This document shows, in pieces, positions 1 through 64,000 of a stretch of DNA of 64,000 nt. Origin of the DNA: Pseudomonas sp. Tri1. GTDB lineage: Bacteria; Pseudomonadota; Gammaproteobacteria; Pseudomonadales; Pseudomonadaceae. The DNA lies in NCBI RefSeq assembly GCF_017968885.1, contig NZ_CP072913.1:1224001-1288000 (forward strand), written 5' to 3'. The notes beneath the pieces are model-generated. The model was not told the origin of the DNA. It did not search any database and saw only the letters and a list, made by a program, of their open reading frames with translations. Positions within the stretch are counted from its first letter, which is position 1. Every line of letters begins with the position of its first letter. The position numbers and the translations under genes are program-made.

Positions 1-1142
1 CCGAGTACCTGCGCATTGTGCTCCCCCAATGCCGGTCCGACCCATTCGCAGGTGCCCGGTGTGTCAGAGAGTTTCGGTACGATGCCCGGCATCTTGAACG
101 CCTTGCCGTCTGGCAGCTTGGCCTGTAGGAACATTTCCCGGGCGAGGAACTGCGGGTCGCTGAACATATCCTCGGCGCTGAAGATCCGGCTGGCCGGGAC
201 CCCGGCCTGGTTCAGTTGCTCGATAACGGCATCGAGCGGCAGTGAGTTGACCCAACGATCGATGACCCCGTACAACTCGTCGCGGCGGCTGTCACGGCCA
301 TCATTGCTGGCCAGTTGCGGGTCATTGGCCAGGTCGTCACGGCCGATGATCTGCATGAAGCGCTTGAAGATCGCGTCGCCATTGGCGCCAATCTGCACAT
401 GCTTGCCGTCGGCGCTGGTGTGGATGGATGAGGGGGTGATGCCGGGCATGATATTGCCGGTGCGCTCGCGGATGAAACCGAACACGTCGAATTCCGGCAC
501 CATGCTTTCCATCATGGCGAAGATCGCTTCATACAACGCCACATCGACCACTTGTCCGGCCCCGCCATTGATCTCGCGGTGACGCAGGGCCATCAGTGCG
601 CCAATCACGCCCCAGAGCGCCGCGATCGAGTCGCCGATGGAGATTCCGGTGCGCACCGGCGGGCGGTCCTCGAACCCAGTGATGTAGCGCAGTCCACCCA
701 TGGACTCACCCACCGCGCCGAACCCGGGCTGGTCTTTCATCGGTCCGGTCTGGCCGAAGCCTGAAAGCCGGACCATTACCAGTTTCGGATTCAGTGCGTG
801 CAACACATCCCAGCCCAGTCCGAGCTTTTCCAGCACGCCGGGGCGAAAATTCTCGATCAGGATGTCGGCTTCGCCGATCAATTTTTTCAGAATCGTCAGG
901 CCTTCAGGGTGCTTGAGGTTCAGGGTCAGGGATTTTTTGTTGCGCGCCTGGACGAACCACCACAACGATGTCCCTTCATACAGCTTGCGCCACTTGCGCA
1001 GCGGGTCGCCGCCGTCAGGCGATTCGACCTTGATCACCTCGGCACCGAACTCACCGCAGATGCGCGAGGCAAAAGGCCCGGCGATCAAGGTACCCAGTTC
1101 GATGACTTTGACGCCGGCAAGGGGTTTGGCAGTTAGCGACAT
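1..1142 (-). CDS. CaiB/BaiF family (class III) CoA transferase, 3' end cut by window edge
   Basis: Reading the reverse strand from the ATG at 1140-1142 gives an open frame of 380 codons that runs off the left edge. The protein begins MSLTAKPLAGVKVIELGTLI and continues with the AGPFASRICGEFGAEVIKVE segment, the typical N-terminal Rossmann half of class III CoA transferases. The GISIGDS segment places the likely catalytic aspartate, the residue that forms the acyl anhydride, at about residue 171. Family members are about 390-410 residues, so only a short C-terminal piece is missing. The family moves CoA between carboxylic acids (formyl-CoA:oxalate, carnitine, succinate donors). The substrate cannot be read from the sequence. 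It is divergent from yaeQ, and no catabolic partner gene is visible on this side. Confidence 0.9.
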   Translation of the reverse strand, partial: MSLTAKPLAGVKVIELGTLIAGPFASRICGEFGAEVIKVESPDGGDPLRKWRKLYEGTSLWWFVQARNKKSLTLNLKHPEGLTILKKLIGEADILIENFRPGVLEKLGLGWDVLHALNPKLVMVRLSGFGQTGPMKDQPGFGAVGESMGGLRYITGFEDRPPVRTGISIGDSIAALWGVIGALMALRHREINGGAGQVVDVALYEAIFAMMESMVPEFDVFGFIRERTGNIMPGITPSSIHTSADGKHVQIGANGDAIFKRFMQIIGRDDLANDPQLASNDGRDSRRDELYGVIDRWVNSLPLDAVIEQLNQAGVPASRIFSAEDMFSDPQFLAREMFLQAKLPDGKAFKMPGIVPKLSDTPGTCEWVGPALGEHNAQVL

Positions 1143-1289
1143 GAGAAATCCTGTAGGACAAAAGCAGAACGAATAGAGCGTTTTATCATAGGCCAGTGTC
1201 AGTCGCCGCAGGTTGATGGTCGGCAATTCGTGGATTGCCCGTGTCATCGGTTAGACTTGCCGCCTTTCCTCGTATCAAGAAGCCCGTTC

Positions 1290-1832
1290 ATGGCCCAGCC
1301 GTCCACGACCTATAAGTTTGAACTGAACCTCACTGACCTCGACCGCAATGTGTACGAGAACGTGAAGCAGACCATTGCCCGCCATCCCTCGGAAACCGAG
1401 GAGCGCATGACCGTGCGTCTGCTGGCTTACGCTTTCTGGTACAACGAATTGCTGGCATTCGGACGTGGTCTGTCAGACGTCGATGAACCCGCCTTGTGGG
1501 AAAAAAGCCTGGATGACCGTGTGTTGCACTGGATCGAAGTCGGCCAGCCCGACGCCGACCGCCTGACCTGGTGCTCGCGTCGCACCGAGCGCACCAGCCT
1601 GCTGGCCTACGGCAGCCTACGGGTCTGGGAGGGCAAGGTGATCCCGGCCGTCAAGAATCTGAAGAACGTCAACATCGCCGCTGTGCCTCAAGAAGTGCTC
1701 GAAACCCTGGCCCAGGACATGCCTCGCGTAATCAAGTGGGATGTAATGATCAGCGAAGGAACGATTTTCGTGACCGACGACCGTGGCCAGCATGAAGTGC
1801 AGTTGCAATGGTTGCTGGGTGAGCGCGGCTGA
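1290..1832 (+). CDS. yaeQ: YaeQ family protein
   Basis: 180 residues starting at MAQPSTTYKFELNL. An upstream in-frame ATG at 1230 would add 20 residues with no family resemblance, so 1290 is chosen. The sequence carries the YaeQ signature: a YKFELNLTDLDRNVYE start, the ARHPSETEERMTVRLLAYA segment and FGRGLSDVDEPALW. YaeQ has a compact fold related to PD-(D/E)XK nucleases. The E. coli/Salmonella protein was once described as a suppressor linked to RfaH, but its biochemical role is unsettled. It precedes recJ by 66 bp on the same strand, so co-transcription is possible. Confidence 0.9.
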   Translation: MAQPSTTYKFELNLTDLDRNVYENVKQTIARHPSETEERMTVRLLAYAFWYNELLAFGRGLSDVDEPALWEKSLDDRVLHWIEVGQPDADRLTWCSRRTERTSLLAYGSLRVWEGKVIPAVKNLKNVNIAAVPQEVLETLAQDMPRVIKWDVMISEGTIFVTDDRGQHEVQLQWLLGERG

Positions 1833-1898
1833 TCCCGCAATGCTGGACAGTGCAATAGACACAATCCCTACGATCCATAGAGAAATATCCGTCACCCC

Positions 1899-3608
1899 AT
1901 GCGCATAGAACCCCGCCAGCTACCCGACACCCTGCCATTTCTCGGTGACCTGCCGCCGCTGTTGACCCGCCTGTATGCGGCCCGTGGCGTGCAGTCCGAG
2001 GCTGAACTGGACAAGAGCCTGGCGCGTTTGATTCCTTATCAGCAACTCAAGGGCATCGACGCGGCGGTGGATCTGTTGGTGGTGGCGCTGGAGCAACGCC
2101 AGCGGATCCTGATCGTCGGCGATTTCGATGCCGACGGTGCGACCGCCAGCACCGTGGGCATGCTCGGGCTACGCTTGCTCGGCGCGGCCCATGTCGACTA
2201 TCTGGTGCCCAATCGCTTCGAGTATGGCTACGGGCTGACTCCGGAAATCGTCGAAGTCGCCCTGGCTCGTGAGCCGCAGTTGCTGATCACCGTGGACAAT
2301 GGCATTTCCAGTGTGGAAGGCGTGGCGGCGGCGAAAGCGGCGGGGCTCAATGTGCTGGTCACCGACCACCACTTGCCGGGCCTCGAACTGCCGATGGCCG
2401 ATGCTATCGTCAACCCGAACCAGCCGGGCTGTGAGTTCCCGAGCAAGGCGCTGGCGGGTGTCGGGGTAATCTTTTATGTGCTGATGGCGCTGCGGGCTCG
2501 TCTGCGCGGCCTGGGTTGGTATGCCAGCAAACCCCAGCCGAACATTGGCGAACTGTTGGACCTGGTGGCCTTGGGCAGCGTGGCCGACGTGGTGCCCCTG
2601 GACGCCAATAATCGCATTCTGGTGCACCAGGGGCTGGAGCGGATTCGCGCTGGGCGTGCTCGTCCCGGTATCAAGGCCCTCCTCGAAGTGGCCAAGCGTG
2701 ATCATTCGCGCATCACCTCCACGGACCTCGGGTTTATCCTCGGTCCGCGTCTGAATGCGGCGGGGCGCCTGGACGACATGAGCCTGGGTATCGAGTGCCT
2801 GCTCACCGACGATGCGGCCTTGGCGCGGGAGATGGCGGCGCAGCTGGACGGCATGAACCAGGATCGCAAATCCATCGAGCAAGGCATGCAGCGCGAAGCC
2901 CTGGCCCAGCTCAAGGACCTGCCGGTGGAGTCGATGCCGTTTGGTTTGTGCCTGTTCGATCCGCAGTGGCACCAAGGGGTTATCGGCATCCTCGCCTCGC
3001 GTATGAAAGAGCGCTATTTCCGTCCGACCATCGCCTTTGCCGATGCCGGCGACGGTTTGCTCAAGGGCTCGGGTCGCTCAGTGCCAGGGTTTCATATTCG
3101 CGATGCGCTGAGTGTCGTGGCGGCGCAGCATCCGACCCTGATCAGCAAGTACGGCGGTCACGCGATGGCGGCGGGCCTGACCTTGCCGGAAGCGAATTTC
3201 CCTTTGTTCGCCGAGGCATTCGACGCTGAAGTGCGTCGGCAATTGCGCGAAGAAGACCTGACCGGACGCCTGCTGTCGGATGGCACCCTGGCGGTGGAGG
3301 AATTCCACTTGGAACTGGCCCGGGCGCTGCGTCACGCCGGCCCCTGGGGCCAGCATTTCCCGGAGCCGATGTTCCACGGCCTGTTTCAATTGGTGGAGCA
3401 GCGGGTGGTGGGCGAACGGCATCTGAAGGTGGTGCTCAAGAGCGAGTGTGGTTCGGTGAAACTCGATGGCATCGCCTTTGGTATCGACCGTGAGGTTTGG
3501 CCAAACCCCACCGTGCGCTGGGTCGAACTGGCCTACAAACTCGACCTCAACGAGTTCCGCGGCCAGGAAACGGTGCAGTTGATGATTGCCCACATCGAGC
3601 CGCGGTAG
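1899..3608 (+). CDS. recJ: Single-stranded-DNA-specific exonuclease RecJ
   Basis: 569 residues, the usual RecJ length (about 560-580). The DHH-family motifs are visible: GDFDADG at residues 74-80 (metal-binding aspartates D75, D77, D79), TVDNG near 131-135, TDHH at 155-158, and the DHHA1-domain GGHAMAAGL motif in the second half, followed by a C-terminal OB-like region. RecJ degrades ssDNA 5'-3' in RecFOR recombination, mismatch repair and base-excision repair. The ATG at 1899 has no strong Shine-Dalgarno, but the N-terminus (MRIEPRQLPD) fits the family. A REP-like degenerate palindrome follows the stop. Confidence 0.97.
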   Translation: MRIEPRQLPDTLPFLGDLPPLLTRLYAARGVQSEAELDKSLARLIPYQQLKGIDAAVDLLVVALEQRQRILIVGDFDADGATASTVGMLGLRLLGAAHVDYLVPNRFEYGYGLTPEIVEVALAREPQLLITVDNGISSVEGVAAAKAAGLNVLVTDHHLPGLELPMADAIVNPNQPGCEFPSKALAGVGVIFYVLMALRARLRGLGWYASKPQPNIGELLDLVALGSVADVVPLDANNRILVHQGLERIRAGRARPGIKALLEVAKRDHSRITSTDLGFILGPRLNAAGRLDDMSLGIECLLTDDAALAREMAAQLDGMNQDRKSIEQGMQREALAQLKDLPVESMPFGLCLFDPQWHQGVIGILASRMKERYFRPTIAFADAGDGLLKGSGRSVPGFHIRDALSVVAAQHPTLISKYGGHAMAAGLTLPEANFPLFAEAFDAEVRRQLREEDLTGRLLSDGTLAVEEFHLELARALRHAGPWGQHFPEPMFHGLFQLVEQRVVGERHLKVVLKSECGSVKLDGIAFGIDREVWPNPTVRWVELAYKLDLNEFRGQETVQLMIAHIEPR

Positions 3609-3895
3609 GCATACCCCCGTCTATCGTCCCCGGGCCCTGTAGCGAGGGAGCTTGCTCTCTTGCCACAGGAATTCAGGCAAGCCTTGCGTGAACAGCATTG
3701 CGCCACACTGTCGGTTTTTAATTCTGAACCCACCCTGATCCCGGGTTGTCGACTAGGCTCTAAGCACTGCTTGATAGCCGTTGTGACGTCTTGTCGATTT
3801 TTCGTTGCCCGCGGGGGCGGGTGTTGCACCTTTTGTCACTCGTCGACTTTTCAAACAGAACCCTGGAGCCTGCCCACTGATTCGAGAGGTGCCCC
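3609..3895. other. Intergenic region recJ - OYE reductase
   Basis: 287 bp without a convincing gene. Around 3637-3668 lies a degenerate REP-like sequence (CTGTAGCGAGGGAGCTTGCTC). The rest presumably holds the promoter of the downstream reductase, but no clear -35/-10 pair stands out. Confidence 0.4.
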
Positions 3896-5002
3896 ATGAG
3901 TCTGCTGCTGGAACCCTATACCGTTCGCCAATTGACCCTGCCCAATCGCATCGCGGTGTCGCCGATGTGCCAGTATTCAAGCGCCGATGGCTTGGCCAAC
4001 GACTGGCACCTGGTGCATCTCGGTAGCCGTGCTGTGGGCGGTGCTGGCCTGGTGTTCACCGAGGCCACCGCGGTCACCGCAGATGGCCGCATCACTGCCC
4101 AGGACCTGGGGCTGTGGAACGACGAACAGATCGAGCCTCTGCAACGCATCACCCGTTTCATCACCGCTCAGGGCGCCGTGCCGGGTATTCAGCTGGCCCA
4201 CGCCGGGCGCAAGGCCAGCACCTGGCGCCCGTGGCTGGGCAAGCACGGCAGTGTAAAACCGGAAGACGGCGGCTGGGTGCCGGTGGGTCCGTCCCCGATT
4301 GCCTTCGACCCGCAACACACTCCGCCGGCCCAACTGGACGAAGGGCAGATCGCCGGTGTTGTCCAGGCATTCGTCGATTCGGCCAAACGTGCCCTCACGG
4401 CGGGCTTCAAAGTGGTCGAGGTCCACGCGGCCCATGGCTATCTGTTGCACCAATTCCTGTCGCCCTTGAGCAATCAGCGGCGTGATCAATATGGCGGCTC
4501 GTTCGAGAACCGTATCCGCCTGGTGTTGCAAGTGACCGAAGCGGTGCGGGCCGTCTGGCCTGAAGAGTTGCCAGTGTTCGTGCGCGTCTCTGCCACCGAC
4601 TGGGTCGAGGACGGTTGGAACCCGGATGAAACCGTGGAGCTGGCACGACGACTCAGGGCCGTGGGAGTGGACTTGATCGATGTGTCATCGGGCGGCACTG
4701 CCGCGAATGCGGAGATCCCCACCGGCCCGGGTTACCAGACGCGGTTCGCGGAGCGGGTGCGCAAGGAGTCGGAAATTGCCACCGGCACCGTCGGCATGAT
4801 TACCGAACCGGCTCAGGCCGAGCACATCCTGCGTACCTGCCAGGCCGACATCATTTTCCTCGCCCGGGAATTGTTACGTGATCCGTACTGGGCCCTGCAC
4901 GCCGATGATGACCTGGGCGGACGCAAGGCCACGTGGCCGGCGCAGTACCAGCGGGCCACGCATCGGGACCAGCCGATTCATGAGTCGGATTTGCGCGATT
5001 GA
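3896..5002 (+). CDS. Old yellow enzyme-family NADH:flavin oxidoreductase (XenA/YqjM-like)
   Basis: 368 residues forming an FMN-binding TIM barrel of the OYE family. MCQYSS near the N-terminus places Cys25, the redox-tuning cysteine of the XenA/YqjM subclass. The substrate-binding pair is in VEVHAAHGYLLHQFLSP (His177 and His180), followed by NQRRDQYGGSFENR. XenA and YqjM reduce activated alkenes and xenobiotics such as enones and nitro compounds with NAD(P)H. The physiological substrate here is unknown. The gene stands alone and is closed by a strong hairpin terminator at about 5017-5049. The ATG at 3896 matches the family N-terminus. Confidence 0.92.
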   Translation: MSLLLEPYTVRQLTLPNRIAVSPMCQYSSADGLANDWHLVHLGSRAVGGAGLVFTEATAVTADGRITAQDLGLWNDEQIEPLQRITRFITAQGAVPGIQLAHAGRKASTWRPWLGKHGSVKPEDGGWVPVGPSPIAFDPQHTPPAQLDEGQIAGVVQAFVDSAKRALTAGFKVVEVHAAHGYLLHQFLSPLSNQRRDQYGGSFENRIRLVLQVTEAVRAVWPEELPVFVRVSATDWVEDGWNPDETVELARRLRAVGVDLIDVSSGGTAANAEIPTGPGYQTRFAERVRKESEIATGTVGMITEPAQAEHILRTCQADIIFLARELLRDPYWALHADDDLGGRKATWPAQYQRATHRDQPIHESDLRD

Positions 5003-5016
5003 GTGTTTGGTAACGC

Positions 5017-5049
5017 AAAAAGCCCCGGTCGATTTGGCCGGGGCTTTTG
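5017..5049. terminator. Bidirectional intrinsic terminator between the OYE reductase and opgD
   Basis: AAAAAGCCCCGG, a short loop, then CCGGGGCTTTT. The stem is GC-rich and flanked by an A-run and a T-run, so it can terminate the reductase (+) and possibly opgD (-), whose stop lies about 70 bp to the right. Confidence 0.85.
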
Positions 5050-5118
5050 TTTATCGGACAGGAGTATTCGGTGGCTGTACCGGCCTCATCGCGAGCCAGT
5101 CCAGACGCCGAATCAATC

Positions 5119-6744
5119 TCAGGGATACTTGCGCTTATCCGGCGCCGGTGGGAAGTACTGGTACAGCCAAGTCTCACTCAAGGTCCGGTCTTTGGTGCGA
5201 ATGAACAGGCGCATCTGCACCGGGTCCACGCGATCGTCGGTCGGGTACCAGTCGAAGGTGATCCGGTAGCCCTTGACCGAATCCAGCAGCAGTACGTTGA
5301 AGTCCTTCACCTCGCCATGGGAGCAGGTCACCACCGGTTCGATGCCAGTGCCCGGGGGCAATTGGTCGAGGCCGCCACCGCTGAAGTCCACGGCAAAGCG
5401 CCGTGCCCAGACGGTCGGGTAATGCTCGCCCGGTGCCCAGCCTTCGATGAAGCCGCCCATGCCTGAACGGGTCGCGTCGACATGCGCCAGGTCCGTACTC
5501 ACCGGTGGCAAGGCGCTCCAGTAGAGCTTGTAGCCATAATTCAGTGAATCACCGGCAGCCACCGGTTTTTTCGGTGTCCAGAACGCAACGATGTTATCCA
5601 GGGTTTCGCCGGTGGTAGGGATTTCCAGCAGATCGACAGAGCCTTCGCCCCAGGCTGTCGTAGGCTCGACCCACAGGCTCGGGCGCTTGCTGTACCAGTC
5701 CACGGTGTCCTGGTAGCTGGCAAAGTCGTGGTCGGTCTGCACCAGGCCGAAGCCTTTCGGGTCCTTGTCGGCATAGGCATTGAATTGCAGGTTGGCGGGG
5801 TTGTTCAACGGGCGGCACACCCATTCGCCGTTGCCGCGCCACATGGCCAGGCGGTCGGAGTCGTGGATTTGCGGGTGAATGGTGTCGCACATGCGCCGCT
5901 CGACGGTGCCGCAACTGAACATGCTGGTCATGGGGGCGATACCCAGTTGTTCGATGGCGGTACGGGCGTTGATGTGCGCATCGACCTCCATCACCACGCG
6001 GGTCGGCTGGCAATCGATGTCAAACCGATAGGCCCCGGTGGCGCTGGGGGAGTCGAGCAGGGCGTAGACCACGAAACGGGTGCTGTTCTTGTCCGGGGTT
6101 TCGAACCAGAACTTGGTGAAGTCCGGGAACTCCTCACGTTTCTTGGCGTAGGTGTCGATGGCCAATCCGCGGGCGGACAGCCCGTATTGGCCACTGGCGT
6201 CCACGGCGCGGAAATAACTGGCCCCCAGAAACGAAAGGATGTCGTGACGATCCAGCTCCGGTGCCTTGAACACCCGAAACCCGGAAAAGCCCAGGTCACC
6301 GGTCAGCTGCGAGGTGTTGACCGTGGTCTTCTCATAGTTGAACAGCTCCGGGCGGAAGTGCACTTCACGGGCCTGGCGGGTCTTGGGATCGACGCTGTAC
6401 ATGCGCACTGGCTGCTTGAAGCCCATGCCGACATGGAAAAATTGCACGTCCAACTGACCGTCCAGCTGGTTCCACAAGGAGTGGTTGGCGTCGTACTGGA
6501 TCGCGTTGAACTGCAGGGGCGACATCAGGGCCAGGGTTTGCGGCAGGACTTGCTTAGTGTCGACGTAGCGGCTCGCGGCCAGTTGCCGGGCCTGGTCTTT
6601 CAGGGCATTGAAATCGAAAGGACGGGCTTCGCCATCGGCGGTCTGATCGGCAGCCCAGGCGCGTGCGGCCATGAGGCCGGAGGCCGAAAGTCCGGTGTAG
6701 GCGGCGAAGGCCATGGAGGCCTTGAGCAGGTTCCTGCGGTGCAT
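5119..6744 (-). CDS. opgD: Glucans biosynthesis protein D (periplasmic OPG branching/modification)
   Basis: 541 residues from the ATG at 6742-6744. A longer frame from 6888 exists, but the true start is [16 protein letters not shown], a twin-arginine signal peptide with the arginines at residues 3-4, a hydrophobic stretch and an AWAAD cleavage region. The mature part matches the MdoG/OpgG/OpgD family ([15 protein letters not shown], the [15 protein letters not shown] segment, DWYPTDDRV near the end). OpgD acts in the periplasm on osmoregulated periplasmic glucans, and Tat export is typical of OpgD rather than the Sec-exported OpgG. No opgG/opgH is nearby, so it is a stand-alone opgD. Confidence 0.93.
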
Positions 6745-7106
6745 AGATACAACCTTTCTCGAAAAAATCCCGAGCCGTTCCTGGCCGCGAAGATTGATGA
6801 AGGAGTTCGAACATGCCTTTGGCCAAACGCAACAGACGTTAGAACAGATACCTGAGAGCTGGATCGGTTCACCAAGGGGCAAAATCATAGGGGATATGCG
6901 GGCATATAGAGAAAGGAAAGCGCGGCTTAGTTAAATTTTCTTACAGATATTTCTTTTTTTATCAGGATTTCGGCTTTTTTTGACTAATTACTCTAAAACT
7001 CCCTTTTCACGCTATGAATCCTCCCTATTCTTTAGCTTGATAGACGGTTCGATCCGCGATGCAGACGGCGCTATCAGGCCATTCGACGTACAGAAGGACA
7101 ACGTTC
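6745..7106. other. AT-rich divergent intergenic region opgD - small ORF
   Basis: 362 bp without a gene. The part from about 6925 to 7035 is markedly AT-rich with several T-runs. It probably holds the promoters of opgD (leftward) and of the 61-codon gene (rightward). No clear sigma-70 hexamer pair was identified. Confidence 0.4.
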
Positions 7107-7292
7107 ATGACAAAAATACAGGGCATTACCGAAATGCTGGGGATCTTTCCAGGCCTGATCAACCCGCGCAGGACGCGCCGGCTCAGCCTGGAAGAGTTAA
7201 GGCTGGTGGAGCGCTATCGGGAACTGTCGGAAAACGACCGGATCGCTATGCGCTACCTGGTGGATGCGATGCGCAGTGTTTCCAGATTCTGA
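7107..7292 (+). CDS. Small conserved-looking protein of unknown function (61 aa)
   Basis: 61 residues from the ATG at 7107, preceded by AAGGA at a sensible distance. The in-frame start at 7059 lacks such a site. The protein begins MTKIQGITEMLGIFPGLINP and its second half (LSLEELRLVERYRELSENDR and onward) looks like two amphipathic helices rich in Glu and Arg. There is no signal peptide and no Cys. I do not recognise the family. The helical Leu/Arg/Glu pattern resembles small regulatory or phage-derived Pseudomonas proteins, but that is only an impression. Confidence 0.65.
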   Translation: MTKIQGITEMLGIFPGLINPRRTRRLSLEELRLVERYRELSENDRIAMRYLVDAMRSVSRF

Positions 7293-7500
7293 TCAAGCAC
7301 GGTGATGATGGCCAGGCCTTCTTCCACACGAAAGGACAAAACGGGCGAGGCCATGGCTAATCTCCAAGGTGTATACGTTGTCGACGCGCTAGGTCCTGCC
7401 AGGATTTCCGTCAACCGGCGAGCGTGCACCAGTCGACGAAAACCTTGGCAGCGCGCAGGCAGGGCGAGCGCGAGCGTGTGTTGCTAACGTTGTCTTGGCT

Positions 7501-8931
7501 TCAATGCTTGAACATCACATGCCGCACCACCGTGTAGTCCTCCAGCCCATACATGGACATGTCCTTGCCATAGCCGGAACGTTTCTGACCGCCATGGGGC
7601 ATTTCGCTGACGAGCATGAAGTGAGTGTTGACCCAGGTGCAGCCGTATTGCAGGCGTGCCGACAGGCGATGGGCGCGGCCGATGTCGGCGGTCCACACCG
7701 ATGAGGCCAGGCCATAGTCCGAATCGTTGGCCCAGGCCAGTACCTGCGCTTCGTCGACGAAGGGGGTGACGGATACCACCGGGCCGAAAACTTCCCGACG
7801 GACGATTTCGTCGTCCTGCTGGGCGTCGGCCAATACCGTTGGTTCGAAGAAGAACCCGTTGCCCTCCACCGCCTTGCCACCGGTGATCAGGCGGATATGC
7901 GGCTGGGCGATGGCCCGTTCGACGAACCCTGCCACGCGGTCACGGTGCTGGGCGGTGATCAGCGGCCCCATTTCGGTGTCCGGCGCCGTTTGCAGGCCAT
8001 ACATGATGCTGCTCACTGCGGCGCCGAGCTTTTCGACAAACTGCTCGTAGATGCCTTGCTGGGCATAGATGCGGCACGCGGCGGTGCAGTCCTGGCCAGC
8101 ATTGTAGAAACCGAAGGTGCGGATGCCTTCCACCGCCGCGTCGATGTCGGCGTCGTCGAAAATGATCACCGGGGCCTTGCCGCCCAGCTCCATGTGCGTG
8201 CGCTTGACGCTGTCGGCAGTGCTGGAAATGATGTTTGCGCCGGTGGCGATGGAGCCGGTCAGTGACACCATGCGCACTTTTGGATGGGTCACCAGCGGCT
8301 GGCCGACGGTCTGCCCACGACCGAACACCACGTTGAGCACACCTGCCGGGAAAATTTCCGATGCCAGTTCCGCCAGGCGTAACGCGGTCAGCGGGGTCTG
8401 TTCCGACGGCTTGAGCACCACGGTATTACCGGCGGCCAGGGCCGGGGCGATTTTCCAGGCGACCATCATCAGCGGGTAGTTCCACGGTGCGATGGAGGCG
8501 ACCACGCCCACCGGGTCGCGGCGGATCATCGAGGTGTGCCCCGGCAGGTATTCGCCGCCCGCCGAGCCGCTCATGCAGCGGCTGGCGCCGGCAAAGAAGC
8601 GGAACACATCGGCGATCGCCGGGATCTCGTCGTTCAGCGCGGCGCTCAGGGGTTTGCCGCAATTGTCCGATTCCAGTTTTGCCAGTTCTTCGCCGTGGGC
8701 TTCGATGGCATCGGCCAGTTTGAGTAACAGCAGGGAACGGTCCTTGGGCGGGACCTGGGACCAGCTTTCAAAGGCACTGTCGGCCGCACGCACAGCGGCA
8801 TCGACCTGGGCTTCGCTGGCCTCATTGATTTCCACCAGCACCCGACCCAGCGCGGGGTTGAACACAGCCTGGCCGGGGCCTTCGCCGTTTACCAGGTGAC
8901 CGTTGATCAGCAGTTTGGTTTGCATGTTCAT
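7501..8931 (-). CDS. Aldehyde dehydrogenase, gamma-aminobutyraldehyde dehydrogenase-like (PatD/YdcW type)
   Basis: 476 residues ([18 protein letters not shown]; the Met at 8925 is an equally possible start). NAD(P)-dependent ALDH fold: the [20 protein letters not shown] segment, general-base Glu248 in HMELGGKAP, and nucleophile Cys282 in [11 protein letters not shown]. The QDCTAACR context and length fit PatD/YdcW, which oxidises 4-aminobutanal to GABA in putrescine breakdown. It is the last gene of the leftward ABC-transporter cluster, separated by 151 bp containing a REPIN. This matches the ydcSTUV-ydcW order of E. coli. A second ALDH of the same subfamily lies at the other end of the cluster. 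Confidence 0.88.
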
Positions 8932-8954
8932 GTCCTCTTGAAGGTTTCCAAGTC

Positions 8955-9050
8955 CCCTGTGGGGAGCGAGCTTGCTCGCGATAGCGGTGGATCATTCACC
9001 CTTTACAGCGATTGACACGACGCCTTCGCGAGCAAGCTCGCTCCCACAGG
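8955..9050. repeat. REPIN (paired REP palindromes)
   Basis: CTGTGGGGAGCGAGCTTGCT at the left and its near reverse complement (GCGAGCAAGCTCGCTCCCAC) at the right, about 95 bp in all. Same family as the array at 16689-17576. Confidence 0.9.
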
Positions 9051-9082
9051 ATTGCGGTCCCACAGTGAGCGATCACCGTTGA

Positions 9083-9892
9083 TCATTTCCCGCCACTCCC
9101 CGCCACGCTCTCACCGCCCCGGGTCAGGTAATAAGCGCCCAGTATCGGCAGCATCGTTACTATCATCACCAGCATCGCCACCACATTGGTCACCGGCACG
9201 TCGCGGGGGCGGCTGAGCTGGTTGAGCAACCACAGCGGCAGGGTGCGTTCGTGGCCGGCGGTGAAGGTGGTGACGATGATTTCGTCGAACGACAGCGCAA
9301 ACGCCAGCATCCCGCCAGCCAGTAGCGCCGAGCCGAGATTGGGCAGGATGATGTAGCGAAAGGTCTGCCAGCCGTCGGCACCCAGGTCCATCGAGGCCTC
9401 GATCAGGCTGTGGGACGTGCGGCGCAGGCGGGCGATGACGTTGTTGTAGACGATCACCACACAGAAGGTCGCGTGACCGACGATGATGGTGAACATGCCA
9501 GGCTCGATCCCCAGGGTCTTGAAGGTCGCCAGCAGGGCAATGCCGGTGATGATGCCTGGCAGGGCAATTGGCAGGATCAGCATCAGCGAAATGCCCTGCT
9601 TGCCGAAGAAGTCGCGACGGTACAGTGCGGCCGAGGCCAGCGTACCGAGCACCATGGCGATCAGCGTGGCGATGGCCGCGATCTGTAGCGACAGCTTGAT
9701 CGCCTCCAGTACATCCGGGCGCGCGAAGGCGACGCTGAACCACTTCAGGGTCAGGCCCTTGGGCGGAAAGCTGAACGCGGCGTCTTCGGTGTTGAAGGCG
9801 TAGAGGAAGATGATCAGGATCGGGAAATGCAGGAACACCAGCCCGCCCCACGCAGCGATCTTCAGGCCCCAGGATGATTTTTCAGAGTGCAT
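9083..9892 (-). CDS. Polyamine-type ABC transporter permease (PotC/YdcV-like)
   Basis: 269 residues from the ATG at 9890-9892 ([17 protein letters not shown]). The longer frame from 9934 lies inside the upstream gene. Six hydrophobic segments are apparent. The cytoplasmic EAA loop, which docks the ATPase, is in [20 protein letters not shown]. It overlaps the upstream permease by 11 bp, showing translational coupling. With the other permease it should form the inner-membrane channel for a polyamine or related substrate. Confidence 0.93.
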
Positions 9893-10829
9893 CGAAAGCC
9901 CCCAGGCGCTTGACGATAGACAGGTAGATGGCAATCAGCACAATGGGCACCAGCGTGAACGCCGCGGCCATGGGCATGTTGCCGATGGCGCCTTGCTGGG
10001 CGTAGACCATGCTGCCGACGAAATAACCCGGCGGGCCCACCAATTGCGGCACGATGAAATCCCCCAACGTCAGCGAGAAGGTGAAGATCGAGCCGGCGGC
10101 AATGCCCGGGATCGACAGCGGCAAGATCACCTGCATGAACGTCTGGCGCGGTCTGGCGCCCAAGTCTGCCGAGGCTTGCAGCAGCGACGGTGGCAAGCGT
10201 TCCAGGGACGCCTGGATCGGCAGGATCATGAACGGCAGCCAGATGTAGACGAACACCAGGAAACGTCCCAGGTGTGAGGTGGACAAGGTGCTGCCGCCCA
10301 CGCCGGGAATCCCCAGAACGAACTGCAACAGTGGTTCCAGCCCCAGGTGCTGGACGAACCATTGCGCCACGCCGCCCTTGGCCAGCAGCAGCGTCCAGGC
10401 ATAGGCCTTGACGATGTAGCTGGCCCACATCGGCAGCATCACCGCGATGTAGAAAAACGCCTTGGTCTTGCCGCTGGTGTAGCGCGCCATGTAGTAGGCA
10501 ATCGGGAACGCGACGATGGCGCTGGCGATGGACACGACGATGGCCATGCTCAAGGTGCGCAGGATGATGTCGAAGTTCGACGGTTGGAACAGTGCCGTGA
10601 AGTTCGCCAGGGTCAGGTCGGGGGTGACCGCCATGGTGAAGTCATCGAAAGTGTAGAAGCCCTGCCAGAGCAAGGTCAGCAGCGAGCCCAGGTAGATCGC
10701 ACCGAACCAGATCAACGGCGGCACCAGCAACATCGACAGGTAGAGGTTGGGGCGGCGGTACAGCAGGTTGGAAAAACGCCGCAACGGCGAACCGGATGCA
10801 GGCGTTTGGTTGATGGCCAGGGTGTTCAT
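9882..10829 (-). CDS. Polyamine-type ABC transporter permease (PotB/YdcU-like)
   Basis: 315 residues from the ATG at 10827-10829 ([18 protein letters not shown]). This start is one base past the stop of the ATPase gene, so it is preferred over an upstream frame at 10856. Multiple transmembrane segments begin at [20 protein letters not shown]. The EAA loop appears as [20 protein letters not shown]. It pairs with the downstream PotC-like permease. Confidence 0.93.
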
Positions 10830-10830
10830 C

Positions 10831-11868
10831 TCACACCTCACTGCCGACAGTATCATGCAGTGCGACCATCGCCTCCCGCGCCCAGCGTACGCTCAGGTGC
10901 TGGCCGGTCTGGTGCTGGGCGGTGTTGTCGAGCCACTGGGTATTGGCCTGGCTGAGGTTCAGGGTCTGGCCGTTGGCAAGCTTCAACTCGTAGCGCGTGG
11001 CGCTGCCCTGGTATTGGATGTCGTGAAGCAGACCGTGGACTTCTATTTCATGAGCGGCCAATGGGCCCTCGGCGAAGCGCACGTGTTCCGGACGGATCGA
11101 GAACGGCTGTGGGGAACCGCTCAGTTCTCGGGCCAGTTCACCGCGAATCACATTGGAAGTACCGACGAATTCAGCGACGAAAGTGGTTGCCGGTTTCATG
11201 TACAGGTTGCGCGGTGTATCGACCTGTTCGATGCGGCCCTTGTTGAACACCGCCACGCGGTCGGACATCGACAAGGCTTCGGTCTGGTCGTGGGTGACGA
11301 AAATGAAGGTGATGCCCAACTGGCGCTGCAGTTTCTTCAACTCGCCCTGCATCTGTTCGCGCAGCTTCAGGTCGAGGGCGCCCAGCGGTTCGTCCAGCAG
11401 CAACACCCGCGGGCGGTTGACCAGGGCACGGGCCAGGGCCACGCGTTGACGCTGGCCGCCTGAGAGTTGCACCGGCTTGCGCTCGCCATAGCCACCCAGG
11501 GCCACCATCTCCAGTGCTTCGTCGGCGCGCTTGATGCGCTCGGCCTTGGCGACGCCTTTGACTTTCAAACCGTAGGCCACGTTGTCGCGCACATTCATAT
11601 GCGGGAAGAGCGCGTAATCCTGGAACACCGTGTTGACGTCCCGCTGATAGGGCGGCAGCCCGGCGGCTTCTTCGCCATGGATGCAGATCGAGCCGGCACT
11701 GGGTTGTTCGAACCCGGCGATCAAGCGCAGGCAGGTGGTCTTGCCTGAGCCGGAAGGGCCCAGCATGGAAAAGAACTCGCCGTCCTGAATGTCGATGGAA
11801 ACCCGGTCAACGGCCTTCACTTCGCCAAACTGACGGGATACCTGGGTGAATTGGACTGCAAGCGTCAT
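10831..11868 (-). CDS. Polyamine-type ABC transporter ATP-binding protein (PotA/YdcT-like)
   Basis: 345 residues. Walker A GPSGSGKTT at residues 37-45, ABC signature LSGGQRQRVALARAL, Walker B VLLLDEPLGALD with the catalytic Glu, the FVTHDQTEAL switch histidine, and a C-terminal TOBE-type domain (the SIRPEHVRFAEGP region). The D-loop form EPLGALD is common in spermidine/putrescine importers. It is tightly coupled to the two permeases downstream. A gap of about 190 bp containing a degenerate REPIN separates it from the binding-protein gene. Confidence 0.95.
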   Translation of the reverse strand: MTLAVQFTQVSRQFGEVKAVDRVSIDIQDGEFFSMLGPSGSGKTTCLRLIAGFEQPSAGSICIHGEEAAGLPPYQRDVNTVFQDYALFPHMNVRDNVAYGLKVKGVAKAERIKRADEALEMVALGGYGERKPVQLSGGQRQRVALARALVNRPRVLLLDEPLGALDLKLREQMQGELKKLQRQLGITFIFVTHDQTEALSMSDRVAVFNKGRIEQVDTPRNLYMKPATTFVAEFVGTSNVIRGELARELSGSPQPFSIRPEHVRFAEGPLAAHEIEVHGLLHDIQYQGSATRYELKLANGQTLNLSQANTQWLDNTAQHQTGQHLSVRWAREAMVALHDTVGSEV

Positions 11869-11930
11869 GGTGCGGGGCTCCAGAAAGCGCGACTTCTATT
11901 GGATTGTTGGTGGGGGCCGGACATCGGATC

Positions 11931-12019
11931 TGTGGGAGCAATGCTTGCTCGCGATACAGGCGCCTCGGTTCCCCGAGAGACCGCGTCATCTTCATCGCGG
12001 GCAAGCCTTGTTCCCACAC
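11931..12019. repeat. Degenerate REPIN between binding-protein and ATPase genes
   Basis: TGTGGGAGCAATGCTTGCTC at the left and GCGGGCAAGCCTTGTTCCCA at the right: the two REP arms are recognisable but carry insertions and substitutions. REP elements inside operons often sit where expression of neighbouring genes differs, here between the abundant binding protein and the membrane components. Confidence 0.7.
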
Positions 12020-12059
12020 AAGAGCGGTGTTCAGCTGGGTTTCCTAAGCCGACAGAGGC

Positions 12060-13211
12060 TTACCGCCCACCCATGATCGCAATGTAGTCCTGGGTCCAGC
12101 GGCTGTACGGCACGAACTTGCCGCCCTCGGCCTGCGGGGTTTTCCAGAAGGCGATCTTGTCGAACTGGTCGAAGCCGTTGGTCTTGCAGCCTTCGGCACC
12201 GAGCAGCTCGCTGCCCTTGCACGCCGCCGGCACCGCTGGCAACGAGCCAAACCAGGCGGCCACGTCACCCTGGACTTTGGGTTGCAGCGACCAGTCCATC
12301 CACTTGTAGGCGCAATTAGGGTGCTTGGCCTCGGCGTGCAGCATCGTGGTGTCGGCCCAACCGGTGGCGCCTTCTTTCGGAATGGTCGAGGCGATCGGTT
12401 GTTTTTCGTTCATCAGGCCGTTGACCTGATACGGCCAGGCGCCGGACGCCACCACACCTTCGTTCTTGAAGTCGCTCATCTGCACGGTGGTGTCGTGCCA
12501 GTAGCGGTGGATCAACGGTTGCTGGGCCCGCAGTAATTCCAGCACGGCCTTGTACTGCGCTTCGTCGAGTTGGTACGGGTCCTTGATCCCCAGTTCTGGC
12601 TTGGCGGTCTTGAGGTACAGCGCCGCGTCGGCGATGTAGATCGGGCCATCGTAGGCTTGCACACGACCTTTGTTCGGCTTGCCGTCGGGCAGGTTCTGGG
12701 CGTTGAATAGCACGCCCCAACTGGTCGGTGCCTGCTTGAATACCTCGGTGTTGTACATCAGTACGTTCGGGCCCCACTGATACGGGGTGCCGTAGGTCTG
12801 CTGGTTGACCACATACCACGGTGCATCCTTGAGGCGTGGGTCGAGGTTCTTCCAGTTGGCGATCAATGCCGTGTTGATCGGCTGCACCCGCTTGCCGGCA
12901 ATCAGTCGCAGCGAGGCGTCACCCGAGGCAGTGACCAGGTCGTAGCCGCCCTTGGACATCAGGCTGACCATTTCGTCGGACGTCGCGGCGGTTTTCACAT
13001 TGACCTTGCAGCCGGTTTCCTTCTCGAAACCGGTCACCCAGTCGTAGGCTTTGTCGCTTTCACCGCGTTCGATGTAACCCGGCCAGGCGACGATATCCAG
13101 TTGGCCTTCGCCGGCGCCAACGGCCTTGAGCGGTTCGGCGGCCTGGAGGCTGACACTGGTCAACAGCGCGGTGGTAATTGCGCTGAGCAATACGGTCTTG
13201 TGCGCGTACAT
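12060..13211 (-). CDS. Periplasmic polyamine-type substrate-binding protein (YdcS/PotD-like)
   Basis: 383 residues with a Sec signal peptide (MYAHKTVLLSAITTALLTS, cleavage near LQAA/EP). The mature protein has the extracellular solute-binding family 1 pattern of PotD/YdcS: LDIVAWPGYIERGESDKAYD at the start, VTASGDASLRL, and the WGPNVLMYNTEVF hinge region. YdcS-type proteins bind putrescine or spermidine, and E. coli YdcS has also been linked to polyhydroxybutyrate. The actual ligand cannot be decided here. It is first of the transporter genes and follows an aldehyde dehydrogenase by about 90 bp. Confidence 0.92.
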   Translation of the reverse strand: MYAHKTVLLSAITTALLTSVSLQAAEPLKAVGAGEGQLDIVAWPGYIERGESDKAYDWVTGFEKETGCKVNVKTAATSDEMVSLMSKGGYDLVTASGDASLRLIAGKRVQPINTALIANWKNLDPRLKDAPWYVVNQQTYGTPYQWGPNVLMYNTEVFKQAPTSWGVLFNAQNLPDGKPNKGRVQAYDGPIYIADAALYLKTAKPELGIKDPYQLDEAQYKAVLELLRAQQPLIHRYWHDTTVQMSDFKNEGVVASGAWPYQVNGLMNEKQPIASTIPKEGATGWADTTMLHAEAKHPNCAYKWMDWSLQPKVQGDVAAWFGSLPAVPAACKGSELLGAEGCKTNGFDQFDKIAFWKTPQAEGGKFVPYSRWTQDYIAIMGGR

Positions 13212-13301
13212 GGAAATCCCTCTTGCTTTAATTATGGTCGGGGCAGTGTTTCAACGGGGTGAAGCGCCATTGAAGGCCTGTTATTAGAGTAGTGCTGTTA
13301 T

Positions 13302-14759
13302 CTACAGATGCTGGCCGTGGCGGGCCATGATGTGGCGCACCACGCTGTAGTCCTGGAGCGAATCGCTGGACAGATCTTTCCCATAACCCGAACGTTTCAG
13401 GCCGCCGTGGGGCATTTCGCTGACCAGCATGAAGTGGCTGTTGATCCAAGTGCAGCCGTATTGCAGTCGCGCCGCCACCTGCATCGCCTTGTCCAGGTTC
13501 TGGGTCCACACCGAGGACGCCAGGCCGTACTCGGAGTCGTTGGCCCAGTCCACTGCCTGGCTGAGTTCGTCGAAGCGGGTCACGGTGACCACTGGGCCGA
13601 ACACTTCGCGCTGGACGATTTCATCGTTTTGCTTGCAGCCGGCCAGCAGCGTGGGTTGGTAATAGAAACCGGCGCCAGAATGCACGGCCGCCCCAGTGAT
13701 TCGCTCGATGTGCGGTTGGCCGAGGGCGCGCTCAACGAAACTGGCGACCCGGTCGCGCTGGCGGGTGCTGATGAGCGGGCCGATTTCATTGTCGGCATCG
13801 CGCTTGCCGGCAAAGCGCAGGCTGCTGACCGCCGCGCCGAGCTCGGCCACCAGGCGGTCATGAATCGCGCCTTGGGCGTAGATCCGGCACGCTGCGGTGC
13901 AATCCTGCCCGGCGTTGTAATAACCGTAGGTGCGCACGCCTTCGACCACCGCCTGGAGGTCGGCGTCGTTGCACACGATCACCGGCGCCTTGCCGCCCAG
14001 CTCCAGGTGCGTGCGCTTGAGGGTTTTCGCCGCCGCCTGGAGGATCTTCTGCCCGGTGACGATATCGCCGGTCAGCGAAACCATGCGCACTTTGGGATGG
14101 CTGACCAGATGGCTGCCGACCCCTTCGCCACCCCCGCAGATGATGTTGATCACACCTCGTGGCAGGATCTCGGCCAGTGTTGGCGCCAAGGCCAGGACTG
14201 ACAGCGGCGTGTGTTCCGACGGTTTGAACACCAGCGTATTGCCGGCGGCCAGGGCCGGGGCGATCTTCCACGCGGCCATCATGATCGGGTAATTCCACGG
14301 CGCGATGGACGCCACCACGCCAATCGGGTCGCGGCGCACCATGCTGGTGTAGCCGGGCAGGTATTCGCCACTGAGCTGGCCGGTCTGGCAGCGTACGGCG
14401 CCAGCAAAGAAACGGAACACGTCCACTGTGGCGTTCAGGTCATCCTGGCGTGCCAGGTGCAGCGGCTTGCCGCAGTTCAGGGATTCGAGGCGGGCCAGGT
14501 AGTCGGCGTTTTTCTCGATGGCACTGGCAATCTCCAGCAGCAGGTTCGAGCGCTGTTGCGGCGTGGTACGCGACCATCCGGCGAAGGCACGGTGGGCGGC
14601 CAGGATGGCGGCCTCAACCTGCTCGGTGCCGGCCTCGGCGATGTGTGTCAGGACTTCGCCTGTGGCCGGGTTGAGGATCGGCTCGACAAACCCGTCACCG
14701 GGGACCAATTCCCCGTCGATCAGCAACGCGGTACACAACGGAGTTTGCGTGCCAGCCAT
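13302..14759 (-). CDS. Aldehyde dehydrogenase, second gamma-aminobutyraldehyde dehydrogenase-like enzyme
   Basis: 485 residues from the ATG at 14757-14759 ([20 protein letters not shown]). The open frame continues to 14837 but lacks family similarity there. Catalytic residues: Glu253 in HLELGGKAP and Cys287 in [11 protein letters not shown]. The sequence aligns along its whole length with the ALDH at 7501-8931, including shared [20 protein letters not shown] and SEMPHG segments, so the two are paralogues. It opens the leftward cluster just upstream of the binding protein and may handle a different amino-aldehyde. Confidence 0.88.
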
Positions 14760-14864
14760 GTTCGCGTTCTCTATAAAAGGGGGGGCTACTGCTGTCAGTG
14801 ATGCAGCAAGACTAGTGCTCAGCCTTAAACCCGACAAATTCTAAATACTCAAGGCTGCATTCGA

Positions 14865-15779
14865 TTAAATAGATGGCTTGCGTCCACCATGGGGTTGTTC
14901 CCGGGCGACAGTCAAAAACGGATCGACCAACGCCGGTCGCGCGGTGCCCCGGCGCCAGGCCAGGCCCACATCGAGGGTCTGGCTGAGGTCGGCAATCGGG
15001 CGCGCCTCGATGATGTCGCCCTCCAGCGACCACGGGCGGTAGGTCATGTCTGGCTGTATCGACACCCCCAATCCGGCCGCCACCAGGCTGCGCACCGCTT
15101 CGGTCGAGGCGGTGCGCAGGGTGATCTTCGGTTGCAGGCCGGCACCGCGCCACAGGCGCTGGGCGTTGCGGTCCATCTCATCGACATTGAGTTGGATCAG
15201 CGGCTCGCGGGCGACATCGGCCAGGTTGATGCTGTCATGTTCCAGCAGCGGATGCTGGGCCGGCAGCCACAAGCGGTGGGGCGAATGGGTCAATACTTCG
15301 GTTTGCAAGGCGTGACGGTCTTCGAGGTTGGAGAGGATCAGTACCCCGACGTCAATTTCGCCACTGACCAGCAGATGCTCGATGTACGGCCGTTCGTCTT
15401 CCATCACGCGGATCGCCACATTGGGGTAGGCGCGCTGGAAGCGGGTCAGCAGATCCGCCAGGTAATAACCGGCCACCAGGCTGGTGACGCCGATGGTGAC
15501 TTGGCCGGCCACCTGGTCGGTGCTTTGTTGCAGGCTGCGTTTGGCGTTGTCGACGGTGGCCAGGATCAAGTGGGCCTGGCGCAGGAATTGATGCCCCTGG
15601 TGAGTCAGGGTCATGCCCTTGGCGTGGCGATTGAACAGGCTGACACCGATTTCCTGTTCCAGTTGCTGGATGGCCAGGGTCAAGGTGGACTGGGAAATGA
15701 ATGCGGTTTGCGCGGCGGCGGAGATCGAACCGGTTTCGGCTACGGCGATGAAATGACGGATCTGGCGCAGGGTCATCAT
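14865..15779 (-). CDS. LysR-family transcriptional regulator
   Basis: 304 residues from the first of two adjacent ATGs (15777-15779; the second is 15774-15776): MMTLRQIRHFIAVAETGSIS. A winged helix-turn-helix covers residues of about 5-62 (AAAQTAFISQSTLTLAIQQL, then GVSLFNR), followed by a periplasmic-binding-protein-like effector domain. It lies 105 bp upstream of the second aldehyde dehydrogenase on the same strand and divergent from yebE. The position suggests control of the polyamine-type transport/catabolism cluster, possibly with autoregulation. That is inference only. Confidence 0.9.
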   Translation of the reverse strand: MMTLRQIRHFIAVAETGSISAAAQTAFISQSTLTLAIQQLEQEIGVSLFNRHAKGMTLTHQGHQFLRQAHLILATVDNAKRSLQQSTDQVAGQVTIGVTSLVAGYYLADLLTRFQRAYPNVAIRVMEDERPYIEHLLVSGEIDVGVLILSNLEDRHALQTEVLTHSPHRLWLPAQHPLLEHDSINLADVAREPLIQLNVDEMDRNAQRLWRGAGLQPKITLRTASTEAVRSLVAAGLGVSIQPDMTYRPWSLEGDIIEARPIADLSQTLDVGLAWRRGTARPALVDPFLTVAREQPHGGRKPSI

Positions 15780-15955
15780 GGACGAATATCCGGTAGGCGG
15801 TTTTATCGAATGATCTGAGTGTATATCGTTTTTTTTGAGGCTCAGTGAGCGCTTCAGGCAACATCTCGAAGCAATCTCGCTGAGGAGACCGGGCACTTTC
15901 GTTCTAGGCTGGGGGCCTTAATGATCCGGTTAACCCGAATGTGTGGAGGTCTTAA
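15780..15955. promoter_or_regulatory. Divergent promoter region LysR / yebE
   Basis: 176 bp between the divergent starts. It must hold both promoters. A T/A-rich stretch at about 15818-15835 lies close to the LysR start. No LysR T-N11-A box was confidently assigned. Confidence 0.4.
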
Positions 15956-16666
15956 ATGAACACCCGTGGATTGCTCGATCAGCTACTCAAGTCCGGTCAG
16001 GAAATGTTGCAGAACAAGGCTGGCGGTGCCCAGGGCAAGTCGTCAGGCGGTTTGGGCGGCTTGCTCGGCGGCTCCGGAGGGCTGGGCGGGATGCTTTCCG
16101 GCGCGGGTGGCGGGGCGTTGGCCGCCGGGGCCATGGGCCTGCTACTGGGCAACAAGAAAGCCCGCAACTTCGGCGGCAAGGCCCTGGCCTATGGTGGCCT
16201 GGCCGCCTTGGGCGTGATCGCCTACAAAGCCTATGGCAACTGGCAGGCCCAGCAGGGCAACGCACCGAAAACCGAACCGCAGACCCTGGATCGCGTTCCC
16301 CCGGCACAGGTCGAGCAGCACAGCCAGGCGATCCTCAAGGCGCTGGTGGCAGCGGCCAAGGCCGATGGCCACGTGGACGAGCGTGAGCGCCAGTTGATCG
16401 AAGGCGAATTCACCAAGCTCGATAATGACCAGGAACTGCAACACTGGCTGCACGCTGAACTCAACAAACCCTTGGACCCCACCGACGTCGCCCGCGCTGC
16501 CAGCACCCCGGAAATGGCCGCGGAGATGTACATCGCCAGCGTCATGTTGGTGGACGAGGAAAACTTCATGGAGAAATCCTACCTCGATGAACTGGCACGC
16601 CAACTCAAGCTGGAACCGGGGTTGAAGGTGGAGCTGGAGAAGCAGGTTCGGCAGGCAGCTCTATAA
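15956..16666 (+). CDS. yebE: DUF533/TerB-like inner-membrane protein (YebE family)
   Basis: 236 residues. The N-terminal 30 residues are polar, followed by a very Gly-rich segment (GGLGGLLGGSGGLGGML, about 31-47) and hydrophobic stretches near 50-65 and 75-90. The C-terminal half is the TerB-like helical domain with HSQAILKALVAAAKADGHVD and ERQLIEGEF. YebE-type proteins respond to envelope stress (Cpx) in enterobacteria, but their function is unknown. It is monocistronic by position, and the REPIN array starts 22 bp after its stop. Confidence 0.85.
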   Translation: MNTRGLLDQLLKSGQEMLQNKAGGAQGKSSGGLGGLLGGSGGLGGMLSGAGGGALAAGAMGLLLGNKKARNFGGKALAYGGLAALGVIAYKAYGNWQAQQGNAPKTEPQTLDRVPPAQVEQHSQAILKALVAAAKADGHVDERERQLIEGEFTKLDNDQELQHWLHAELNKPLDPTDVARAASTPEMAAEMYIASVMLVDEENFMEKSYLDELARQLKLEPGLKVELEKQVRQAAL

Positions 16667-16688
16667 AACAATCCCAACATCAGTCCTT

Positions 16689-17576
16689 GTGGGAGCGAGC
16701 CTGCTCGCGATGGCGCCCGGTCAGTCACAGCATCGTTGGCTGATACACCGCTATCGCGAGCAGGCTCGCTCCCACAATGGTTTTGTGTCGTTTGACAGTC
16801 CTGTATCCAACGCATTTTCCCGTGGGAGCGAGCCTGCTCGCGATGGCGCCCGGTCAGTCACAGCATCGTTGGCTGATGCACCGCTATCGCGAGCAAGCTC
16901 GCTCCCGCAATGGTTTTGTGTCGTTTGACAGTCCTGTATCCAACGCATTTTCCCGTGGGAGCGAGCTTGCTCGCGATGGCGCCCGATCAGTCACAGCGTC
17001 GTTGGCTGATGCACCGCTATCGCGAGCAAGCTCGCTCCCACAATGGTTTTGTGTCGTTTGACAGTCCTGTATCCAACGCATTTTCCCGTGGGAGCGAGCC
17101 TGCTCGCGATGGCGTCCGGTCAGTCACAGCATCGTTGGCTGATGCACCGCTATCGCGAGCAAGCTCGCTCCCGCAATGGTTTTGTGTCGTTTGACAGTCC
17201 TGTATCCAACGCATTTTCCCGTGGGAGCGAGCTTGCTCGCGATGGCGCCCGGTCAGTCACAGCATCGTTGGCTGATGCACCGCTATCGCGAGCAAGCTCG
17301 CTCCCGCAATGGTTTTGTGTCGTTTGACAGTCCTGTATCCAACGCATTTTCCCGTGGGAGCGAGCTTGCTCGCGATGGCGCCCGGTCAGTCACAGCATCG
17401 TTGGCTGATGCACCGCTATCGCGAGCAGGCTCGCTCCCGCAATGGTTTTGTGTCGTTTGACAGTCCTGTATCCAACGCATTTTCCTGTGGGAGCGAGCTT
17501 GCTCGCGATGGCGCCCGGTCAGTCACAGCATCGTTGGCTGATGCACCGCTATCGCGAGCAGGCTCGCTCCCACAAG
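16689..17576 (+). repeat. Tandem array of seven REPINs, period exactly 133 bp
   Basis: Copies of GTGGGAGCGAG start at 16689, 16822, 16955, 17088, 17221, 17354 and 17487, each 133 bp after the last. Each unit is a REPIN of about 87 bp (two inverted REP arms around GCCCGGTCAGTCACAGCATC and flanking sequence) plus a 46-bp spacer. The seventh REPIN has no following spacer copy. Units differ at only a handful of positions (C/T in the left arm, A/G in the right arm, CCCAC/CCCGC at the right edge). The array lies between the yebE stop and the wsp promoter region. It creates repeated open frames of 65 and 94 codons on both strands that are not genes. Confidence 0.97.
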
Positions 17577-17702
17577 GGGGCATTGCTCATTTTGAGAAAA
17601 CGGTGAACTTCGGCCTCGCCAAAATCACCCCACAGCGCCATACAGACGCAACGCTGCCCTCGGCTATACTCCCCAGCATTTTCAAGTGCCCGAGGTTTTA
17701 CT
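17577..17702 (+). promoter_or_regulatory. wsp operon leader/promoter region
   Basis: 126 bp between the last REPIN and the WspA start. A TATACT hexamer at 17665-17670 could be a -10 box about 33 bp before the start codon, but the matching -35 is weak (ACAGAC at 17642-17647). GAGG at about 17692 is the ribosome-binding site for the GTG start. Confidence 0.4.
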
Positions 17703-19325
17703 GTGAAGAACTGGACGTTGCGCCAACGTATCCTGGCGAGTTTTGCGGTGATCATCGCCATCATGCTGCTGATGGTGATCGTCTCGTATTCACGGTTGTT
17801 GAAAATCCAGGACAGTGAAGAGCGGGTGCGTGCCGATGCGGTGCCGGGGGTGTATTACAGCTCCATGATTCGCGGCGGCTGGGTCGACAGCTACGTCCTG
17901 ACCCAGCAGATCGTCGGCCTTTCGGGGCATCGAGAAGTCACGGCCGAGGACAAGGCCCGCTACCAGGGCTTCGAGCAACATCTGCGCGAGGAAATCCAGA
18001 ACTATCAAAAGCTGATCCAGAATCCTGCCGACCAAGCCTCTTTCGACGAGTTCGAAGCCAATCACCAGGCGTTCAACCAGGCATTGGCAAAGGTCCTGGA
18101 CCTGTATCAGCGCAAGGATTACGAAGGCGCACGGCTGGCCCTGGAGAAAGAGCTGACGCCGGCATGGCTCGACGGTCGGGGGCACTTGAATCACATCATC
18201 GAGCGCAATCGCGAGCTGGCGGAACAAGCCACTGGGACCATTGGCGATGCTGTGACGGCGGCCAAAGTGGCCATGGGGCTGTCGTTTCTCGTCGCATTGA
18301 TTGTCGCCTTACTCTGTGGGCTGTTGCTGATGCGCGCGATCATGGCGCCGATGAACCGCATCGTGGAAATCCTCGAGATCATGCGCAGCGGCGACCTGAG
18401 TGGACGCTTGAACCTGGCGCGCAAGGATGAGTTCGGCGCGGTGGAAACCGGTTTCAACGACATGATGGCCGAGCTGACATCGTTGGTCGCCCAGGCCCAG
18501 CGCTCTTCGGTGCAGGTCACCACCTCGGTGACCGAGATCGCTGCGACTTCCCGCCAGCAGCAGGCCACGGCGACCGAAACCGCCGCCACCACCACCGAAA
18601 TCGGTGCGACGTCGCGAGAGATTGCCGCCACGTCCCGTGACCTGGTGCGCACCATGACTGAAGTCTCTACTGCTGCCGACCAGGCTTCGGTGGCCGCCGG
18701 ATCTGGGCAGCAAGGCCTGGCGCGCATGGAAGAAACCATGCATTCGGTGATGGGCGCTGCAGACCTTGTGAACGCCAAGTTGGCGATCCTCAACGAGAAG
18801 GCCGGCAACATCAACCAAGTGGTGGTCACCATCGTCAAAGTGGCCGACCAGACCAACCTGCTGTCCCTCAACGCCGCCATCGAGGCCGAGAAAGCCGGCG
18901 AGTACGGTCGTGGTTTCGCCGTGGTCGCCACCGAAGTGCGGCGCCTGGCCGACCAGACGGCCGTGGCCACGTATGACATCGAACAGATGGTGCGTGAGAT
19001 CCAGTCTGCGGTGTCGGCAGGGGTGATGGGCATGGACAAGTTCTCCGAAGAAGTGCGCCGTGGCATGGCCGAGGTGCAACAGATCGGCGAGCAGCTGTCG
19101 CAGATCATTCATCAGGTCCAGGCGCTGGCACCGCGGGTATTGATGGTCAACGAGGGTATGCAGGCCCAGGCCACCGGTGCCGAGCAGATCAACCACGCCC
19201 TGGTGCAACTGGGCGATGCCAGCAGCCAGACCGTGGAGTCCCTGCGCCAGGCCAGTTCCGCCATCGACGAACTGAGCCAGGTGGCCGTCGGGCTGCGCAG
19301 TGGCGTCTCGCGTTTCAAAGTCTGA
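17703..19325 (+). CDS. wspA: Surface-sensing methyl-accepting chemotaxis protein WspA
   Basis: 540 residues with a GTG start ([20 protein letters not shown]) preceded by GAGG. TM1 covers about residues 11-31, a helical periplasmic domain about 32-190, TM2 about 192-212 ([20 protein letters not shown]), HAMP to about 265, and a cytoplasmic coiled coil with the conserved hairpin tip [19 protein letters not shown] near 382-400. WspA clusters at lateral positions and responds to surface contact, activating the WspE kinase. First gene of wspABCDEFR; its stop overlaps the wspB ATG (TGATGA). Confidence 0.97.
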
Positions 19326-19861
19326 TGAGCGAATTCGAGGCCAGACATGGCGCCGCGTCGGCGGCCCGGAAAATGCTGTTCCTGGTGTTTCGCATCGGTG
19401 ACGAGCGCTACGCCCTGCAGGCCATCGATGTGGTGGAAGTGCTGCCGCGCCTGCCGCTCAAGCCGATTGCCCGGGCGCCGGCCTGGGTGGCGGGGGTGTT
19501 CGCCTGGCGCGGCGCGGTGGTGCCGGTGATCGACCTATGCAGCCTGACCTTCGGCCACAGCGCCGAGGCCCGTACCAGCACACGACTGGTACTGGTGCAC
19601 TACCGGCACGAAATATCGTCGTCGATGCAGGTGCTGGGATTGATCCTGGAGCAGGCTACGGACACCTTGCGCTGCGATCCGGCGGATTTTCGACCCTATG
19701 GCTTGGATAATCGACAGGCGCCGTACCTCGGCCCGGTGCGCGAAGATGCCCAGGGGCTGCTGCAATGGGTACGCGTCAATGACCTGCTTGATGAGTCGGT
19801 CCGCGGCGTTTTGTTCCCGACGCCGCCGCTGAACCTCGATGATCTCGAGGCCCTGTCATGA
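19325..19861 (+). CDS. wspB: CheW-like coupling protein WspB
   Basis: 178 residues with one CheW domain (MLFLVFRIGDERYALQAIDV, then PAWVAGVFAWRGAVVPVIDL). It couples the WspA receptor to the WspE kinase and is one of two scaffold proteins in the operon. The start overlaps the wspA stop, and its own stop overlaps the wspC ATG by four bases (ATGA), so translation is coupled. Confidence 0.95.
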   Translation: MSEFEARHGAASAARKMLFLVFRIGDERYALQAIDVVEVLPRLPLKPIARAPAWVAGVFAWRGAVVPVIDLCSLTFGHSAEARTSTRLVLVHYRHEISSSMQVLGLILEQATDTLRCDPADFRPYGLDNRQAPYLGPVREDAQGLLQWVRVNDLLDESVRGVLFPTPPLNLDDLEALS

Positions 19862-21120
19862 ACAACGACCAGCGCTTTTTCGATTTCCTCAAGGAACGCA
19901 TCGGCCTGGATGTCACCTCCGTCGGCACCGCCATCATCGAGCGCGCCCTGCGCCAGCGTACCAGCGCCCAACCGGGGCGAACCGCCGATGAGTATTGGCA
20001 ATGCCTGCAGCAATCGGCCCAGGAGCAACAAGCGCTGATCGAGGCGGTGATCGTCCCCGAGACGTGGTTCTTTCGCTATCCCGAATCCTTTGCGACCCTG
20101 GCCAAGCTGGCCGTCAAGCGTCTGGCCGAGATCCGCCACCTGCGGGCGCTGCGTATCCTCAGCTTGCCGTGCTCCACCGGCGAAGAGCCCTATTCCATTG
20201 CCATGGCCCTGCTGGACGCCGGGCTTGGTCCGCATCAATTCAAGGTCGATGGGCTGGACGTCAGCCCGCTGTCGGTGGAGCGGGCCAGGGCCGCTTGCTA
20301 CGGCAAAAACTCCTTTCGTGGCGCCGACCTGGCTTTTCGCGAGCGGCATTTTATCGCCGACAGTGAAGGCTATCGCCTCACTGAACGGGTGCGCGAACAG
20401 GTGCGCTTGCAAGTGGGCAACCTGCTGGATCCGGCCTTGCTGGTGAACGAAGCACCTTATGATTTTGTGTTCTGCCGCAACTTGCTGATCTATTTCGACC
20501 AACCGACCCAGCAGCAGGTATTCGAGGTGCTCAAGCGCCTGACCCATCAGGACGGCGTGCTGTTTATCGGCCCCGCCGAGGGCAGTTTGCTCGGGCGCCT
20601 GGGCATGCGCTCGATCGGTATTGCCCAGTCGTTCGCTTTCAGCCGCCAAGGCGCGCCCGAGCCACAACCGTTGCCGGTCTTGCTGCCGACCCCATTGCCG
20701 GTGCGTCAGCCGCATCGGGTTGTCCCTCCGGCCCCCCGACCTCGGCCGTTTGCCACCAGCGTGACGCCGATTGCCGAACCGAAGAGCAGCGACGCCGCGA
20801 CATTGCTGGCCCATATTGCTGCCCTGGCCAACAGCGGCAAAAGCGCCGAAGCCCGCGTAGCCTGTGAGCAGTACCTGCGCAGCCACGCCCCTGCGGCCCA
20901 GGTGTTCTATTGGCTGGGTTTGCTCAGCGACATGGCTGGCAGCGCCCTTGAGGCCCTGGGTTATTATCGCAAGGCGCTTTATCTTGAACCGCAACACGCC
21001 GAGGCCCTGGTGCATCTGGCGGCGCTGCTGGCTTCCCAGGGAGACGAGGCCGGAGCCCGTCGATTGCAGGAACGCGCCGCCCGCAGCGGGCGCGCGGCGG
21101 ACAGTGAGCGTAAACAATGA
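19858..21120 (+). CDS. wspC: CheR-type MCP methyltransferase with TPR tail, WspC
   Basis: 420 residues. The N-terminal CheR domain carries SAM-binding LPCSTGEEPYSIAMALLDAG and the conserved FDFVFCRNLLIYF-like segment (YDFVFCRNLLIYFDQPTQQQ). A proline-rich linker (about 265-300) leads to a C-terminal TPR-like helical region (VFYWLGLLSDMAGSALEALG). WspC methylates glutamates of WspA and opposes WspF; loss locks the pathway off. Overlaps wspB and wspD by four bases each. Confidence 0.95.
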   Translation: MNNDQRFFDFLKERIGLDVTSVGTAIIERALRQRTSAQPGRTADEYWQCLQQSAQEQQALIEAVIVPETWFFRYPESFATLAKLAVKRLAEIRHLRALRILSLPCSTGEEPYSIAMALLDAGLGPHQFKVDGLDVSPLSVERARAACYGKNSFRGADLAFRERHFIADSEGYRLTERVREQVRLQVGNLLDPALLVNEAPYDFVFCRNLLIYFDQPTQQQVFEVLKRLTHQDGVLFIGPAEGSLLGRLGMRSIGIAQSFAFSRQGAPEPQPLPVLLPTPLPVRQPHRVVPPAPRPRPFATSVTPIAEPKSSDAATLLAHIAALANSGKSAEARVACEQYLRSHAPAAQVFYWLGLLSDMAGSALEALGYYRKALYLEPQHAEALVHLAALLASQGDEAGARRLQERAARSGRAADSERKQ

Positions 21121-21788
21121 GCGGTTCGGTTTTCTACAGCGTCACCCATGACGATGCCCAGGCCATCGACGACTGCTGGAATCGCATCGGGGTACATGGC
21201 GACAAATCCTGTGCGCTGTTGCCCGAGCATATTCACTGCCGCAATTGCCCGGTGTATTCGGCGGCCGCCACCCGCTTGCTCGACCGCTATGCCTTGCCCC
21301 GCGACGACCGGGACCTGGTCCTTGTGCCGGTAGACAGCGATGTCGTCACGCGCTCGCTGTTGCTGTTCCGCCTGGGCGAAGAATGGCTGGCCCTGACCAC
21401 TCGCAGCCTGGTGGAAGTGGCGCCGTTGCAAGCGATCCACTCGTTGCCGCACCAGCGTTCGCGGGCCTTGTTGGGCGTGGCGAACGTGCGCGGCGCGCTG
21501 GTGGCGTGTCTGTCGCTGGTGGAACTGTTGGACCTGGAGCCCGGCGGGACAGCGGTTGCCGGCGGACGAATCATGCCGCGCATGTTGATAGTCGCGGCCC
21601 CAGGCGGGCCAGTGGTGGTGCCGGTGGATGAGGTGGACGGCATTCATGCCATTGACGAACGCATTCTGGCGAGTGCGTCGCAATCGGCCGGCAAGTTCAC
21701 CCGTGGCGTATTGCAGTACAAGGGCCGCAGCCTGCGCTGGCTGGACGAAGAACAGCTACTGTCCGCCGTGACCCGGAGCCTGTCATGA
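21117..21788 (+). CDS. wspD: CheW-like coupling protein WspD
   Basis: 223 residues. After an N-terminal extension with Cys-rich HIHCRNCPVYSAAATRLLDR, a CheW domain follows (LLFRLGEEWLALTTRSLVEV, RALLGVANVRGALVACLSL). It is a second scaffold between WspA and WspE. It starts in an ATGA overlap with wspC and ends in an ATGA overlap with wspE. Confidence 0.95.
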   Translation: MSGSVFYSVTHDDAQAIDDCWNRIGVHGDKSCALLPEHIHCRNCPVYSAAATRLLDRYALPRDDRDLVLVPVDSDVVTRSLLLFRLGEEWLALTTRSLVEVAPLQAIHSLPHQRSRALLGVANVRGALVACLSLVELLDLEPGGTAVAGGRIMPRMLIVAAPGGPVVVPVDEVDGIHAIDERILASASQSAGKFTRGVLQYKGRSLRWLDEEQLLSAVTRSLS

Positions 21789-24049
21789 CCCCCGATCAGA
21801 TGCGCGACGCCTCGTTGCTGGAGCTGTTCAGCCTGGAAGCCGAAGCCCAGACCCAAGTACTGAGCGCAGGCCTGCTGGCCCTGGAGCGCGATCCGACCCA
21901 GGCCGATCATCTGGAGTCGTGCATGCGTGCGGCCCATTCCCTCAAGGGCGCGGCGCGGATTGTCGGGGTCGACGCTGGGGTCAGCGTGGCCCATGTGATG
22001 GAAGATTGCCTGGTCAGCGCCCAGGAGCGCCGCTTGGTTCTGAGCGCCGAACACATCGACGCCTTGCTGCAAGGCACTGACCTGCTGACGCGTATCGCTA
22101 CGCCAGGCAACGACGTCGGCGCCTCGGACGTTGACGTCTACGTGGCGCTGATGGGACGTTTGCTCGACCCCAATGCCGCGCAGGCCCCGGCGGCAGTGGC
22201 GCCAGCAATCGAACGACCTGTCGAGCCCGCCCGTGTCGAGTTGCCCGAACCCGAACCGACCGCAGCAACGGAGCCGGCCCCCAAAACCAAGCGGGTCACC
22301 GAAGGCGGCGAGCGGGTCCTGCGGGTCACGGCCGAACGCCTCAACAGCCTGTTGGACCTGTCGAGCAAATCCCTGGTGGAAACCCAGCGCCTCAAGCCCT
22401 GGCTGGCGACGATGCAGCGGCTCAAGCGCCAGCAGAGCAACGGCCTGCGCGCCCTGGAAGCGTTAAATCTGCACCTCAAGGACCACGCCCTGAGCTTGCA
22501 GGCCCAGGAGGCCTTGGGCGATGCCCGGCGCCTGCTGGCTGAAACCCAGCAATTGCTGGCGCAAAAGCACGCCGAACTGGACGAGTTCGCCTGGCAGGCC
22601 AGCCAACGGGCGCAGGTGTTGTACGACACGGCGCTGGCCTGTCGTATGCGCCCGTTTGCCGATGTGCTCTCGGGCCAGGCGCGGATGGTGCGGGACTTGG
22701 GCCGCAGCCTGGGCAAACAGGTGCGCCTGGAGATTGAAGGCGAGAAAACCCAGGTCGACCGCGACGTACTGGAAAAGCTCGAAGCGCCGCTGACCCATCT
22801 GCTGCGTAACGCCGTGGACCATGGTATCGAAACCCCGGAGCAACGGGTGCTGGCCGGTAAGCCCGCCGAAGGCCTGATCCGCTTGCGGGCGTCCCATCAG
22901 GCTGGCCTGCTGGTGCTGGAGCTGGCGGACGACGGCGCCGGCGTGGACCTGGAGCGGGTGCGCCGCAGCATCGTCGCGCGCGGGCTTTCCCTGGAGCAGA
23001 CCGCCGCCAGTTTGAGCGAAGAAGAGTTGCTGACGTTCCTGTTCCTGCCCGGTTTCAGCCTGCGCGACACAGTCACTGAAGTGTCCGGGCGCGGGGTTGG
23101 CCTGGACGCCGTCCAGCACATGGTCCGGCAGTTGCGTGGCGCGGTGGTGCTGGAGCAGACGGCGGGCGAGGGCAGTCGTTTTCACCTCGAGGTGCCGTTG
23201 ACGCTCTCGGTGGTGCGCAGCCTGGTGGTGGAAGTTGGCGATGAAGCCTATGCCTTTCCCCTGGCCCACATTGAACGCATGTGCGACCTGGCGCCGGAGG
23301 ACATCGTGCAGGTCGAAGGCCGTCAGCATTTCTGGCATGAAGGCCGGCATGTGGGGCTGGTTGCCGCCAGCCAGTTGCTCAATCGCCCGGCCGCGCAGAA
23401 CAGCGGCCAGACCCTCAAGGTGGTGGTGATTCGCGAACGCGAGGCGTTCTATGGCGTGGCGGTGGAGCGCTTCATTGGCGAGCGGACCCTGGTAGTGCTG
23501 CCCCTGGACGAACGCCTGGGCAAGGTCCAGGACATTTCCGCCGGGGCTTTGCTGGACGACGGCTCGGTGGTGTTGATCGTCGATGTCGAAGACTTGCTGC
23601 GCTCGGTGGACAAGCTGCTCGACACCGGACGCCTGGAGCGCATTGCCCGGCAGAACCAGGCCCAGGTCGCGCGCAAGCGGGTCCTGGTGGTGGACGACTC
23701 CCTGACCGTGCGCGAGTTGCAACGCAAGCTGTTGCTCAATCGCGGCTACGATGTGGCGGTAGCGGTGGACGGGATGGACGGCTGGAACGCCTTGCGTTCG
23801 GAAGACTTCGACCTGCTGATTACTGACATCGACATGCCGCGCATGGACGGCATCGAACTGGTGTCGCTGTTGCGGCGGGACAATCGGTTGCAATCGCTGC
23901 CGGTGATGGTGGTGTCCTACAAGGACCGCGAAGAAGACCGCCGCCGTGGTTTGGACGCAGGAGCCGACTATTATTTGGCCAAGGCGAGTTTCCACGATGA
24001 CGCCTTGCTCGATGCCGTGGTCGAATTGATCGGAGGAGCCCGCGCTTGA
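21785..24049 (+). CDS. wspE: Hybrid CheA-type histidine kinase/response regulator WspE
   Basis: 754 residues. HPt domain with the phosphorylatable histidine H51 in MRAAHSLKGAARIVG; dimerisation helices about 190-270; the HATPase domain with LLRNAVDHGIETPEQR and GRGVGLDAVQ; a CheW-like regulatory domain; and a C-terminal receiver (RVLVVDDSLTVRELQRKLLL) with phospho-acceptor Asp681 in ITDIDMPRMDG. WspE phosphorylates WspR (switching on c-di-GMP synthesis) and WspF (feedback). Confidence 0.97.
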   Translation: MTPDQMRDASLLELFSLEAEAQTQVLSAGLLALERDPTQADHLESCMRAAHSLKGAARIVGVDAGVSVAHVMEDCLVSAQERRLVLSAEHIDALLQGTDLLTRIATPGNDVGASDVDVYVALMGRLLDPNAAQAPAAVAPAIERPVEPARVELPEPEPTAATEPAPKTKRVTEGGERVLRVTAERLNSLLDLSSKSLVETQRLKPWLATMQRLKRQQSNGLRALEALNLHLKDHALSLQAQEALGDARRLLAETQQLLAQKHAELDEFAWQASQRAQVLYDTALACRMRPFADVLSGQARMVRDLGRSLGKQVRLEIEGEKTQVDRDVLEKLEAPLTHLLRNAVDHGIETPEQRVLAGKPAEGLIRLRASHQAGLLVLELADDGAGVDLERVRRSIVARGLSLEQTAASLSEEELLTFLFLPGFSLRDTVTEVSGRGVGLDAVQHMVRQLRGAVVLEQTAGEGSRFHLEVPLTLSVVRSLVVEVGDEAYAFPLAHIERMCDLAPEDIVQVEGRQHFWHEGRHVGLVAASQLLNRPAAQNSGQTLKVVVIREREAFYGVAVERFIGERTLVVLPLDERLGKVQDISAGALLDDGSVVLIVDVEDLLRSVDKLLDTGRLERIARQNQAQVARKRVLVVDDSLTVRELQRKLLLNRGYDVAVAVDGMDGWNALRSEDFDLLITDIDMPRMDGIELVSLLRRDNRLQSLPVMVVSYKDREEDRRRGLDAGADYYLAKASFHDDALLDAVVELIGGARA

Positions 24050-25056
24050 AGATCGCCATCGTCAATGACATGCCCCTGGCGGTCGAAGCCTTGCGCCGCG
24101 CACTGGCGTTCGAGCCGGCGCATCAACTGGTCTGGGTGGCCGCCAACGGGGCCGAGGCGGTGCAGCGCTGCGCCGAATACACCCCGGACCTGATCCTGAT
24201 GGACTTGTTCATGCCGATCATGGATGGCGTGGAGGCCACCCGCCGCATCATGGCCCAAACCCCATGCGCCATTGTGATCGTCACCGGTGACAGCCAGCAG
24301 AACGTCCACCGGGTGTTCGAAGCGATGGGGCATGGTGCGCTGGATGTGGTCGATACGCCGGCCCTGGGCGTGGGTAATCCCGCGGACGCGGCGGCGCCGT
24401 TGTTGCGCAAGATCACCAATATCGGTTGGCTGATCGGCGAACGCGGCAATCGTGAGCGCTCCGCCCCGGCGGCCCAGCGTTCCTCGGTATCGCGCAAAAG
24501 CCTGGTGGCCATCGGCTCGTCGGCTGGCGGGCCAGCGGCGCTGGAGTTGTTGCTCAAGGCGCTGCCCCGGGACTTTGCCCCGGCCATCGTGCTGGTCCAG
24601 CATGTAGACGAAGTCTTTGCCGCCGGCATGGCCGAGTGGCTGAGCAGTGCATCGGGGCACAAGGTCCGCCTGGCGCTGCACGGCGAGACGCCGCAAAGCG
24701 GCACGGTGTTGTTGGCCGGGACCAACCACCATCTACGTTTATTGAAGGACGGCACCCTGGCCTACACCGCGGAGCCGGTCAACGAGATATATCGGCCCTC
24801 CATCGATGTGTTTTTCGAGAGTGTCGCCCAGTTCTGGAGCGGTGATGCGGTGGGCGTTTTGCTCACCGGAATGGGCCGCGACGGTGCACAAGGGCTTAAA
24901 CTCATGCGTCAGCAGGGCTATGTGACGATCGCCCAGGACCAGCGCAGTAGCGCCGTGTATGGCATGCCCAAAGCGGCGGCGGCCATCGATGCGGCCGCGC
25001 AGATTCTTGCGCTGGACAAAATTGCACCACGGCTGGTGGAGATTTTTAGCCAATGA
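24046..25056 (+). CDS. wspF: CheB-type methylesterase WspF, TTG start
   Basis: 336 residues. The start is a TTG at 24046 overlapping the wspE stop (TTGA) and preceded by GGAGGAG, which supports this unusual codon. The receiver domain has the phospho-acceptor Asp53 in LMDLFMPIMDG. The CheB catalytic domain has the Ser159/His186/Asp279 triad in AIGSSAGGP, VQHVDE and GMGRDGA. WspF demethylates WspA. Its loss gives constitutive WspR activity and the wrinkly-spreader or small-colony phenotype, so this gene is a known mutational target. Confidence 0.97.
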   Translation: MKIAIVNDMPLAVEALRRALAFEPAHQLVWVAANGAEAVQRCAEYTPDLILMDLFMPIMDGVEATRRIMAQTPCAIVIVTGDSQQNVHRVFEAMGHGALDVVDTPALGVGNPADAAAPLLRKITNIGWLIGERGNRERSAPAAQRSSVSRKSLVAIGSSAGGPAALELLLKALPRDFAPAIVLVQHVDEVFAAGMAEWLSSASGHKVRLALHGETPQSGTVLLAGTNHHLRLLKDGTLAYTAEPVNEIYRPSIDVFFESVAQFWSGDAVGVLLTGMGRDGAQGLKLMRQQGYVTIAQDQRSSAVYGMPKAAAAIDAAAQILALDKIAPRLVEIFSQ

Positions 25057-25101
25057 TGAACCCTCGCGCTTTTGCCCCAAGCCTTACTCAGGTAAGCCGT
25101 C

Positions 25102-26103
25102 ATGAATGATTTACAGCTCGACGATTTCAAGAGTGATGAGAATGCCGCCATGGTCCTGCTCGTCGACGACCAGGCGATGATTGGCGAGGCGGTGCGGCGC
25201 GGGCTGTCGAATGAAGACAACATCGACTTCCACTTCTGCTCCGATCCTCACCAGGCCATCGCTCACGCCGTTCGCATCAAGCCAACGGTGATTCTCCAGG
25301 ATCTGGTGATGCCCGGCCTCGACGGCCTGAACCTGGTGCGCGAATATCGCAACAATCCGGCCACCCGCGACATTCCGATCATTGTCCTGTCCACCAAGGA
25401 AGACCCGCTGATCAAGAGCGCCGCGTTTGCCGCTGGCGCCAATGACTACCTGGTCAAATTGCCGGACAACATCGAATTGGTGGCGCGCATCCGTTATCAC
25501 TCGCGCTCCTACATGATGCTGTTGCAGCGCGACGCGGCCTACCGCGCGCTGCGAGTCAGCCAGCAGCAGTTGCTCGATACCAACCTGGTGCTGCAACGGC
25601 TGATGAATTCCGACGGGCTGACCGGGCTGTCGAATCGCCGGCATTTCGATGAGTACCTGGAGCTGGAGTGGCGCAGGGCGATGCGCGACCAGACCCAACT
25701 GTCGCTGTTGATGATCGACGTGGATTACTTCAAGGCCTACAACGACAATTTCGGTCACCTGGAGGGCGACGAGGCCCTGCGCAAGGTTGCCACCGCGATT
25801 CGTGATGCCTGCAGTCGTCCGTCCGACCTGCCGGCCCGCTACGGTGGTGAGGAGTTCGCTCTGGTCTTGCCCAGCACCTCGCCTGGCGGCGCCCGGCTGA
25901 TGGCCGAAAAGCTGCGCCAGAGCGTCGTCGCCCTGAAAATCCCGCATACCACTCCCGATGACGATGCAAACCTGACCGTCAGCGTCGGCGTCTCGACCCT
26001 CACCCCCCAGCAGGGTAGCGATTGCCGGCAGCTGATTTCGGCGGCGGACAAGGGGTTGTACATGGCCAAGCACAATGGGCGTAATCGGGTGGGCTTCGAA
26101 TAG
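25102..26103 (+). CDS. wspR: Response-regulator diguanylate cyclase WspR
   Basis: 333 residues. Receiver with phospho-acceptor Asp67 in [12 protein letters not shown], a helical stalk about 140-170, then GGDEF domain: the active-site GGEEF is at 248-252 (RYGGEEFAL) and the inhibitory I-site RxxD is RPSD at 239-242. When phosphorylated by WspE it makes c-di-GMP, promoting exopolysaccharide and biofilm. It is separated from wspF by 45 bp instead of overlapping. Confidence 0.97.
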
Positions 26104-26147
26104 ACCTCCTGCCGGGCGAAGAGCTATTTGTGGCAAAGGAATGTATC

Positions 26148-26280
26148 TGTGGCGAGGGGATTTATCCCCGCGGGGCTGTGCAGCAGCCCCAATGCAGTCA
26201 ACTCAATTGGCCTGATACACCGGGTTGTCGGGTTTGAGGGCTGCTTCGCAGCCCCGCGGGATAAGTCCCCTCGCCACAGG
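26148..26280. repeat. Large palindromic repeat of a second family (GGCGAGGGGA type)
   Basis: TGTGGCGAGGGGATTTATCC at the left and its near reverse complement (GGATAAGTCCCCTCGCCACA) at the right, with inner inverted CGGGGCTG/CAGCCCCG arms. About 133 bp between wspR and prfB. A different palindrome family from the GTGGGAGCGAGC REPs. Confidence 0.85.
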
Positions 26281-26357
26281 GTTGTGTATTTGGCTCGGTC
26301 TTGAACCTCATTGCCCCTAAAGCCGCCAGGCGGGCTGCCGCTGGCGTTTGATTACGT

Positions 26358-26363
26358 TATACT
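26358..26363 (+). promoter_or_regulatory. Candidate -10 box of prfB
   Basis: TATACT about 40 bp before the prfB ATG, within ACGTTATACTCG. No convincing -35 was assigned. Confidence 0.4.
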
Positions 26364-26402
26364 CGCCGGCTTTCAAAAGTTCGCCAACGAGTGCTGCCCG
26401 CC

Positions 26403-27498
26403 ATGGAAATCAACCCGATCCTTAACACCATCAAGGACCTGTCCGAGCGCTCCGAAACTATTCGGGGGTATCTTTGACTACGATCAAAAGCATGAGCGTC
26501 TGACCGAAGTCAATCGCGAGCTTGAAGATCCGAATGTCTGGAACAACCCGTCCTATGCCCAGGAACTGGGCCGCGAGCGCGCTGCGCTGGCGCAGATCGT
26601 CGAGACCCTGGACGAAATGTCCAGCGGTCTGGCCGACTGCCGCGACCTGTTGGACATGGCCGTCGAAGAAAACGATGAAGGCGCGGTCGGCGATGTGGTC
26701 GCCGAGCTGACACGTCTCGAGGAGGCTTTGGCCAAACTCGAATTCCGCCGCATGTTCAGCGGCGAGATGGACATGAACAACGCCTACCTGGACATCCAGG
26801 CCGGTTCCGGTGGCACCGAGGCCCAGGACTGGGCCAACATCCTGCTGCGCATGTACCTGCGCTGGGCCGACAAACGCGGTTTCGACGCGACCATCATGGA
26901 ACTGTCGGCCGGTGAGGTCGCCGGGATCAAGGGCGCCACCGTGCACATCAAGGGCGAATACGCCTTTGGCTGGCTGCGTACCGAGATTGGCGTGCACCGT
27001 CTGGTGCGCAAGAGCCCGTTCGATTCCGGCAACCGTCGCCACACGTCGTTCTCGGCGGTGTTCGTTTCGCCGGAAATCGATGACAACATCGAAATCGACA
27101 TCAATCCGGCGGACTTGCGCATCGACACCTACCGTTCCTCCGGGGCCGGTGGTCAGCACGTTAACACCACCGACTCGGCCGTACGGATTACCCACGTACC
27201 GACCAACACCGTGGTCAGCTGCCAGAACGAGCGCTCCCAGCACGCCAACAAAGACACCGCGATGAAAATGTTGCGGGCCCGCTTGTATGAGCAGGAAGTG
27301 CAGAAGCGCAACGCAGCGTCCCAGGCGTTGGAAGACACCAAATCCGATATCGGTTGGGGTCACCAGATTCGTTCGTACGTACTCGACGCCTCGCGGATCA
27401 AAGACCTGCGCACCAGCATCGAACGCAGCGACTGCGACAAGGTGCTCGACGGTGACATCGACGAATACCTGGTGGCGAGCCTCAAACAAGGGCTGTAA
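26403..27498 (+). CDS. prfB: Peptide chain release factor 2, with programmed +1 frameshift
   Basis: Read as 26403-26474 joined to 26476-27498, giving 364 residues, the normal RF2 length. Frame 0 runs [20 protein letters not shown] and reaches an in-frame TGA at 26475-26477 (codon 25). The slippery CTT-TGA-C and the upstream internal Shine-Dalgarno-like GGGGG at about 26464-26468 are the standard autoregulatory signal: low RF2 allows the +1 slip. After the shift the protein continues [20 protein letters not shown]. Stop-codon recognition SPF is at 204-206 and the catalytic GGQ at 249-251. RF2 releases at UGA and UAA. lysS follows 110 bp downstream. Confidence 0.97.
26464..26477 (+). promoter_or_regulatory. 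RF2 programmed +1 ribosomal frameshift site
   Basis: GGGGGTATCTTTGA: an SD-like G-run three bases upstream of the CTT TGA shift codons. Removing the T at 26475 restores one continuous RF2 frame. Confidence 0.97.
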
Positions 27499-27608
27499 CG
27501 CGACACCCATGCGGCGCACAAGCACGCTTGCTCTAAGGCGCGCGGTTTGTGCGCAAACTCCGGCCCCGGGGCCGGGGGCAACGAACCTGTGATGGAATCA
27601 TTAAAGAC

Positions 27609-29111
27609 ATGAGCGACCTAGAACTCGACCCGCAAGCCCTGCAACAGGAAGAAAACTCCCTGATCGCCCTGCGCAAGGAAAAGCTTGCTGCCGAGCGCGC
27701 CAAGGGCCAGGCCTTCCCCAACGACTTCCGCCGCGACGCGTACTGCGACGTCTTGCAGAAGAAGTACGCGGACAAGACCAAGGAAGAGCTGGCCGAGGCG
27801 GCGATTCCCGTCAAGGTAGCTGGTCGCATCATGCTCGACCGTGGTTCGTTCATGGTGATCCAGGACATGACCGGGCGCATCCAGGTCTACGTCAACCGCA
27901 AGACCCTGCCGGAAGAAACCCTGGCCGCCGTCAAGACCTGGGACCTGGGTGACATCATCGCCGCCGAAGGCACCCTGGCCCGTTCCGGCAAGGGCGACCT
28001 GTACGTCGAAATGACCAGCGTGCGCCTGCTGACCAAGTCCCTGCGCCCGCTGCCGGACAAGCACCACGGCCTGACCGACACCGAGCAGCGCTATCGCCAG
28101 CGCTACGTCGACCTGATCGTCAACGAAGACGTGCGCCAGACGTTCCGCGTGCGCTCGCAAGTCATCGCCCACATCCGCAGCTTCCTGATGAAGCGTGACT
28201 TCCTGGAAGTCGAGACGCCGATGCTGCAGACCATTCCCGGCGGTGCGGCGGCCAAGCCGTTCGAGACCCACCACAACGCCCTGGACATGGAAATGTTCCT
28301 GCGTATCGCCCCGGAGCTGTACCTCAAGCGGCTTGTTGTCGGTGGGTTCGAGAAGGTCTTCGAGATCAACCGCAACTTCCGTAACGAAGGTGTTTCGACC
28401 CGGCACAACCCCGAGTTCACCATGCTCGAGTTCTACCAGGCCTACGCCGACTACGAAGACAACATGGACCTGACCGAGGAACTGTTCCGCGAGCTGGCGC
28501 AGTTGATCCTGGGCAGCACCGACGTGCCGTACGGCGACAAGGTGTTCCACTTTGGCGAGCCGTTCGTGCGCCTGTCGGTGTTCGATTCGATCCTCAAGTA
28601 CAACCCTGAACTGACCGCCGATGATCTGAACGACATCGACAAGGCCCGTGCCATCGCCAAGAAAGCCGGTGCCAAGGTGCTCGGCTTCGAAGGCCTGGGC
28701 AAGCTGCAAGTGATGATTTTCGAAGAGCTGGTGGAGCACAAGCTGGAACAACCGCACTTCATCACCCAGTACCCGTTCGAAGTCTCGCCGCTGGCCCGTC
28801 GTAATGACGAGAACCCAAGCGTTACCGACCGTTTTGAGCTGTTCATCGGTGGCCGCGAGATCGCCAACGCCTACTCCGAGCTCAACGATGCCGAAGATCA
28901 GGCCGAGCGTTTCATGGCCCAGGTAGCCGACAAGGACGCTGGTGATGATGAAGCCATGCACTACGATGCCGACTTCGTGCGTGCCCTTGAATACGGCATG
29001 CCGCCGACCGCTGGCGAAGGTATCGGCATCGATCGCCTGGTGATGTTGCTGACCAACTCACCGTCGATCCGGGATGTGATCCTCTTCCCGCACATGCGGC
29101 CTCAAGCGTAA
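27609..29111 (+). CDS. lysS: Lysine--tRNA ligase (class II)
   Basis: 500 residues from ATG 27609 ([20 protein letters not shown]). An N-terminal OB-fold anticodon-binding domain (about 60-170) is followed by the class II catalytic domain: motif 2 around [20 protein letters not shown] and motif 3 [15 protein letters not shown] near the C-terminus. It charges tRNA-Lys. The prfB-lysS pairing is widely conserved in gammaproteobacteria. An intrinsic terminator follows directly. Confidence 0.98.
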
Positions 29112-29122
29112 GTGTTTCAAAT

Positions 29123-29151
29123 AAAAAGCCGCCTGGAAGGGCGGCTTTTTA
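29123..29151 (+). terminator. Intrinsic terminator of lysS
   Basis: AAAAAGCCGCC, loop TGGAAG, GGCGGCTTTTTA: a GC-rich stem followed by a T-run, 12 bp after the stop codon. Confidence 0.92.
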
Positions 29152-29212
29152 TTGCCTGTCTGGTACAAACGTATCAATTGGTTACTTTCGAAATAGCGAG
29201 GAAAGACCTGTC

Positions 29213-29929
29213 GTGAATCGTGCAATGGCTCCAGAAGGTGCAGCGGGCGTCGCCACTGCTGTCGCTGAAAGTGTTCAGTACCAGGGTCGCAAGGCCAGCC
29301 GACAGGGCAGTGAACAGCGCCGCCAGGAGATTCTCGATGCGGCCATGCGCATTGTCGTGCGCGATGGCGTGCGGGCAGTGCGCCACCGCGCCGTGGCCGC
29401 CGAGGCGGGTGTGCCGCTGTCGGCTACCACCTACTACTTCAAGGACATCGATGACCTGCTCACCGATACCTTCGCCCAGTACGTGGAACGCAGCGCGGCG
29501 TTCATGGCCAAACTGTGGACCAACAATGAAGGCCTGCTGCGGGAAATGGTTGCCTACGGGGACGGCAGCGCCGAATCCCGTTCGCAACTGGCCGACGACA
29601 TTGCCCGGCTGACCGCCGATTACGTGCAGCATCAACTGGACAGTCGTCGCGAGTACCTGATGGCCGAACAGGCGTTCCGCCAAGAGGCGCTGCTCAACCC
29701 GCGCCTGGCGGAGTTGGTGCGTTCCCACCAGCAGATCCTGTTGCACGGTACCTGTCAGTTTTTCCAGGTATTGGGCTCGCGCGAACCGCAACAGGATGCC
29801 AAAGTGTTGACGGCGATTATCGGACGGATGGAATATCAGGGCTTGCTCAATGGCGCCGAGCCGGTAGCGGCAGAAGAAATGCTCGGCATCCTGACCCGCT
29901 ACATGCACCTGGTACTGGCGTCGGTGTAA
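29213..29929 (+). CDS. TetR-family transcriptional regulator
   Basis: 238 residues from a GTG at 29213 (MNRAMAPEGAAGVATAVAES); GAGGAAAG lies about 10 bp upstream. After an unstructured N-terminal tail the TetR DNA-binding domain occupies about residues 34-80 (RRQEILDAAMRIVVRDGVRA; recognition helix in PLSATTYYFKDIDDLL). The C-terminal ligand domain is all-helical with no recognisable ligand signature. Alternative starts at the internal ATG (MAPEG...) are possible. The neighbours do not show what it regulates. Confidence 0.88.
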   Translation: MNRAMAPEGAAGVATAVAESVQYQGRKASRQGSEQRRQEILDAAMRIVVRDGVRAVRHRAVAAEAGVPLSATTYYFKDIDDLLTDTFAQYVERSAAFMAKLWTNNEGLLREMVAYGDGSAESRSQLADDIARLTADYVQHQLDSRREYLMAEQAFRQEALLNPRLAELVRSHQQILLHGTCQFFQVLGSREPQQDAKVLTAIIGRMEYQGLLNGAEPVAAEEMLGILTRYMHLVLASV

Positions 29930-29938
29930 CCCCGAACT

Positions 29939-30042
29939 GATCGTTCCCACGCTATGCGCGGGAATGAATCCCGTGACGCTCTGCGTCACAGTGGACGCGG
30001 AGCGTCCATGGCTGCATTCCCACGCAGAGCGTGGGAACGATC
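29939..30042. repeat. Palindromic repeat of a third family (GATCGTTCCCACGC type)
   Basis: GATCGTTCCCACGCTATGCG at the left and CGCAGAGCGTGGGAACGATC at the right, with an inner GCTCTGCGTCACAG/GGACGCGGAGCG region. A short half copy of the same family is at 41182-41213. Confidence 0.85.
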
Positions 30043-30076
30043 AAGGACAAGGCGCCGCCTACCATAGGGAGTTCAA

Positions 30077-30631
30077 ATGAAAGCCTGGCGTGCCGTTGTA
30101 ATGGCCGTGTCGTTGCTGCTGCTCAGTGGCTGTCTGGTATCGTTCAAGGCACCATTGCCCGATAGCGATGCCGCACCGAAGGGCCTGCTCGGGCACTGGA
30201 CCAGTACCAACGCCTGGGGCGAGCCGTTGAACCTGGAACTGACCGAAATCGGCAAGCACCGCTACCAGGCCATCAGTTATTTCAGGGCCAGGCCCCAGGA
30301 GCGCGAAGCTATCCCGCTGACCGTTTCCCGCCATGGCAGCCGCTGGTACCTGTCGGCCAAGGTGCCGGCCCGGTTTGGCGGGCATTATGTGATCGCCGGT
30401 TTCGAGTTGACCGACAAGCAAGAGCTGGTGGTCTACAACCTGGACCTGGAACAGGTCAACCAGGCCATCGGCCAGAAGATCCTCAGCGGCCAGCCGAACC
30501 AGAGCGAGGAGGGTGATGGCGTACTGGTGGACAGCGACATGAGCAAAGTCTTCAGTTACCTCGATGACCCGGCCAATTCCGATGTGTTCTCGGAGGCCGT
30601 GCGCTACCAGCGGCTGGACAAATCCCAATAA
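30077..30631 (+). CDS. Predicted lipoprotein of unknown function
   Basis: 184 residues. Signal peptide MKAWRAVVMAVSLLLLSGC with lipobox LSGC, giving lipid-modified Cys19. The mature part is mixed alpha/beta (LLGHWTSTNAWGEPLNLELT, then WYLSAKVPARFGGHYVIAGF), suggesting a compact beta-rich domain. There is no Asp at +2, so outer-membrane sorting is likely. It lies immediately upstream of the DUF1704 gene and probably shares its transcript. Confidence 0.82.
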   Translation: MKAWRAVVMAVSLLLLSGCLVSFKAPLPDSDAAPKGLLGHWTSTNAWGEPLNLELTEIGKHRYQAISYFRARPQEREAIPLTVSRHGSRWYLSAKVPARFGGHYVIAGFELTDKQELVVYNLDLEQVNQAIGQKILSGQPNQSEEGDGVLVDSDMSKVFSYLDDPANSDVFSEAVRYQRLDKSQ

Positions 30632-30667
30632 TTGCAACAAGCGGACGTTTTTTCACAGGAGTTCCGG

Positions 30668-31945
30668 GTGGACGATTACCAGCAGACGATACGCACCTTG
30701 TCCGATCGCATTGTGCTGGCGCAAACGCCGATTCGCATTCTCGACGCGGTGAAATGGGATGACAGCATCCGCAAGGGATTTCTCAAGGCCAAGGGCAAGG
30801 AAATGCCCGCCGTGGACCGCGATTATTATCTCAACCGGCCGCTGTCCTTCGACTCCAGCAAGGTGAAGCTGGAGTTCCAGAACATCGAGCGCGACATCAC
30901 CCGCCAACTCGGGCAGTTCAACCCGGTTGGCCAGATCATGCGCCGCATGTGCAAGGAATACCGCATGGTGGTGCGCATGCTCGAAGCACGCGGCACCGAG
31001 GATTTCGGGCTGATCTCCCAGGAGCTGTACGGCGCTGCCTCTGACGCTTTTCACGCCGGCGACCCGACTTTGGCCGACTTGGGCCTGATGTTGTCCGACT
31101 ATCTGAACAACATCGATGGCCGTGGCGATTTGAAGGACGAACCGAAGATCCTCACCGCCAAGGACGCCGTCAGCCTGCTGCAACATCGCCTCAACCGGGT
31201 ATTCGGCGAAGCCGAGGAAACCATCCGGGTGTTTGAGTCCGACGGGATCGTGGCCGATGCCGCGGCGGGCGCCGACTACATCAAGATCCGCACCGATGCG
31301 ATGTTCAACGAGCGTGACGTGCGGGCCCTGGAGGTCCACGAAGGGCTGGTGCACGTCGGCACCACCCTCAACGGCCTGAACCAGCCGATCTGCACCTTCC
31401 TGTCCAAGGGGCCACCGTCGTCCACCGTGACCCAGGAAGGCCTGGCGATCCTGATGGAAATCATCACCTTCGCTTCCTATCCGAGTCGCCTGCGCAAACT
31501 CACCAACCGTACCCGGGCCATTCATATGGTGGAGGAGGGGGCCGATTTCCTGCAGATATTCGAGTTCTTCCGCGAGCAGGGTTTTGAAATGGCCGAAAGC
31601 TACGGCAATGCCAGTCGGGTTTTCCGTGGCTCGGTGCCGACCGGTCTGCCATTCACCAAAGACTTGTCCTACCTCAAGGGCTTCATCATGGTTTACAACT
31701 ACATTCAGTTGGCCGTGCGCAAGGGCAAGCTGGAACAGGTACCGCTGTTGTTCTGCGGCAAGACCACCCTCGAGGACATGCGTACCCTGCGGCAACTGGT
31801 GGATGAAGGCCTGGTCGTGCCGCCCAAATACCTGCCCGAGCAGTTCCGCGACATGAACGCGCTGTCGGCCTGGATGTGTTTCTCCAACTTCCTGAACCAT
31901 CTGAGCCTGGACCGGATCGAGGCGGATTATTCCAATATCCTTTAA
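30668..31945 (+). CDS. DUF1704 / QEGLA-motif protein, putative zinc metallopeptidase (tyrosine-carboxypeptidase-like)
   Basis: 425 residues from the GTG at 30668, preceded by AGGAG six bases upstream; a TTG at 30632 is in frame but lacks a site. The family is annotated 'flavohemoglobin expression-modulating QEGLA motif protein'. His224-Glu225-x3-His229 (VHEGLVHVG) forms an HExxxH motif, and the QEGLA motif with Glu257 lies 28 residues later, giving a plausible two-His/one-Glu zinc site. DUF1704 also contains the eukaryotic MATCAP tubulin tyrosine carboxypeptidases, which use HExxxH. The substrate in bacteria is unknown. It follows the lipoprotein gene by 36 bp. Confidence 0.88.
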   Translation: MDDYQQTIRTLSDRIVLAQTPIRILDAVKWDDSIRKGFLKAKGKEMPAVDRDYYLNRPLSFDSSKVKLEFQNIERDITRQLGQFNPVGQIMRRMCKEYRMVVRMLEARGTEDFGLISQELYGAASDAFHAGDPTLADLGLMLSDYLNNIDGRGDLKDEPKILTAKDAVSLLQHRLNRVFGEAEETIRVFESDGIVADAAAGADYIKIRTDAMFNERDVRALEVHEGLVHVGTTLNGLNQPICTFLSKGPPSSTVTQEGLAILMEIITFASYPSRLRKLTNRTRAIHMVEEGADFLQIFEFFREQGFEMAESYGNASRVFRGSVPTGLPFTKDLSYLKGFIMVYNYIQLAVRKGKLEQVPLLFCGKTTLEDMRTLRQLVDEGLVVPPKYLPEQFRDMNALSAWMCFSNFLNHLSLDRIEADYSNIL

Positions 31946-31960
31946 TCACAACACCAACCC

Positions 31961-32053
31961 CCTGTGGGAGCGAGCTTGCTCGCGATAGCGCCAGTTCAGT
32001 CAATATAGCTGTGACTGACCTACTGCTATCGCGAGCAAGCTCGCTCCCACAGG
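31961..32053. repeat. REPIN
   Basis: CCTGTGGGAGCGAGCTTGCT at the left and AGCAAGCTCGCTCCCACAGG at the right, perfect arms, between the DUF1704 gene and the alpha/beta hydrolase. Confidence 0.93.
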
Positions 32054-32092
32054 GGGGCTGCGTTTAACTTCTGACTTGCGAGGTTTCACCGG

Positions 32093-32998
32093 ATGCGAAC
32101 CCTCGGCATCTTATGCCTGCTGCTGGCCCTGAGCGGTTGCAGCTCCCTGCTGTTCTACCCCGAGCACGGCCTGCCGTTCACCCCGCAGCGGGCCAAGCTC
32201 GAGTACCGCGACGTGACCCTGACCACCGCCGACGGTCTCAAGCTCCACGGCTGGTGGTTGCCGGTCAAACAAGGCGTGGCGGTCAAGGGCACGGTGCTGC
32301 ACTTGCACGGCAACGGCGGCAACCTGGCCTGGCACCTGGGTGGGAGCTGGTGGTTGCCGGAGCAGGGTTATCAGGTCTTGATGATTGACTACCGCGGTTA
32401 TGGCTTGTCCGAAGGCGAACCGAGCCTGCCGGCGATTTACCAGGACATCGACGCGGCGTTCAAATGGCTCGACCAGTCGCCCGAAGTCCAAGGCAAGCCG
32501 CTGGTACTGCTCGGCCAGAGCCTGGGCGGCGCGTTGGCGGTGCACTATCTGGTCGAGCATCCGCAACGCCAACAGCAACTCAAGGCCCTGGTACTGGATG
32601 GCGTGCCGGCCAGCTATCGCGACGTCGGGCGTTTCGCCCTGAGCACTTCGTGGTTGACCTGGGCGTTCCAGGTGCCGCTGTCCTGGCTGGTGCCCGACGG
32701 TGACAGCGCGATCGCTTCCGTGGCGCAACTGACCGGCGTACCGAAGCTGATCTACCACAGCCTGGATGACCCCATCGTGCCTCTTTCCAATGGCATCCGT
32801 CTGTATCAAGCTGCGCCGCCGCCGCGGGTCCTGCAACTGACCCGCGGCGGGCATGTGCAAACGTTCGCCGACCCGGTCTGGCGCACGGTGATGCTGCGCT
32901 ACCTCGACGACCCCCAGCACTTCGACGGCCTGCGCCGCCTGGGTGAAGTGCCGAATTATCCGAAATCACCTGTTGAATCTCCAGAGAGCCCGCAATGA
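32093..32998 (+). CDS. Alpha/beta-hydrolase lipoprotein
   Basis: 301 residues. Lipoprotein signal MRTLGILCLLLALSGC (Cys16). The alpha/beta-hydrolase fold has oxyanion segment LHLHGNGGN, nucleophile Ser143 in GQSLGG, an acid near Asp223/224 (YHSLDDPIVP) and His252 (RGGHVQTF). This arrangement fits the BEM46/YfhR-type serine hydrolases, membrane-anchored by lipid. The substrate is unknown. The 3' end overlaps the next gene by four bases (ATGA). Confidence 0.88.
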   Translation: MRTLGILCLLLALSGCSSLLFYPEHGLPFTPQRAKLEYRDVTLTTADGLKLHGWWLPVKQGVAVKGTVLHLHGNGGNLAWHLGGSWWLPEQGYQVLMIDYRGYGLSEGEPSLPAIYQDIDAAFKWLDQSPEVQGKPLVLLGQSLGGALAVHYLVEHPQRQQQLKALVLDGVPASYRDVGRFALSTSWLTWAFQVPLSWLVPDGDSAIASVAQLTGVPKLIYHSLDDPIVPLSNGIRLYQAAPPPRVLQLTRGGHVQTFADPVWRTVMLRYLDDPQHFDGLRRLGEVPNYPKSPVESPESPQ

Positions 32999-33324
32999 GC
33001 GAAGAACGTAACGCCATCCCCCTGATCATCACCGGTATCTGCAGCATCCTCGGCACCGTCGGGGTGCTCTGGTACTACGGTTACCTGCACTTCGCTAAAC
33101 CCGAGGACGCCTTGCTGCTCAACCAATTCACCATGCTCAAGACCGTGCCGGGCGAAGACTACAAAGTCGCCCTGGAACCGGCGCCCCAGGTGGCCCAGTG
33201 CATCGACGGTGTACTGGTGCTGTTCGATACCGAACAGAAAGGCCTGACCGGCGTGCTGATCAACGAGAAGAAGCGCGCGGTGCGTTGCATGGGCCAGGAA
33301 ACGCCACAGAAGCTCCAGCCGTAA
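32995..33324 (+). CDS. Small membrane-anchored protein of unknown function
   Basis: 109 residues. One N-terminal transmembrane segment (IPLIITGICSILGTVGVLWYY, about 8-28), then a soluble domain with two cysteines (QVAQCIDGVLVLFDTEQKGL and AVRCMGQ) that could form a disulphide in the periplasm. Translationally coupled to the alpha/beta-hydrolase lipoprotein gene, so the two products may work together at the envelope. I do not recognise the family. Confidence 0.78.
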   Translation: MSEERNAIPLIITGICSILGTVGVLWYYGYLHFAKPEDALLLNQFTMLKTVPGEDYKVALEPAPQVAQCIDGVLVLFDTEQKGLTGVLINEKKRAVRCMGQETPQKLQP

Positions 33325-33363
33325 CCAAATCCCAAGGACGCCACCATTCCCTTGTGGGAGATT

Positions 33364-34326
33364 CTATGTTGCAGGGGAACCCTGCAACCGTGAATTTGGT
33401 TGGTATTCGCTCTGATTTTTCATCAGGGCGAATGCTACCCGACACAACTTGCGGGCGAGGATAACCAAGGCCTGAGTTCTGGCCAGGCCTCGTGCCAAGA
33501 AGGCCTCATAGTAAGGTTTCCAGGCAGGAGACCGACAGGCCGCCATCGCGGCGTTGTGCGCCAGGCGTCGTAGCTCCCCGTCCCCTTTTTTGCTCAAGTG
33601 ACGAGGACTGTGCTTCTTCCCTGAGTCTTTTGGACGCAAATCCATCCCCAAGAAAGCAATGAATGCATCGCCACTGACAAAGTGACCGCGCATGAATGCG
33701 GTCGCCAAGCCAATGGCCGTCAGTTCACCAATCCCTTCAATGGCTTTGCAGCGGTTGATGTTTTCAGTGATCCCTACCGCTTGGCTGGCCTCACGCATTA
33801 GCTTCTGAATGGCCTGATCGGACTCTTTGAAGACCTCCAACTGCCGGGCCAAGATGTCCTTTAGGCACGGTTCGTTCGAAAAACTCAGCACGATACTGAC
33901 GCGGGCCTTGATGAGTGCCGCACGTTTTCTAAGCAGGTTTTTTAACACTTTGTAGGCTTCTGGAGGTGGGCTCCAGATACGCAGCCTTGCTTGCTCGTTC
34001 GTTAGATAACGAGCCAGCAAACGCGCATCACAAGGATCAGTTTTAGCCCGCAGCCCAATACTTTCACGGTAATGGGCCACCCGATAAGGATCCACAACGT
34101 AAACATGAAACCCCATTCCATGGGCCAGCTCAGCTGTGTCCAGGTGATAAAAACTGGTGGCTTCCAGCGCAATCGAGCTTTGGGCTGGTAGCGTTTTGAG
34201 CCACCGGCCAAGAGCTTCTCGATTGTTGGCGATGGCTTGAGTGATTTTCAGGTCTTCGCGGTAAACGACGATTTCGGCCTTCGCTACATCGATACCAATA
34301 ACCGTTGGTGAGTTAAGGATTGTCAT
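33364..34326 (-). CDS. IS110-family DEDD transposase/recombinase
   Basis: 320 residues, apparently intact. The N-terminal RuvC-like domain carries the DEDD residues Asp13 (GIDVAK), Glu55 (ALEATSFYH), Asp97 and Asp100 (TDPCDARLLARYL). The C-terminal Tnp domain has IEGIGELTAIGLAT and GMDLRPKDSGKK, where Ser235 is the likely nucleophilic serine. The ATG at 34324-34326 is preceded by GAGGA. IS110 recombinases move the element via a circular intermediate guided by an element-encoded bridge RNA. Confidence 0.95.
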   Translation of the reverse strand: MTILNSPTVIGIDVAKAEIVVYREDLKITQAIANNREALGRWLKTLPAQSSIALEATSFYHLDTAELAHGMGFHVYVVDPYRVAHYRESIGLRAKTDPCDARLLARYLTNEQARLRIWSPPPEAYKVLKNLLRKRAALIKARVSIVLSFSNEPCLKDILARQLEVFKESDQAIQKLMREASQAVGITENINRCKAIEGIGELTAIGLATAFMRGHFVSGDAFIAFLGMDLRPKDSGKKHSPRHLSKKGDGELRRLAHNAAMAACRSPAWKPYYEAFLARGLARTQALVILARKLCRVAFALMKNQSEYQPNSRLQGSPAT

Positions 34327-34339
34327 GACGAATCCTCGG

Positions 34340-34529
34340 AGCTAGGGTTTAGGTGCTTGTCGGGGTCTACCTTTGCGCTGGCTTGCCTCTATCGTCGGTT
34401 TTACCGATGAATTCCTTATCGGCGCTTTAGGTAGAAAGGGCGGAACGAGAAGTCTCCCACGGTCCGTACTGGCTAGAGTCGGAATCGAGCTTTTAGTCCC
34501 GCCCACCCCTTCAAGTCTAAACATACAAG
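34340..34529 (-). ncRNA. Candidate IS110 bridge RNA in the long non-coding end
   Basis: Read on the minus strand this region folds by eye into two stem/internal-loop units. Unit 1: outer stem CCGCCC (34499-34504) with GGGCGG (34438-34443); inner stem TCCG (34463-34466) with CGGA (34480-34483). The internal loop carries AAGCTCG (complement of 34486-34492) on the 5' side and GTGGGAG (complement of 34454-34460) on the 3' side, identical or complementary to the two halves of the REP target on either side of the core CT. Unit 2: GGTAG (34430-34434) with CTACC (34367-34371), plus GCGC (34422-34425) with GCGC (34375-34378). This matches the target-loop/donor-loop plan of IS110 bridge RNAs. Expression and exact ends are unproven. 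Confidence 0.75.
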
Positions 34530-34643
34530 CGAGCTTGCTCGCGATAGCGGTGGATCAGTCAGCGCCGATGTCGAGTGACCTGCCGCTATCGCGAGCAAGC
34601 TCGCTCCCACAGGGCATGTGTACAGCCCACCTTGTGCAGGCAT

Positions 34644-34680
34644 GAAAAAGCCCCGCCCGATTAACTCAGGCGGGGCTTTT
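34644..34680 (-). terminator. Intrinsic terminator downstream of the OmpA-family lipoprotein gene
   Basis: AAAAAGCCCCGCC, a loop, GGCGGGGCTTTT: symmetric A-run/stem/T-run just past the leftward gene's stop at 34698. Confidence 0.9.
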
Positions 34681-34697
34681 CAGTTGCAGTCAGCGAG

Positions 34698-35489
34698 TCA
34701 GTTGGCGCTCATGGTCGAACGCGGGGCCACTGGCTGGTTGTCGTTGGAGATGGTCACTTCCACCCGACGGTTCATGGCACGGCCCGAGACGCTAGTGTTG
34801 TCGGCCACCGGAAATTCCTTGCCGTAACCCTGGGTCACGATGCGCGCCGGATCGACGCCCATTTTCATCAGCGCGAGTTGCACGGAGCCGGCACGACGCT
34901 CGGACAGCGACTGGTTGTAGGAATCCGAACCGGTGCTGTCGGTGTAGCCTTCGATGATCACCTTGCGGTCCGGGTTTTCCTGGAGGAACTGCGCCAGTTT
35001 GCTCACGTTCGTCATACCGCTGGCGCGCAGGTCGGATTTGTTGGTGGCGAACAGCACGTCGCCGAAGGTCACCAGGGTGCCGCGTTCGGTCTGCTTGGCG
35101 TTCAGGCTGTCCTGCAATTGCTTGATCTGCGCATTACGCGCGTCGAGCAAGGCGCGGGCACGTTCGTCACCGGCGTTTTTCAGCTCGGCTTCGGCGTTGC
35201 GCAGGGCAATGGTCTGCTTGGCCACTTCGACGCGTTGGTTGGTCAGGTAGGCCAACTGGTCGACCTTGGCTTCGTCTTCCTTGTCCATATAGGCCTTGTC
35301 AGCCTTGGCCAGGAAGTCGGCGGCGTCCTTGGTTTCCAGTGCAGCTACTTTCGTCGCCGCCGGGTCAGCCTGCAGACCGTTGTAGTTGGTGCGAGCCTGT
35401 TCCAGGTTCGCGTTCGGGTCGTGGGAGCAAGCGGCCAGGGCTACGCAGGCAGCGAGCAGGGCGGGCATCATCAAGTGTTTGTGCATCAT
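34698..35489 (-). CDS. OmpA-family lipoprotein with DUF4398 N-terminal region (LptF-like)
   Basis: 263 residues from the first of two adjacent ATGs (35487-35489), preceded by AGGA. Lipoprotein signal ending LAAC (Cys21). A helical DUF4398-like region (about 30-130, Ala/Glu/Lys-rich) leads to a C-terminal OmpA peptidoglycan-binding domain (TFGDVLFATNKSDLRASGMT; the IIEGYTDSTGSDSYNQSLSE core with the DAP-binding Asp; ERRA; RAMNRRVEV). It resembles P. aeruginosa LptF, an outer-membrane OmpA-like lipoprotein linked to stress survival, not to be confused with the LPS-transport LptF. Follows a DUF4398 lipoprotein gene by 48 bp. Confidence 0.9.
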   Translation of the reverse strand: MMHKHLMMPALLAACVALAACSHDPNANLEQARTNYNGLQADPAATKVAALETKDAADFLAKADKAYMDKEDEAKVDQLAYLTNQRVEVAKQTIALRNAEAELKNAGDERARALLDARNAQIKQLQDSLNAKQTERGTLVTFGDVLFATNKSDLRASGMTNVSKLAQFLQENPDRKVIIEGYTDSTGSDSYNQSLSERRAGSVQLALMKMGVDPARIVTQGYGKEFPVADNTSVSGRAMNRRVEVTISNDNQPVAPRSTMSAN

Positions 35490-35537
35490 AATCTGTCGTC
35501 CTTTTATCAATGAGAAGTACGTCGTGGCGTGAACGGT

Positions 35538-35951
35538 TTACTGAACCTTGTTCATGCCTTCCTGACGCAGTTCCTGAACCCCTTTCTGAGAGTCCTTGAG
35601 GGCTTGTTCGGCCTTGGCGGCCTGAGCCTTGCGCTCGGCGACACGGGCGTCCCACTCGGCCTGTTCGGCCAGACGCTTGGCTTCGTCATACTTCTTGTCG
35701 TGCATGGCGATCTCGGCCTGCTTGAGCTTGTCCTGGGCCGACTTCATTTCCACCGCGGCGAATTCGGTACCGCCGGCGCTGACGGCGCTGTTGACCGCCG
35801 ATTGGGTCACCGCGTACTGCTCCGAAGGTGGATTGCCGGCGCAACCGGCGAGGATGAAGCTGCTACCGATAGCCAGGGCAGCCAACTTCAGGCCACGCAG
35901 GCCAGTGGATGAGGGTTTGGCAGTGCAGGTATTCATAGGCTTCAACTCCAT
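35538..35951 (-). CDS. DUF4398 lipoprotein
   Basis: 137 residues from the ATG at 35949-35951 (MELKPMNTCTAKPSSTGLRG), preceded by AGGAG. A long signal region ends in the lipobox LAGC (Cys37). The mature part is a continuous helix (AAVEMKSAQDKLKQAEIAMH; ARVAERKAQAAKAEQALKDS) and probably a coiled coil. It shares the DUF4398 pattern with the N-terminal half of the next protein downstream, so the pair may interact in the periplasm at the outer membrane. An internal start at MNTCTAK is possible. Confidence 0.87.
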   Translation of the reverse strand: MELKPMNTCTAKPSSTGLRGLKLAALAIGSSFILAGCAGNPPSEQYAVTQSAVNSAVSAGGTEFAAVEMKSAQDKLKQAEIAMHDKKYDEAKRLAEQAEWDARVAERKAQAAKAEQALKDSQKGVQELRQEGMNKVQ

Positions 35952-36178
35952 TGGAAAACTCCTGAAAAACAACTGATCCATGCTGGTACCGAAGCCGTGA
36001 CGTCTGTTTTTGGCGCTGGCGCCAGGGCACGTTTATTTAAACGCCCGTTCCAGTATGGTTACTCGGTGTGACCCGAGGCGTTTTTCAAAAGTTCAGAGAA
36101 GATGGCCAATCGCCAAAAGAATTGCTGACTGAACGGTCAGCGCGCGAAAAGCTGAACTTTCCAGGCGCGCAGCGGTAT

Positions 36179-36213
36179 TCCCGGCGCTGCAGGAGCAAGG
36201 AGCAGCGCCGGGA
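36179..36213. terminator. Strong 12-bp perfect hairpin, possible terminator
   Basis: TCCCGGCGCTGC (36179-36190) and GCAGCGCCGGGA (36202-36213) around an 11-nt loop, 23 bp past the stop of the leftward gene at 36237. No clear T-run follows on either strand, so termination efficiency is uncertain. Confidence 0.55.
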
Positions 36214-36236
36214 TGTCGCTTTCTGGGGTGGAAGAA

Positions 36237-36581
36237 TCAGTGTTTGGGCTTGTCGTCCTGCGAGGACAGTTCGTGCAGATGCCGGCGAGACAAGGCGAGG
36301 AATCGCGGGGTCGGGCCCACGTCTTCGTACAGCGGGTCACCTTCTTCATCGGTGGCCACCACCTGCGAACCCTTGATGTAGGGAAAGCTCGCTTCCAGCT
36401 CCTCCAACGCCGCGCCGATCAACTCACCCAGCAGTTCTTCGGGGTGGCGCTTGGGGTACATGTCGCAGATCGCGGCCAGGCGTGCGGCGGCCTCTACGTC
36501 CAGGTGAATTGTATAGCCAGTCTGGGTCAGGCGACCCTTGGCGTTTTCTTCCCAATGCTGGGCGAGCTCACGGATTTTCAT
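36237..36581 (-). CDS. Conserved Pseudomonas protein, helical, unknown function
   Basis: 114 residues from the ATG at 36579-36581 (MKIRELAQHWEENAKGRLTQ), preceded by GAGG; the frame extends upstream to 36668 without support. Its middle (YTIHLDVEAAARLAAICDMY then RHPEELLGELIGAALEELEA) looks like a ribbon-helix-helix-type arrangement, with a C-terminal tail rich in charged residues. This could be a DNA-binding or assembly protein. I cannot assign a function. It is separated from ppc by a divergent region containing tandem 15-bp repeats. Confidence 0.78.
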   Translation of the reverse strand: MKIRELAQHWEENAKGRLTQTGYTIHLDVEAAARLAAICDMYPKRHPEELLGELIGAALEELEASFPYIKGSQVVATDEEGDPLYEDVGPTPRFLALSRRHLHELSSQDDKPKH

Positions 36582-36720
36582 GATGGCCTCAATAAGCCTG
36601 CTCGTGGCAGGCGCGGTGAGTGGCAAGCCGTTGTGTGGCTTATTCATGAGACTAGCTTTGTCCTGCAAGGTTTAAAGTCCCTTCGTCGCTTGTCATACAC
36701 GGTTGGCATCGGCACTCTCT

Positions 36721-36778
36721 GTCTCAAGTGCATCTGTCTCAAGTGCATCTGCCTCAAATGCATCTATCTCATGCGTCT
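36721..36778 (+). repeat. 15-bp tandem repeat upstream of ppc
   Basis: GTCTCAAGTGCATCT at 36721-36735 and again at 36736-36750, then GCCTCAAATGCATCT at 36751-36765, then a partial ATCTCATGCGTCT. Almost four copies, ending about 40 bp before the ppc ATG, in the promoter/leader region. Confidence 0.92.
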
Positions 36779-36819
36779 AACCCGATCGCTGTCCGGACCT
36801 TTTTGCTGGAGACCTGCTG

Positions 36820-39450
36820 ATGACCGATATCGATGCCCGCTTGCGCGAGGATGTTCACCTGCTCGGCGAGCTGCTGGGCAACACCATCCGCGAACAGTAC
36901 GGGGACACGTTTCTCGACAAGATCGAGCAGATCCGCAAGGGTGCCAAGGCTGACCGACGTGGTTCCGTGGACGCCGAACTCAGCGCCAGCCTCAACCAAT
37001 TGAGCGAAGACGAACTGCTGCCGGTGGCGCGGGCGTTCAACCAGTTCCTCAACCTGGCCAACATTGCGGAGCAATACCAACTTATCCATCGCCGCGAAGA
37101 GTCGCAGCCCGAACCCTTCGAGGCGCGGGTGTTGCCCGAGCTGCTCGCCCGGTTGCGGGCCGAGGGCCATGGTGCCGAGTCCCTGGCGCGGCAATTGGGC
37201 CGGCTGGAGATCGAGCTGGTCCTCACGGCTCACCCGACGGAAGTGGCCCGTCGCACGCTGATCCAGAAATACGACGCCATCGCCGCGCAACTGGCGGCCC
37301 AGGATCATCGCGACCTGACCAGTGCCGAGCGCGCGCAGATCCATGAACGCCTGCAACGACTGATCGCCGAAGCCTGGCACACCGAAGAGATCCGCCGTAC
37401 CCGCCCGACCCCAGTGGACGAGGCCAAATGGGGCTTTGCGGTGATCGAGCATTCGCTATGGCAAGCCATCCCCAATTACCTGCGCAAGGCCGACCAGGCG
37501 TTGCACACCGCCACCGGGCTGCGCCTGCCATTGGAGGCCGCGCCGATCCGCTTTGCTTCGTGGATGGGCGGCGACCGTGACGGCAACCCGAATGTCACCG
37601 CCGCCGTGACCCGCGAGGTGCTGTTGCTGGCGCGCTGGATGGCGGCGGACCTGTACCTGCGCGACGTCGATCACCTGGCCGCCGAGCTGTCCATGCAGCA
37701 CGCCAGCGAGGCCTTGCGTGCCCAGGCGGGCGACAGCGCCGAACCCTATCGTGCGGTGCTCAAGCAATTGCGCGAGCGCCTGCGTGCTACCCGCAACTGG
37801 GCCCAAGCCTCCTTGAAGGCGCCCACGCCAGCCAGCGCCGAAGTGTTGCAGTTCAACCGCGAACTGCTCGATCCCTTGGAGCTGTGCTACCACTCCCTGC
37901 ACGAATGCGGCATGGGCGTGATCGCCGACGGACCACTGCTCGATTGCTTGCGTCGGGCGGTGACCTTCGGGCTGTTCCTGGTGCGCCTCGATGTGCGCCA
38001 GGACTCGACTCGCCACACCGCCGCCATGACCGAAATCACCGATTACCTGGGCTTGGGTCGCTATGAGGATTGGAGCGAGGAGCAGCGCATCAGCTTCTTG
38101 CTGGACGAGCTGAACAACCGACGCCCGCTGCTGCCCGCCCATTTCAAACCGTCGGCCGATACGGCGGAAGTCCTGGCTACATGCCGGGAAGTGGCGGCGG
38201 CACCGGCGGCGTCCCTGGGCTCGTACGTAATCTCCATGGCCGGCGCGGCCTCCGATGTACTGGCGGTGCAACTGCTGTTGAAAGAATCCGGCGTGTTGCG
38301 GCCGATGCGGGTGGTGCCGCTGTTCGAAACCCTGGCCGACCTGGACAACGCTGGGCCGGTGATCGAGCGCTTGCTGCTGTTGCCTGGCTATCGCTCACGG
38401 CTGCAAGGGCCCCAGGAAGTGATGATCGGCTATTCCGACTCGGCCAAGGACGCTGGGACCACGGCGGCGGCCTGGGCGCAATATCGTGCCCAGGAACGGC
38501 TGGTGGACATCTGCCGCGAACAGCAAGTCGAACTGCTGTTGTTCCACGGTCGCGGTGGCACCGTGGGCCGTGGCGGCGGCCCGGCCCATGCGGCGATCCT
38601 GTCCCAGCCGCCGGGCTCGGTGGCCGGGCGTTTCCGTACCACTGAACAGGGTGAAATGATTCGTTTCAAATTCGGCCTGCCGGACATCGCCGAACAGAAC
38701 CTCAACCTGTACCTCGCCGCTGTGCTTGAGGCGACCTTGCTGCCGCCGCCGCCACCCACGCCCCAGTGGCGGCATCTGATGGACGAACTGGCCGCCGACG
38801 GCGTCAGCGCCTACCGCGCCGTAGTGCGGGAGAATCCGCAATTCGTCGAGTACTTCCGTCAATCCACGCCGGAACAGGAACTCGGACGCCTGCCCCTGGG
38901 CAGTCGCCCGGCCAAGCGTCGCGCTGGCGGCATCGAAAGCCTGCGGGCGATCCCGTGGATCTTCGGCTGGACCCAGACCCGCCTGATGCTGCCAGCCTGG
39001 CTCGGCTGGGAAACCGCCCTGAGCAAGGCCCTGGAGCGCGGCGAAGGCGAGCTGCTGGGGCAGATGCGCGAACAGTGGCCGTTCTTCCGTACCCGCATCG
39101 ATATGCTGGAGATGGTGCTGGCCAAGGCTGACGCCGACATTGCGCGCTCCTACGATGAGCGTTTGGTGGAGCCTGGGCTGCGACCTTTGGGTGCGCATTT
39201 ACGCGACCTATTGTCGCAGGCGTGCTCGGTGGTTTTGGGGTTGACCGGTCAGTCGCAACTACTGGCACATAGCCCTGCCACGCTGGAATTCATTCGCTTG
39301 CGCAACACCTACCTCGATCCGCTGCACCTGTTGCAGGCCGAACTGCTGGCACGCTCGCGCCAGCAGGAGGTTGCCCAGGGCAGCCCCGTGGAACAGGCGT
39401 TGCTGGTGTCTGTGGCGGGGATTGCCGCCGGTTTGCGCAATACCGGCTAA
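36820..39450 (+). CDS. ppc: Phosphoenolpyruvate carboxylase
   Basis: 876 residues, the normal length. Catalytic His138 lies in [14 protein letters not shown]. Other signatures: [11 protein letters not shown], the PEP-binding loop [19 protein letters not shown], and [14 protein letters not shown]. The C-terminus ends LRNTG as in the family, where the terminal Asn-Thr-Gly is part of the active site. It carboxylates PEP with bicarbonate to oxaloacetate, replenishing the TCA cycle. The ATG at 36820 follows GGAGA. adk follows on the same strand after 291 bp. Confidence 0.98.
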
Positions 39451-40392
<942 letters not shown>

Positions 40393-40411
40393 AAAGTCTG
40401 ATCAGTTGCAC

Positions 40412-40443
40412 TAACTACGGCCCGCTTGCGGGTCGTAGTTGTT
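40412..40443 (+). terminator. Intrinsic terminator of adk
   Basis: AACTACGGCCCG, loop CTTG, CGGGTCGTAGTT followed by GTTT; stem of about 12 bp with one mismatch pair. Confidence 0.8.
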
Positions 40444-40486
40444 TATACTGGCGCACTTTTTTCCCACCTGATTTACGGACACATCG

Positions 40487-41164
40487 ATGAGCACCTTGCT
40501 GGCCCTGGACACCGCGACTGAAGCTTGCTCCGTCGCCTTGCTGCACGACGGCAAGGTCACGAGCCATTACGAGGTGATCCCGCGCCTGCATGCGCAAAAG
40601 CTGTTGCCGATGATCCAGCAATTGCTCAGCGATGCCGGGACCACCTTGCAGGCGGTGGATGCGATTGCCTTTGGCCGTGGGCCGGGGGCTTTTACCGGCG
40701 TGCGCATCGCCATCGGCGTGGTGCAGGGGCTGGCGTTCGCCCTGGAGCGACCGGTGTTGCCGGTGTCGAACCTGGCGGTGCTGGCCCAGCGAGCCTTGCG
40801 CGAACAGGGCGCGCGCCAAGTCGCGGCGGCCATCGATGCGCGCATGGATGAGGTGTACTGGGGTTGCTATCGCGAAACCGACGGTGAGATGCGCCTGGTC
40901 GGTGCTGAGGCGGTATTGCCACCCGAAGCCGCGGCTTTGCCGAGCGGGGCCGACGGTGACTGGTTCGGCGCGGGTACCGGTTGGGGCTACGGCGAGCGAA
41001 TTACCGTCAACCTCAGCGGCCAGGACGCCTCGATGCTGCCGCACGCCGAAGACCTGCTGGCCCTGGCCCGCTTTGCCTGGGCCCGCGGCGAAGCCATCCC
41101 GGCTGACGATGCCCAGCCGGTGTACCTGCGGGACAAGGTTGCAACACCCAAGTCCGAACGGTAA
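40487..41164 (+). CDS. tsaB: tRNA t6A37 modification factor TsaB
   Basis: 225 residues. ASKHA-fold start MSTLLALDTATEACSVALLH and the diagnostic AFGRGPGAFTGVRIAIGVVQ. TsaB is the inactive paralogue of TsaD and with TsaE and TsaC makes N6-threonylcarbamoyladenosine at position 37 of ANN-decoding tRNAs. The adk-tsaB order is common in Pseudomonas. A tRNA t6A dehydratase gene (tcdA) that acts on the same modification lies at 58 kb. Confidence 0.95.
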   Translation: MSTLLALDTATEACSVALLHDGKVTSHYEVIPRLHAQKLLPMIQQLLSDAGTTLQAVDAIAFGRGPGAFTGVRIAIGVVQGLAFALERPVLPVSNLAVLAQRALREQGARQVAAAIDARMDEVYWGCYRETDGEMRLVGAEAVLPPEAAALPSGADGDWFGAGTGWGYGERITVNLSGQDASMLPHAEDLLALARFAWARGEAIPADDAQPVYLRDKVATPKSER

Positions 41165-41181
41165 ATAACCTCACCCCATTC

Positions 41182-41213
41182 GATCGTTCCCACGCAGAGC
41201 GTGAGGAACGATC
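41182..41213. repeat. Half copy of the GATCGTTCCCACGC palindrome
   Basis: GATCGTTCCCACGCAGAGCG then TGAGGAACGATC: a single short palindrome of the family seen in full at 29939-30042. Confidence 0.75.
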
Positions 41214-41410
41214 TTTCACAGCCCCGCTATCCGACGTCCCCAGCCAAAAGTCATTTCCTGCGCCAAAAGTCACACCCAATATCGCCAGTCGTCACTTTTT
41301 CCGCCGGTTTTTAAACCTTTTTGGCTTTATGTGTTCTAGTTATCACTTGCGCATTTGCGCGGTCGCGAAAGTGCCGCTAAATTGCCATCATTGATACCGA
41401 GCATTCTGTT

Positions 41411-41719
41411 ATGCGTATAGACGGCGTTTCATCCCAGTCCTATCCCCTCAAGCGCAAGCCTCGTGCAGGCAAAGCCGCTGAGCCTGAGTCCTTCGATGAT
41501 GTCGATGGCGAACTGGAGTTCCCGTCCGAAGAGCAACTGGCCGCCCGCGCCGCCAAAGCTTCCGCACAACGCCTGAGCAATCTTCCCGCCCGTCAGCAAG
41601 ACATGCTGTATCACCGTTCCATGAGCCGCAGCGTGGCCACGGCCCTGGCCAGCTACCTGAGCACCGCCGGTTTCGTCGATTGGGATATGGAAGTGCTGGG
41701 ACTCGACCTCTACATCTGA
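41411..41719 (+). CDS. Conserved Pseudomonas protein of unknown function
   Basis: 102 residues. Basic N-terminus (MRIDGVSSQSYPLKRKPRAG), an acidic middle (EPESFDDVDGELEFPSEEQL) and a C-terminal part (YHRSMSRSVATALASYLSTA) ending in EVLGLDLYI. No signal peptide or known motif. Its stop overlaps the next ATG by one base (TGATG), so it is coupled to the DUF72 gene. Confidence 0.75.
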   Translation: MRIDGVSSQSYPLKRKPRAGKAAEPESFDDVDGELEFPSEEQLAARAAKASAQRLSNLPARQQDMLYHRSMSRSVATALASYLSTAGFVDWDMEVLGLDLYI

Positions 41720-42579
41720 TGCGGTTGCCTTACTACCTGGGCTGCCCATCCTGGAGCGAAAACGCCTGGCGTGATTACCTGTATCCCCAGGGCGCGAAAA
41801 GCTCCGACTTCCTGAATCTCTACTCCCAAGTGTTCAATGCCGTGGAAGGCAATACGACGTTCTACGCCAGCCCGTCCGCGGCCGTCGTGCAACGTTGGGC
41901 CGAGACCATGCCCGAGCACTTTCGCTTCACCGCCAAGTTTCCCGGTGACATCAGCCACAATGGCGATTTGCGCGAGCGCCTGACGGCCTGCGAAACCTTC
42001 CTGCAACTGCTCAGCCCCTTGGGCGAGCGGGTGTCGCCATTCTGGTTGCAGTTATCCAAAGCCTTTACCCCAAATCGATTGCCAGAGTTGGCTGGGTTCA
42101 TCGACGCCTTCGAGCGGCCCTTGGCCGTGGAAGTCCGGCACGATGAATTCTTCGCCAAGGGCGATGCCGAACGGCGCCTCAATCGCCTGTTGCTCGAGCG
42201 TGGCGTCGAACGCATCTGCCTCGATCCCCGGGCCTTGTTCAGTTGTACCTCGACCGATCCTGCCGTGCTCCACGCGCAATCGAAAAAGCCTCGCGTACCG
42301 CCCCGGCCAACGGCGTTCACCCAATGCCCGCAGGTGCGCTTCATCGGTCATCCGGTGTTGGAGGCCAACGAGCCGTTCCTGACACCCTGGGTGGAGAAAA
42401 TCGCTGGCTGGATCGAAGAGGGACGCACGCCCTATATCTTCCTGCACACCGCCGACAACCTGCTGGCGGCGAAACTTGCGCAACACTTCCACACTCGCTT
42501 GATGAGTCGTTTGCCTGGCTTGCCGGCCCTGCCTGAGCTATATAGAGAGCCCGCCGCCGAGCAACTGGGTTTGCTCTGA
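41719..42579 (+). CDS. DUF72 (YecE-like) family protein
   Basis: 286 residues from ATG 41719 (MRLPYYLGCPSWSENAWRDY). The DUF72 TIM-barrel pattern is clear: the LGCPSW start, VEGNTTFYASPSAAVVQRWA, FRFTAKFPGDISHNG, and VEVRHDEFF. The family has no firmly established activity, though it is often placed near DNA-metabolism genes. The start codon overlaps the stop of the preceding gene. Confidence 0.9.
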   Translation: MRLPYYLGCPSWSENAWRDYLYPQGAKSSDFLNLYSQVFNAVEGNTTFYASPSAAVVQRWAETMPEHFRFTAKFPGDISHNGDLRERLTACETFLQLLSPLGERVSPFWLQLSKAFTPNRLPELAGFIDAFERPLAVEVRHDEFFAKGDAERRLNRLLLERGVERICLDPRALFSCTSTDPAVLHAQSKKPRVPPRPTAFTQCPQVRFIGHPVLEANEPFLTPWVEKIAGWIEEGRTPYIFLHTADNLLAAKLAQHFHTRLMSRLPGLPALPELYREPAAEQLGLL

Positions 42580-42611
42580 GGCCAAACTCTCTCTGCCCAG
42601 GAGCGAACTAC

Positions 42612-43433
42612 ATGGATGCGCAAACCCGTCGAGCCCAGGCATTCAAGGCCTTGCACGAACGCGAGGAGGCTTTTGTCATTCCCAATCCATGGGATGCCGG
42701 TTCCGCCAAGATGCTGGCCAGTCTTGGCTTCGAGGCCTTGGCGACGACCAGCGCCGGTCACGCTTTCTCCCTGGGGCGGCCAGATGGTGCGTTGGGCCTG
42801 GAAGACACCTTGGCCAACGTCAGGGCGATTGTCGCTGCCACTGACCTGCCGGTAGCGGTCGATCTGGAGAACGGGTTTGCCGATGCTCCCGACGCGTGCG
42901 CCCGCAACTTGCTGCGTGCCGCAGAGGCCGGCGCGGTGGGCGGCTCCATCGAAGATGCCACGGGGCGTGAAGACAGCCCGATCTATTGCTTCGAACATGC
43001 GGTGGCGCGGGTCAAGGCCGCCGCCGACGCCGTGCGCAGTTTGCCGTACCCGTTCCTGCTGACCGCCCGGGCGGAAAACTTCCTGCATGGCAATCCAGAC
43101 CTGGATGACACGATTCGTCGCCTCAAGGCCTTCGCCGACGCCGGTGCCGACGTGCTCTACGCCCCGGGCTTGAGCACCGCCAAGCAAGTGCTCGCGGTGG
43201 TGCAGGCCGTGGCGCCAAAACCGGTAAACGTGTTGATGTCCGGGGCGCTGGACCTGACGGTGGCGCAGTTGAGTGAGCTGGGGGTCAAGCGCATCAGCGT
43301 CGGCTCGGCCCTGGCCTTGGCCGCGTATGGCGAGTTCTTCCGCGCCGCTGAAGAAATCCAGCAGCAGGGCACGTTCACCTTCACTCGCCGCTCGATGCCG
43401 TTCAAGCAGGCAAACCAATTATTCAAGGGTTGA
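42612..43433 (+). CDS. Isocitrate lyase/PEP mutase superfamily enzyme
   Basis: 273 residues. Superfamily features: FVIPNPWDAGSAKMLASLGF, TTSAGHAFSLGRPDG (substrate loop), VAVDLENGFAD with metal-binding acidic residues, GSIEDATGRED, and LTARAENFL. It lacks the KKCGH-type cysteine loop of isocitrate lyase, so it is not one. Members include PEP mutase, oxaloacetate decarboxylase/acetylhydrolase and 2-methylisocitrate lyase. The exact reaction cannot be told. Confidence 0.88.
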   Translation: MDAQTRRAQAFKALHEREEAFVIPNPWDAGSAKMLASLGFEALATTSAGHAFSLGRPDGALGLEDTLANVRAIVAATDLPVAVDLENGFADAPDACARNLLRAAEAGAVGGSIEDATGREDSPIYCFEHAVARVKAAADAVRSLPYPFLLTARAENFLHGNPDLDDTIRRLKAFADAGADVLYAPGLSTAKQVLAVVQAVAPKPVNVLMSGALDLTVAQLSELGVKRISVGSALALAAYGEFFRAAEEIQQQGTFTFTRRSMPFKQANQLFKG

Positions 43434-43449
43434 TGCCCGAGGCGTTGTC

Positions 43450-44148
43450 GTGCGGTTTTTGAAAGGCTTTGCGGTATTGGCGCTGGTCGTTGCCTGCGCA
43501 GCGCTGGCGGTATGGCGCGGCTGGCTGTCGCTGCCGCCGCAATGGAATCCCTGGGCGCCCCTGGACGTCAACGTTCCCCCCAACCTGTTGACCCGCTACA
43601 AGCTCATGGCCCTGCGCAACGACCCGCAGCTGTGTGACCAGGCCCTCGCTACCTCGGGACTGCACACCGCCCGCCAGGCCGACAGCGGCGCCAACTCGAC
43701 GTGCCCGCTGACCAATGTGCTGAGGGTGCAGGGCGGTGAGGTGGCGCTGAGCAGCAGTTTTCTCGCCAGTTGCCCGTTGGCGGTGGCGTTCGCGCTGTTC
43801 GAGCGTCATGCGTTGCAGCCAGCAGCAACGGCAGTCTATGGGCAGAAAATCACGCGGGTCGATCACCTTGGCAGTTTCGCCTGCCGCAACATGTACGGTC
43901 GTGAAAGTGGCGCGCGCAGCCAGCACGCTACGGCCAGTGCGTTGGACATCGCCGGGTTTCGTCTGGCCGATGGCCGTACGATCAACGTGCTCAAGGACTG
44001 GCCGAAGGACAATGCCGATGCACGGTTTCTACGCCAGGCCCGCGACGGCGCTTGCGATATGTTCAGTGTGGTGTTGAGTCCGGATTACAACGCGGCGCAC
44101 CGCAACCATTTTCATCTGGATGTCGGGCCATGGTGGATCTGTCGCTAG
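43450..44148 (+). CDS. Extensin-like protein, membrane-anchored
   Basis: 232 residues from a GTG at 43450 (MRFLKGFAVLALVVACAALA), with GAGG eight bases upstream; an ATG at 43433 is in another frame, and the open frame to its left overlaps the preceding gene. One N-terminal transmembrane/signal segment. The mature part is the extensin-like C-terminal domain: paired cysteines (QLCDQALATSG, STCPLTNVLRV, ASCPLAVAFAL, SFACRNMYGR, GACDMF), SQHATASALDIAGFRL and HRNHFHLDVGPWW. The His/Asp pattern recalls M15-type peptidases, suggesting a cell-wall role. Confidence 0.87.
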   Translation: MRFLKGFAVLALVVACAALAVWRGWLSLPPQWNPWAPLDVNVPPNLLTRYKLMALRNDPQLCDQALATSGLHTARQADSGANSTCPLTNVLRVQGGEVALSSSFLASCPLAVAFALFERHALQPAATAVYGQKITRVDHLGSFACRNMYGRESGARSQHATASALDIAGFRLADGRTINVLKDWPKDNADARFLRQARDGACDMFSVVLSPDYNAAHRNHFHLDVGPWWICR

Positions 44149-44161
44149 CGTCCTGAACGGG

Positions 44162-44782
44162 TCAGGCGGCGATACGCAGGTTCTGCAGCACGATCGGGCG
44201 TGCCCAGCGGGTGTCGAAGTCCAGTTGTTTCTGTTGCGCCACCAATTCCTCTTCCGGGAAGGGCGGGAAGGGCTTGTCCAGCAGGTCGAGCTCGAACTCG
44301 GCAATCGGCAGGTGCAGTGGACGCGGTTGCGGCGCCGGGCCGGGCTCCGGCAGCGGTTGACCGGCGGTGAGCACGAGTGGGCGAACCCAGTTGCTCTCGA
44401 AGGTCTGCTGTTTTTGCTGGGCGGCGATTTCTTCCGGTGGGAAGGGTGGGAAAGGCTTGTCCAGCAGGTCCAGTTCGAATTCGGCGATGGGCAGGAACAG
44501 CGGCTCAGGCGGTTTGACCGGGGTTTCGGTCACTTCGCAGGTGCGCTGGCTGACGATGTGCTCCAGCAGTTCGGCGCCGAGGGTCGGTTCAACCGCCTCA
44601 TCGAGAGCGACGGGCTGGTAGCTGCCAGGCGCCGGTGCGTTATCCCCCAGTTGATCGGCCAGCGCCCGGGCAAAAAAATCCTGCCACAGGTGACTGACGC
44701 CGCTCAGGGCTTGGGTGTTACGCAGGCTGTAATCGCCGTAAGGGGAGATAACGCCTATCGATGTGGATTGAATGTCTGACAT
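44162..44782 (-). CDS. Protein of unknown function with an internal duplication
   Basis: 206 residues from the ATG at 44780-44782 ([20 protein letters not shown]). Two copies of an approx. 46-residue module occur at about 92-138 and 153-199; each contains [18 protein letters not shown] followed by AAQQKQ/VAQQKQ and RPLVL/RPIVL. Codons differ between copies although the protein is nearly the same, so the duplication is not recent. It is Pro-rich with no signal peptide or membrane segment. It is divergent from rsmJ and convergent with the extensin-like gene. I do not recognise the family. Confidence 0.8.
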
Positions 44783-44874
44783 TTTTCTCGGTCGACGCTC
44801 AGCTCTGGCAAAATGCCGTTCACCCTTGTTATCGGCCATTTTTGCCGATCATTAATTTTTTGAGCGTGTTTTCC

Positions 44875-45657
44875 ATGAGTGAGCAACCTGCGCCTTGTCG
44901 CATCCGCGTCGAGGCCCTGGCCCCGGCCTTCCAGTCGCAGGCCGAGCACTGGGCCCTGCGGCTTGGCCTGCCTTTGCAGGTGGACGCTGGCGAGTTTGCC
45001 TTGCAGGTCGGCGAACAGGGCCTGCAACTGCAGCAACTGGGCGCGGATGCGCCGGGCCCGGTGCGGGTGGACTTCGTCGAGGGCGGGGCGGCCCATCGTC
45101 GGTTGTACGGTGGCGGCAGTGGTCAGATGATCGCCAAGGCGGTCGGGATCGCCCAGGGCGTACGCCCGCGGGTGCTGGATGCCACGGCAGGGTTGGGCAA
45201 GGACGCGTTCGTGCTGGCCAGCCTGGGTTGCGAAATGAGCCTGATCGAGCGCCAGCCGCTGATCGGTGCATTGCTGGAAGATGGCCTGGCTCGCGGGGCG
45301 GAAGATTTCGAGGTGGCGCCCATCGTGGCCCGCATGCGCTTGCTCCAGGGCAATTCCATCGAGGTGATGCGCAACTGGGAAGGTGAGCCGCCCCAAGTGA
45401 TCTACCTGGACCCGATGTTTCCTCATCGTGAGAAAACCGCCCTGGTGAAGAAGGAAATGCGCCTGTTTCGGCCCTTGGTCGGCGATGACCCGGATGCCCC
45501 GGCACTGCTCGCCGCAGCTCTGGCCCTGGCGACTCACCGAGTGGTGGTCAAACGCCCGCGCAAGGCTCCGTGCATCGAAGGGCCGAAGCCGAGCCATGGG
45601 CTGGATGGAAAATCCAGTCGGTACGACATCTATCCCAAGAAAGCACTCAAGCCCTGA
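44875..45657 (+). CDS. rsmJ: 16S rRNA (guanine1516-N2)-methyltransferase
   Basis: 260 residues from ATG 44875 ([20 protein letters not shown]); the frame opens upstream at 44761 but without support. SAM-binding motif [19 protein letters not shown], the catalytic [19 protein letters not shown], and C-terminal VKRPRKAP. RsmJ (YhiQ) methylates G1516 of 16S rRNA. Two REP elements follow its stop. Confidence 0.95.
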
Positions 45658-45671
45658 GACCGCGTCGCCTG

Positions 45672-45768
45672 CATCGCGAGCAAGCTCGCTCCCGCAGGGA
45701 TCAGCAGTGAATGCAGGTTTTGTGGGCACCCTCGATCAAACTGTGGGAGCGAGCTTGCTCGCGAAGAG
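45672..45768. repeat. Two REP elements in reversed (outward) arrangement
   Basis: CATCGCGAGCAAGCTCGCTC (45672 on) and CTGTGGGAGCGAGCTTGCTC (45741 on). The arms are arranged opposite to the usual REPIN order (right-type arm first), between rsmJ and the TetR gene. Confidence 0.85.
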
Positions 45769-45801
45769 GGCCTGTCAGCCAGCGAATACCCGACGGCTGA
45801 C

Positions 45802-46437
45802 CTACGGCCGATAAGCCCGCACAAACAACCCCACCACTTCCTGCACATGGGCCTCGGCCGCTTCCGGTTCCTGGCGTGCGCCGCAGCCGGACAGCAAGCG
45901 GAAATTCGCCGCGCCCTTGATCAGGCAAAAGAAATGCTCGGCGGCATTGCGCGGTTTATCGATGCACAGGGCGCCGCTCTGGTGGACCTTGGTCAGCAGC
46001 CGTTCCATGCCTGAGAGCATCCGCTGCGGGCCCGCTTCGTAGAAAATCGTCGAGAGCTTGGGGTCCTGGCTGCCCAGGGCCATGATCAACCGATGCAGGT
46101 TCAGCGATTCGTCGCTGTTGATCAGTTGGTTGAACCCGCGGGCGATGTTCAACAACACCTTTTCGATCGGAACGCCGTCCGGCCATTCGAAAAAAAGCGT
46201 CGGCAGCTGTTCTTCACACTTGGCCATCACGGCGGCGGAAAACAACGTTTCCTTGTCGGTGAAGTGGCTATAGACGGTCAGCTTCGACACGCCCGCCTCG
46301 GTGGCGACGGCGTCCATGCTGGTGCTGGCGTAACCCATGCTCACGAACAGGCGTTTCGCGGCGTCGAGAATGGCCTGGCGCTTGGCCAGATCCTTCGGGC
46401 GACCGGGGCCGCTGGGGGGTGAAAGATTGTTCGACAT
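45802..46437 (-). CDS. TetR-family repressor of the adjacent RND pump (MexL/NalD-like)
   Basis: 211 residues. N-terminal TetR HTH about 18-62 (KRQAILDAAKRLFVSMGYAS, then VATEAGVSKLTVYSHFTDKE), C-terminal helical effector domain with FYEAGPQRMLSGMERLL, similar to repressors of Mex pumps. Divergent from the membrane-fusion gene with a 94-bp intergenic region holding an inverted repeat, so local repression of the pump is the natural inference. Confidence 0.9.
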   Translation of the reverse strand: MSNNLSPPSGPGRPKDLAKRQAILDAAKRLFVSMGYASTSMDAVATEAGVSKLTVYSHFTDKETLFSAAVMAKCEEQLPTLFFEWPDGVPIEKVLLNIARGFNQLINSDESLNLHRLIMALGSQDPKLSTIFYEAGPQRMLSGMERLLTKVHQSGALCIDKPRNAAEHFFCLIKGAANFRLLSGCGARQEPEAAEAHVQEVVGLFVRAYRP

Positions 46438-46456
46438 TTCTTCGCTTTAATACTGG

Positions 46457-46497
46457 ACTGGTGAGTTTGCTATTAATAACATACTCGCCAGTATAAT
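46457..46497. promoter_or_regulatory. Inverted-repeat operator and -10 box of the RND pump
   Basis: ACTGGTGAGT (46457-46466) and ACTCGCCAGT (46483-46492), arms matching at 9 of 10 positions around an AT-rich centre. TATAAT at 46492-46497 abuts the right arm and faces the pump genes. A TetR dimer there would block the promoter. Confidence 0.7.
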
Positions 46498-46531
46498 TAT
46501 TCCAAGCACCATTAGCGAAAGGTCACTTGTC

Positions 46532-47632
46532 ATGTTCCGCTATGCCCTGCCCCTCGTCGTGCCAGTCAGCCTGGCTTTATTGTTGGCCGCGTGTGGTCAT
46601 GACGAGCCGGTGCCCGTCGCCGTGCGCCCGGCCATGGTGGTGAAACCACAGCCTTCGGCCCAGGCGATGGACAGTTACCCCGGCGAAGTGCGGGCGCGTT
46701 TCGAACCCGACCTGGCCTTTCGCATTGGCGGCAAGGTGAGCCGACGACTGGTCGAAGAGGGCCAGCGGGTCAAGGCCAATCAACCGCTGGCCGAACTCGA
46801 TCCCGAGGATGTGCGCCTGCAACTGGAAGCGACCCGCGCCCAGGTCGCTGCCGCCGAGGCCAACCTGAACCTGGTGCGCTCCGAGCGTGACCGCTACAAG
46901 ACGTTGATGGAGCGGCAGATGGTCAGCCGCTCGCAATACGACAATGCTGAAAATCTTTATCGCTCCGGCGCCGCGCGGCTCAAGCAGATCAAGGCCGAGT
47001 TCGACGTCGCCAATAACCAGGCCAGTTACTCGGTACTGCGTGCTCCCCAGGATGGCGTAGTGGCCCGGCGTTCGGTGGAAGTGGGGCAGGTGGTATCGGC
47101 CGGTCAAACGGTGTTTACCCTCGCCACCGATGGCGAGCGTGAGGTGCTGATCAGCCTGCCGGAACAAAGTTTCGGTCGGTTCAAGATCGGCCAGCCGGTT
47201 TCGGTCGAGCTGTGGAGTCAGCCCGACCAGCGTTTCAGCGGGCATATCCGCGAGCTGTCACCGTCTGCCGATCCGAAATCCCGTACGTTTGCCGCCCGTG
47301 TCGCCTTCACCGCCGGCAGCGTTCCTGCGGAACTGGGCCAGAGCGCCCGGGTGTTTATCCAGGCTGCCGACAAGGTGACGCTGTCGGTACCCTTGTCTGC
47401 CCTGACTGCCGAGAACGGCGCGACATATGTCTGGGTGGTCAATGCCAATAACACCCTGAAAAAAGTCCCGGTGCGCGTCGGCGCCTTCGGCGAAAAAACC
47501 GTTCCCGTACTCGAAGGCCTCGGCCCCGATGATTGGGTCGTGGCGGCCGGTGTGCATGTGCTCCTCGACGGCCAGCAGGTACGGCCGGTGGATCGCTCCA
47601 ACCGCGTGGTCAACCTGGCGGCCAAGGAGTAA
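46532..47632 (+). CDS. RND efflux periplasmic adaptor lipoprotein (MexJ-like)
   Basis: 366 residues. Lipoprotein signal MFRYALPLVVPVSLALLLAA then Cys21. Membrane-fusion protein architecture: PGEVRARFEPDLAFRIGGKV, hairpin coiled coil about 95-170 (RSERDRYKTLMERQMVSRSQ), the lipoyl halves, and VGQVVSAGQTVFTLA. It should link the inner-membrane RND transporter at 47639 to an outer-membrane channel. The next gene starts six bases after its stop. Confidence 0.93.
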   Translation: MFRYALPLVVPVSLALLLAACGHDEPVPVAVRPAMVVKPQPSAQAMDSYPGEVRARFEPDLAFRIGGKVSRRLVEEGQRVKANQPLAELDPEDVRLQLEATRAQVAAAEANLNLVRSERDRYKTLMERQMVSRSQYDNAENLYRSGAARLKQIKAEFDVANNQASYSVLRAPQDGVVARRSVEVGQVVSAGQTVFTLATDGEREVLISLPEQSFGRFKIGQPVSVELWSQPDQRFSGHIRELSPSADPKSRTFAARVAFTAGSVPAELGQSARVFIQAADKVTLSVPLSALTAENGATYVWVVNANNTLKKVPVRVGAFGEKTVPVLEGLGPDDWVVAAGVHVLLDGQQVRPVDRSNRVVNLAAKE

Positions 47633-47638
47633 TCCCCG

Positions 47639-50600
47639 ATGGGTTTCAATCTTTCCGAATGGGCGCTGCGTAATCGCCAGATCGTATTGTTCCTGATGCT
47701 GTTGTTGGCCATTGTCGGTGCACTTTCCTACACCAAGCTCGGCCAGAGCGAAGATCCGCCGTTCACCTTCAAGGCCATGGTGATTCGCACCGTCTGGCCG
47801 GGCGCCACGGCCGAGGAGGTCTCGCGGCAGGTCACCGAGCGCATCGAAAAGAAGCTGATGGAAACCGGCGATTACGAAAGGATCGTCTCGTTTTCCCGCC
47901 CGGGCGAGTCCCAGGTGACCTTCATGGCTCGCGATTCGATGCATTCGGCGCAGATTCCCGAGCTCTGGTACCAGATCCGCAAGAAGATCAGTGACATCCG
48001 CCACACCTTGCCGCCGGGCATCCAGGGGCCGTTCTTCAATGATGAATTCGGCACCACCTTCGGCAATATCTACGCGTTGACCGGTGACGGCTTCGACTAT
48101 GCGGTGCTCAAGGACTACGCCGACCGCATCCAGATCCAACTGCAACGAGTCAAGGACGTGGGCAAGGTCGAGCTGCTCGGTTTGCAGGACGAAAAAATCT
48201 GGATCGAGCTGTCGAACGTCAAGCTGGCGACCCTTGGCTTGCCTTTGGCAGCCGTTCAGCAAGCCCTTGAAGAACAGAACGCGGTGTCGACTGCAGGCTT
48301 CTTCGAAACCGCTAGCGAGCGACTACAGCTACGGGTTTCGGGGAATTTTCAGACGGTAGAAGAGATCCGCAACTTTCCGATCCGTGTCGCCGATCGCACC
48401 TTCCGTATCGGCGATGTGGCCGAGGTGCGTCGCGGTTTCAACGATCCGCCGGCACCGCGCATGCGTTTCATGGGCGAAGATGCCATCGGCCTGGCCGTGG
48501 CGATGAAGCAGGGCGGCGATATCCTGATCTTGGGCAAGGCCCTGGAAAGCGAGTTTGCCCGTCTGCAGAACAACCTCCCGGCCGGCATGCAACTGCGCAA
48601 GGTTTCGGACCAACCGGCGGCGGTGAAGACTGGCGTCGGCGAATTCGTCCAGGTGTTGGTGGAGGCGCTGACCATCGTGTTGCTGGTGAGCTTCTTCTCC
48701 CTGGGGCTGAGGACCGGGATGGTGGTGGCCCTGGCGATTCCGTTGGTGTTGGCGATGACCTTCGCCGCCATGTATTACCTGGGAATCGGCCTGCACAAGA
48801 TCTCCCTCGGTGCGCTGGTATTGGCACTGGGGCTGCTGGTGGATGACGCGATCATCGCGGTGGAGATGATGGCGATCAAGATGGAGCAGGGCTTCGACCG
48901 GATCAAGGCCGCCAGCTACGCCTGGACCAGTACGGCATTCCCGATGCTCACCGGTACGCTGATCACGGCGGCGGGGTTCCTGCCGATCGCCACCGCGCAA
49001 TCGGGCACGGGCGAATATACCCGTTCGATTTTCCAGGTCGTGACCCTCGCATTGCTGGCGTCCTGGGTGGCCGCCGTGGTGTTCGTGCCGTACCTGGGAG
49101 AAAAGCTCCTGCCAGACCTGGCGAAAATTCACGCGGCTAAACACGGCACTGCTGACGGCCAGCCCGATCCTTATGGCACACCGTTCTATCAGCGGGTCCG
49201 CCGGTTGGTGGAGTGGTGCGTGCGTCGACGCAAAACCGTCATCACCCTGACCGTGTTGTTGTTTGTCGGCTCGGTGGTGCTGTTCCGTTTTGTGCCGCAG
49301 CAGTTCTTCCCGGCCTCGGGGCGGCTGGAACTCATGGTCGACCTGAAGCTGGAGGAAGGCGCTTCCCTGAGTAGCACCGCCGAACAGGTCAAGCGCCTTG
49401 AAGCATTGCTCAAGGGCCACCCGGGCATCGATAACTATGTGGCTTACGTTGGCACCGGTTCACCGCGTTTCTACCTGCCACTGGATCAACAGCTGCCGGC
49501 GTCGAGCTTTGCCCAGTTCGTGGTGCTGGCCAAGACCATCGAAGATCGCGAGCCGTTACGCAGTTGGCTGATCAGCACCTTGAACGAACAATTCCCGACC
49601 CTGCGCTCGCGGGTCACGCGCCTGGAAAACGGCCCACCCGTGGGGTACCCGGTGCAGTTCCGGGTAACCGGCGAGCACATTGAGGAAGTCCGGGCCCTGG
49701 CGCGGAAAGTGGCGACCAAGGTTCGAGAAAATCCCTACGTGGCCAACGTGCATCTGGATTGGGAAGAACCGAGCAAAGTGGTGTACCTGAATGTTGATCA
49801 GGACCGTGCCCGGGCCTTGGGCGTGAGCACGGCCAATCTGTCGAGCTTCCTGCAACGTTCCCTCACCGGGGCCAGCGTCAGCCAATACCGGGAGGACAAT
49901 GAGCTGATCGAGATCATGCTGCGCGGCACGCTGCATGAGCGCACCGAACTGTCGTTGCTGCCAAGCCTAGCGGTGCCTACCGACAATGGTAAAAGTGTTG
50001 CGTTGTCGCAGATCGCGACCTTGGAATACGGTTTCGAAGAGGGCGTGATCTGGCACCGCAACCGTCTGCCGAGCGTGACCGTGCGGGCCGATATTTACGG
50101 CAAGGAGCAACCGGCGACCCTGGTGCAGCAGATATTCCCGACCCTGGAGCCGATTCGCGCAGAGTTGCCGGACGGTTATCTGTTGGAAGTGGGCGGTACG
50201 GTGGAGGATTCGGCCCGTGGCCAGAAATCGGTGAATGCCGGTGTGCCGCTGTTCATCGTGGTGGTGCTGACGTTGCTGATGCTGCAGCTGCGCAGCTTCT
50301 CACGCACGGCCATGGTGTTTCTCACCGCGCCCCTGGGGTTGATCGGTGTCACGTTGTTTCTGCTGGTGTTCCGCCAACCGTTCGGTTTCGTCGCCATGCT
50401 CGGTACTATCGCGCTGTCGGGCATGATCATGCGCAACTCGGTGATCCTGGTGGACCAGATCGAACAGGACATCAAGGCAGGGCTGACGCCCTGGCAGGCG
50501 ATCATCGAAGCGACGGTGCGACGCTTCCGTCCGATTGTGCTCACCGCACTGGCGGCGGTGCTGGCGATGATCCCGCTGTCGCGCAGCCTGTTCTTCGGGC

Positions 50601-50704
50601 CGATGGCGGTGGCGATCATGGGCGGGTTGATCGTGGCGACGGCGTTGACGTTGTTGTTCTTGCCGGCGTTGTATGCGGCGTGGTTCAGGGTCAAGAAAAC
50701 CTGA
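47639..50704 (+). CDS. RND multidrug efflux transporter (MexK/TriC-like)
   Basis: 1021 residues of the HAE1-type RND family. TM1 at about 13-31 (NRQIVLFLMLLLAIVGALSY), two large periplasmic loops, and twelve membrane segments. The proton-relay aspartates are Asp402/Asp403 in LGLLVDDAIIAVEMM. The SEDPPFTFKAMVIRTVWPGA start matches the MexK/TriC branch more than MexB. No outer-membrane channel gene is adjacent, as in mexJK, where OprM or OpmH is recruited. Substrate range cannot be inferred. Confidence 0.94.
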   Translation: MGFNLSEWALRNRQIVLFLMLLLAIVGALSYTKLGQSEDPPFTFKAMVIRTVWPGATAEEVSRQVTERIEKKLMETGDYERIVSFSRPGESQVTFMARDSMHSAQIPELWYQIRKKISDIRHTLPPGIQGPFFNDEFGTTFGNIYALTGDGFDYAVLKDYADRIQIQLQRVKDVGKVELLGLQDEKIWIELSNVKLATLGLPLAAVQQALEEQNAVSTAGFFETASERLQLRVSGNFQTVEEIRNFPIRVADRTFRIGDVAEVRRGFNDPPAPRMRFMGEDAIGLAVAMKQGGDILILGKALESEFARLQNNLPAGMQLRKVSDQPAAVKTGVGEFVQVLVEALTIVLLVSFFSLGLRTGMVVALAIPLVLAMTFAAMYYLGIGLHKISLGALVLALGLLVDDAIIAVEMMAIKMEQGFDRIKAASYAWTSTAFPMLTGTLITAAGFLPIATAQSGTGEYTRSIFQVVTLALLASWVAAVVFVPYLGEKLLPDLAKIHAAKHGTADGQPDPYGTPFYQRVRRLVEWCVRRRKTVITLTVLLFVGSVVLFRFVPQQFFPASGRLELMVDLKLEEGASLSSTAEQVKRLEALLKGHPGIDNYVAYVGTGSPRFYLPLDQQLPASSFAQFVVLAKTIEDREPLRSWLISTLNEQFPTLRSRVTRLENGPPVGYPVQFRVTGEHIEEVRALARKVATKVRENPYVANVHLDWEEPSKVVYLNVDQDRARALGVSTANLSSFLQRSLTGASVSQYREDNELIEIMLRGTLHERTELSLLPSLAVPTDNGKSVALSQIATLEYGFEEGVIWHRNRLPSVTVRADIYGKEQPATLVQQIFPTLEPIRAELPDGYLLEVGGTVEDSARGQKSVNAGVPLFIVVVLTLLMLQLRSFSRTAMVFLTAPLGLIGVTLFLLVFRQPFGFVAMLGTIALSGMIMRNSVILVDQIEQDIKAGLTPWQAIIEATVRRFRPIVLTALAAVLAMIPLSRSLFFGPMAVAIMGGLIVATALTLLFLPALYAAWFRVKKT

Positions 50705-50731
50705 CCTTGATCCTCTGACCCCGTAAACCAA

Positions 50732-50822
50732 TGTGGGAGCGAGCTTGCTCGCGATAGCGATATCAGCTTCAACATCTCTGTTGGCTGTTACACCGCCATC
50801 GCGAGCAAGCTCGCTCCCACAG
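50732..50822. repeat. REPIN
   Basis: TGTGGGAGCGAGCTTGCTCG at the left and GCGAGCAAGCTCGCTCCCAC at the right, between the convergent RND gene and DUF4197 gene. Confidence 0.93.
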
Positions 50823-50839
50823 GTGTTTTGGGTTGGGGC

Positions 50840-51529
50840 TTAGAGCGTACCGAAAACCTTCTTCGCCAAACTGGTCGCCGCAGCCGCCGGGTTCTTGCGG
50901 ATGGTGGCTTCCTGCTTGCCGATCATCTCGAACAACCCGTCCAGCGCTTGCTCGGTCACGTAGTTTTCGATATTGGCGCTCTTGGCGTCCAACACGCCGA
51001 AGGTCGCGGCCTGGCCGGCGAAGGCATTGTATTTTTGCGCCAGGCCGACCTTGTCGGTGGCTTGCTTGACGATGGGCAGGAACTTGGCGCGGATCTGCTC
51101 GCGACTGCTCTTGTTCAGGTATTGCGTGGCGGAGTCTTGGCCACCGCTGAGGATACCCTTGGCATCGCTCACGCTCATGTTCTTCACGGCATTGACCAGG
51201 ATCGGCTGGGCCTGGACCACGGCGGCTTCAGCGGCCTGGTTCATGCTGGTTTCCAGTTGGTCGACCTGGTCGCCCATGCCAAAGGCCTTCATCTTGCTGG
51301 CGACTTTGCCGAGCTTGCCTGGTAGCTCGATTTTCACGTCCGGGTTGTTGCTGAAACCGCCGGGCGTGCCCAGTTGCTTGACCGCCACTTGGGCGCCTTG
51401 GGTCAATGCGTCCTTGAGACCGCCAGTGGCATCATTCTGCGACAGGTCGCTCAGGGACAGGGCCATGGCGTTGGCGCAGATCAGCAGGCCTGCGCACAGG
51501 CCGGTGAAACGGAGGGTAGGACGGAGCAT
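50840..51529 (-). CDS. DUF4197 domain-containing exported protein
   Basis: 229 residues with a Sec signal peptide (MLRPTLRFTGLCAGLLICAN, cleavage near AMA/LS). DUF4197 features: GGLKDALTQGAQVAVKQLGT, IELPGKLGKVASKMKAFGMG, and FGVLDAKSANIENYVTEQAL. A helical periplasmic domain of unknown function. Starts a leftward group with plsB and two YbaY-like genes upstream. Confidence 0.88.
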   Translation of the reverse strand: MLRPTLRFTGLCAGLLICANAMALSLSDLSQNDATGGLKDALTQGAQVAVKQLGTPGGFSNNPDVKIELPGKLGKVASKMKAFGMGDQVDQLETSMNQAAEAAVVQAQPILVNAVKNMSVSDAKGILSGGQDSATQYLNKSSREQIRAKFLPIVKQATDKVGLAQKYNAFAGQAATFGVLDAKSANIENYVTEQALDGLFEMIGKQEATIRKNPAAAATSLAKKVFGTL

Positions 51530-51562
51530 GACAGCTTCCTTGAAGAGATTTTGAAAAAGGAA

Positions 51563-51967
51563 TCAGCGTGCGGCGTTGACGCGGATCTTCAACGGCTGCG
51601 GATCTTTGCCATCGAGGTGCACGGTGTGTTGTTCGGTGGTGATGAACATCAACTGGCCGTCCACTTCGATGCGGGCGTTCACGGCATAACGATGGCCGGG
51701 CTTGACCTGGGTGGGATCATAACTGAGGTGGAACGGCAGCGGGACCTGGCCTTTGATCGGACCGCGCTGTTCATCGAGCACCACGGCGGGGGCGTCGGCC
51801 AGGGACACATCTTGCAGGCTCACGCTCAAGGTAGCGTTGGGCGGCAGGGCGATGCGTTGCAGGTAGAACACTTCGCCATCGAGGGATGCAGCGGTTGTGG
51901 TGGGGGGCGTTGCCGATTGGCAAGCGGCCAGTAGCGCCATGGATGCAAACAGAGCTGATTTTTTCAT
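51563..51967 (-). CDS. YbaY-family lipoprotein
   Basis: 134 residues from the ATG at 51965-51967 (MKKSALFASMALLAAC, Cys16 lipobox). Beta-rich domain with RIALPPNATLSVSLQDVSLA and VPLPFHLSYDPTQVKPGHRY, the pattern of YbaY/YscW (pilotin-like) lipoproteins. Function unknown; E. coli YbaY is an envelope lipoprotein. A YbaY-like partner without a signal peptide lies just upstream. Confidence 0.87.
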   Translation of the reverse strand: MKKSALFASMALLAACQSATPPTTTAASLDGEVFYLQRIALPPNATLSVSLQDVSLADAPAVVLDEQRGPIKGQVPLPFHLSYDPTQVKPGHRYAVNARIEVDGQLMFITTEQHTVHLDGKDPQPLKIRVNAAR

Positions 51968-52060
51968 TGGAAGTACCTTGCCCATTGACGCCAGCAGCAC
52001 ACCGGCGTCAATGGGCATTTAGCGGATTGGCGTCCAAGCCCCCATTCTTGACGTCGCGGC

Positions 52061-52435
52061 TCAGGAACCGAACGCGGGCGCTTGAACAGTTTCAGCCAGC
52101 GATGCTGGCGCCAGGCTCAGGGGGATGTCAACGTGTTGATTGCTGCCATCCCAGGTGAAGGCCTGTTCGGCCTCAAGAAAAAGAGCGGTGTCGGCTCGGT
52201 ACACGCGTGCCTTGACCAGGAGCTCTTCTCCTAGGCGTGTTGTCTTGGGGTCGACAAGAAAGCGATATTGCCAAGGCTGCTGCGCCACTGGTTCCTTGGG
52301 CGCTACGTTGGAGCCCTGGCCACCGCTGGCGCTGATCTGCGCACCGGCCGCATTCTGGACACTGACTTCGGTGCGACCGTCTTCGGGGAGTTGCTGGCCT
52401 TCGGGCAGTTGTATGGTTAACGTGATGATATTCAT
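52061..52435 (-). CDS. YbaY-like protein without signal peptide
   Basis: 124 residues from the ATG at 52433-52435 (MNIITLTIQLPEGQQLPEDG); the longer frame to 52495 lacks a start with support. The PWQYRFLVDPKTTRLGEELL and VKARVYRADTALFLEAEQAF segments align in pattern with the preceding YbaY-family lipoprotein (a beta-sandwich with a 'PFHLSYD'-like strand). No signal peptide, so it should be cytoplasmic. The similarity is judged by eye. Confidence 0.7.
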   Translation of the reverse strand: MNIITLTIQLPEGQQLPEDGRTEVSVQNAAGAQISASGGQGSNVAPKEPVAQQPWQYRFLVDPKTTRLGEELLVKARVYRADTALFLEAEQAFTWDGSNQHVDIPLSLAPASLAETVQAPAFGS

Positions 52436-52623
52436 GCTGAATTCCTTTTCAGTACGTCGACATTGACGTGGGCTCATCCTAGAAGCCTGTTCCAAAGTTC
52501 TCTGTAGGTCTTTTCTTCGTTTGACGTCGCTTTAGCCGCTGCGCAGCGTCGGAGTAAGTTCGCTGATTTCTCCATCGGCTCACCGGAACCGCTCCATGGT
52601 TCTGGGTGAGTGGTCCGAAGGTT

Positions 52624-55122
52624 TCACATGCCAGGACTGACGGCGACCTCCGCCGCATCTTCACTGCGATGCAGCGCCACCTGGCGGATCGACAGGCGGA
52701 TTTCCGCCGGCAGCACCCGTTTGGCCGCGCCTTCGGCCAGCTCGCCCAGCAGCTCGTGGTAGCTGAGTTTGCCGGCTTCGTCGCGGCGCAACACATCGAG
52801 GTCCAGCATCGTCTGGATGAAGTGGCGGAACAGACTCTTGTCGAAGAACTCCGGCGCATTCAGGCCGTGCAGGATCGACAGGCGCTGGGCCATGACGGTG
52901 CAGAGGTCTTCCAGTTCTTCGGCGCTGATGCTGTTCTGGCCGCTGTTGAGCAGCAGCGAGACGGTCATGTAGAAGCGCTGCAAGGTCTGGGCGATGCTTT
53001 TGGACAGCAGGGTCAGCAGCACGAAGTGCCGCGAACTCGGCGCCGGGCGCAGGTACAGGTCGTTTTCGAAGCGCAGCAGGCCTTGTTCGACGAACGCTTC
53101 GAGCCACTGGTCGACCACGGCGTCGAGTTCTTCCAGCGACCAGCGAATGAACAACTCCGATTGCAGGTACGGGTACAAGGCTCGGGTGTAGCGCAGGATC
53201 TGCTCGCGGCTCATGCGCGAGCTGCTCTGGAAGAAACTCGCCAGCAGCGCCGGCAAGGCGAAGATGTGCAGGACGTTGTTGCGGTAGTAGGTCATCAACA
53301 CCGCGTTCTGTTCATCCAGGTACAGAATCTTGCCCAGGGCATCGCTCTGTTCCGACAGCAGGTCCATGCCCTTCACGTGCTCGATCAGCGCCCGGCCATC
53401 GCCTTCGGGCAGGGTAGTGTGGGGCGAGTACGGCACTTTGCGCAGCAGCGCCAGGTACAGGTCCAGCACCCGGGCCATGGCACGGTCGTCCAGGGCCAGG
53501 CGACTGGTGGAGAGCAGCGCCAGGGCGACGAGGTTGACCGGGTTTATGGCTGCGGCTTCGTTCAGGTGCCGGGCCACGCGCTCGCCGAGGCGGTTGGTGG
53601 TCGCGTTGAGCCAGGCCGGCTTGAATTGCGGCCCCAGCTCCTGTTGGCGCCAGTCGGGTTGCTCGCTGTCGAGGAACTCCGCCAGTTTGATCGGTTCGCC
53701 GAAGTTCACCGCCACCTGGCCAAAGCGTTGCTTGAGGGCACCGATGACTTTGAATATGTCGAAGATCGATTCCTTCTTCTTGCTGGCGCCGCGCAGCTCG
53801 CCTAGGTAAGTGCGGCCTTCCAGTACCCGCTCATAGCCGATGTAGACCGGCACGAAGACGATGGGCATGCGCGATGAGCGCAGGAAGCTGCGCAAAGTGA
53901 TGGCGAGCATGCCGGTCTTGGGTTGCAGCATGCGCCCGGTGCGCGAGCGACCGCCCTCGACGAAGTACTCCACCGGGAAGCCTTTGGTGAACAGCGTGTG
54001 CAGGTATTCGTTGAACACCGCGGTGTAGAGCGGGTTGCCCTTGAAGGTACGGCGCATGAAAAACGCCCCGCCACGGCGCAGCAAGCTGCCGATCACTGGC
54101 ATATTGAGGTTGATGCCGGCGGCAATGTGCGGCGGGGTCAGGCCGTTGCGAAATAGCAGGTAGGACAGCAGCAGGTAGTCGATATGGCTGCGGTGGCACG
54201 GTACGTAGATGACTTCGTGGCCCTGGGCGACGTTTTGCACGCCTTCGATATGATTGACCTTGATACCGTCGTAGATCTTGTTCCAGAACCAGCTCAGCAC
54301 CACTTCCAGAAAACGGATTGCGGTGTAGGTGTAGTCCGAGGCGATTTCGTTGCCATAGCGCAGGGCCTGGGCCTTGGCTTTTTCCGGGGAGATTTTTTCC
54401 CGCTCGGCCTCGTCGGCAATCGCCTGCTTGACCAGCGGCTGGTTCAGCAGGCCCTTGACCAGGTTGCGGCGGTGGGAAATGTCCGGGCCGATGACTGCCG
54501 CTTTCAGGTTGCGAAAGTGCACCCGCAGGATCCGCTGGGCCATGCGCACAGTGCGCTCGTGCCCCTTATCGTGCTCGATCAGCTCGCGCAGATGGATCGG
54601 CGCCGAGAACTGCACGCGGGTCTTGCGTCCCAGGATCATGATGCTCAGCAAGCGGCGCAGGCGTCCGGTGACGGCCCAACTGTCGGCGAACAACAGCTTC
54701 CACGGGCTGGATTCGCTGTCGGGCGACTGGCCCCAGAACACGCTGACCGGGATGATCTGTGCATCTTCGGCGGCGTTGTGGGTCAGAACGTTGACCAGCC
54801 GCGTCAGGGTCGGCGGCGCGCCGCGTTTGTCCTGGCGTCCGAGCCAGTCCGGCGCCGGCGTCAGGTAGAAAAACGCCGCCGGTTCCAACAGGTTGCCCAC
54901 CGATACCGGCAGCACCGGGCGGGGCAGGCCGGCCTTGGTGCACTCGGTGTCGAGCACCGCCAGGTCGGTGAGCGACGGATCTTGCAGGACGTAGAACACC
55001 GGGCGACTGCGGTCGAGGTTGAGGGTGAAGGACGACTGGTTGATGGTCTCGGAGCGAACCCAGAGGTACAACAGTCGGCGCAGGGTGCCAAACACAAGAC
55101 GGCGGAACGGGGAGCGGGTCAT
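52624..55122 (-). CDS. plsB: Glycerol-3-phosphate 1-O-acyltransferase
   Basis: 832 residues, normal for PlsB. The acyltransferase HX4D motif is [15 protein letters not shown] (His and Asp catalytic), followed by the substrate motif [13 protein letters not shown], and [13 protein letters not shown] and [13 protein letters not shown]. It acylates glycerol-3-phosphate at sn-1, the first step of phospholipid synthesis, at the inner membrane. Divergent from the cold-shock gene. Confidence 0.97.
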
Positions 55123-55211
55123 ACGGCTTCTGCATGAGTGGATAAGATCAAGCGGTCGCTAGTGTGCCGGATTCGTCGAAAATCGGCAAAAAAGCGGCGA
55201 AGTAAAGTCAG

Positions 55212-55239
55212 TTGAGAGTTTTTACGTGTGTCATATACT
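55212..55239 (+). promoter_or_regulatory. Promoter of the cold-shock gene
   Basis: TTGAGA (55212-55217), a 16-bp spacer, TATACT (55234-55239). The predicted transcript starts near 55247, giving a leader of about 100 nt before the ATG, as is usual for cold-shock mRNAs. Confidence 0.65.
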
Positions 55240-55348
55240 CGGCCAGTGACTGCCACGGCCTCCCTTGTAGATGGCTGGACGGCAGCTAACGTTCGTACGG
55301 CTTTCCATCGAAAAGCCGACTCAAAAAATAAAAATGGGAGTGAGCATC

Positions 55349-55558
55349 ATGGCAGCACGGGAAACCGGCAGTGTGAAGTGGTTCAACGACGCCAAGGGGT
55401 ACGGTTTCATCCAGCGTCAAGGTGGAGCGGATGTGTTCGTGCATTACCGCGCCATCCGCGGTGAAGGCCACCGTTCACTGACCGAAGGCCAGCAGGTCGA
55501 GTACGCGGTGGTGGAAGGGCAGAAGGGCTTGCAGGCTGAGGATGTGGTGGGGTTGTAA
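55349..55558 (+). CDS. Cold-shock domain protein (CspA family)
   Basis: 69 residues from ATG 55349 ([20 protein letters not shown]), with GGGAG upstream; an ATG at 55334 would add five residues. The five-stranded OB-fold carries RNP1 (KGYGFIQ) and RNP2 (VFVHYRAI). The sequence is diverged from the canonical CspA: GVEAxx-type loops are changed to [11 protein letters not shown] and [14 protein letters not shown]. It should bind ssRNA or ssDNA as an RNA chaperone; cold induction is not shown by the sequence itself. Confidence 0.93.
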
Positions 55559-55587
55559 ACCGCATTCACTGGTGAGACAAAACCCAT

Positions 55588-55679
55588 TGTGGGAGCGAGC
55601 TTGCTCGCGATAGCGGTGTATCAGGCAATATCTTCATTGGCTGTCACACCGCTATCGCGAGCAAGCTCGCTCCCACAGG
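55588..55679. repeat. REPIN
   Basis: TGTGGGAGCGAGCTTGCTCG at the left and CGCGAGCAAGCTCGCTCCCA at the right, perfect arms. Confidence 0.93.
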
Positions 55680-55739
55680 GGATCTTCTTTCACTTTGGAT
55701 CTGTCATGGGCATGGCAGTTGCGACATGCCTCCAGACTG

Positions 55740-56117
55740 TTACGCCGTCTTCCAGGTAATCTCTTCTTCCCCATCGGCGCTGATGCGAATCCAGCGATCC
55801 GCCGACTCTTCACCTTCTTCTTCCACCCACGAGCCAGGTGCACAGCGCACTTCGACATTCAGTGCGGCGAAGGCGGCGCGGGCGCAGGCGATGTCGTCTT
55901 CCCACGGGGTCTGGTCGCTTTCCAGGTAGAGGCTGTTCCATTTGCCGACGGCCTTGGGCAGCCAGGTCACGGGGACGTTGCCGGCCTTGCACTTGTAGGT
56001 CTGGCCTTTCTGCACCCAATCGCTGCACGGGCCCAGCGCCTGGCCGAGCCAGGCGGCGATGGCCTTGTGGTCGACGTCGGCGTCCTTGAGGTAAATCTCG
56101 ATATCGGGTTGGCGCAT
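55740..56117 (-). CDS. Conserved protein of unknown function
   Basis: 125 residues (MRQPDIEIYLKDADVDHKAI). Acidic, no signal peptide, several Trp (AAWLGQALGPCSDW, TWLPKAVGKWNSLYLESDQT, PGSWVEEEGEESADRWIRI). The pattern suggests a small alpha/beta domain. It lies downstream of rlmA on the same strand with a gap of about 80 bp. I do not recognise the family. Confidence 0.78.
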   Translation of the reverse strand: MRQPDIEIYLKDADVDHKAIAAWLGQALGPCSDWVQKGQTYKCKAGNVPVTWLPKAVGKWNSLYLESDQTPWEDDIACARAAFAALNVEVRCAPGSWVEEEGEESADRWIRISADGEEEITWKTA

Positions 56118-56196
56118 GGATGTCCTCGCTGCGGTCTTGAAAAATCCATTCGCGGATTTAACTGGCCCCGAGCGGTTGCCCGAGGCCCAAGGTTAA

Positions 56197-57006
56197 TTAT
56201 TGAACAATGAAATAATCGTAGCGCATCGACACCGTGACCTCGAACGCCTCGGTCTGCTCGATCACGCTGGCGCGGCGTTCGGCACTGGCGCGCCAGCCGT
56301 GGGGCGTCATGGCCAGCAGGTTGGCGCGGTCCTGGCCGTTGGCGAGCGACAGCTTGAATTCGAGGGTTTCGCTGTGGTCCAGCACCATGCCCGAAGGCAC
56401 CAGGGCCAGGTGCTTGTCATCGGTGTACTCACGCACTTCGTCGTACAGCCGCTCGCGCAACTCCATCAGATGGCCGGCGGTCGGGCCGACTTTCATCAGA
56501 CCACCGCCGGGGCTGAGCAGGCGCTTGGCCTCTTGCCAGTCCAGCGGGCTGAACACGCTGGCCAGGAACTGGCAGCAGCCGTCCGCTAATGGTACCCGGG
56601 CCATGCTGGCGATCAACCAGGTCAGTTGCGGGTTGCGTTTGCAGGCACGCTTGACCGCCTCGCGGGAGATGTCCAGGGCATAGCCATCGGCATTGGGCAA
56701 CGCTTCTGCGATTTGCGCGGTGTAGTAGCCCTCGCCACAGCCGATGTCCAGCCAGCGCCCGGGCGCGCGTTCGGCAGCCAGTTCCGCCAGGCGTCGGGCG
56801 ACGGGCGCGTAATGTCCGGCGTTGAGAAAGTCGCGCCGGGCTTCGACCATGGCCTGGTTGTCGCCGGGGTCGCGGCTGTTCTTGTGCTGCACCGGCAGCA
56901 GGTTCAGGTAACCCTGCCGCGCACGGTCGAACCGATGGCCGGCCGGGCATACCACACCGTTGTCCACCGCGTTCAGCGGCTCACTGCAGATCGGGCAAGC
57001 GAGCAT
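56197..57006 (-). CDS. rlmA: 23S rRNA (guanine745-N1)-methyltransferase-like protein RlmA
   Basis: 269 residues. A zinc-binding N-terminus with Cys4, Cys7, Cys20 and His24 (LACPICSEP ... VVCPAGHRFD), then GYLNLLPVQHKNSRDPGDNQ, which is diagnostic of RlmA. SAM motif WLDIGCGEGYYTAQIAEALP. The C-terminus contains LAMTPHGWRA. RlmA methylates G745 of 23S rRNA helix 35. Its ATG overlaps the dapE stop by one base, so the two are co-translated. Confidence 0.93.
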   Translation of the reverse strand: MLACPICSEPLNAVDNGVVCPAGHRFDRARQGYLNLLPVQHKNSRDPGDNQAMVEARRDFLNAGHYAPVARRLAELAAERAPGRWLDIGCGEGYYTAQIAEALPNADGYALDISREAVKRACKRNPQLTWLIASMARVPLADGCCQFLASVFSPLDWQEAKRLLSPGGGLMKVGPTAGHLMELRERLYDEVREYTDDKHLALVPSGMVLDHSETLEFKLSLANGQDRANLLAMTPHGWRASAERRASVIEQTEAFEVTVSMRYDYFIVQ

Positions 57007-58157
57007 CAGGCGAGCAACTTGATCAGCGTCTTGTAGTAGATCTCGGTCAGTACGTCGAGATCGGCCGCCAGCACCCGTTCGTTGACCTGGTGGATAGTCG
57101 CGTTGACCGGCCCCAATTCCACCACTTGCGTGCCCATGGTGGCGATGAAGCGACCATCGGACGTGCCGCCGCTGGTGGACGCCTTCGTCTCGCGGCCGGT
57201 GACGTCCTTGATGCTCGACGACACCGCGTCGAGCAACGCCCCCGGTTCGGTGAGGAACGGCAGGCCGGACAGCGCCCAGTCGATGTGCCAGTCCAGCTGA
57301 TGCTTGTCGAGAATATCGGCGACGCGCTGTTGCAGGCCTTCGACGGTGGATTCGGTGGAGAAGCGGAAGTTGAACACCGCTACCAGGTCACCGGGGATCA
57401 CGTTGGTCGCGCCGGTGCCGGAGTTGAGGTTGGAGATCTGGAAACTGGTGGGCGGGAAGAAGTCGTTGCCGTGGTCCCAATGCTCGGCGGCCAATTCTGC
57501 CAGTGCTGGCGCGGCCAGGTGAATCGGGTTCTTCGCCAGGTGTGGATAAGCCACGTGGCCTTGCTTGCCATGCACGGTCAGTTTCGCGCCGAGGGAACCG
57601 CGACGGCCATTCTTGACCACGTCGCCCACCAGCGTGGTGCTCGACGGCTCGCCGACGATGCACCAGTCCAAGCGCTCCTGACGAGCCTTGAGACGTTCGA
57701 CCACGGCCTTGGTGCCGTGGTGGGCCGGGCCTTCTTCATCGCTGGTGATCAGGAAGGTCACCGAGCCCTTGTGATCCGGGTAGTCGGCGACGAACCGTTC
57801 GGCCGCCACCACCATCGCCGCCAGGCTGCCCTTCATGTCCGCCGCGCCACGGCCACAGAGCATGCCGTGCTCATCGATGACCGCGTCGAACGGATCGAGC
57901 TGCCAGGCCTGCACCGGGCCGGTCGGCACCACGTCGGTGTGCCCGGCGAAGCACAGCACCGGACCGTCATGCTTGCCGTGGCTGGCCCAGAAGTTATCCA
58001 CATCCTCGATGCGCATCGGCTCGAGCGCAAAGCCCGCGTTACCCAGGCGCTGCATCATCAGTTTCTGGCAATCGGCATCCACCGGTGTTACGGACGGACG
58101 GCGGATCAGGTCGCAGGCGAGTTGCAGGGTCGGCGAGAGGTCGGCGTGGGCCGTCAT
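57006..58157 (-). CDS. dapE: Succinyl-diaminopimelate desuccinylase
   Basis: 383 residues of the M20 family. Metal-site residues: His73 and Asp75 ([11 protein letters not shown]), Asp107 ([10 protein letters not shown]), Glu141/Glu142 ([12 protein letters not shown]). DapE-specific [20 protein letters not shown] and GGTSDGRF are present. It hydrolyses N-succinyl-LL-diaminopimelate in lysine/peptidoglycan synthesis, the step three after DapD (61-62 kb). Confidence 0.96.
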
Positions 58158-58287
58158 GAAAACTCCGGGAATATTAGTATGAACGCAAGGCTAGTGTGGG
58201 GGCAGGCTGACACCCACAAAATGGCGGTTATCTTATAGCAAAACGACCATCATGGTCCCCTGGTGCGGGACAGGTGGGATACAAAAC

Positions 58288-58379
58288 CTGTGGGAACGAG
58301 CTTGCTCGCGATGGCGTCGGATCAGCCGCATCAATATTGACTGACACACCGCTATCGCGAGCAAGCTCGCTCCCACAAG
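58288..58379. repeat. REPIN
   Basis: CCTGTGGGAACGAGCTTGCT at the left (one substitution) and GCGAGCAAGCTCGCTCCCAC at the right. Confidence 0.9.
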
Positions 58380-58432
58380 GGAAATTGGTCGGATTCATTT
58401 CGCGACCGGCTCGAATTGCCGCAGCAAAGCCC

Positions 58433-58438
58433 TATAAT
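58433..58438 (+). promoter_or_regulatory. -10 box of tcdA
   Basis: Perfect TATAAT about 27 bp upstream of the tcdA start. The -35 was not assigned with confidence. Confidence 0.55.
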
Positions 58439-58464
58439 GCGCGCCGGTTTTTGGGGTAATGGTC

Positions 58465-59277
58465 ATGAGTACAGAAGATCCACGGTTTGCCGGTATCGCC
58501 CGTTTGTATGGCATCGAAGGCCTGGAGCGCCTGCGGGCGGCCCATGTGGCGATTGTCGGCGTGGGCGGAGTCGGTTCCTGGGCGGCGGAAGCCATTGCCC
58601 GTTGTGGCGTGGGCGAGATTTCGCTGTACGACCTGGATGATGTCTGTGTCAGCAACGCCAACCGCCAGTTGCACGCCCTGGACAGCACCGTCGGCAAACC
58701 CAAGGTCGAGGTGATGGCCGAGCGGCTACGGGGGATCAATCCCGATTGCACGGTGCACGCCGTGGCGGATTTCGTCACCCGCGAGACCATGGCCGAATAC
58801 ATCACGCCGAACATCGATTGCGTGATCGACTGCATCGACAGCGTCAACGCCAAGGCCGCGTTGATCGCCTGGTGCAAGCGCCGCAAGATCCAGATCATCA
58901 CCACTGGCGGGGCGGGTGGGCAGATCGACCCGACGCTGATCCAGGTTTGCGACTTGAACCGTACGTTCAACGATCCCCTGGCGTCGAAAGTGCGCTCCAC
59001 CCTGCGCCGCGACTACGGCTTTTCCCGCACCGTGACCCGCCACTACAGCGTGCCCTGCGTGTTCTCCACTGAACAACTGCGCTACCCGAAACCGGACGGC
59101 AGCATTTGCTTGCAGAAGAGTTTTGTCGGTGACGGCGTCAAGCTCGACTGCGCCGGTGGGTTTGGCGCGGTGATGATGGTCACGGCGACGTTCGGCATGG
59201 TCGCGGCGACCAAGGCTGTGGATAAGATCGTGGCGGGTGTGCGGCGGCCGGCGGACAGGGCCAAGCCTCAGGTTTGA
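58465..59277 (+). CDS. tcdA: tRNA threonylcarbamoyladenosine dehydratase (TcdA/CsdL)
   Basis: 270 residues from the ATG at 58465 (MSTEDPRFAGIARLYGIEGL); an ATG at 58459 is two codons earlier, but GGGG sits at the right distance only for 58465. E1-like ThiF/MoeB fold: VGVGGVGSWAAEAIARCGVG nucleotide site, LYDLDDVCVSNANRQLHAL. TcdA cyclises t6A37 to ct6A in tRNAs, using ATP, and depends on the CsdA/CsdE sulfur system, whose genes lie convergent just to the right. tsaB in this window makes its substrate. Confidence 0.94.
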   Translation: MSTEDPRFAGIARLYGIEGLERLRAAHVAIVGVGGVGSWAAEAIARCGVGEISLYDLDDVCVSNANRQLHALDSTVGKPKVEVMAERLRGINPDCTVHAVADFVTRETMAEYITPNIDCVIDCIDSVNAKAALIAWCKRRKIQIITTGGAGGQIDPTLIQVCDLNRTFNDPLASKVRSTLRRDYGFSRTVTRHYSVPCVFSTEQLRYPKPDGSICLQKSFVGDGVKLDCAGGFGAVMMVTATFGMVAATKAVDKIVAGVRRPADRAKPQV

Positions 59278-59294
59278 GGGTGGGGCAGATGGCC

Positions 59295-59390
59295 TCATCG
59301 CGAGCAAGCTCGCTCCCACACTGGATCTCATGGAACACAAATTTTGTGTACGACACAAATCCCTGTGGGAGCGAGCTTGCTCGCGATGGC
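59295..59390. repeat. Two REP elements in reversed arrangement between tcdA and csdE
   Basis: CATCGCGAGCAAGCTCGCTC (about 59295) and CCTGTGGGAGCGAGCTTGCT (about 59362): the arms are in outward order, as at 45672-45768, between two convergent genes. Confidence 0.88.
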
Positions 59391-59392
59391 GA

Positions 59393-59797
59393 TTATTCAG
59401 TCAACTCAAACATCCGCTTCAACACCGCATTCAAGCCATTACTACGCGACGGCGACAGCTGCCGCGACAATCCCAACGCATTGAACCACCCCGGCAAATC
59501 CACCTGCTGCAACTCTTCAGCGGACAACCCGTTGACCCGCGCCAGCAGCAACGCCACCAGCCCACGGATCAACCGCGCATCGCTGCTGGCGGCAAATTGC
59601 CAATGTCCGTCATGCAGCTGACCCACCAGCCACACCTGACTTTCACAGCCACTGACCAGGTTGGCGTCGCACTTGTCCGCATCGTTCAAGGGTGGCAAGC
59701 GTTCGCCCCATTGCATCAACAGCCGGGCGCGTTGCTCCCAGCTCGATGCGTCCTGGAAAATCTGCAGCGCCGCAGCGGCCTCGGTCGACAGGCTCAT
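59393..59797 (-). CDS. csdE: SufE/CsdE-family sulfur acceptor
   Basis: 134 residues. The sulfur-accepting Cys51 lies in SGCESQVWL. SufE-like pattern: LLMQWGERLPPLNDADKC, then RLIRGLVALLLARVNGLSA. It takes persulfide from CsdA and stimulates the desulfurase. The start ATG overlaps the csdA stop by four bases, so the pair is co-translated. Confidence 0.95.
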   Translation of the reverse strand: MSLSTEAAAALQIFQDASSWEQRARLLMQWGERLPPLNDADKCDANLVSGCESQVWLVGQLHDGHWQFAASSDARLIRGLVALLLARVNGLSAEELQQVDLPGWFNALGLSRQLSPSRSNGLNAVLKRMFELTE

Positions 59798-60999
59798 CGC
59801 AGCAGCTCCAAAGCCTGGTCCAAAGCCTCGAAGAAGCGTTCGATATCGGCGGAGTCGTTGTACAGCGCCAGCGACACCCGAATCGCTCCCACCAGATGCA
59901 AATGCCTGAACAGTGGCATGGCGCAGTGATGCCCGGCGCGTACGGCGATGCCTTGCTCGGTCAGCAGGTGGGCCAGGTCGGCGTTGTGCACGCCTTCGAC
60001 CACAAAACTGACCAGGGCCAGGCGCGGGTTGCCCACCAGGCGCACGCCGTTGCGCGCCAGCAGGCCGTGGAGCAGGTAGTCATGCAAGCCGGCTTCATGG
60101 TCGATGAGTGCTTGCGAGTCGAGAGCGGACAGGTAATCCAGGGTCGCCCCCAGACCGATCACGCTGGCAATCGGCGGCGTGCCCGCTTCGAAACCCAGCG
60201 GTGCCGGGCGGAAGGTGGCGCTGTGGTAATCGGCCTGTTGCACCATTTCGCCGCCGAACTGCCAATGGCGCAGTTGCTCAAGCGCTGCGTTGCGGCCGAA
60301 CAGCACGCCTAGCCCATCGGGGCCGTAGAGCTTGTGGCTGGAAAATACGTAGAAATCGCACTCCAGGGCCTGTACGTCATGGCGACCATGGACCACGCCT
60401 TGGGCGCCATCGATTATCGTCAACGCGCCTTGGGCCTTGGCCAGTGCCAGCAGCGCCGGCAAGGGCTGCCAGGCGCCCAGAACATTGGATAACTGGCTCA
60501 CCGCCAGCAAGCGTGTACGCGGGCCAATCAGTTCGGCGGCGGCACTGAGATCGATCAGCCCATCGGCATCCAGCGGCAACACCACCAGCGTCAACGAACG
60601 GCGCTCGGCCAGTTGTTGCCACGGCAGCAGGTTGGCGTGATGTTCCAAGGCGCTGATAACGATTTCATCGCCAGGGGTGAACAGATGCTCCAGGCCATAG
60701 GCGAGCAGGTTCAGCGCCGAAGTGGCGCCGTGGGTGAAGATGATCTGCCCGCAATCCTCGGCATTGAGCCATTGCGCGACCTTGCGGCGACTGTCTTCGA
60801 ACGCCTGGGTGGCGTGGGCTCCCGGCAAGTGCTGCGCCCGGTGCACGTTGGCCGCGCCATTGGCGTAGTAATGCGCCAGGGCATCGAGCAGCGCTTGGGG
60901 TTTTTGCGTAGTGGCGGCGTTGTCCAGGTAAGTCTGGCCTTGCCGTTGCAGGGCGGCGATGGCCGGGAAGTCGGCGCGCCAGGGGGAGGGAATCAACAT
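59794..60999 (-). CDS. csdA: Cysteine desulfurase CsdA (SufS-like class)
   Basis: 401 residues, PLP-dependent. Features: YLDNAATTQKPQAL at the start, THGATSALNLLAYGLEHLFT, PLP-lysine in VFSSHKLYGPDG, and the catalytic Cys in VRAGHHCAMPLFR. It converts cysteine to alanine and transfers sulfur to CsdE, and supports the TcdA reaction genetically. The csdA-csdE-tcdA grouping is widely conserved. Confidence 0.95.
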   Translation of the reverse strand: MLIPSPWRADFPAIAALQRQGQTYLDNAATTQKPQALLDALAHYYANGAANVHRAQHLPGAHATQAFEDSRRKVAQWLNAEDCGQIIFTHGATSALNLLAYGLEHLFTPGDEIVISALEHHANLLPWQQLAERRSLTLVVLPLDADGLIDLSAAAELIGPRTRLLAVSQLSNVLGAWQPLPALLALAKAQGALTIIDGAQGVVHGRHDVQALECDFYVFSSHKLYGPDGLGVLFGRNAALEQLRHWQFGGEMVQQADYHSATFRPAPLGFEAGTPPIASVIGLGATLDYLSALDSQALIDHEAGLHDYLLHGLLARNGVRLVGNPRLALVSFVVEGVHNADLAHLLTEQGIAVRAGHHCAMPLFRHLHLVGAIRVSLALYNDSADIERFFEALDQALELLR

Positions 61000-61029
61000 G
61001 CTTTCGGGCCCTGCTGGAGTTACGCCGGA

Positions 61030-61058
61030 CCCTGTGGGAGCAAGCTCGCTCCCACAGG
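61030..61058. repeat. Single REP palindrome
   Basis: CCTGTGGGAGC and GCTCCCACAGG, an 11-bp perfect stem, between dapD and csdA. It can act as a transcript-end or mRNA-stabilising hairpin. Confidence 0.85.
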
Positions 61059-61075
61059 TGATGGTGTGAAGCGGC

Positions 61076-62110
61076 TTAGTTGTGGGCGTGCAGTGCTTCG
61101 TTCAGCTCGATGGCCGATTTGTGGGTCTTGCATTCCACTGCGCCAGTCTCGGAGTTGCGGCGGAACAGCAGGTCGGGCTGGCCGGCCAGATCGCGAGCCT
61201 TGACCACCTTGACCAGTTGGTTGTTCTCGTCCAGCAGCGCGACCTTGGTGCCGGCGGTCACGTACAGGCCCGACTCCACGGTGTTGCGGTCGCCGAGCGG
61301 GATACCGATGCCGGCGTTGGCGCCGATCAGGCAGCCTTCGCCAACCTTGATCACGATGTTGCCGCCACCCGACAGGGTGCCCATGGTGGAGCAACCGCCG
61401 CCCAGGTCCGAGCCTTTGCCAACGAACACGCCCGCCGAGACACGGCCTTCGATCATGCCCGGGCCTTCGGTGCCGGCGTTGAAGTTGACGAAACCTTCGT
61501 GCATCACGGTGGTGCCTTCGCCCACGTAGGCGCCCAGGCGGATCCGCGCAGCATCGGCGATACGCACGCCGGCCGGAACCACGTAGTCAGTCATTTTCGG
61601 GAACTTGTCCACCGAGAACACTTCCAGCAACTCGCCGCGCAGGCGGGCTTCGAGCTGGTGTTCGGCCAGTTCGCTCAGGTCGATCGCACCCTGGCTGGTC
61701 CAGGCCACGTTCGGCAGCAGCGGGAAGATGCCGGCCAGGTTCAGGCCATGAGGTTTGACCAGGCGGTGGGACAGCAGGTGCAGCTTGAGGTAAGCCTCGG
61801 GGGTGGAGCTCAGTTGGGCATCTTCGGCCAGCAGGGTGGCGACCAGCGGCTTGTGGCTTTCGGCCAGGCGGGTCAGCAGCGCGGCTTGCCCGGCATCGAC
61901 GCCCTTGAGGGCTTCAGCCAGTTGCGAAGCCTGGGCGGTGGTGAAGGTGATGGCCTGGTTGCCGTCGCTGTAGCCGAGAATCGGTGCGATGGCTGCGACG
62001 ATGTCAGCCGACGGATTGAGCAGCGGCTGTGCGTAGAACACTTCCAGCCAGGCGCCTTGACGGTTTTGAGTGCCGACACCGAAGGCCAGGCTGAACAGGG
62101 TAGTGGACAT
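61076..62110 (-). CDS. dapD: 2,3,4,5-tetrahydropyridine-2,6-dicarboxylate N-succinyltransferase
   Basis: 344 residues of the longer Pseudomonas-type DapD (not the 274-residue E. coli form). An N-terminal domain (MSTTLFSLAFGVGTQNRQGA) precedes a left-handed beta-helix with hexapeptide repeats (ADAARIRLGAYVGEGTTVMH; GGGCSTMGTLSGGGNIVIKV). It adds succinate from succinyl-CoA in the lysine/DAP pathway, and its product is used after two steps by DapE. Confidence 0.95.
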   Translation of the reverse strand: MSTTLFSLAFGVGTQNRQGAWLEVFYAQPLLNPSADIVAAIAPILGYSDGNQAITFTTAQASQLAEALKGVDAGQAALLTRLAESHKPLVATLLAEDAQLSSTPEAYLKLHLLSHRLVKPHGLNLAGIFPLLPNVAWTSQGAIDLSELAEHQLEARLRGELLEVFSVDKFPKMTDYVVPAGVRIADAARIRLGAYVGEGTTVMHEGFVNFNAGTEGPGMIEGRVSAGVFVGKGSDLGGGCSTMGTLSGGGNIVIKVGEGCLIGANAGIGIPLGDRNTVESGLYVTAGTKVALLDENNQLVKVVKARDLAGQPDLLFRRNSETGAVECKTHKSAIELNEALHAHN

Positions 62111-62142
62111 GAAATTACCTCTACAAAATGGACTGGGCAGGC

Positions 62143-62505
62143 TTACTTGATCTCTGCCGCATAAATATCTGGCTTGAAGCCAATCAGGGTTCGGTCACCG
62201 AGATCGAGCACCGGGCGCTTGATCATCGAGGGTTGTGCGAGCATCAGTTCGATGGCTTTCGTCTGGTCGAGATCGGCTTTGCGTTCGTCGTCGAGTTTGC
62301 GAAAGGTCGTACCGGCCCGGTTCAACACCACTTGCCAGCCATGTTCGTTGCACCATTGGGTGAGGTGCTCACGGTCGATGCCGGCGGTCTTGTAGTCGTG
62401 GAAGTCGTAGCGTACAGCGTGTTCATCGAGCCAGGTGCGCGCCTTTTTCATGGTGTCACAGGCTTTGATGCCGAAAAGGTGCAACGTTTTGCTTGAATCG
62501 GTCAA
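62143..62505 (-). CDS. ArsC/Spx-family reductase-like protein (YffB type)
   Basis: 120 residues. No ATG fits. The likely start is TTG at 62503-62505, preceded by AAGGGGGC (frame then TDSSKTLHLFGIKACD). Thioredoxin-fold ArsC-family start LFGIKACDTMKKARTWLDEH has CxxxxxxxA-like context with one Cys and no CxxC, as in YffB. A conserved RAGTTFRKLDDERK and KRPVLDLG follow. It lies directly upstream of dapD, the same order as in many gammaproteobacteria. Function unknown (YffB interacts with glutathione). Confidence 0.85.
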   Translation of the reverse strand: MTDSSKTLHLFGIKACDTMKKARTWLDEHAVRYDFHDYKTAGIDREHLTQWCNEHGWQVVLNRAGTTFRKLDDERKADLDQTKAIELMLAQPSMIKRPVLDLGDRTLIGFKPDIYAAEIK

Positions 62506-62600
62506 GGAATTGCCCCCTTTGCAGGTGCTGAAAGTAAAAGGTGAAGGATTATGCCATGACCGGACGGTTTCGCGACGGCCCAGGTTGATGTGCAGCAAAA

Positions 62601-62707
62601 CCTGTGGGAGCGAACTTGCTCGCGATGGCGTCGGATCAGCCAGCATCAATGTCAACTGCTAAACCGCTATCGTCGGATCGCCGCCCGGAGCAGGTTCGCT
62701 CCCAGGA
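62601..62707. repeat. Degenerate REPIN
   Basis: CCTGTGGGAGCGAACTTGCT at the left, GGAGCAGGTTCGCTCCCAGG at the right; arms diverged and an insertion between them. Lies in the 313-bp divergent region between the YffB-like gene and the antiporter, which otherwise holds only presumed promoters. Confidence 0.8.
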
Positions 62708-62818
62708 GGCAGGCTGCGACATAGGTGTAACGGCCAGGCTCATGCTAAGCGGTTAATATGGCACTTCAACGGCAAGCTGTTGCCGGATGTGTGTGTCGCT
62801 GTAATTGGAAACCCGTTT

Positions 62819-64000
62819 ATGCAAAGCGCCTATACCGTCCTGATCCTGTTGATGCTGGTGGGCGTTTCGCGCCTGATCGGACGGCTGATCCCGCTGCCGT
62901 TGCCCCTGGTGCAGATCGGTGCCGGTGCTGTGCTGGCCTGGCCGTCCCTGGGCCTGCATGTGGCTCTCGATCCCGAACTGTTCCTGTTTCTCTTCTTGCC
63001 ACCGCTGCTGTTCTCCGACGGCTGGCGCATGCCCAAGCGCGAGTTGTGGCGCCTGCGTGGGCCGATCCTGACGCTGGCGGTGGGGCTGGTGTTGTTTACG
63101 GTAGTGGGCGCCGGTTACTTCATTCATTGGCTGCTGCCGAGCATCCCGCTACCGGTGGCCTTCGCCCTGGCTGCCGTGCTGTCGCCGACCGACGCGGTGG
63201 CGGTGTCGGCGATTGCCCGCGACCGTTTGCCCGCGCCGCTGATGCACGTGCTTCAGGGCGAGGCGTTGATGAACGATGCGTCGGGCCTGGTGACCTTCAA
63301 GTTCGCCCTGGCGGCGGCCATCACCGGGGTGTTTTCCCTGGCCAATGCGAGCCTGACCTTTGTCTTGGTGGCGGTTGGCGGGCTGCTGGTTGGCGTGGTC
63401 CTGAGTGGGTTGTTGGGGCGCTTGCGGGCCTGGATGGTGGCGCGCGGCTGGGACGATCCGGCCACCCACGTGGTGTTCATGTTGCTGCTGCCGTTCGCGG
63501 CCTATGTGCTGGCTGAACGCTTGGGCGCCTCGGGGATTCTCTCGGCGGTGGCGGCGGGGATGATGCAGAGCTGGCTCGACCTACTGCCGCGTCAGACCGG
63601 CACACGGTTGCTCAATCGCAGTGTCTGGTCGCTGTTGGAATTCGCCTTCAACGGCTTGATCTTCCTGCTGCTGGGCTTGCAATTGCCGGACATCATCAAG
63701 GCGGTGACCCGCCACGAAGCCACCCTGTGGCCGACGTTGTTCTACCTTTGCCTGGACGTGGTGGCGATTTCCCTGGTGTTGCTGGTGCTGCGGTTTGTCT
63801 GGGTGCAAAGCACCTGGCGGCTGTCCGGGCTGTTGCGTCGCGGGCGTGGCGAGAGTGAACTGACCTTCGTGCCGACCGCGCGCTCCTGCTGGTTGCTGAC
63901 CTTCGGCGGGGTGCGCGGTGCGGTGACGCTGGCGGGCGTGCTGTCGGTGCCGATATTGCTAGCGACGGGCGAACCGTTTCCCGAGCGAGATTTGCTGATC
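62819..64000 (+). CDS. Na+/H+ antiporter, CPA1/NhaP family, 3' end cut by window edge
   Basis: 394 codons from ATG 62819 (MQSAYTVLILLMLVGVSRLI), still open at the right edge; the family is about 550-600 residues. About ten transmembrane segments so far. Ion-site motifs: LSPTDAVAVSAIARDRLPAP, LQGEALMNDASGLVTFKFAL (the Asn-Asp pair) and FGGVRGAVTLAGVLSVP. It exchanges Na+ (or K+) for H+ across the inner membrane. Confidence 0.92.
   Translation, partial: MQSAYTVLILLMLVGVSRLIGRLIPLPLPLVQIGAGAVLAWPSLGLHVALDPELFLFLFLPPLLFSDGWRMPKRELWRLRGPILTLAVGLVLFTVVGAGYFIHWLLPSIPLPVAFALAAVLSPTDAVAVSAIARDRLPAPLMHVLQGEALMNDASGLVTFKFALAAAITGVFSLANASLTFVLVAVGGLLVGVVLSGLLGRLRAWMVARGWDDPATHVVFMLLLPFAAYVLAERLGASGILSAVAAGMMQSWLDLLPRQTGTRLLNRSVWSLLEFAFNGLIFLLLGLQLPDIIKAVTRHEATLWPTLFYLCLDVVAISLVLLVLRFVWVQSTWRLSGLLRRGRGESELTFVPTARSCWLLTFGGVRGAVTLAGVLSVPILLATGEPFPERDLLI

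Follow-up and report, generated by a model that had tools for sequence, protein, structure and literature searches.

IS621 of E. coli, an element of the IS110 group, targets a REP sequence through an RNA encoded in its left end, in which a target loop is followed by a donor loop (PMC11208160, PMC11208158). As laid out in those reports, each loop consists of a stem, a left guide, a hairpin and a right guide, the two guides pair with opposite strands around a CT core, and the first handshake base adjoins each right guide. The right guide of IS621 spans 4 nt, and its left guide pairs over the core; longer right guides are mentioned for some orthologues (PMC11208160), and the thousands of IS110 elements analysed in that study may include the group described here.

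Pseudomonas carries related systems. ISPpu9 and ISPpu10 of P. putida belong to the IS110 family, and 7/7 copies of each are reported within REPs, at one position, with 2-bp direct repeats that read AG for ISPpu9 (PMC1525189, PMC8450116). The 2021 description of the ISPpu9 small RNAs treats them as regulators of the transposase and does not present them as guides (PMC8450116). In the same account most ISPpu9 copies have an extra downstream sRNA unit, Ssr9, with a copy of each element end on its borders, and Ssr9 also occurs as orphans at sites apparently unrelated to REPs. We suggest that such units and orphans might be mobile second bridge RNA units. ISPa11 of P. aeruginosa, an IS1111-group element, selects a Pseudomonas REP with a seekRNA encoded downstream of the transposase (PMC11187229).

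Here we describe an autonomous IS110-group element in a 64,000-nt window of a Pseudomonas genome (positions 1,224,001–1,288,000 of the single 6.7 Mb contig), whose left non-coding end very probably encodes a REP-reading bridge RNA serving IS621-type, RNA-guided recombination. With IS621 it shares a REP as target, recombinase families and the predicted order of a target loop followed by a donor loop, the latter provisional, each with the same internal arrangement, guides on opposite strands around CT and a first handshake base adjoining the right guide. It differs in targeting another REP sequence, in its 7-nt rather than 4-nt right guide, in the core-facing letters of the left guide (most families have AT and some CA or CT, whereas the IS621 left guide pairs over the core) and in a possible terminal helix joining the 5′ and 3′ ends of the RNA. 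There is no room for a 5′ stem-loop, the outer stem starting at about nt 21–26 of the element, and in the fold of the window element the target loop is not preceded by a separate hairpin such as that of IS621. A 5′ stem-loop belongs to the IS621-type layout and is not general to bridge RNAs.

Going by their descriptions rather than their sequences, ISPpu9 and ISPpu10 probably belong to the same wider group as the window element, which has no room for a downstream sRNA unit like that of ISPpu9. The likeness to ISPa11 lies in RNA-guided choice of a REP; the difference lies in group and in the position of the RNA. No database name was found for the element, and titles and abstract openings in the open-licence literature yielded nothing on the guides of this group or on guides tracking REPs within Pseudomonas.

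A REP-splitting element and its recombinase

The element is intact, and its insertion point is the CT core of a REP (Table 1). The host genome holds nine full copies, each of 1171 bp, in two alleles with 3 differing positions; all begin with CTTGTATG and finish with CATAGAATCT, and 9/9 split the REP at the identical position and in the same orientation. Their targets read AAGCTCG-CT...CT-CCCAC in eight cases, with AGGCTCG as the left half in the ninth, and the perfect 14-mer target occurs at 929 sites in the host genome, against 0 for the same 14-mer read backwards. Because the nine copies split REPs identically and 929 such 14-mers are present, the element is multi-copy and REP-specific, and the empty target proposed by the first-pass annotation, AAGCTCG-CT-CCCAC on the transposase strand, is exactly what the joined flanks read. 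The native target of the window element is AAGCTCGCTCCCAC; the contrasting target of relatives in one other genome (G094) is AAGTTCGCTCCTAC. Cores included, 203 nt of non-coding sequence lie upstream of the transposase, matching an earlier estimate of about 200 nt for this 5′ end, and 5 nt lie downstream. A specific target, a single orientation and a short core at both ends, as in the IS110 group, were found in 9/9 host copies and in the relatives, with G186 as the one exception.

The DEDD RuvC-like and Transposase_20 domains of the recombinase both score above cut-off, and the protein reaches 177 bits (cut-off 140) with the NCBIfam model NF033542, ‘IS110 family RNA-guided transposase’. It aligns over residues 9–306 with the ISCro4 recombinase (9t56, E 2.4e-22) and over residues 10–306 with that of IS621 (8wt6, E 8.9e-21), both of known structure; at 77.6 bits, it is only a remote relative of the latter. 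The active-site residues reported for IS621, D11, E60, D102, D105 and S241 (PMC11208158; the 8wt6 chain numbering runs 2 ahead), nevertheless align with identical D, E, D, D and S residues. All 48 named loci matched by the recombinase, in a query reaching close relatives only, are from Pseudomonas. Its matches in plasmids and phages are all below 60% identity, and a near-identity search of 72,556 plasmids for the element gave no match.

Several variant arrangements accompany the full copies. Left-end stubs, one of 29 and one of 31 bases, lie at host positions 4580986–4581014 (L212, minus strand) and 4926397–4926427 (L213, plus strand); they correspond to the first 29 and 32 left-end letters, still have the REP half attached and both break near one point. 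Since no right end is present within the stretch fetched, we rejected the idea that they are mini-elements and take them as remnants, possibly left by deletion. Longer elements occur in two genomes, at 1373 bp in G080 (L145–L148, L278, L279) and 1322 bp in G009 (L200), and a motif search of two of them (L145 and L200) found no second left end. A near-tandem pair in G066 (L136–L137, G066:C45:124425-126703) is spaced by about 1350 bp, with a REP target at each member. Apparent internally deleted elements in G046 were discarded, the gaps being runs of N in the assembly. The host also encodes a second IS110-family transposase type of 338 aa (L022, host 865900–872500, and L023); a second, truncated copy lies some 2 kb from it, and there is a decayed match at 4610069. 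Just within the right end of the window element, in the last codons of the recombinase, lies a hairpin, GTTGCAGGG/CCCTGCAAC (window 33368–33388), which folds strongly in some families and is weak or absent in others.

Table 1. Features of the element and its predicted RNA, in window coordinates and in order along the transposase strand.
Feature	Position	Strand	Basis
Split REP target, left half AAGCTCG	34530..34536	-	flanks read in host copies
Complete IS110-group element, 1171 bp with the CT core of both ends counted	33359..34529	-	ends common to nine full host copies
Left end with core: CT, then right donor half TGTATG	34522..34529	-	CTTGTATG in 106/106 copies; motif also used to locate copies
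Predicted bridge RNA body	34356..34515	-	29 left ends aligned, RNAalifold, half-swap tests; ends predicted only
Possible terminal helix P0, 5′ strand CTTGAAGGGG	34506..34515	-	fold, RNAalifold, half-swap test
Target-loop outer stem, 5′ strand GGGCGGGAC	34496..34504	-	fold, RNAalifold, half-swap test
Left target guide AAGCTCG	34486..34492	-	equals left target; co-varies with relatives’ targets
Left-guide nucleotides facing core, AT	34484..34485	-	CA or CT in some relatives
Target-loop inner stem, 5′ strand TCCGACT	34477..34483	-	compensatory change UCCG/CGGA vs UCUG/CAGA
Target-loop inner stem, 3′ strand AGTACGGA	34463..34470	-	alignment, RNAalifold, half-swap test
Right target guide GTGGGAG	34454..34460	-	exact complement of CT core and right target in 101/107 copies
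Predicted target-loop handshake nucleotides AC	34452..34453	-	first A faces donor T, 106/106, invariant
Target-loop outer stem, 3′ strand GTTCCGCCC	34438..34446	-	fold, RNAalifold, half-swap test
Donor-loop stem, 5′ strand CTACCT	34429..34434	-	fold, half-swap test
Donor-loop inner stem, 5′ strand GCGC	34422..34425	-	fold; invariant among relatives
Candidate left donor guide GGAAT, which would read donor end ATAGAAT; RGAAT in relatives	34411..34415	-	complementarity and IS621-like position
Candidate right donor guide ATAGAGGCAAG; CAAG complements core-proximal CTTG	34382..34392	-	AYAGnnnCAAG in 106/106; motif used as locator
Predicted donor-loop handshake nucleotides CC	34380..34381	-	first base pairs target base 7 in 103/106
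Donor-loop inner stem, 3′ strand GCGC	34375..34378	-	fold; invariant among relatives
Donor-loop stem, 3′ strand AGGTAG	34367..34372	-	fold, half-swap test
Possible terminal helix P0, 3′ strand CCCCGACAAG	34356..34365	-	fold, RNAalifold, half-swap test
DEDD recombinase (transposase), 320 aa	33364..34326	-	PF01548 and PF02371 above cut-off
Right end: left donor half ATAGAAT, then CT core	33359..33367	-	identical in 106/106 copies; CATAGAATCT used to locate copies
Split REP target, right half CCCAC	33354..33358	-	flanks read in host copies

Predicted fold of the left end and placement of the guides

Recombinase relatives are present in 62/298 genomes, and we examined copies from 40 of these, chosen among the matches listed; the 22 genomes outside the sample are the most remote or fragmentary and the unlisted ones. 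A first set took up to four copies per genome and nine from the host, giving 109 copies (100 + 9), from which one without a left end (L181) and one with a mis-located left end (L195) were removed to leave 107. A further copy whose left end has no donor arm (L201) was left out of the half-swap test and of the donor and handshake counts, these counts covering 106 copies.

As a single sequence, the 203-nt left end of the window element folds at -64.7 kcal/mol against a shuffle mean of -54.3 kcal/mol (z -2.4), and 4/200 shuffles fold as well. Since this advantage is only moderate, the structure rests on comparative evidence. RNAalifold applied to 29 aligned left ends gave 34 pairs, 5 of them changed on both sides. 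The inner stem reads UCCG/CGGA in 3 of these sequences and UCUG/CAGA in 26, and the outer stem exchanges G-C for A-U with 14 sequences of each kind and 1 unpaired. The MAFFT alignment of the G-rich outer stem is imperfect, and we therefore also paired helix halves within and between families, using 34 representatives, several of them near-identical, so that relatedness is still in the statistic. For the outer, inner, donor and terminal helices alike, the mean pairing of a sequence’s own halves lay above all 20,000 random re-pairings. The terminal helix P0 appears the least certain of the four, because seven of its pairs are invariant and the variable ones are mixed among 18 distinct sequences.

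The two stems on which the first-pass annotation had built its model, an outer CCGCCC/GGGCGG (34499–34504 with 34438–34443) and an inner TCCG/CGGA (34463–34466 with 34480–34483), had been read correctly and both show changes on the two sides, but they extend further than noted, the outer one to GGGCGGGAC/GTTCCGCCC and the inner one by ACU/AGU past UCCG/CGGA, with one A bulged. A covariance model of the RNA finds matches in 40/40 genomes, all of them picked for their recombinase and 29 being model sources. An Rfam scan of positions 33200–34800 returned three matches, none at the gathering score and none accepted, and a scan of 33300–34700 for sigma-70-like promoters gave no match.

Both target guides had also been recognised on the sides where we find them: AAGCTCG, the complement of CGAGCTT at 34486–34492, on the 5′ side of the loop, and GTGGGAG, the complement of CTCCCAC at 34454–34460, on the 3′ side. 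AAGCUCG, within a foldable target loop, is identical to the left target half, and GUGGGAG is complementary to the CT core together with the right half. The proposal that two guides surround the CT core as in IS621 holds for the right guide, which spans the core, and only partly for the left guide, which, unlike that of IS621, would pair incompletely with the core because its facing letters are AT and not CT. When the 203-nt end was dinucleotide-shuffled 100,000 times, the left 7-mer arose by chance in 2660 shuffles and the right one in 895; both arose in 29, and in the correct order in 12, counted whether or not a single internal loop held them on opposite sides.

The donor loop is placed provisionally. 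Its predicted order of stem, RGAAU, hairpin, AYAGnnnCAAG and stem mirrors the order given for IS621 (PMC11208158). The donor ends ATAGAAT-CT-TGTATG are invariant among copies, which were located by those motifs, and the candidate donor guides are proposed from their complementarity to these ends. Another CAAG further downstream (34356–34359) was dropped as right donor guide, the conserved CAAG of the donor loop fitting the IS621 topology better; it is assigned to the possible terminal helix instead. Across the 106 copies, the first handshake base of the donor loop faces target base 7 as 98 C-G, 4 G-C and 1 U-G pairs. The G-C cases are those of G080, where the target base has co-changed (C-G to G-C), and the three failures all come from G139. 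Pairing of the second handshake base is possible in 38/106 copies for the target loop, the window element not among them, and in 1/106 for the donor loop. As provisionally placed, the first handshake bases would agree with the pairing reported for IS621.

Co-change of guides and targets among relatives

To score guides against targets, we placed the left guide by geometry, as the seven-letter stretch that two letters separate from the inner stem, which is the spacing in the window element, and not by matching. In 107 copies from 33 genomes, left guides agreed with their own targets at 6.10/7 letters, compared with 5.05 for permuted guides (p 5e-5; best of 20,000 permutations, 5.61). Collapsing the set to 14 distinct guides gave 5.51 vs 4.13 (p 5e-5). 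A later set of 40 regions, 2 of them without a left end, supplied 38 copies from 20 genomes, seven of these new, with the right target readable in 30/38; its agreement was 6.17 vs 4.80 (p 5e-5). Full 7/7 matches were found in 55 of the first 107 copies and at least 6 matching letters in 91, rising to 78 and 126 for all 145 copies. The guide of G128 is shifted by one letter, and it was scored unshifted (hence badly) in the permutation test and shifted in the REP-pool and tree tests; that of G005 has the same shift and was scored unshifted in the later-set test. These figures include several copies from the same genome as well as related elements, which are only partly independent of one another.

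Individual genomes show how guide and target change together. The guide AAGCCAG sits at AAGCCAG in 3/4 copies of G296, AGCCGCC at AGCCGCC in 4/4 copies of G080, and AGGCTCG at AGGCTCG in 12/13 first-set copies (G062, G111, G274, G010, G124), while CAATTCG in G018 is found at AAATTCG or CGATTCG. The later set added AAGCCGG at AAGCCGG (1 copy) and AAGCTTG at AAGCTTG (2/3 copies). On the right side, the guide is an exact complement in 101/107 copies, 97 of the common form and 4 from G094; because it hardly varies, G094 supplies most of the right-side information. In 4/4 copies of that genome, the left guide TAGTTCG and the right guide GTAGGAG fit the target AAGTTCG-CTCCTAC, letter -7 excepted, and the same target was seen again in three later copies.

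Some copies run contrary to this pattern. An AGGCTCG guide sits at AAGCTCG in G205 (2/2), G290 (3/3), G267 (1/1) and one later copy of five from G111, which would mean a G-U pair at most and appears tolerable. In G290 (L190–L193) there are two left guides, AGGCTCG in three copies and AAGCTCG in one, and every target is AAGCTCG. The guide of G009 disregards the commonest tested REP of its host (AAGCCAG, 1423 sites), the left flank of G186 is not REP-like, and the right guide of G080 has one mismatch in each of four scored copies. Letter by letter (G128, G005 and G091, 6/145 copies, set aside), mismatches and G-U pairs cluster at left-guide letters -7 to -5 and are fewer at -4 to -1, with letter -7 mismatched in 20/139 copies.

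The best recombinase tree of 33 element rows, some of whose branches are long or weak, requires no fewer than 17 changes of the left guide. When phylogenetically independent pairs are compared, targets follow guides at letters -6, -5, -3, -2 and -1 and almost never go the opposite way. At letter -7, co-change is absent from all 3 such pairs; for any single letter, the pairs are too few for significance.

One could suppose instead that the recombinase protein alone recognises the REP, the left end being merely REP-like or regulatory, for instance a leader for transposase translation. ISPpu9 lends this some weight, as an IS110-family element inserting in REPs for which a 244-nt tnp leader, an antisense RNA that lies across this leader and raises tnp expression, and a downstream sense RNA are described (PMC8450116). 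Recognition by protein alone, however, predicts neither the co-change of guides with targets, nor the choice of matching REP variants reported below, nor the joint alteration of left and right guide in G094, and we regard it as very improbable. The left end may have a regulatory role beside guiding.

REP choice within genomes and its meaning

REP variants were counted in the 33 first-set genomes, with pools comprising six variants only. G080 is the sole genome with the AGCCGCC form (111 sites), and G094 the sole one in which AAGTTCG-CTCCTAC is common (124 sites, at most 2 in any other). For 86 copies, the remaining 21/107 having targets outside the counted variants or pools of fewer than two, guides matched 557 letters of the occupied site against 525.4 expected from the host’s own pool, a value reached in 0/20,000 simulations; with G-U counted as a match, the figures were 571 vs 558.5 (p 3e-4). 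The best-matching variant was occupied by 69/86 copies, with 48.2 expected.

These pools bear on the idea that guide-target agreement is inherited with the host, elements simply remaining in genomes of one REP dialect with the guide idle in site choice. Guides are indeed identical to the commonest tested REP more often than chance would give, in 13/30 genomes against 5.2 expected (p 2.5e-4). The within-genome test controls for such inheritance, though, and still finds the excess at best-matching variants. It persists in the 44 copies whose guide differs from the commonest tested REP (265 vs 245 letters, p 5e-5), weakly when G-U is allowed (p 0.036). In G125, where the pool is 72% AGGCTCG and 10% AAGCTCG, elements with an AAGCTCG guide occupy the minority AAGCTCG in 3/4 copies and then in 3/3 later ones. 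An idle guide in inherited surroundings thus strikes us as extremely improbable.

We therefore return to RNA-guided choice of the REP, the reading first suggested for the window sequence. It is well supported by guide-target co-change, site choice within REP pools and co-varying helices, and other copies behave as it would predict: 8/9 in the host sit at AAGCTCG-CT-CCCAC, and where relatives have other guides, the REPs they occupy are in most cases altered to match. By analogy with IS621, the left end would be transcribed and its bridge RNA bound by the recombinase. The target loop would read the REP, its left guide pairing with the bottom strand of AAGCTCG and its right guide with the top strand of CTCCCAC. 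The donor loop would read the joined ends of an excised circle, ATAGAAT-CT-TGTATG, before the DEDD/serine recombinase exchanged strands at the common CT.

We lean, if only slightly, towards the broader proposal that one REP-targeting bridge-RNA lineage of Pseudomonas has been naturally reprogrammed many times, tending toward the REP ‘dialect’ of its host, and that both guides, or a guide and a handshake base, can co-change. Judged from sequence comparison, the element would join the known IS110 bridge-RNA systems, and the modestly new part would be this tendency of guides to follow host dialects.

With this group the bridge-RNA recombinases gain a well-resolved branch. Most of its elements are multi-copy, and their genomes often hold hundreds of sites that match the guide (the host has 929). 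Its added value is a strong natural guide-target record within one genus, in which the mismatches and the incomplete pairing of left guide and core suggest testable rules of specificity. The evolutionary question of whether mobile RNA guides track host repeat families is made testable as well, and, if the proposal is true, these elements would amount to a natural series, within one genus, of guides that have been reprogrammed and track the repeats of their hosts.
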